From Chloroflexota bacterium (GTDB lineage: Bacteria; Chloroflexota; Anaerolineae; Promineifilales; Promineifilaceae): a stretch of 8,321 bases of DNA. The stretch lies in the NCBI GenBank assembly GCA_020353135.1, contig CP070688.1, positions 915,179 through 923,499 of the forward strand, given 5' to 3'. Positions 1 to 8,321 of this stretch are shown here, one piece after another. The position numbers were made by a program, and so were the translations under genes. Within the stretch, counting starts at the first letter, position 1. Every line of letters begins with the position of its first letter. The notes beneath the pieces are model-generated. The model was given only the letters and a program-made list of their open reading frames with translations, made no database searches and was not told where the DNA came from.

Positions 1-135
1 CGCCCGTTCGATGATCGGCCGGCTCTCGGCCTCATTAAGCATGTATGGGCGCCACTTCTGACTGCCAAAGGTAAGCGTCCCCAGGCAGATGCGCGATACC
101 TTGAGACCAGAACGACCTAGATTTACATACTCCAT
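1..135 (-). CDS. Aldo/keto reductase, N-terminal fragment (runs off left edge)
   Basis: The minus strand reads 45 uninterrupted codons from the ATG at 135-133 to the window edge. The peptide begins MEYVNLGRSGLKVSR and continues with LGTLTFG at residues 18-24. This is the standard opening of NADP(H)-dependent aldo/keto reductases (first beta-strand of the TIM barrel). The later ESRPIIERA matches the usual start of the first helix. Family members reduce aldehydes or ketones in the cytosol with NADPH. The catalytic Asp/Tyr/Lys/His residues lie beyond the edge, so activity and substrate cannot be judged. The start is supported by a GGAGAG ribosome-binding site four bases upstream. The gene is transcribed away from the glycan genes and shares only a short divergent intergenic region with them, so it need not belong to the same pathway. 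Confidence 0.9.
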   Translation of the reverse strand, partial: MEYVNLGRSGLKVSRICLGTLTFGSQKWRPYMLNEAESRPIIERA

Positions 136-139
136 GCTT

Positions 140-145
140 CTCTCC
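140..145 (-). promoter_or_regulatory. Shine-Dalgarno site of the aldo/keto reductase
   Basis: The minus strand reads GGAGAG here, four bases before the ATG at 135. It is the only clear Shine-Dalgarno sequence in the window and fixes the reductase start. None of the four rightward genes has an equally good one. Confidence 0.65.
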
Positions 146-199
146 GTTGGATATACTGACTCGATCGGCGCGTTCCATGCCAATGTCATCCAAAACGCG

Positions 200-215
200 C
201 TAAGGATTGTCTTAG
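200..215. repeat. Small inverted repeat in the divergent intergenic region
   Basis: CTAAG (200-204) and CTTAG (211-215) form perfect 5-base arms around the spacer GATTGT. The repeat lies 16 bases upstream of the putative -35 of the rightward promoter and 65 bases from the reductase start, where a regulator could act on both genes. Arms this short can arise by chance, so an operator role is only a possibility. Confidence 0.25.
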
Positions 216-230
216 GAATAATACGCTTCC

Positions 231-259
231 TTCAATGAACAGGCTATTCTTGCTATAAT
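231..259 (+). promoter_or_regulatory. Extended -10 promoter driving the rightward gene set, probably leaderless
   Basis: TGCTATAAT at 251-259 is a perfect TATAAT hexamer with the TGn extension of an extended -10 promoter. A weak -35 (TTCAAT, 231-236, three of six matches to TTGACA) lies at the ideal 17-base spacing; extended -10 promoters often tolerate a poor -35. A transcript should start about seven bases after the hexamer, near 266-268. That is only two to four bases before the ATG at 270, with no room for a Shine-Dalgarno. This implies a leaderless or near-leaderless mRNA for the first gene and probably the operon promoter for those behind it. The hexamer is seen directly; the start point is inferred. 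Confidence 0.6.
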
Positions 260-269
260 CCCCCGGTCT

Positions 270-1334
270 ATGGAACGTTCTTCAACCGCAAAGCGTCTTC
301 AATTCTGGATCGGCATGGTCGTCAGCATTGCCTGCCTGGCGGCCGTGTTTATCTTTGTAAGACCGGCCGACATCGTAGAGGCGCTTGGAAACACACGTTA
401 TGAACTATGGCTGCTAGCGGCCGTTTCACTCATCGCGTTCCTGGCCCTACGCGCCGTGCGTTGGCGTTTCATGCTCAATAGCGGCCTTGGGCCGGCGAGG
501 CGCGTTCCATATGGCAAGGTCTTCAATATCCAAAACATTGGCTATATGCTGACCAATATACTGCCCTTTCGCCTTGGAGATGTGGCTCGGGCCGTGCTGA
601 TCGGCAATGTGCCTTCACTGTCGATCTCACGAGGCCTTTCGACCATGGTGGCTGAACGTGTCTTCGACCTGGCCTTCATCGTGATTCTCTTTCCGTTCAC
701 CCTATCAGGGGTTCCTGAGGTCCCACCGGCGGTTATTGCCATTGTTCGCGTTGCCGGTGCGGGTGTGCTGGTGGCCATGGTTGTCCTGGTCGGTGCGGCC
801 AATCAGCGAGAACAGGCCGGTCGGCTGACAAACGCATTTCTCCGACGTATCCCTCGCATCGACGCCCAGGCATGGTCCAGGCGCTTCGAAGACCTGCTGC
901 TCGGTCTCGACTCGCTCACGCGTTTCACGGACGCTGTTGTGCTCTTGCTCTTGAGCATCGTCATTTGGGTACCCATAGTCGCCGGCTACTACCTCGGTCT
1001 AAGGGCGGTCAACCTGGATGTCACCCTACAACAAGCCACATTTGTCGTCTGTATCGCCGCTTTCAGCGTGACGGCGCCATCGTCGCCCGGTCAGGTTGGC
1101 GTATTTGAGGCCAGTGTAACCTTTGCCATTGCCGGTATATTGGGACTACCAGACGCGGAAGCCGCGTCCTTTGCCGTGCTCTATCACGTGGTGAACTATT
1201 TGGTTCTGGGCGTACTTGGCATCATTGCTATCAGCCGGACCGGCGAGACATTCTCCAATGTCGTCGCTTCGGCCAGGTCGCTCGTCAGATCTGAAGCCGT
1301 GGCAGCCGACTCTAACATGAAACAAGGTTCATAG
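270..1334 (+). CDS. UPF0104 / LPG-synthase-TM family flippase-like integral membrane protein
   Basis: This 354-residue polytopic protein has about eight hydrophobic segments (roughly 12-31, 46-62, 131-147, 155-176, 222-243, 254-268, 280-292 and 299-320). It shows the landmarks of the LPG_synthase_TM / UPF0104 family: P99-F-R-L-G-D104 followed by R107, the E129-R130 pair before a membrane helix, and SSPGQVGVFE ending at E280. The related membrane half of MprF moves lysyl-phosphatidylglycerol, and stand-alone members are often annotated as flippase-like; most have no proven substrate. There is no C-terminal aminoacyl-transferase domain, so it is not a full MprF. The length is normal for the stand-alone class. 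The ATG at 270 lies 11 bases after a TATAAT and has no Shine-Dalgarno. The next methionine, M16, would cut into the first membrane segment. The glycosyltransferase follows 13 bases after the stop, implying one transcript. Moving or handling a lipid carrier in surface glycan synthesis is inference from context. Confidence 0.85.
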   Translation: MERSSTAKRLQFWIGMVVSIACLAAVFIFVRPADIVEALGNTRYELWLLAAVSLIAFLALRAVRWRFMLNSGLGPARRVPYGKVFNIQNIGYMLTNILPFRLGDVARAVLIGNVPSLSISRGLSTMVAERVFDLAFIVILFPFTLSGVPEVPPAVIAIVRVAGAGVLVAMVVLVGAANQREQAGRLTNAFLRRIPRIDAQAWSRRFEDLLLGLDSLTRFTDAVVLLLLSIVIWVPIVAGYYLGLRAVNLDVTLQQATFVVCIAAFSVTAPSSPGQVGVFEASVTFAIAGILGLPDAEAASFAVLYHVVNYLVLGVLGIIAISRTGETFSNVVASARSLVRSEAVAADSNMKQGS

Positions 1335-1347
1335 TCGCAGAGAACCG

Positions 1348-2559
1348 ATGAAGATCCTAGAAGTCTTGACCTACTACCGGCCGCACATAAGCGGCTTGAC
1401 AATCTACGTAGAAAGATTGAGCAAGGCCTTGGCGAAACAAGGCCATCAAGTCACGGTTTTCACTTCCCAGTATGACAAGTCGCTGCCGTCCCATGAAGTG
1501 AAAGACGGTGTGAGGATTCGCCGCGTCCCGGTAATCATGCGCGTGAGCAAGGGCGTGATCATGCCCCGATTTGGACCTTTGGCCTGGGGCATGGTCGCAG
1601 GCGCTGACGTGGTCCATCTTCACCTTCCCCAGTTCGACGCGCCAGGCGTCGCCTTCCGCGGCCGGCTCTATGGAAAGCCCGTTGTGCTTACATACCATTC
1701 GGATCTAGAGTTGCCGGGCGGCGCATTGAACCGGGTGATAAACGGGACTGTACATACGATGAACCGGGCCGCCGGTACACTGGCCGACGCAGTGGTCACT
1801 TACACGCGTGATTTCGGAACGCACTCCCCGTTTTTGTCCCGCTATCTAGGTAAAAAACTACATGTCATCCCGCCGCCCGTTGAACTCGCCCCGGTGTCCG
1901 AAGTTGAGATCGATTCTTTTCGCCGCGAGCATCAACTTAACGGCAAGCACGTCATCGGCATCTCGGCTCGACTTGCCGCCGAAAAGGGGATCGAGGTCTT
2001 GTTAGAAGCGCTGCCGAGGATACTTTCGAGTCACCCCAACGCTCACGTCTTACACGCCAGCCCCGATGCGATCGGTGAGGGCGCCTATGTCGAACATTTG
2101 CGACCTCTGCTAAGGAGGTACGAGGCAAGCTACCATCTACTTGGTGCACTGCATGGCTCAACTCTGACCTCCTTCTATCGTAACCTTGACTGCCTGGTCA
2201 TGTGTAGCCTGAATAATACCGAAACCTTCGGCCTGGTTCAGGTGGAAGCCATGATGAATGGCGTGCCCGTCGTCGCCACAGATTTGCCAGGAGTAAGGCA
2301 GCCAGCTCGAATGACTGGAATGGGCGAGATCGTGCCGGTTGGCGATGCGGCCGCCTTGGCAGAAGCCATAGTACGGATTTTGGACAACAAGCAGAAGTAC
2401 ATTCGGTCGGCCAAGACCATCGCCGCCTCTTTCGACCCGGCCGGAACGGCGGCCGAGTATATTCGTCTCTTCAACGATCTTCGCCAGGGCAAAAAAGTAG
2501 ACACACTTCCCGAGCCCGCCGCATACGGTCAGCTCCGCCAACTCAGGGATAGTCTTTAG
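1348..2559 (+). CDS. GT4-type (GT-B fold) glycosyltransferase
   Basis: This 403-residue protein shows both halves of a GT-B retaining glycosyltransferase of family GT4. The N-terminal acceptor domain (about 1-190) starts MKILEVLTYYRPHISGLTIY, with the glycine-containing loop typical of Glyco_transf_4 domains, and carries VVHLHLP near 88-94. The C-terminal donor domain (about 200-385) has ISARLAAEKG with R208 and K213, which in the family contact the donor phosphates. It also has the E-X7-E motif E292-TFGLVQV-E300 and PVVATDLPG near 308-315. No signal peptide or clear membrane helix is present, so it should work in the cytosol or at the inner membrane face, moving a sugar from a nucleotide donor to an acceptor, plausibly lipid-linked. 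The sequence does not identify the sugar or acceptor. It follows the flippase-like gene by 13 bases; CAGAGAACC upstream is at best a weak ribosome-binding site. Confidence 0.92.
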   Translation: MKILEVLTYYRPHISGLTIYVERLSKALAKQGHQVTVFTSQYDKSLPSHEVKDGVRIRRVPVIMRVSKGVIMPRFGPLAWGMVAGADVVHLHLPQFDAPGVAFRGRLYGKPVVLTYHSDLELPGGALNRVINGTVHTMNRAAGTLADAVVTYTRDFGTHSPFLSRYLGKKLHVIPPPVELAPVSEVEIDSFRREHQLNGKHVIGISARLAAEKGIEVLLEALPRILSSHPNAHVLHASPDAIGEGAYVEHLRPLLRRYEASYHLLGALHGSTLTSFYRNLDCLVMCSLNNTETFGLVQVEAMMNGVPVVATDLPGVRQPARMTGMGEIVPVGDAAALAEAIVRILDNKQKYIRSAKTIAASFDPAGTAAEYIRLFNDLRQGKKVDTLPEPAAYGQLRQLRDSL

Positions 2560-2587
2560 CATTGGCATCCCTATTGCATTAGCATCC
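2559..2587 (+). repeat. Imperfect 12-base direct repeat between glycosyltransferase and methyltransferase
   Basis: GCATTGGCATCC (2559-2570) and GCATTAGCATCC (2576-2587) match at 11 of 12 positions with a 17-base period. They fill most of the 42-base gap and begin at the last base of the glycosyltransferase TAG. No terminator hairpin or ribosome-binding site is visible there. The role is unknown. Confidence 0.5.
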
Positions 2588-2601
2588 GCCGTCAGCCAGC
2601 C

Positions 2602-3480
2602 ATGTCCGAAAAAAGCCCTTCTCATCGAGTTGGTCCAAACGGGGATGACTTGCTTTGGCGCCACCTCAAGAGCGTCCCCGCCTTTCGAGCATTGCTGCGT
2701 TCGGTCGAAGCACGTTTCTACCGCCAAACCGATTTACCCCGGCCGATTCTCGATCTGGGCTGCGGGGATGGTCACTTTGCTGCCCTGACTTTCAATGAAC
2801 AGCTCACGGCCGGCATCGATCCCTGGTCGGGTCCACTACGGAAGGCCCATGGCGCCAACGTTTATCGCTTGGTTGTCAACGGATTAGGGGACGAACTGCC
2901 TTTTCCCGACGGCTATTTCGGCAGCATCATTAGCAATTCGGTCTTGGAACATATCCCGGATATCCAGCCCGTCCTGAACGACATGGCCCGGGTTCTCCGA
3001 CCAGGAGGTAAAGTAGTCGTCACAATGCCCAGCGACAGATTCTCGGACTGGTTAGGCGGCGCCTTATGGCTCGAAAGGCTGAAGCTGAGCGGGATGGCCG
3101 GCCGCTACCGCCGGCTGTTCAATCGCATTGCCCGCCACGCTCACACGGATGGACCGGAGTTATGGGCGCACCGATTTACCGACGCAGGCCTTGAAGTCGA
3201 GCGCTGGCACTACTATTTCTCCAAACGCTCGCTTCACGCCTTGGAGATCGGGCATTTCTACGGCATGCCTTCATTGATACTGCATTTCTTTTCCGGCCGC
3301 TGGATCATAGCGCCCTGGCGAAGCAACCTGTATTTCACCGAAAAATGGCTTCGCCCACTCTACAGCGAGCCTGCCCCGGCCGTAGGTTCGATGCTGTTTT
3401 TTGAGGCTCACAAGCCCTATGCTAGTAATGCGACCGGGAAGAGCCATACAATTCCGTCATCATCGGTCGATGCGAGTTGA
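2602..3480 (+). CDS. Class I SAM-dependent methyltransferase (Methyltransf_11 type)
   Basis: This 292-residue protein has the Rossmann-like methyltransferase core at about residues 46-145. Motif I is ILDLGCGDGHFA (D51-G57), which binds the methionine part of SAM. An acidic residue in AGIDPW (D73) fits the ribose contact. LPFPDGYFGSIISNSVLEHI (99-118) and VLRPGGKVVVTMP (131-143) complete the UbiE-like pattern. The C-terminal part (about 150-275) is rich in aromatic residues and contains FYGMPSLILHFF (219-230), possibly an acceptor or membrane-contact region. Family members methylate very diverse small molecules; in a glycosyltransferase cluster, O-methylation of a sugar or modification of a lipid-linked glycan is the likeliest role, but this is inference. 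The start is the first ATG after the glycosyltransferase stop in the same frame. It has no Shine-Dalgarno, so initiation may depend on translation of the upstream gene. Confidence 0.88.
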   Translation: MSEKSPSHRVGPNGDDLLWRHLKSVPAFRALLRSVEARFYRQTDLPRPILDLGCGDGHFAALTFNEQLTAGIDPWSGPLRKAHGANVYRLVVNGLGDELPFPDGYFGSIISNSVLEHIPDIQPVLNDMARVLRPGGKVVVTMPSDRFSDWLGGALWLERLKLSGMAGRYRRLFNRIARHAHTDGPELWAHRFTDAGLEVERWHYYFSKRSLHALEIGHFYGMPSLILHFFSGRWIIAPWRSNLYFTEKWLRPLYSEPAPAVGSMLFFEAHKPYASNATGKSHTIPSSSVDAS

Positions 3481-3552
3481 GAATTTGGTTCGTAAAGCTA
3501 GAATAGGTGGCTTGGCTCAGCCGGTTTTTCGCAATAATGAGAATTGGATTCG
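3478..3552 (+). repeat. Pair of similar 15-mers flanking the start of the intergenic gap
   Basis: TGAGAATTTGGTTCG (3478-3492, including the methyltransferase stop) and TGAGAATTGGATTCG (3538-3552) agree at 13 of 15 bases and are 60 bases apart. The sequences between and after them do not align, so this is not a recent tandem duplication. It could be a paired protein-binding site or chance. Confidence 0.3.
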
Positions 3553-3634
3553 AGAGGTAAGCCTTTTCCCATCAGAGCGTGTACAAATTAACGGTCGATG
3601 AAGGGGCTGGGTATCCGGCTGTCGATAACGAATT
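3481..3634. other. Intergenic region before the giant membrane protein gene
   Basis: These 154 bases separate the methyltransferase from the next start and form the longest non-coding stretch here. They contain the two 15-mers described separately and a weak hairpin with a T run. I see no good sigma70-type promoter: AATAAT at 3533-3538 resembles a -10, but its best -35 candidate (TTGGCT, 3513-3518) is only 14 bases away. No convincing small gene or structured RNA is visible. The giant gene may be read through from the upstream operon or have its own unrecognised promoter. Confidence 0.5.
3508..3529 (+). terminator. Weak terminator-like hairpin with T5 tail
   Basis: TGGCT (3508-3512) can pair with AGCCG (3519-3523), including one G-T wobble, around a six-base loop. 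TTTTT follows at 3525-3529. Five pairs make a weak stem, so at most this attenuates transcription between the methyltransferase and the giant gene. It could easily be chance. Confidence 0.2.
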
Positions 3635-6600
3635 ATGGAGGAAACGAGGAACGAGCAAGGTGGCGCAACGGCGCCCCCCGCCGACGCAGGCGTCGCTTCC
3701 ACTGGCGACCCGCCTGGCCGGCCGATTGGCAACTGGCTGCCGTCGTGGCCTGTTCTGGCGACCGTCGGACTACTGCTCATCTTGCTTCTGGGCGCTTATT
3801 TTCGCTTCACAGGCCTAGATTGGGACGATACCTATCATCTGCATCCTGACGAACGGTTCTTGACCGATACGGCCTCTCTTCTGAAAGTCACGGATCCGAT
3901 AACCTACTTCAAGACCTCTGAATCTCCGCTAAATCCGCATAACGTCGGCAAGACATTCTACGTTTACGGAAACTTCCCGATGACGGCCACGCGTCTTGTT
4001 GCCGAGGGCGTCGATAGCCTCTGCCTCAACGCCGGCACGATTTGTGATGCTCGCTTCATATTCTTCGACGGTCTTCAACTGGTCGGCCGCTTTCTGTCGG
4101 CGCTTCTCGATCTCGTGGCTATCGTCATTGTCTACCTGATCGGCCAGCGACTTTACGACTGGCGAGCTGGTTTGATCGGCGCCCTACTTATGGCCGCGGC
4201 CGTTCTTCCAATCCAGCAATCCCACTTCTTCACCATGGACAATTGGGCGGCCGCCTTCACGACCATCGCCATGTATGCCGCGGTGCGGGCCGGCGACAGT
4301 GGCCGCCAGATGAGATGGTGGATTCTCTTCGGCCTGGCTCTGGGTCTAACGGTGTCGTCACGCATCAATCTGGCTCCGTTGGCCGCTATGGCAGGAGTTG
4401 CAGCTCTTGTCTGGCTGATTCGCTGCGCGACTTCGGCGGGTGAGCGCCTCGGATGGCGCTACATGATCAGCGCCAACGGTTCTCGTCATGTCACCCAGGT
4501 TGTCGTTGGCCTTCTGCTGGCCGCAGTCATTTCCGCCGTTGTTTTCAGGCTTGCCCAACCCTATGCTTTCGCCGATAGTCAGATCGTTCGGGAGACGTTG
4601 ACAGCCAACACTGGTAAGCCTCCCGGGCAGCTGGAGACCCTCGTTGGTTCCATTGCCGGATTCAATCCGTTGTGGCAGGCTAACCTTCGCGAGATCCAGA
4701 TAATGCAAAGTCCAGAGGCGGTCTTCCCGCCTGCCTTACAGTGGACCGACAGGACGCCTATTCTCTTTCCCTTCACCAACATGGTTCTTTGGGGTATGGG
4801 ACTCACCGCTGGGCTGGCGGGTTGGCTGGCCTTTTCCTGGGCTCTATATCGAATCGTACGCGCGCGACCTGGCTGGCTGAATCACGTCCTGCTCGTCTCC
4901 TGGGTAGGACTCTATTTCGTTTTCATGGCCACACGGTGGGTGAAGTCGATTCGCTACTTCCTGCCTATTTACCCGTTCCTCTTCTTACTCGCTGGTTGGG
5001 CGCTGATTGAATTATGGAACCGGTCCGGCCCCAGCCGGCTGAAGCGAGTCGCAACAGGCGTTCTAATAATGCTGGTGATCATTCCCACGATATTGTGGGC
5101 CAATTCCTTCGTCGACATATATCGCCGGCCGGTTACCAGAGTCCAAGCTTCCGAGTGGATATTCGACAACGTTCCGACCGGAGCAACGCTGCTTTATGAG
5201 AGCGATGGCACAGATAAGGAATTGCATCTGCCGCTCAGGCATTTTGAACTCTATGATCAGAGCATGCCGCTGACGTTGTTCTTTGAAATGCCAGTTAACG
5301 GAAAGGTCACCGGTCTGCGCTTCAATTACGCCTCCGATCCGGACGCGCATCTGGTTCAGGACGAGGGCGAGCAACTGCGGATAGAGTTGATCGACCCGAT
5401 GACAGCTGAGCTGTTGAGCGAGACGTCGATCGGTGTCGACGAACCGCTGAACCTTGATAATCAGGATCAAGAGGTGCTGACTGAATTCGACTCGGTTCCT
5501 GTGAAGGCTGGTCAGCGATACTTGCTGATCGCCGAGACCACCGGGGCCGCTCCCATCAGGTTTGGCACCAGTCAGATGGCCAATGAACACTGGGACGACG
5601 CTCTGCCGATCCGCCTAGAGGGTCGAGATCCGTATGGTTTCTACTATCAGGGTATGTCCGAAGGTCTTATCCCTATCACGCACCCGGACAGCGAAACCAA
5701 GCGCGCCAGTTTCTACCGCTGGCTTGAGGAAGCCGAGTACATCGTCCTTAGCAGTCAAAGGGCCTTGTGGTCGATTCCACGCCTGCCGCTCACCTATCCC
5801 CTTACTAATCGTTACTACGAGGCTCTCTTCAACGGCGAACTGGGCTTCGAACTTGTCGAGCAATTCCATGCCGATCTCAACATCGGACCACTTTACATAA
5901 GTGACACGACAGGCCAGTTCGGTTGGGGCCGGCCGCCAGAAGTTAGCTGGCCGCCACCCGGAGATTTGGCAGCTGAGGAGGCCTTCAGCGTCTACGACCA
6001 TCCTCCGGTGTGGATTTTCGCCAAGACGGAAGAGTATAGTCCGGATAAGGTCAGGCGGGTTCTTGGCAACGTCGACCTGAGCAATGTCGTGGCCATGACC
6101 CCGGGCGAGGCGTCGCTGGCTGGCAGCGGCCTGATGCTCGAAAGTAGCGCACTGCAACTGCAGCGGGACAATGGCAGTTTCAATCAACTGTTCAATTTAG
6201 ACGGCCTGCTGGCGGATCAACCGTGGCTCGCCGCAGCCGTTTGGTGGCTGACGGTCGTTATCTTGGGCTGGCTGGCTTTTCCAATAGCCTTTGTTGCCCT
6301 GCCCGGGTTGCCGGACAGAGGCTATCCCCTGGCTAAAATCCTGGCTCTCCTGCTTATCTCCTATTTCACCTGGCTCATGGGCAGCGTGCGCCTGCTGCCC
6401 AATGACCTGGTCACATTGCTTATTGGTCTAGGTCTTATGGCCGTGGCCGGGCTGGGCCTGCTTATCGCTCACCGCAGAAGCGTCGCGTTATTCGTTCGCA
6501 GTAACATCCAACTGATTCTTGCGGTGGAATTGGTCTCTCTGGCCCTATTCCTGGTTTTCATCATCGTCCGCCTGGGCAACCCCGACGTTTGGGACGTCAT

Positions 6601-8321
6601 CTGGGGCGGTGAGAAGCCAATGGATCTCGCCTATTTCAACGCCGTGCTTAAGAGCACAGTTTTCCCTCCTTACGATCCTTGGTACGCCGGAGGCTACATT
6701 AACTATTACTACTATGGATTTGTCTACATTGGCGCGATCACGAAACTCCTCGGATTGGTTCCAACAGTAGCCTATAACCTTGCCCTGCCGATGTTGGCCA
6801 GTTTCACCGGCATTGGCGCCTTCAGCGTAGCCTATAATCTTGTGGCCTCGCGCCATATCCGGCTGCGAAGTCGAAACTTGGATACTACGGCCGGTGACTG
6901 GTCCAGCGGCGCTCTTATAGCAAAAGCCGCCGCAGCCGGGCTAGTTGCCGCGGTCCTGGTGGTTCTCCTGGGTAACCTGGCCGAAATCACTGTTTTGGTT
7001 CGCGCCTCATACCTGGCCGGTAGTCAGGACTTGCTCCATTCGGGCGTTGCCGCGCTAGACAATGCCGTCCGGGCGTTGGATGGAGCCATCAATATCGTCA
7101 TAGGCGACGTGGCCGTCCCAGTCTCGACGGGCGACTGGTTCTGGTCGGCGACTCGGGCAATCAACTTCGAGCCCGGCGAAGCCCAGCCGATCAACGAGTT
7201 CCCATTCTTCACTTTCCTTTACGCCGACTTGCATGCTCACATGATTGCCTTGCCGCTGACGTTGCTGGCCCTGGCCTGGGCGATATCCTTGGTTCTGCCC
7301 GGCGGCCGCTACGAGAGGTTCGGTTTCCTGACGATTGGCCAATGGCTGATTGGCGGTCTGGCCATCGGCGTCCTTCGGGCGACGAATACCTGGGACTTCC
7401 CGACCTACCTGTTAATTGGCATGATTGCCGTCGCCTTCAGTGTCTACCAGGTCCGTGGCCGGCTTACCTGGAACACGGTCGCCGAGGCAGGTCTGCAGGC
7501 TCTGCTCTTGGCCGCCGTATCGATCTTGCTCTTCTGGCCTTTCGCCGAAAGTTACAAGGTTCCCTACAATTCATTCTCGCTCTGGCCTGGCTCCTATACG
7601 GGATTAGGCAACTACTTGTTGATCTATGGGCTCTTTCTTTTCATTATCGTGACTTACGTGATAATTGAACTTCGGGCCTGGACGAGAAACCAGGCGGACC
7701 AGGGTAATTCTCGCCTGAAGCGCTTGATACCGCTGCTGGCCCTGGCGCTTGTCGCCTACGCCGCCATACTTGTTCTTCTGCTATACAGAGGCTACTGGAT
7801 CGCGCCCGTTGCTCTTAGCCTGGCCTTGATCGCCGGATTGCTCTGCTTGCGTATCGGAATGCCGGTCGAACGCCGCATTGTCTTGATCCTGATCGCTCTC
7901 GCGCTGAGCCTGACCTTACTGGTGGAATTCATCGTCCTGGACGGCGATATCGGCCGAATGAATACGGTTTTTAAATTCTATGTACAGGTCTGGGTACTGC
8001 TCAGCGTCACTTCGGCCGTTGCCCTTATCTGGTCCTGGCCTATCCTATCGACCAAAGTGAATCTGCGCCTGGCCTGGAGCCTCGCGCTCATCGCTCTGGT
8101 CAGCCTGGCAGCCCTTTACCCGCTTCTGGCGACTAAGGCCAAGTGGGACACTCGCATGAGCTCGAGAGCGCCGTACACTCTGGACGGCATGGCCTTCATG
8201 GAAACTACGAGTTATGCTGACCGCGCCTACGACGGCCGCCCTCAAATCGTGTCCCTGGCCTCCGACTACAATGCCATCCGCTGGATGCAGCGCAACATTG
8301 AAGGCTCGCCGGTCATTGCCG
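3635..8321 (+). CDS. Giant GT39-like / DUF2298 (Chlor_Arch_YYY) fusion membrane protein, 3' end outside window
   Basis: The frame is open for 1562 codons to the window edge without a stop. A proline/alanine/glycine-rich tail (about 1-36) precedes a GT-C-like module (about 40-490) with roughly eleven hydrophobic segments. That module has HPDERF at 70-75 in the first external loop, where GT39-type enzymes carry catalytic acidic residues, plus SRINLAP (241-247) and RYFLPIYPF (440-448). A largely soluble, probably extracytoplasmic region spans about 491-862, with ASEWIFDNVP, NEHWDDALP (650-658) and VYDHPPV (786-792). From about 864 the DUF2298 module follows: EKPMD (993-997), PPYDPW (1011-1016), INYYYYG (1022-1028, the family's YYYxG), YADLHAH (1196-1202), TNTWDFP (1250-1256) and GRMNTVFKFY (1440-1449). 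IRWMQRNIEGSPVI just before the edge resembles the soluble tail that follows in this family. The start is forced: an in-frame TAA at 3626 leaves the ATG at 3635 as the only normal start before the first membrane helix, with no Shine-Dalgarno before it. Outer-face transfer from a lipid-linked sugar is family-based inference for the N-terminal half. I know of no established function for DUF2298. Confidence 0.9.
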   Translation, partial: MEETRNEQGGATAPPADAGVASTGDPPGRPIGNWLPSWPVLATVGLLLILLLGAYFRFTGLDWDDTYHLHPDERFLTDTASLLKVTDPITYFKTSESPLNPHNVGKTFYVYGNFPMTATRLVAEGVDSLCLNAGTICDARFIFFDGLQLVGRFLSALLDLVAIVIVYLIGQRLYDWRAGLIGALLMAAAVLPIQQSHFFTMDNWAAAFTTIAMYAAVRAGDSGRQMRWWILFGLALGLTVSSRINLAPLAAMAGVAALVWLIRCATSAGERLGWRYMISANGSRHVTQVVVGLLLAAVISAVVFRLAQPYAFADSQIVRETLTANTGKPPGQLETLVGSIAGFNPLWQANLREIQIMQSPEAVFPPALQWTDRTPILFPFTNMVLWGMGLTAGLAGWLAFSWALYRIVRARPGWLNHVLLVSWVGLYFVFMATRWVKSIRYFLPIYPFLFLLAGWALIELWNRSGPSRLKRVATGVLIMLVIIPTILWANSFVDIYRRPVTRVQASEWIFDNVPTGATLLYESDGTDKELHLPLRHFELYDQSMPLTLFFEMPVNGKVTGLRFNYASDPDAHLVQDEGEQLRIELIDPMTAELLSETSIGVDEPLNLDNQDQEVLTEFDSVPVKAGQRYLLIAETTGAAPIRFGTSQMANEHWDDALPIRLEGRDPYGFYYQGMSEGLIPITHPDSETKRASFYRWLEEAEYIVLSSQRALWSIPRLPLTYPLTNRYYEALFNGELGFELVEQFHADLNIGPLYISDTTGQFGWGRPPEVSWPPPGDLAAEEAFSVYDHPPVWIFAKTEEYSPDKVRRVLGNVDLSNVVAMTPGEASLAGSGLMLESSALQLQRDNGSFNQLFNLDGLLADQPWLAAAVWWLTVVILGWLAFPIAFVALPGLPDRGYPLAKILALLLISYFTWLMGSVRLLPNDLVTLLIGLGLMAVAGLGLLIAHRRSVALFVRSNIQLILAVELVSLALFLVFIIVRLGNPDVWDVIWGGEKPMDLAYFNAVLKSTVFPPYDPWYAGGYINYYYYGFVYIGAITKLLGLVPTVAYNLALPMLASFTGIGAFSVAYNLVASRHIRLRSRNLDTTAGDWSSGALIAKAAAAGLVAAVLVVLLGNLAEITVLVRASYLAGSQDLLHSGVAALDNAVRALDGAINIVIGDVAVPVSTGDWFWSATRAINFEPGEAQPINEFPFFTFLYADLHAHMIALPLTLLALAWAISLVLPGGRYERFGFLTIGQWLIGGLAIGVLRATNTWDFPTYLLIGMIAVAFSVYQVRGRLTWNTVAEAGLQALLLAAVSILLFWPFAESYKVPYNSFSLWPGSYTGLGNYLLIYGLFLFIIVTYVIIELRAWTRNQADQGNSRLKRLIPLLALALVAYAAILVLLLYRGYWIAPVALSLALIAGLLCLRIGMPVERRIVLILIALALSLTLLVEFIVLDGDIGRMNTVFKFYVQVWVLLSVTSAVALIWSWPILSTKVNLRLAWSLALIALVSLAALYPLLATKAKWDTRMSSRAPYTLDGMAFMETTSYADRAYDGRPQIVSLASDYNAIRWMQRNIEGSPVIA
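3662..3694 (+). repeat. Two consecutive GC-rich inverted repeats just inside the giant gene
   Basis: GGCGC-AACG-GCGCC (3662-3675) is a perfect 5-base stem with a 4-base loop, and GACGC-AG-GCGTC (3683-3694) is a second perfect inverted repeat. They begin 27 and 48 bases after the ATG at 3635, inside codons for the flexible N-terminal tail. They could fold in the mRNA and affect early translation. GC-rich alanine/proline codons also favour such structures by chance. Confidence 0.35.

What the first reader, a model, noticed from the sequence alone, without database searches (positions are those of the whole stretch)
3635..8321. Single polypeptide joining a GT39-like GT-C enzyme to a DUF2298 (YYYxG) membrane module
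One unbroken frame of at least 1562 codons holds two large polytopic modules with an extracytoplasmic domain between them. The N-terminal half has GT39-like landmarks (HPDE loop, RYFLPIYPF). The C-terminal half has the YYYxG motif and associated DUF2298 motifs. From memory, the Chlor_Arch_YYY family is described as function unknown, with one class carrying extra N-terminal sequence. Fusion to a glycosyltransferase, next to GT4, methyltransferase and flippase-like genes, is a strong hint that DUF2298 acts in surface glycan synthesis.
Basis: partly seen in the sequence, partly recalled or inferred. Interest (0 to 1): 0.72.

Follow-up and report, generated by a model that had tools for sequence, protein, structure and literature searches.

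The report
Two membrane glycosyltransferases fused in one
A Chloroflexota bacterium makes one giant membrane protein whose two halves both appear to be sugar-transferring enzymes, one of them from a large family of unknown function (DUF2298), which gives that family a concrete, testable job in building glycans outside the cell membrane.

Summary
One open frame (3635-8320, 1562 codons, no stop before the window ends) carries a PMT_2/GT39-like N-half (PF13231 1.2e-12) and a DUF2298/TIGR03662 C-half (1.3e-116, 1.2e-124). The fusion is common: 73 of 80 fetched Chloroflexota loci have both in one ORF, and 75 of the 86 genomes in the listed survey rows have a fused-size frame.

Relatives show split neighbouring genes (7 genomes), double, and triple GT-C chains, often followed by another DUF2298 gene (56 of 70 loci) and an Agl23-like gene (44 of 48). 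Best reading: successive extracytoplasmic GT-C steps of one glycan pathway. Activity, substrates and product are not shown. Against: Foldseek alone finds no significant match for DUF2298, and sequence profiles are weak.

The parts
270..1334 (+). LPG_synthase_TM / TIGR00374 flippase-like membrane protein (354 aa)
   Evidence: PF03706 2.6e-45, TIGR00374 6e-29; homologue within 6 kb upstream of the fusion in 27 of 56 loci with >=5 kb upstream
1348..2559 (+). GT4 glycosyltransferase (403 aa)
   Evidence: PF00534 5.2e-25, PF13439 1.3e-20; homologue upstream in 41 of 56 loci
2602..3480 (+). SAM-dependent methyltransferase (292 aa)
   Evidence: PF08241 1.7e-16; homologue upstream in 38 of 56 loci
3635..8320 (+). 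Double GT-C fusion protein, at least 1562 aa, 3' end outside the window
3746..5125 (+). First GT-C transmembrane core (residues 38-497)
3842..3853 (+). HPDE acidic loop after TM1 of the first module (residues 70-73)
   Evidence: each residue in 95 of 95 aligned rows
4073..4417 (+). PF13231 PMT_2 match (residues 147-261)
   Evidence: 1.2e-12, 48.8 bits, cut-off 26.1
4952..4978 (+). RYFLPIYPF in the last-but-one long helix of the first module (residues 440-448)
   Evidence: R440 in 101 of 101 rows; helix 439-463
5126..6196 (+). Non-membrane alpha/beta domain with a beta-rich insert (about residues 537-651) closing the first module (residues 498-854)
   Evidence: secondary structure of the AF2 model; extracytoplasmic side inferred from the GT-C fold
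6200..6478 (+). Extra helices that lead into the second module (residues 856-948)
   Evidence: AF2 model of the C-half, helices 9-34, 46-63, 71-91 in its own numbering; lies before the region matched to most GT-C structures
6353..8002 (+). PF10060 DUF2298 match (residues 907-1456)
   Evidence: 1.3e-116; TIGR03662 covers 864-1561
6479..8320 (+). Second GT-C module = DUF2298 core (residues 949-1562)
6611..6625 (+). EKPMD, acidic loop after TM1 of the second module (residues 993-997)
   Evidence: E993 in 183 of 183 rows
6701..6718 (+). NYYYYG, the family's YYYxG motif (residues 1023-1028)
   Evidence: Y1024 in 185 of 186 rows
7196..7240 (+). EFPFFTFLYADLHAH, near-invariant acid/histidine cluster (residues 1188-1202)
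   Evidence: E1188 182/182, D1198 174/182, H1200 181/182, H1202 182/182
7955..7981 (+). RMNTVFKFY of the second module (residues 1441-1449), aligned by profile with RYFLPIYPF of the first
   Evidence: R1441, N1443, F1446, K1447 each 178/178; hhalign

Best explanation
The protein is a tandem of two GT-C glycosyltransferase modules. Each takes a sugar from a polyprenyl-phosphate carrier on the outer side of the membrane and adds it to the same growing lipid-linked or surface glycan, so two successive steps of one pathway are tied into one chain. The cytoplasmic GT4 and methyltransferase would start and modify the glycan, the LPG_synthase_TM-type and Agl23-like proteins would help bring lipid-linked sugars across, and in relatives a second DUF2298 protein would add a further sugar. 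Shown by tools: one frame, both families, GT-C fold of both halves (prediction plus structural superposition), near-invariant active-site-like residues, conserved gene order, split/double/triple forms. Inferred: that DUF2298 is catalytic, that donors are polyprenyl-phosphate sugars, that the two modules act one after the other, and that the product is a surface glycan.
Confidence: 0.55

Rival explanations
1. DUF2298 is a GT-C-fold oligosaccharyl- or polysaccharide transferase: the N-half finishes the lipid-linked glycan and DUF2298 transfers it en bloc to protein or another acceptor, like STT3/AglB.
Against: Several DUF2298 paralogues per genome and per chain fit several sugar-adding steps better than several ligases; no STT3 family match in the DUF2298 half; the WWDYG motif (recalled) is absent from the printed sequence.
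Confidence: 0.2
2. DUF2298 is a GT-C-fold protein that no longer transfers sugar but flips or presents the lipid-linked sugar for the N-half and its neighbours.
For: A gene matching the Agl23-like profile lies within 6 kb downstream in 44 of 48 loci, and purified archaeal Agl23 translocates lipid-linked glycan in liposomes (PMC11182771, passages). One Agl23-like protein tested matches PMT/PMT_2 (L132) and the family's profile matches the N-GT (2.1e-8), so a GT-C-like protein with reported flippase activity is a precedent.
Against: Polar residues of DUF2298 are conserved as in an enzyme; other flippase candidates are already in the cluster.
Confidence: 0.17
3. The GT-C resemblance of DUF2298 is a general helical-bundle similarity and it is an unrelated membrane protein that assists the N-half.
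For: Foldseek gives no significant match; sequence profiles are weak and one control pair scored better than the real one.
Confidence: 0.06
4. The fusion is an artefact of assembly or of a missed stop.
For: One locus (L068) has the frame broken over three ORFs.
Against: 73 of 80 loci carry both parts in one ORF, 5 more are cut at the contig's 5' edge; 109 of the 120 listed homologues carry both Pfam domains.
Confidence: 0.01

Closest known systems
PMT_2 / GT39-like GT-C enzymes (PF13231, PF02366)
   Same: N-half: family match, GT-C fold, acidic loop after TM1, C-terminal alpha/beta domain
   Different: Here fused to a second GT-C module; donor and acceptor unknown
DUF2298 / Chlor_Arch_YYY (PF10060, TIGR03662)
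   Same: C-half is a clear member
   Different: The model descriptions seen give no function; here it is read as GT-C, in a fused or tandem setting
STT3/AglB oligosaccharyltransferases
   Same: Highest structural matches of the DUF2298 model are STT3
   Different: No STT3 family match in the DUF2298 half, no WWDYG motif (recalled), several paralogues per genome
Mycobacterial arabinosyltransferases (EmbA/B/C, AftA, AftB, AftD)
   Different: One GT-C module per chain (recalled); no match in the PDB sequence searches
Agl23 / TIGR03663
   Same: A neighbouring gene in relatives matches it below cut-off and is PMT_2-like by profile
   Different: The window's own protein does not match TIGR03663 at E<=1

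Membership tests
PMT_2 / GT39-like GT-C (N-half) | PF13231 above its curated cut-off | tested here: met
   48.8 bits against 26.1
PMT_2 / GT39-like GT-C (N-half) | GT-C fold of the membrane core | tested here: met
PMT_2 / GT39-like GT-C (N-half) | Conserved acid in the first extracytoplasmic loop | tested here: met
   H70-P71-D72-E73 each 95 of 95 rows
PMT_2 / GT39-like GT-C (N-half) | Transfer of sugar from a polyprenyl-phosphate donor | not testable with these tools
   no assay
DUF2298 / TIGR03662 (C-half) | PF10060 and TIGR03662 above cut-off, YYYxG motif | tested here: met
   390.9 against 27.8 bits; 417.6 against 300.25 bits; NYYYYG 1023-1028
GT-C superfamily (DUF2298 half) | GT-C fold | tested here: met
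GT-C superfamily (DUF2298 half) | Significant sequence-profile relation to known GT-C families | tested here: inconclusive
   hhalign with the N-half 1.7e-5 and 1.7e-4, but a control pair reached 1.2e-5, standalone DUF2298 gave 0.012, and the 728-aa PMT_2 family gave 0.024 and 0.019
GT-C superfamily (DUF2298 half) | Invariant acid in the loop after the first core helix | tested here: met
   E993 183 of 183 rows, between model helices 104-127 and 140-152; equivalence to a catalytic acid judged from aligned ranges only
GT-C superfamily (DUF2298 half) | Glycosyltransferase activity | not testable with these tools
   no assay
STT3 oligosaccharyltransferase (rival) | STT3 family match above cut-off | tested here: not met
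   Pfam scan at E<=1 lists no STT3; TIGR04154 hits only the N-half with 17 bits against 450
Agl23 / TIGR03663 (window protein) | TIGR03663 match | tested here: not met
   not listed at E<=1 for the window protein

The most novel reading that the evidence does not exclude
Chloroflexota carry a membrane-embedded glycan assembly line: GT-C modules are strung in one chain (two here, three in relatives) and continued by neighbouring single GT-C genes, so that a fixed oligosaccharide is built step by step outside the membrane without release. DUF2298 as a whole would be a large GT-C family whose paralogues each add one specified sugar.
Probability: 0.35. Interest if true: 0.82.

Novelty: new variant of a known kind. 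Interest (0 to 1): 0.6.

Why it matters
DUF2298 is a large family found here in Chloroflexota, in two of 14 control genomes, both archaea (Haloferax volcanii, Methanosarcina acetivorans), and on one Lachnospiraceae plasmid; my searches of the held library found no paper on its function. If it is GT-C, the family gains a testable reaction. Chloroflexota are reported to lack lipopolysaccharide genes, and the identity of the outer layers of one cultured member is called unclear (PMC13319060, passages); its archaellum may be O-glycosylated (PMC12488501, passages). This cluster is a candidate for such machinery; I did not check that organism's genome. A multi-GT-C chain is also an unusual design for membrane glycosyltransferases (recalled).

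Tried and rejected
Fusion as an artefact: rejected by 73 of 80 loci with both parts in one ORF. Sequence search of the PDB: N-half single sequence none at E<=1, N-half profile weak Pmt1 (0.0024) and ArnT (0.031); DUF2298 single sequence only chance rows, best 0.049 to a potassium channel, DUF2298 profile two unrelated rows, best 0.35. Foldseek of DUF2298: no row at E<=0.001; the GT-C call comes from VIA-align. Families absent from the VIA-align list are not excluded. Profile comparison with controls: N-GT with fused DUF2298 1.7e-4 and fused DUF2298 with Agl23-like 1.3e-4 against 20 reversed decoys 0.0099-0.35, but the control pair standalone DUF2298 with a histidine-kinase cluster gave 1.2e-5, so I do not lean on sequence profiles. 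Rfam: no match. Plasmid search for archaeal context: two records only; the archaeal gene is cut at the record end. DUF2298 membership of the Pfam GT-C clan could not be checked here; I recall no firm answer. Archaeal neighbourhoods were not surveyed (the one genome-contig scan gave only Chloroflexota in the 80 loci kept).

Full report
What is there. The frame 3635-8320 is one open reading frame of 1562 codons that runs off the window. Its N-half matches PMT_2 (PF13231, 1.2e-12) and its C-half DUF2298 (PF10060, 1.3e-116; TIGR03662, 1.2e-124). Upstream on the same strand lie a LPG_synthase_TM flippase-like gene, a GT4 glycosyltransferase and a methyltransferase.

How common it is. A search with the whole protein scored 7996 candidates and found 3743 at E<=1e-10; of the 120 listed, 120 carry PF10060 and 109 also PF13231. 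A scan of one genome per species with a DUF2298 alignment kept 80 of 558 confirmed places, all 80 from records titled as Chloroflexota. With profiles built here, 73 of 80 loci have N-GT and DUF2298 in one ORF, 5 have DUF2298 joined to the domain that follows the N-GT in a contig cut at its 5' edge, L014 is cut further, and L068 is broken over several ORFs. Complete fusion ORFs are 1484-2002 aa, median 1706 (65 ORFs). In a draw of 151 Chloroflexota genomes, 104 have a DUF2298 match (102 over cut-off) and 47 none. Of the 86 genomes in the listed rows, 75 have a frame of at least 1250 aa and 14 a frame of at least 2300 aa. Of 20 such frames that I picked and fetched, 19 carry the N-GT and 1 (5' cut) its following domain, fused to DUF2298.

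Sequence evidence between the halves is only suggestive. hhalign of the two alignments gives E 1.7e-5, probability 78.5, over 100 columns, aligning RYFLPIYPF with RMNTVFKFYVQVW. Rebuilt with controls it gives 1.7e-4 over 274 columns and reversed decoys 0.0099-0.35; but the standalone DUF2298 profile gives 0.012, DUF2298 against the neighbouring 728-aa PMT_2 family gives 0.024 and 0.019, and one unrelated control pair gave 1.2e-5. The fold, not the profile, carries the claim.

Signs of an active enzyme. In a profile alignment of 210 DUF2298 domain rows (some partial), these residues do not vary or hardly: E993 183/183, Y1024 185/186, E1188 182/182, D1198 174/182, H1200 181/182, H1202 182/182, N1251 182/182, D1254 178/182, R1441, N1443, F1446 and K1447 178/178. 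The Lachnospiraceae plasmid homologue (L129) keeps all twelve; the archaeal plasmid homologue (L128, cut before E993) covers eleven and keeps ten, D1254 being S. Less conserved motif positions do differ in L129 (for example P995, P1012, P1015, F1189, W1453). In the N-GT, H70, P71, D72, E73 are 95/95 and R440 is 101/101. Such conservation is expected of an active site; it is not an assay.

A modular series. Seven genomes have the N-GT (602-621 aa) and DUF2298 (793-857 aa) as separate neighbours on one strand in the same order; in 4 of those 7 regions an Agl23-like gene follows within the stretch held. Listed homologues of the split N-GT are Ktedonobacteraceae or Thermogemmatispora where an organism is named. 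Against a strict link, in G007, G019, G025 and G028 an unfused N-GT is not beside DUF2298, and G031 has the N-GT without any DUF2298 match. Four of the 20 fetched frames (L118, L124, L125, L126) hold N-GT and two DUF2298 in one chain of 2333-2645 aa, though in L124 the first is only a weak partial match; the partly held frames L096-L099 show the same order. Downstream of the fusion a standalone DUF2298 gene stands in 56 of 70 loci that hold at least 1 kb there, in 7 cases overlapping by four bases; 14 of 70 lack it. In the genome survey, 34 of 55 listed genomes with both kinds have it downstream within 6 kb, 21 do not or have it on another contig. The window ends before this gene. On a quick tree, 32 of 33 fused domains lie with three first domains of triples in one group of 37 (support 99), 29 of 32 standalone domains in one group (96), the second domains of triples with L124's in a group of four (99), the seven split ones in one (99). 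The two standalone rows inside the fused group are 5'-cut contigs; L126's standalone row and the fused L108 lie outside their groups.

The cluster. In 56 loci with at least 5 kb upstream, homologues of the window's flippase-like gene, GT4 and methyltransferase lie within 6 kb in 27, 41 and 38. In 47 loci a cluster of proteins of about 728 aa (representative: PMT_2) lies mostly just upstream of the fusion; it is absent from the window. A gene of about 580 aa occurs in 47 loci, typically 2.6 kb downstream; its representative matches TIGR03663, flippase activity-associated protein Agl23, below cut-off (2.7e-14, 53 against 126 bits), and 44 of 48 loci with at least 6 kb downstream have a gene matching that profile there. 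One Agl23-like protein of a split-type genome matches PMT and PMT_2 (L132). Haloarcula hispanica Agl23 is described as a putative hexose-P-dolichol flippase, suppresses yeast rft1 and moves lipid-linked glycan in liposomes (PMC11182771, passages). A LPG_synthase_TM-type archaeal family (arCOG00899) is reported beside a PMT/STT3-like and an AglD-like gene (PMC5898192, passages). A table in PMC8756737 lists DUF2298 and PMT2 genes in one neighbourhood of Chloroflexi bacterium 44-23 (passage).

Mechanism. I think each module transfers one sugar from a polyprenyl-phosphate donor outside the membrane, in successive steps of one glycan. Fold, residue conservation, fusion/split pattern and cluster are shown; activity, donor, order and product are inferred. 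The rivals are a ligase role (closest folds are STT3), a flippase or presenting role (Agl23 precedent), and a chance fold match.

Novelty. The two domain names and their co-occurrence are already in databases, and I recall that the TIGR03662 notes mention a class with extra N-terminal sequence. New here, as far as my searches go, are the GT-C reading of DUF2298, the tandem and triple GT-C chains, the split/fused pairs and the extended cluster. In the held library DUF2298 appears in two papers, neither seen to treat its function (listings; passage of one); searches for TIGR03662, PF10060, COG5427, COG4745 and TIGR03663 found none, and a search for tandem or two GT-C modules found four papers, of which I read one passage, about separate enzymes. 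Subscription papers are not covered. Whether Pfam already places DUF2298 in its GT-C clan could not be checked.

Noticed in passing
L118:3780-11714 (-), L124:6992-13990 (-), L125:8390-16252 (-), L126:6066-13775 (-): Single frames of 2333-2645 aa with N-GT and two DUF2298 domains (three GT-C modules); L118 also ends in TPR repeats, and in L124 the first DUF2298 is only a weak partial match.
   Followed up: partly
L011:7475-20185: Two fusion genes in tandem (1641 and 1685 aa) followed by a standalone DUF2298 gene.
   Followed up: no
L130-L136: N-GT and DUF2298 as separate neighbouring genes, followed in 4 of the 7 regions by an Agl23-like gene; homologues named Ktedonobacteraceae/Thermogemmatispora, and one listed homologue (P0255, 992 aa) carries both domains.
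   Followed up: partly
L067:15001-16743 and L132:8192-10603: Agl23-like proteins, in a family named flippase activity-associated, are PMT/PMT_2-like by Pfam (L132) and by profile comparison, so a flippase name sits on a GT-C-like protein.
   Followed up: partly
L129:5917-8169: A DUF2298 gene on a Pseudobutyrivibrio xylanivorans plasmid (Bacillota) near O-antigen ligase, GT2 and sugar epimerase genes, far from Chloroflexota and archaea.
   Followed up: no
L068:7512-12427: The fusion frame is broken over three ORFs in this contig; real decay or assembly error not decided.
   Followed up: no
   Followed up: no
The profile of standalone DUF2298 matched a cluster of histidine kinases at P 1.2e-5 over 175 columns, an unexplained control hit that warns against trusting such profile scores.
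   Followed up: no
window 3635-8320: The homologue list places the window's own protein on a contig of 4,464,959 bases, so a near-complete genome may exist although none is held here.
   Followed up: no
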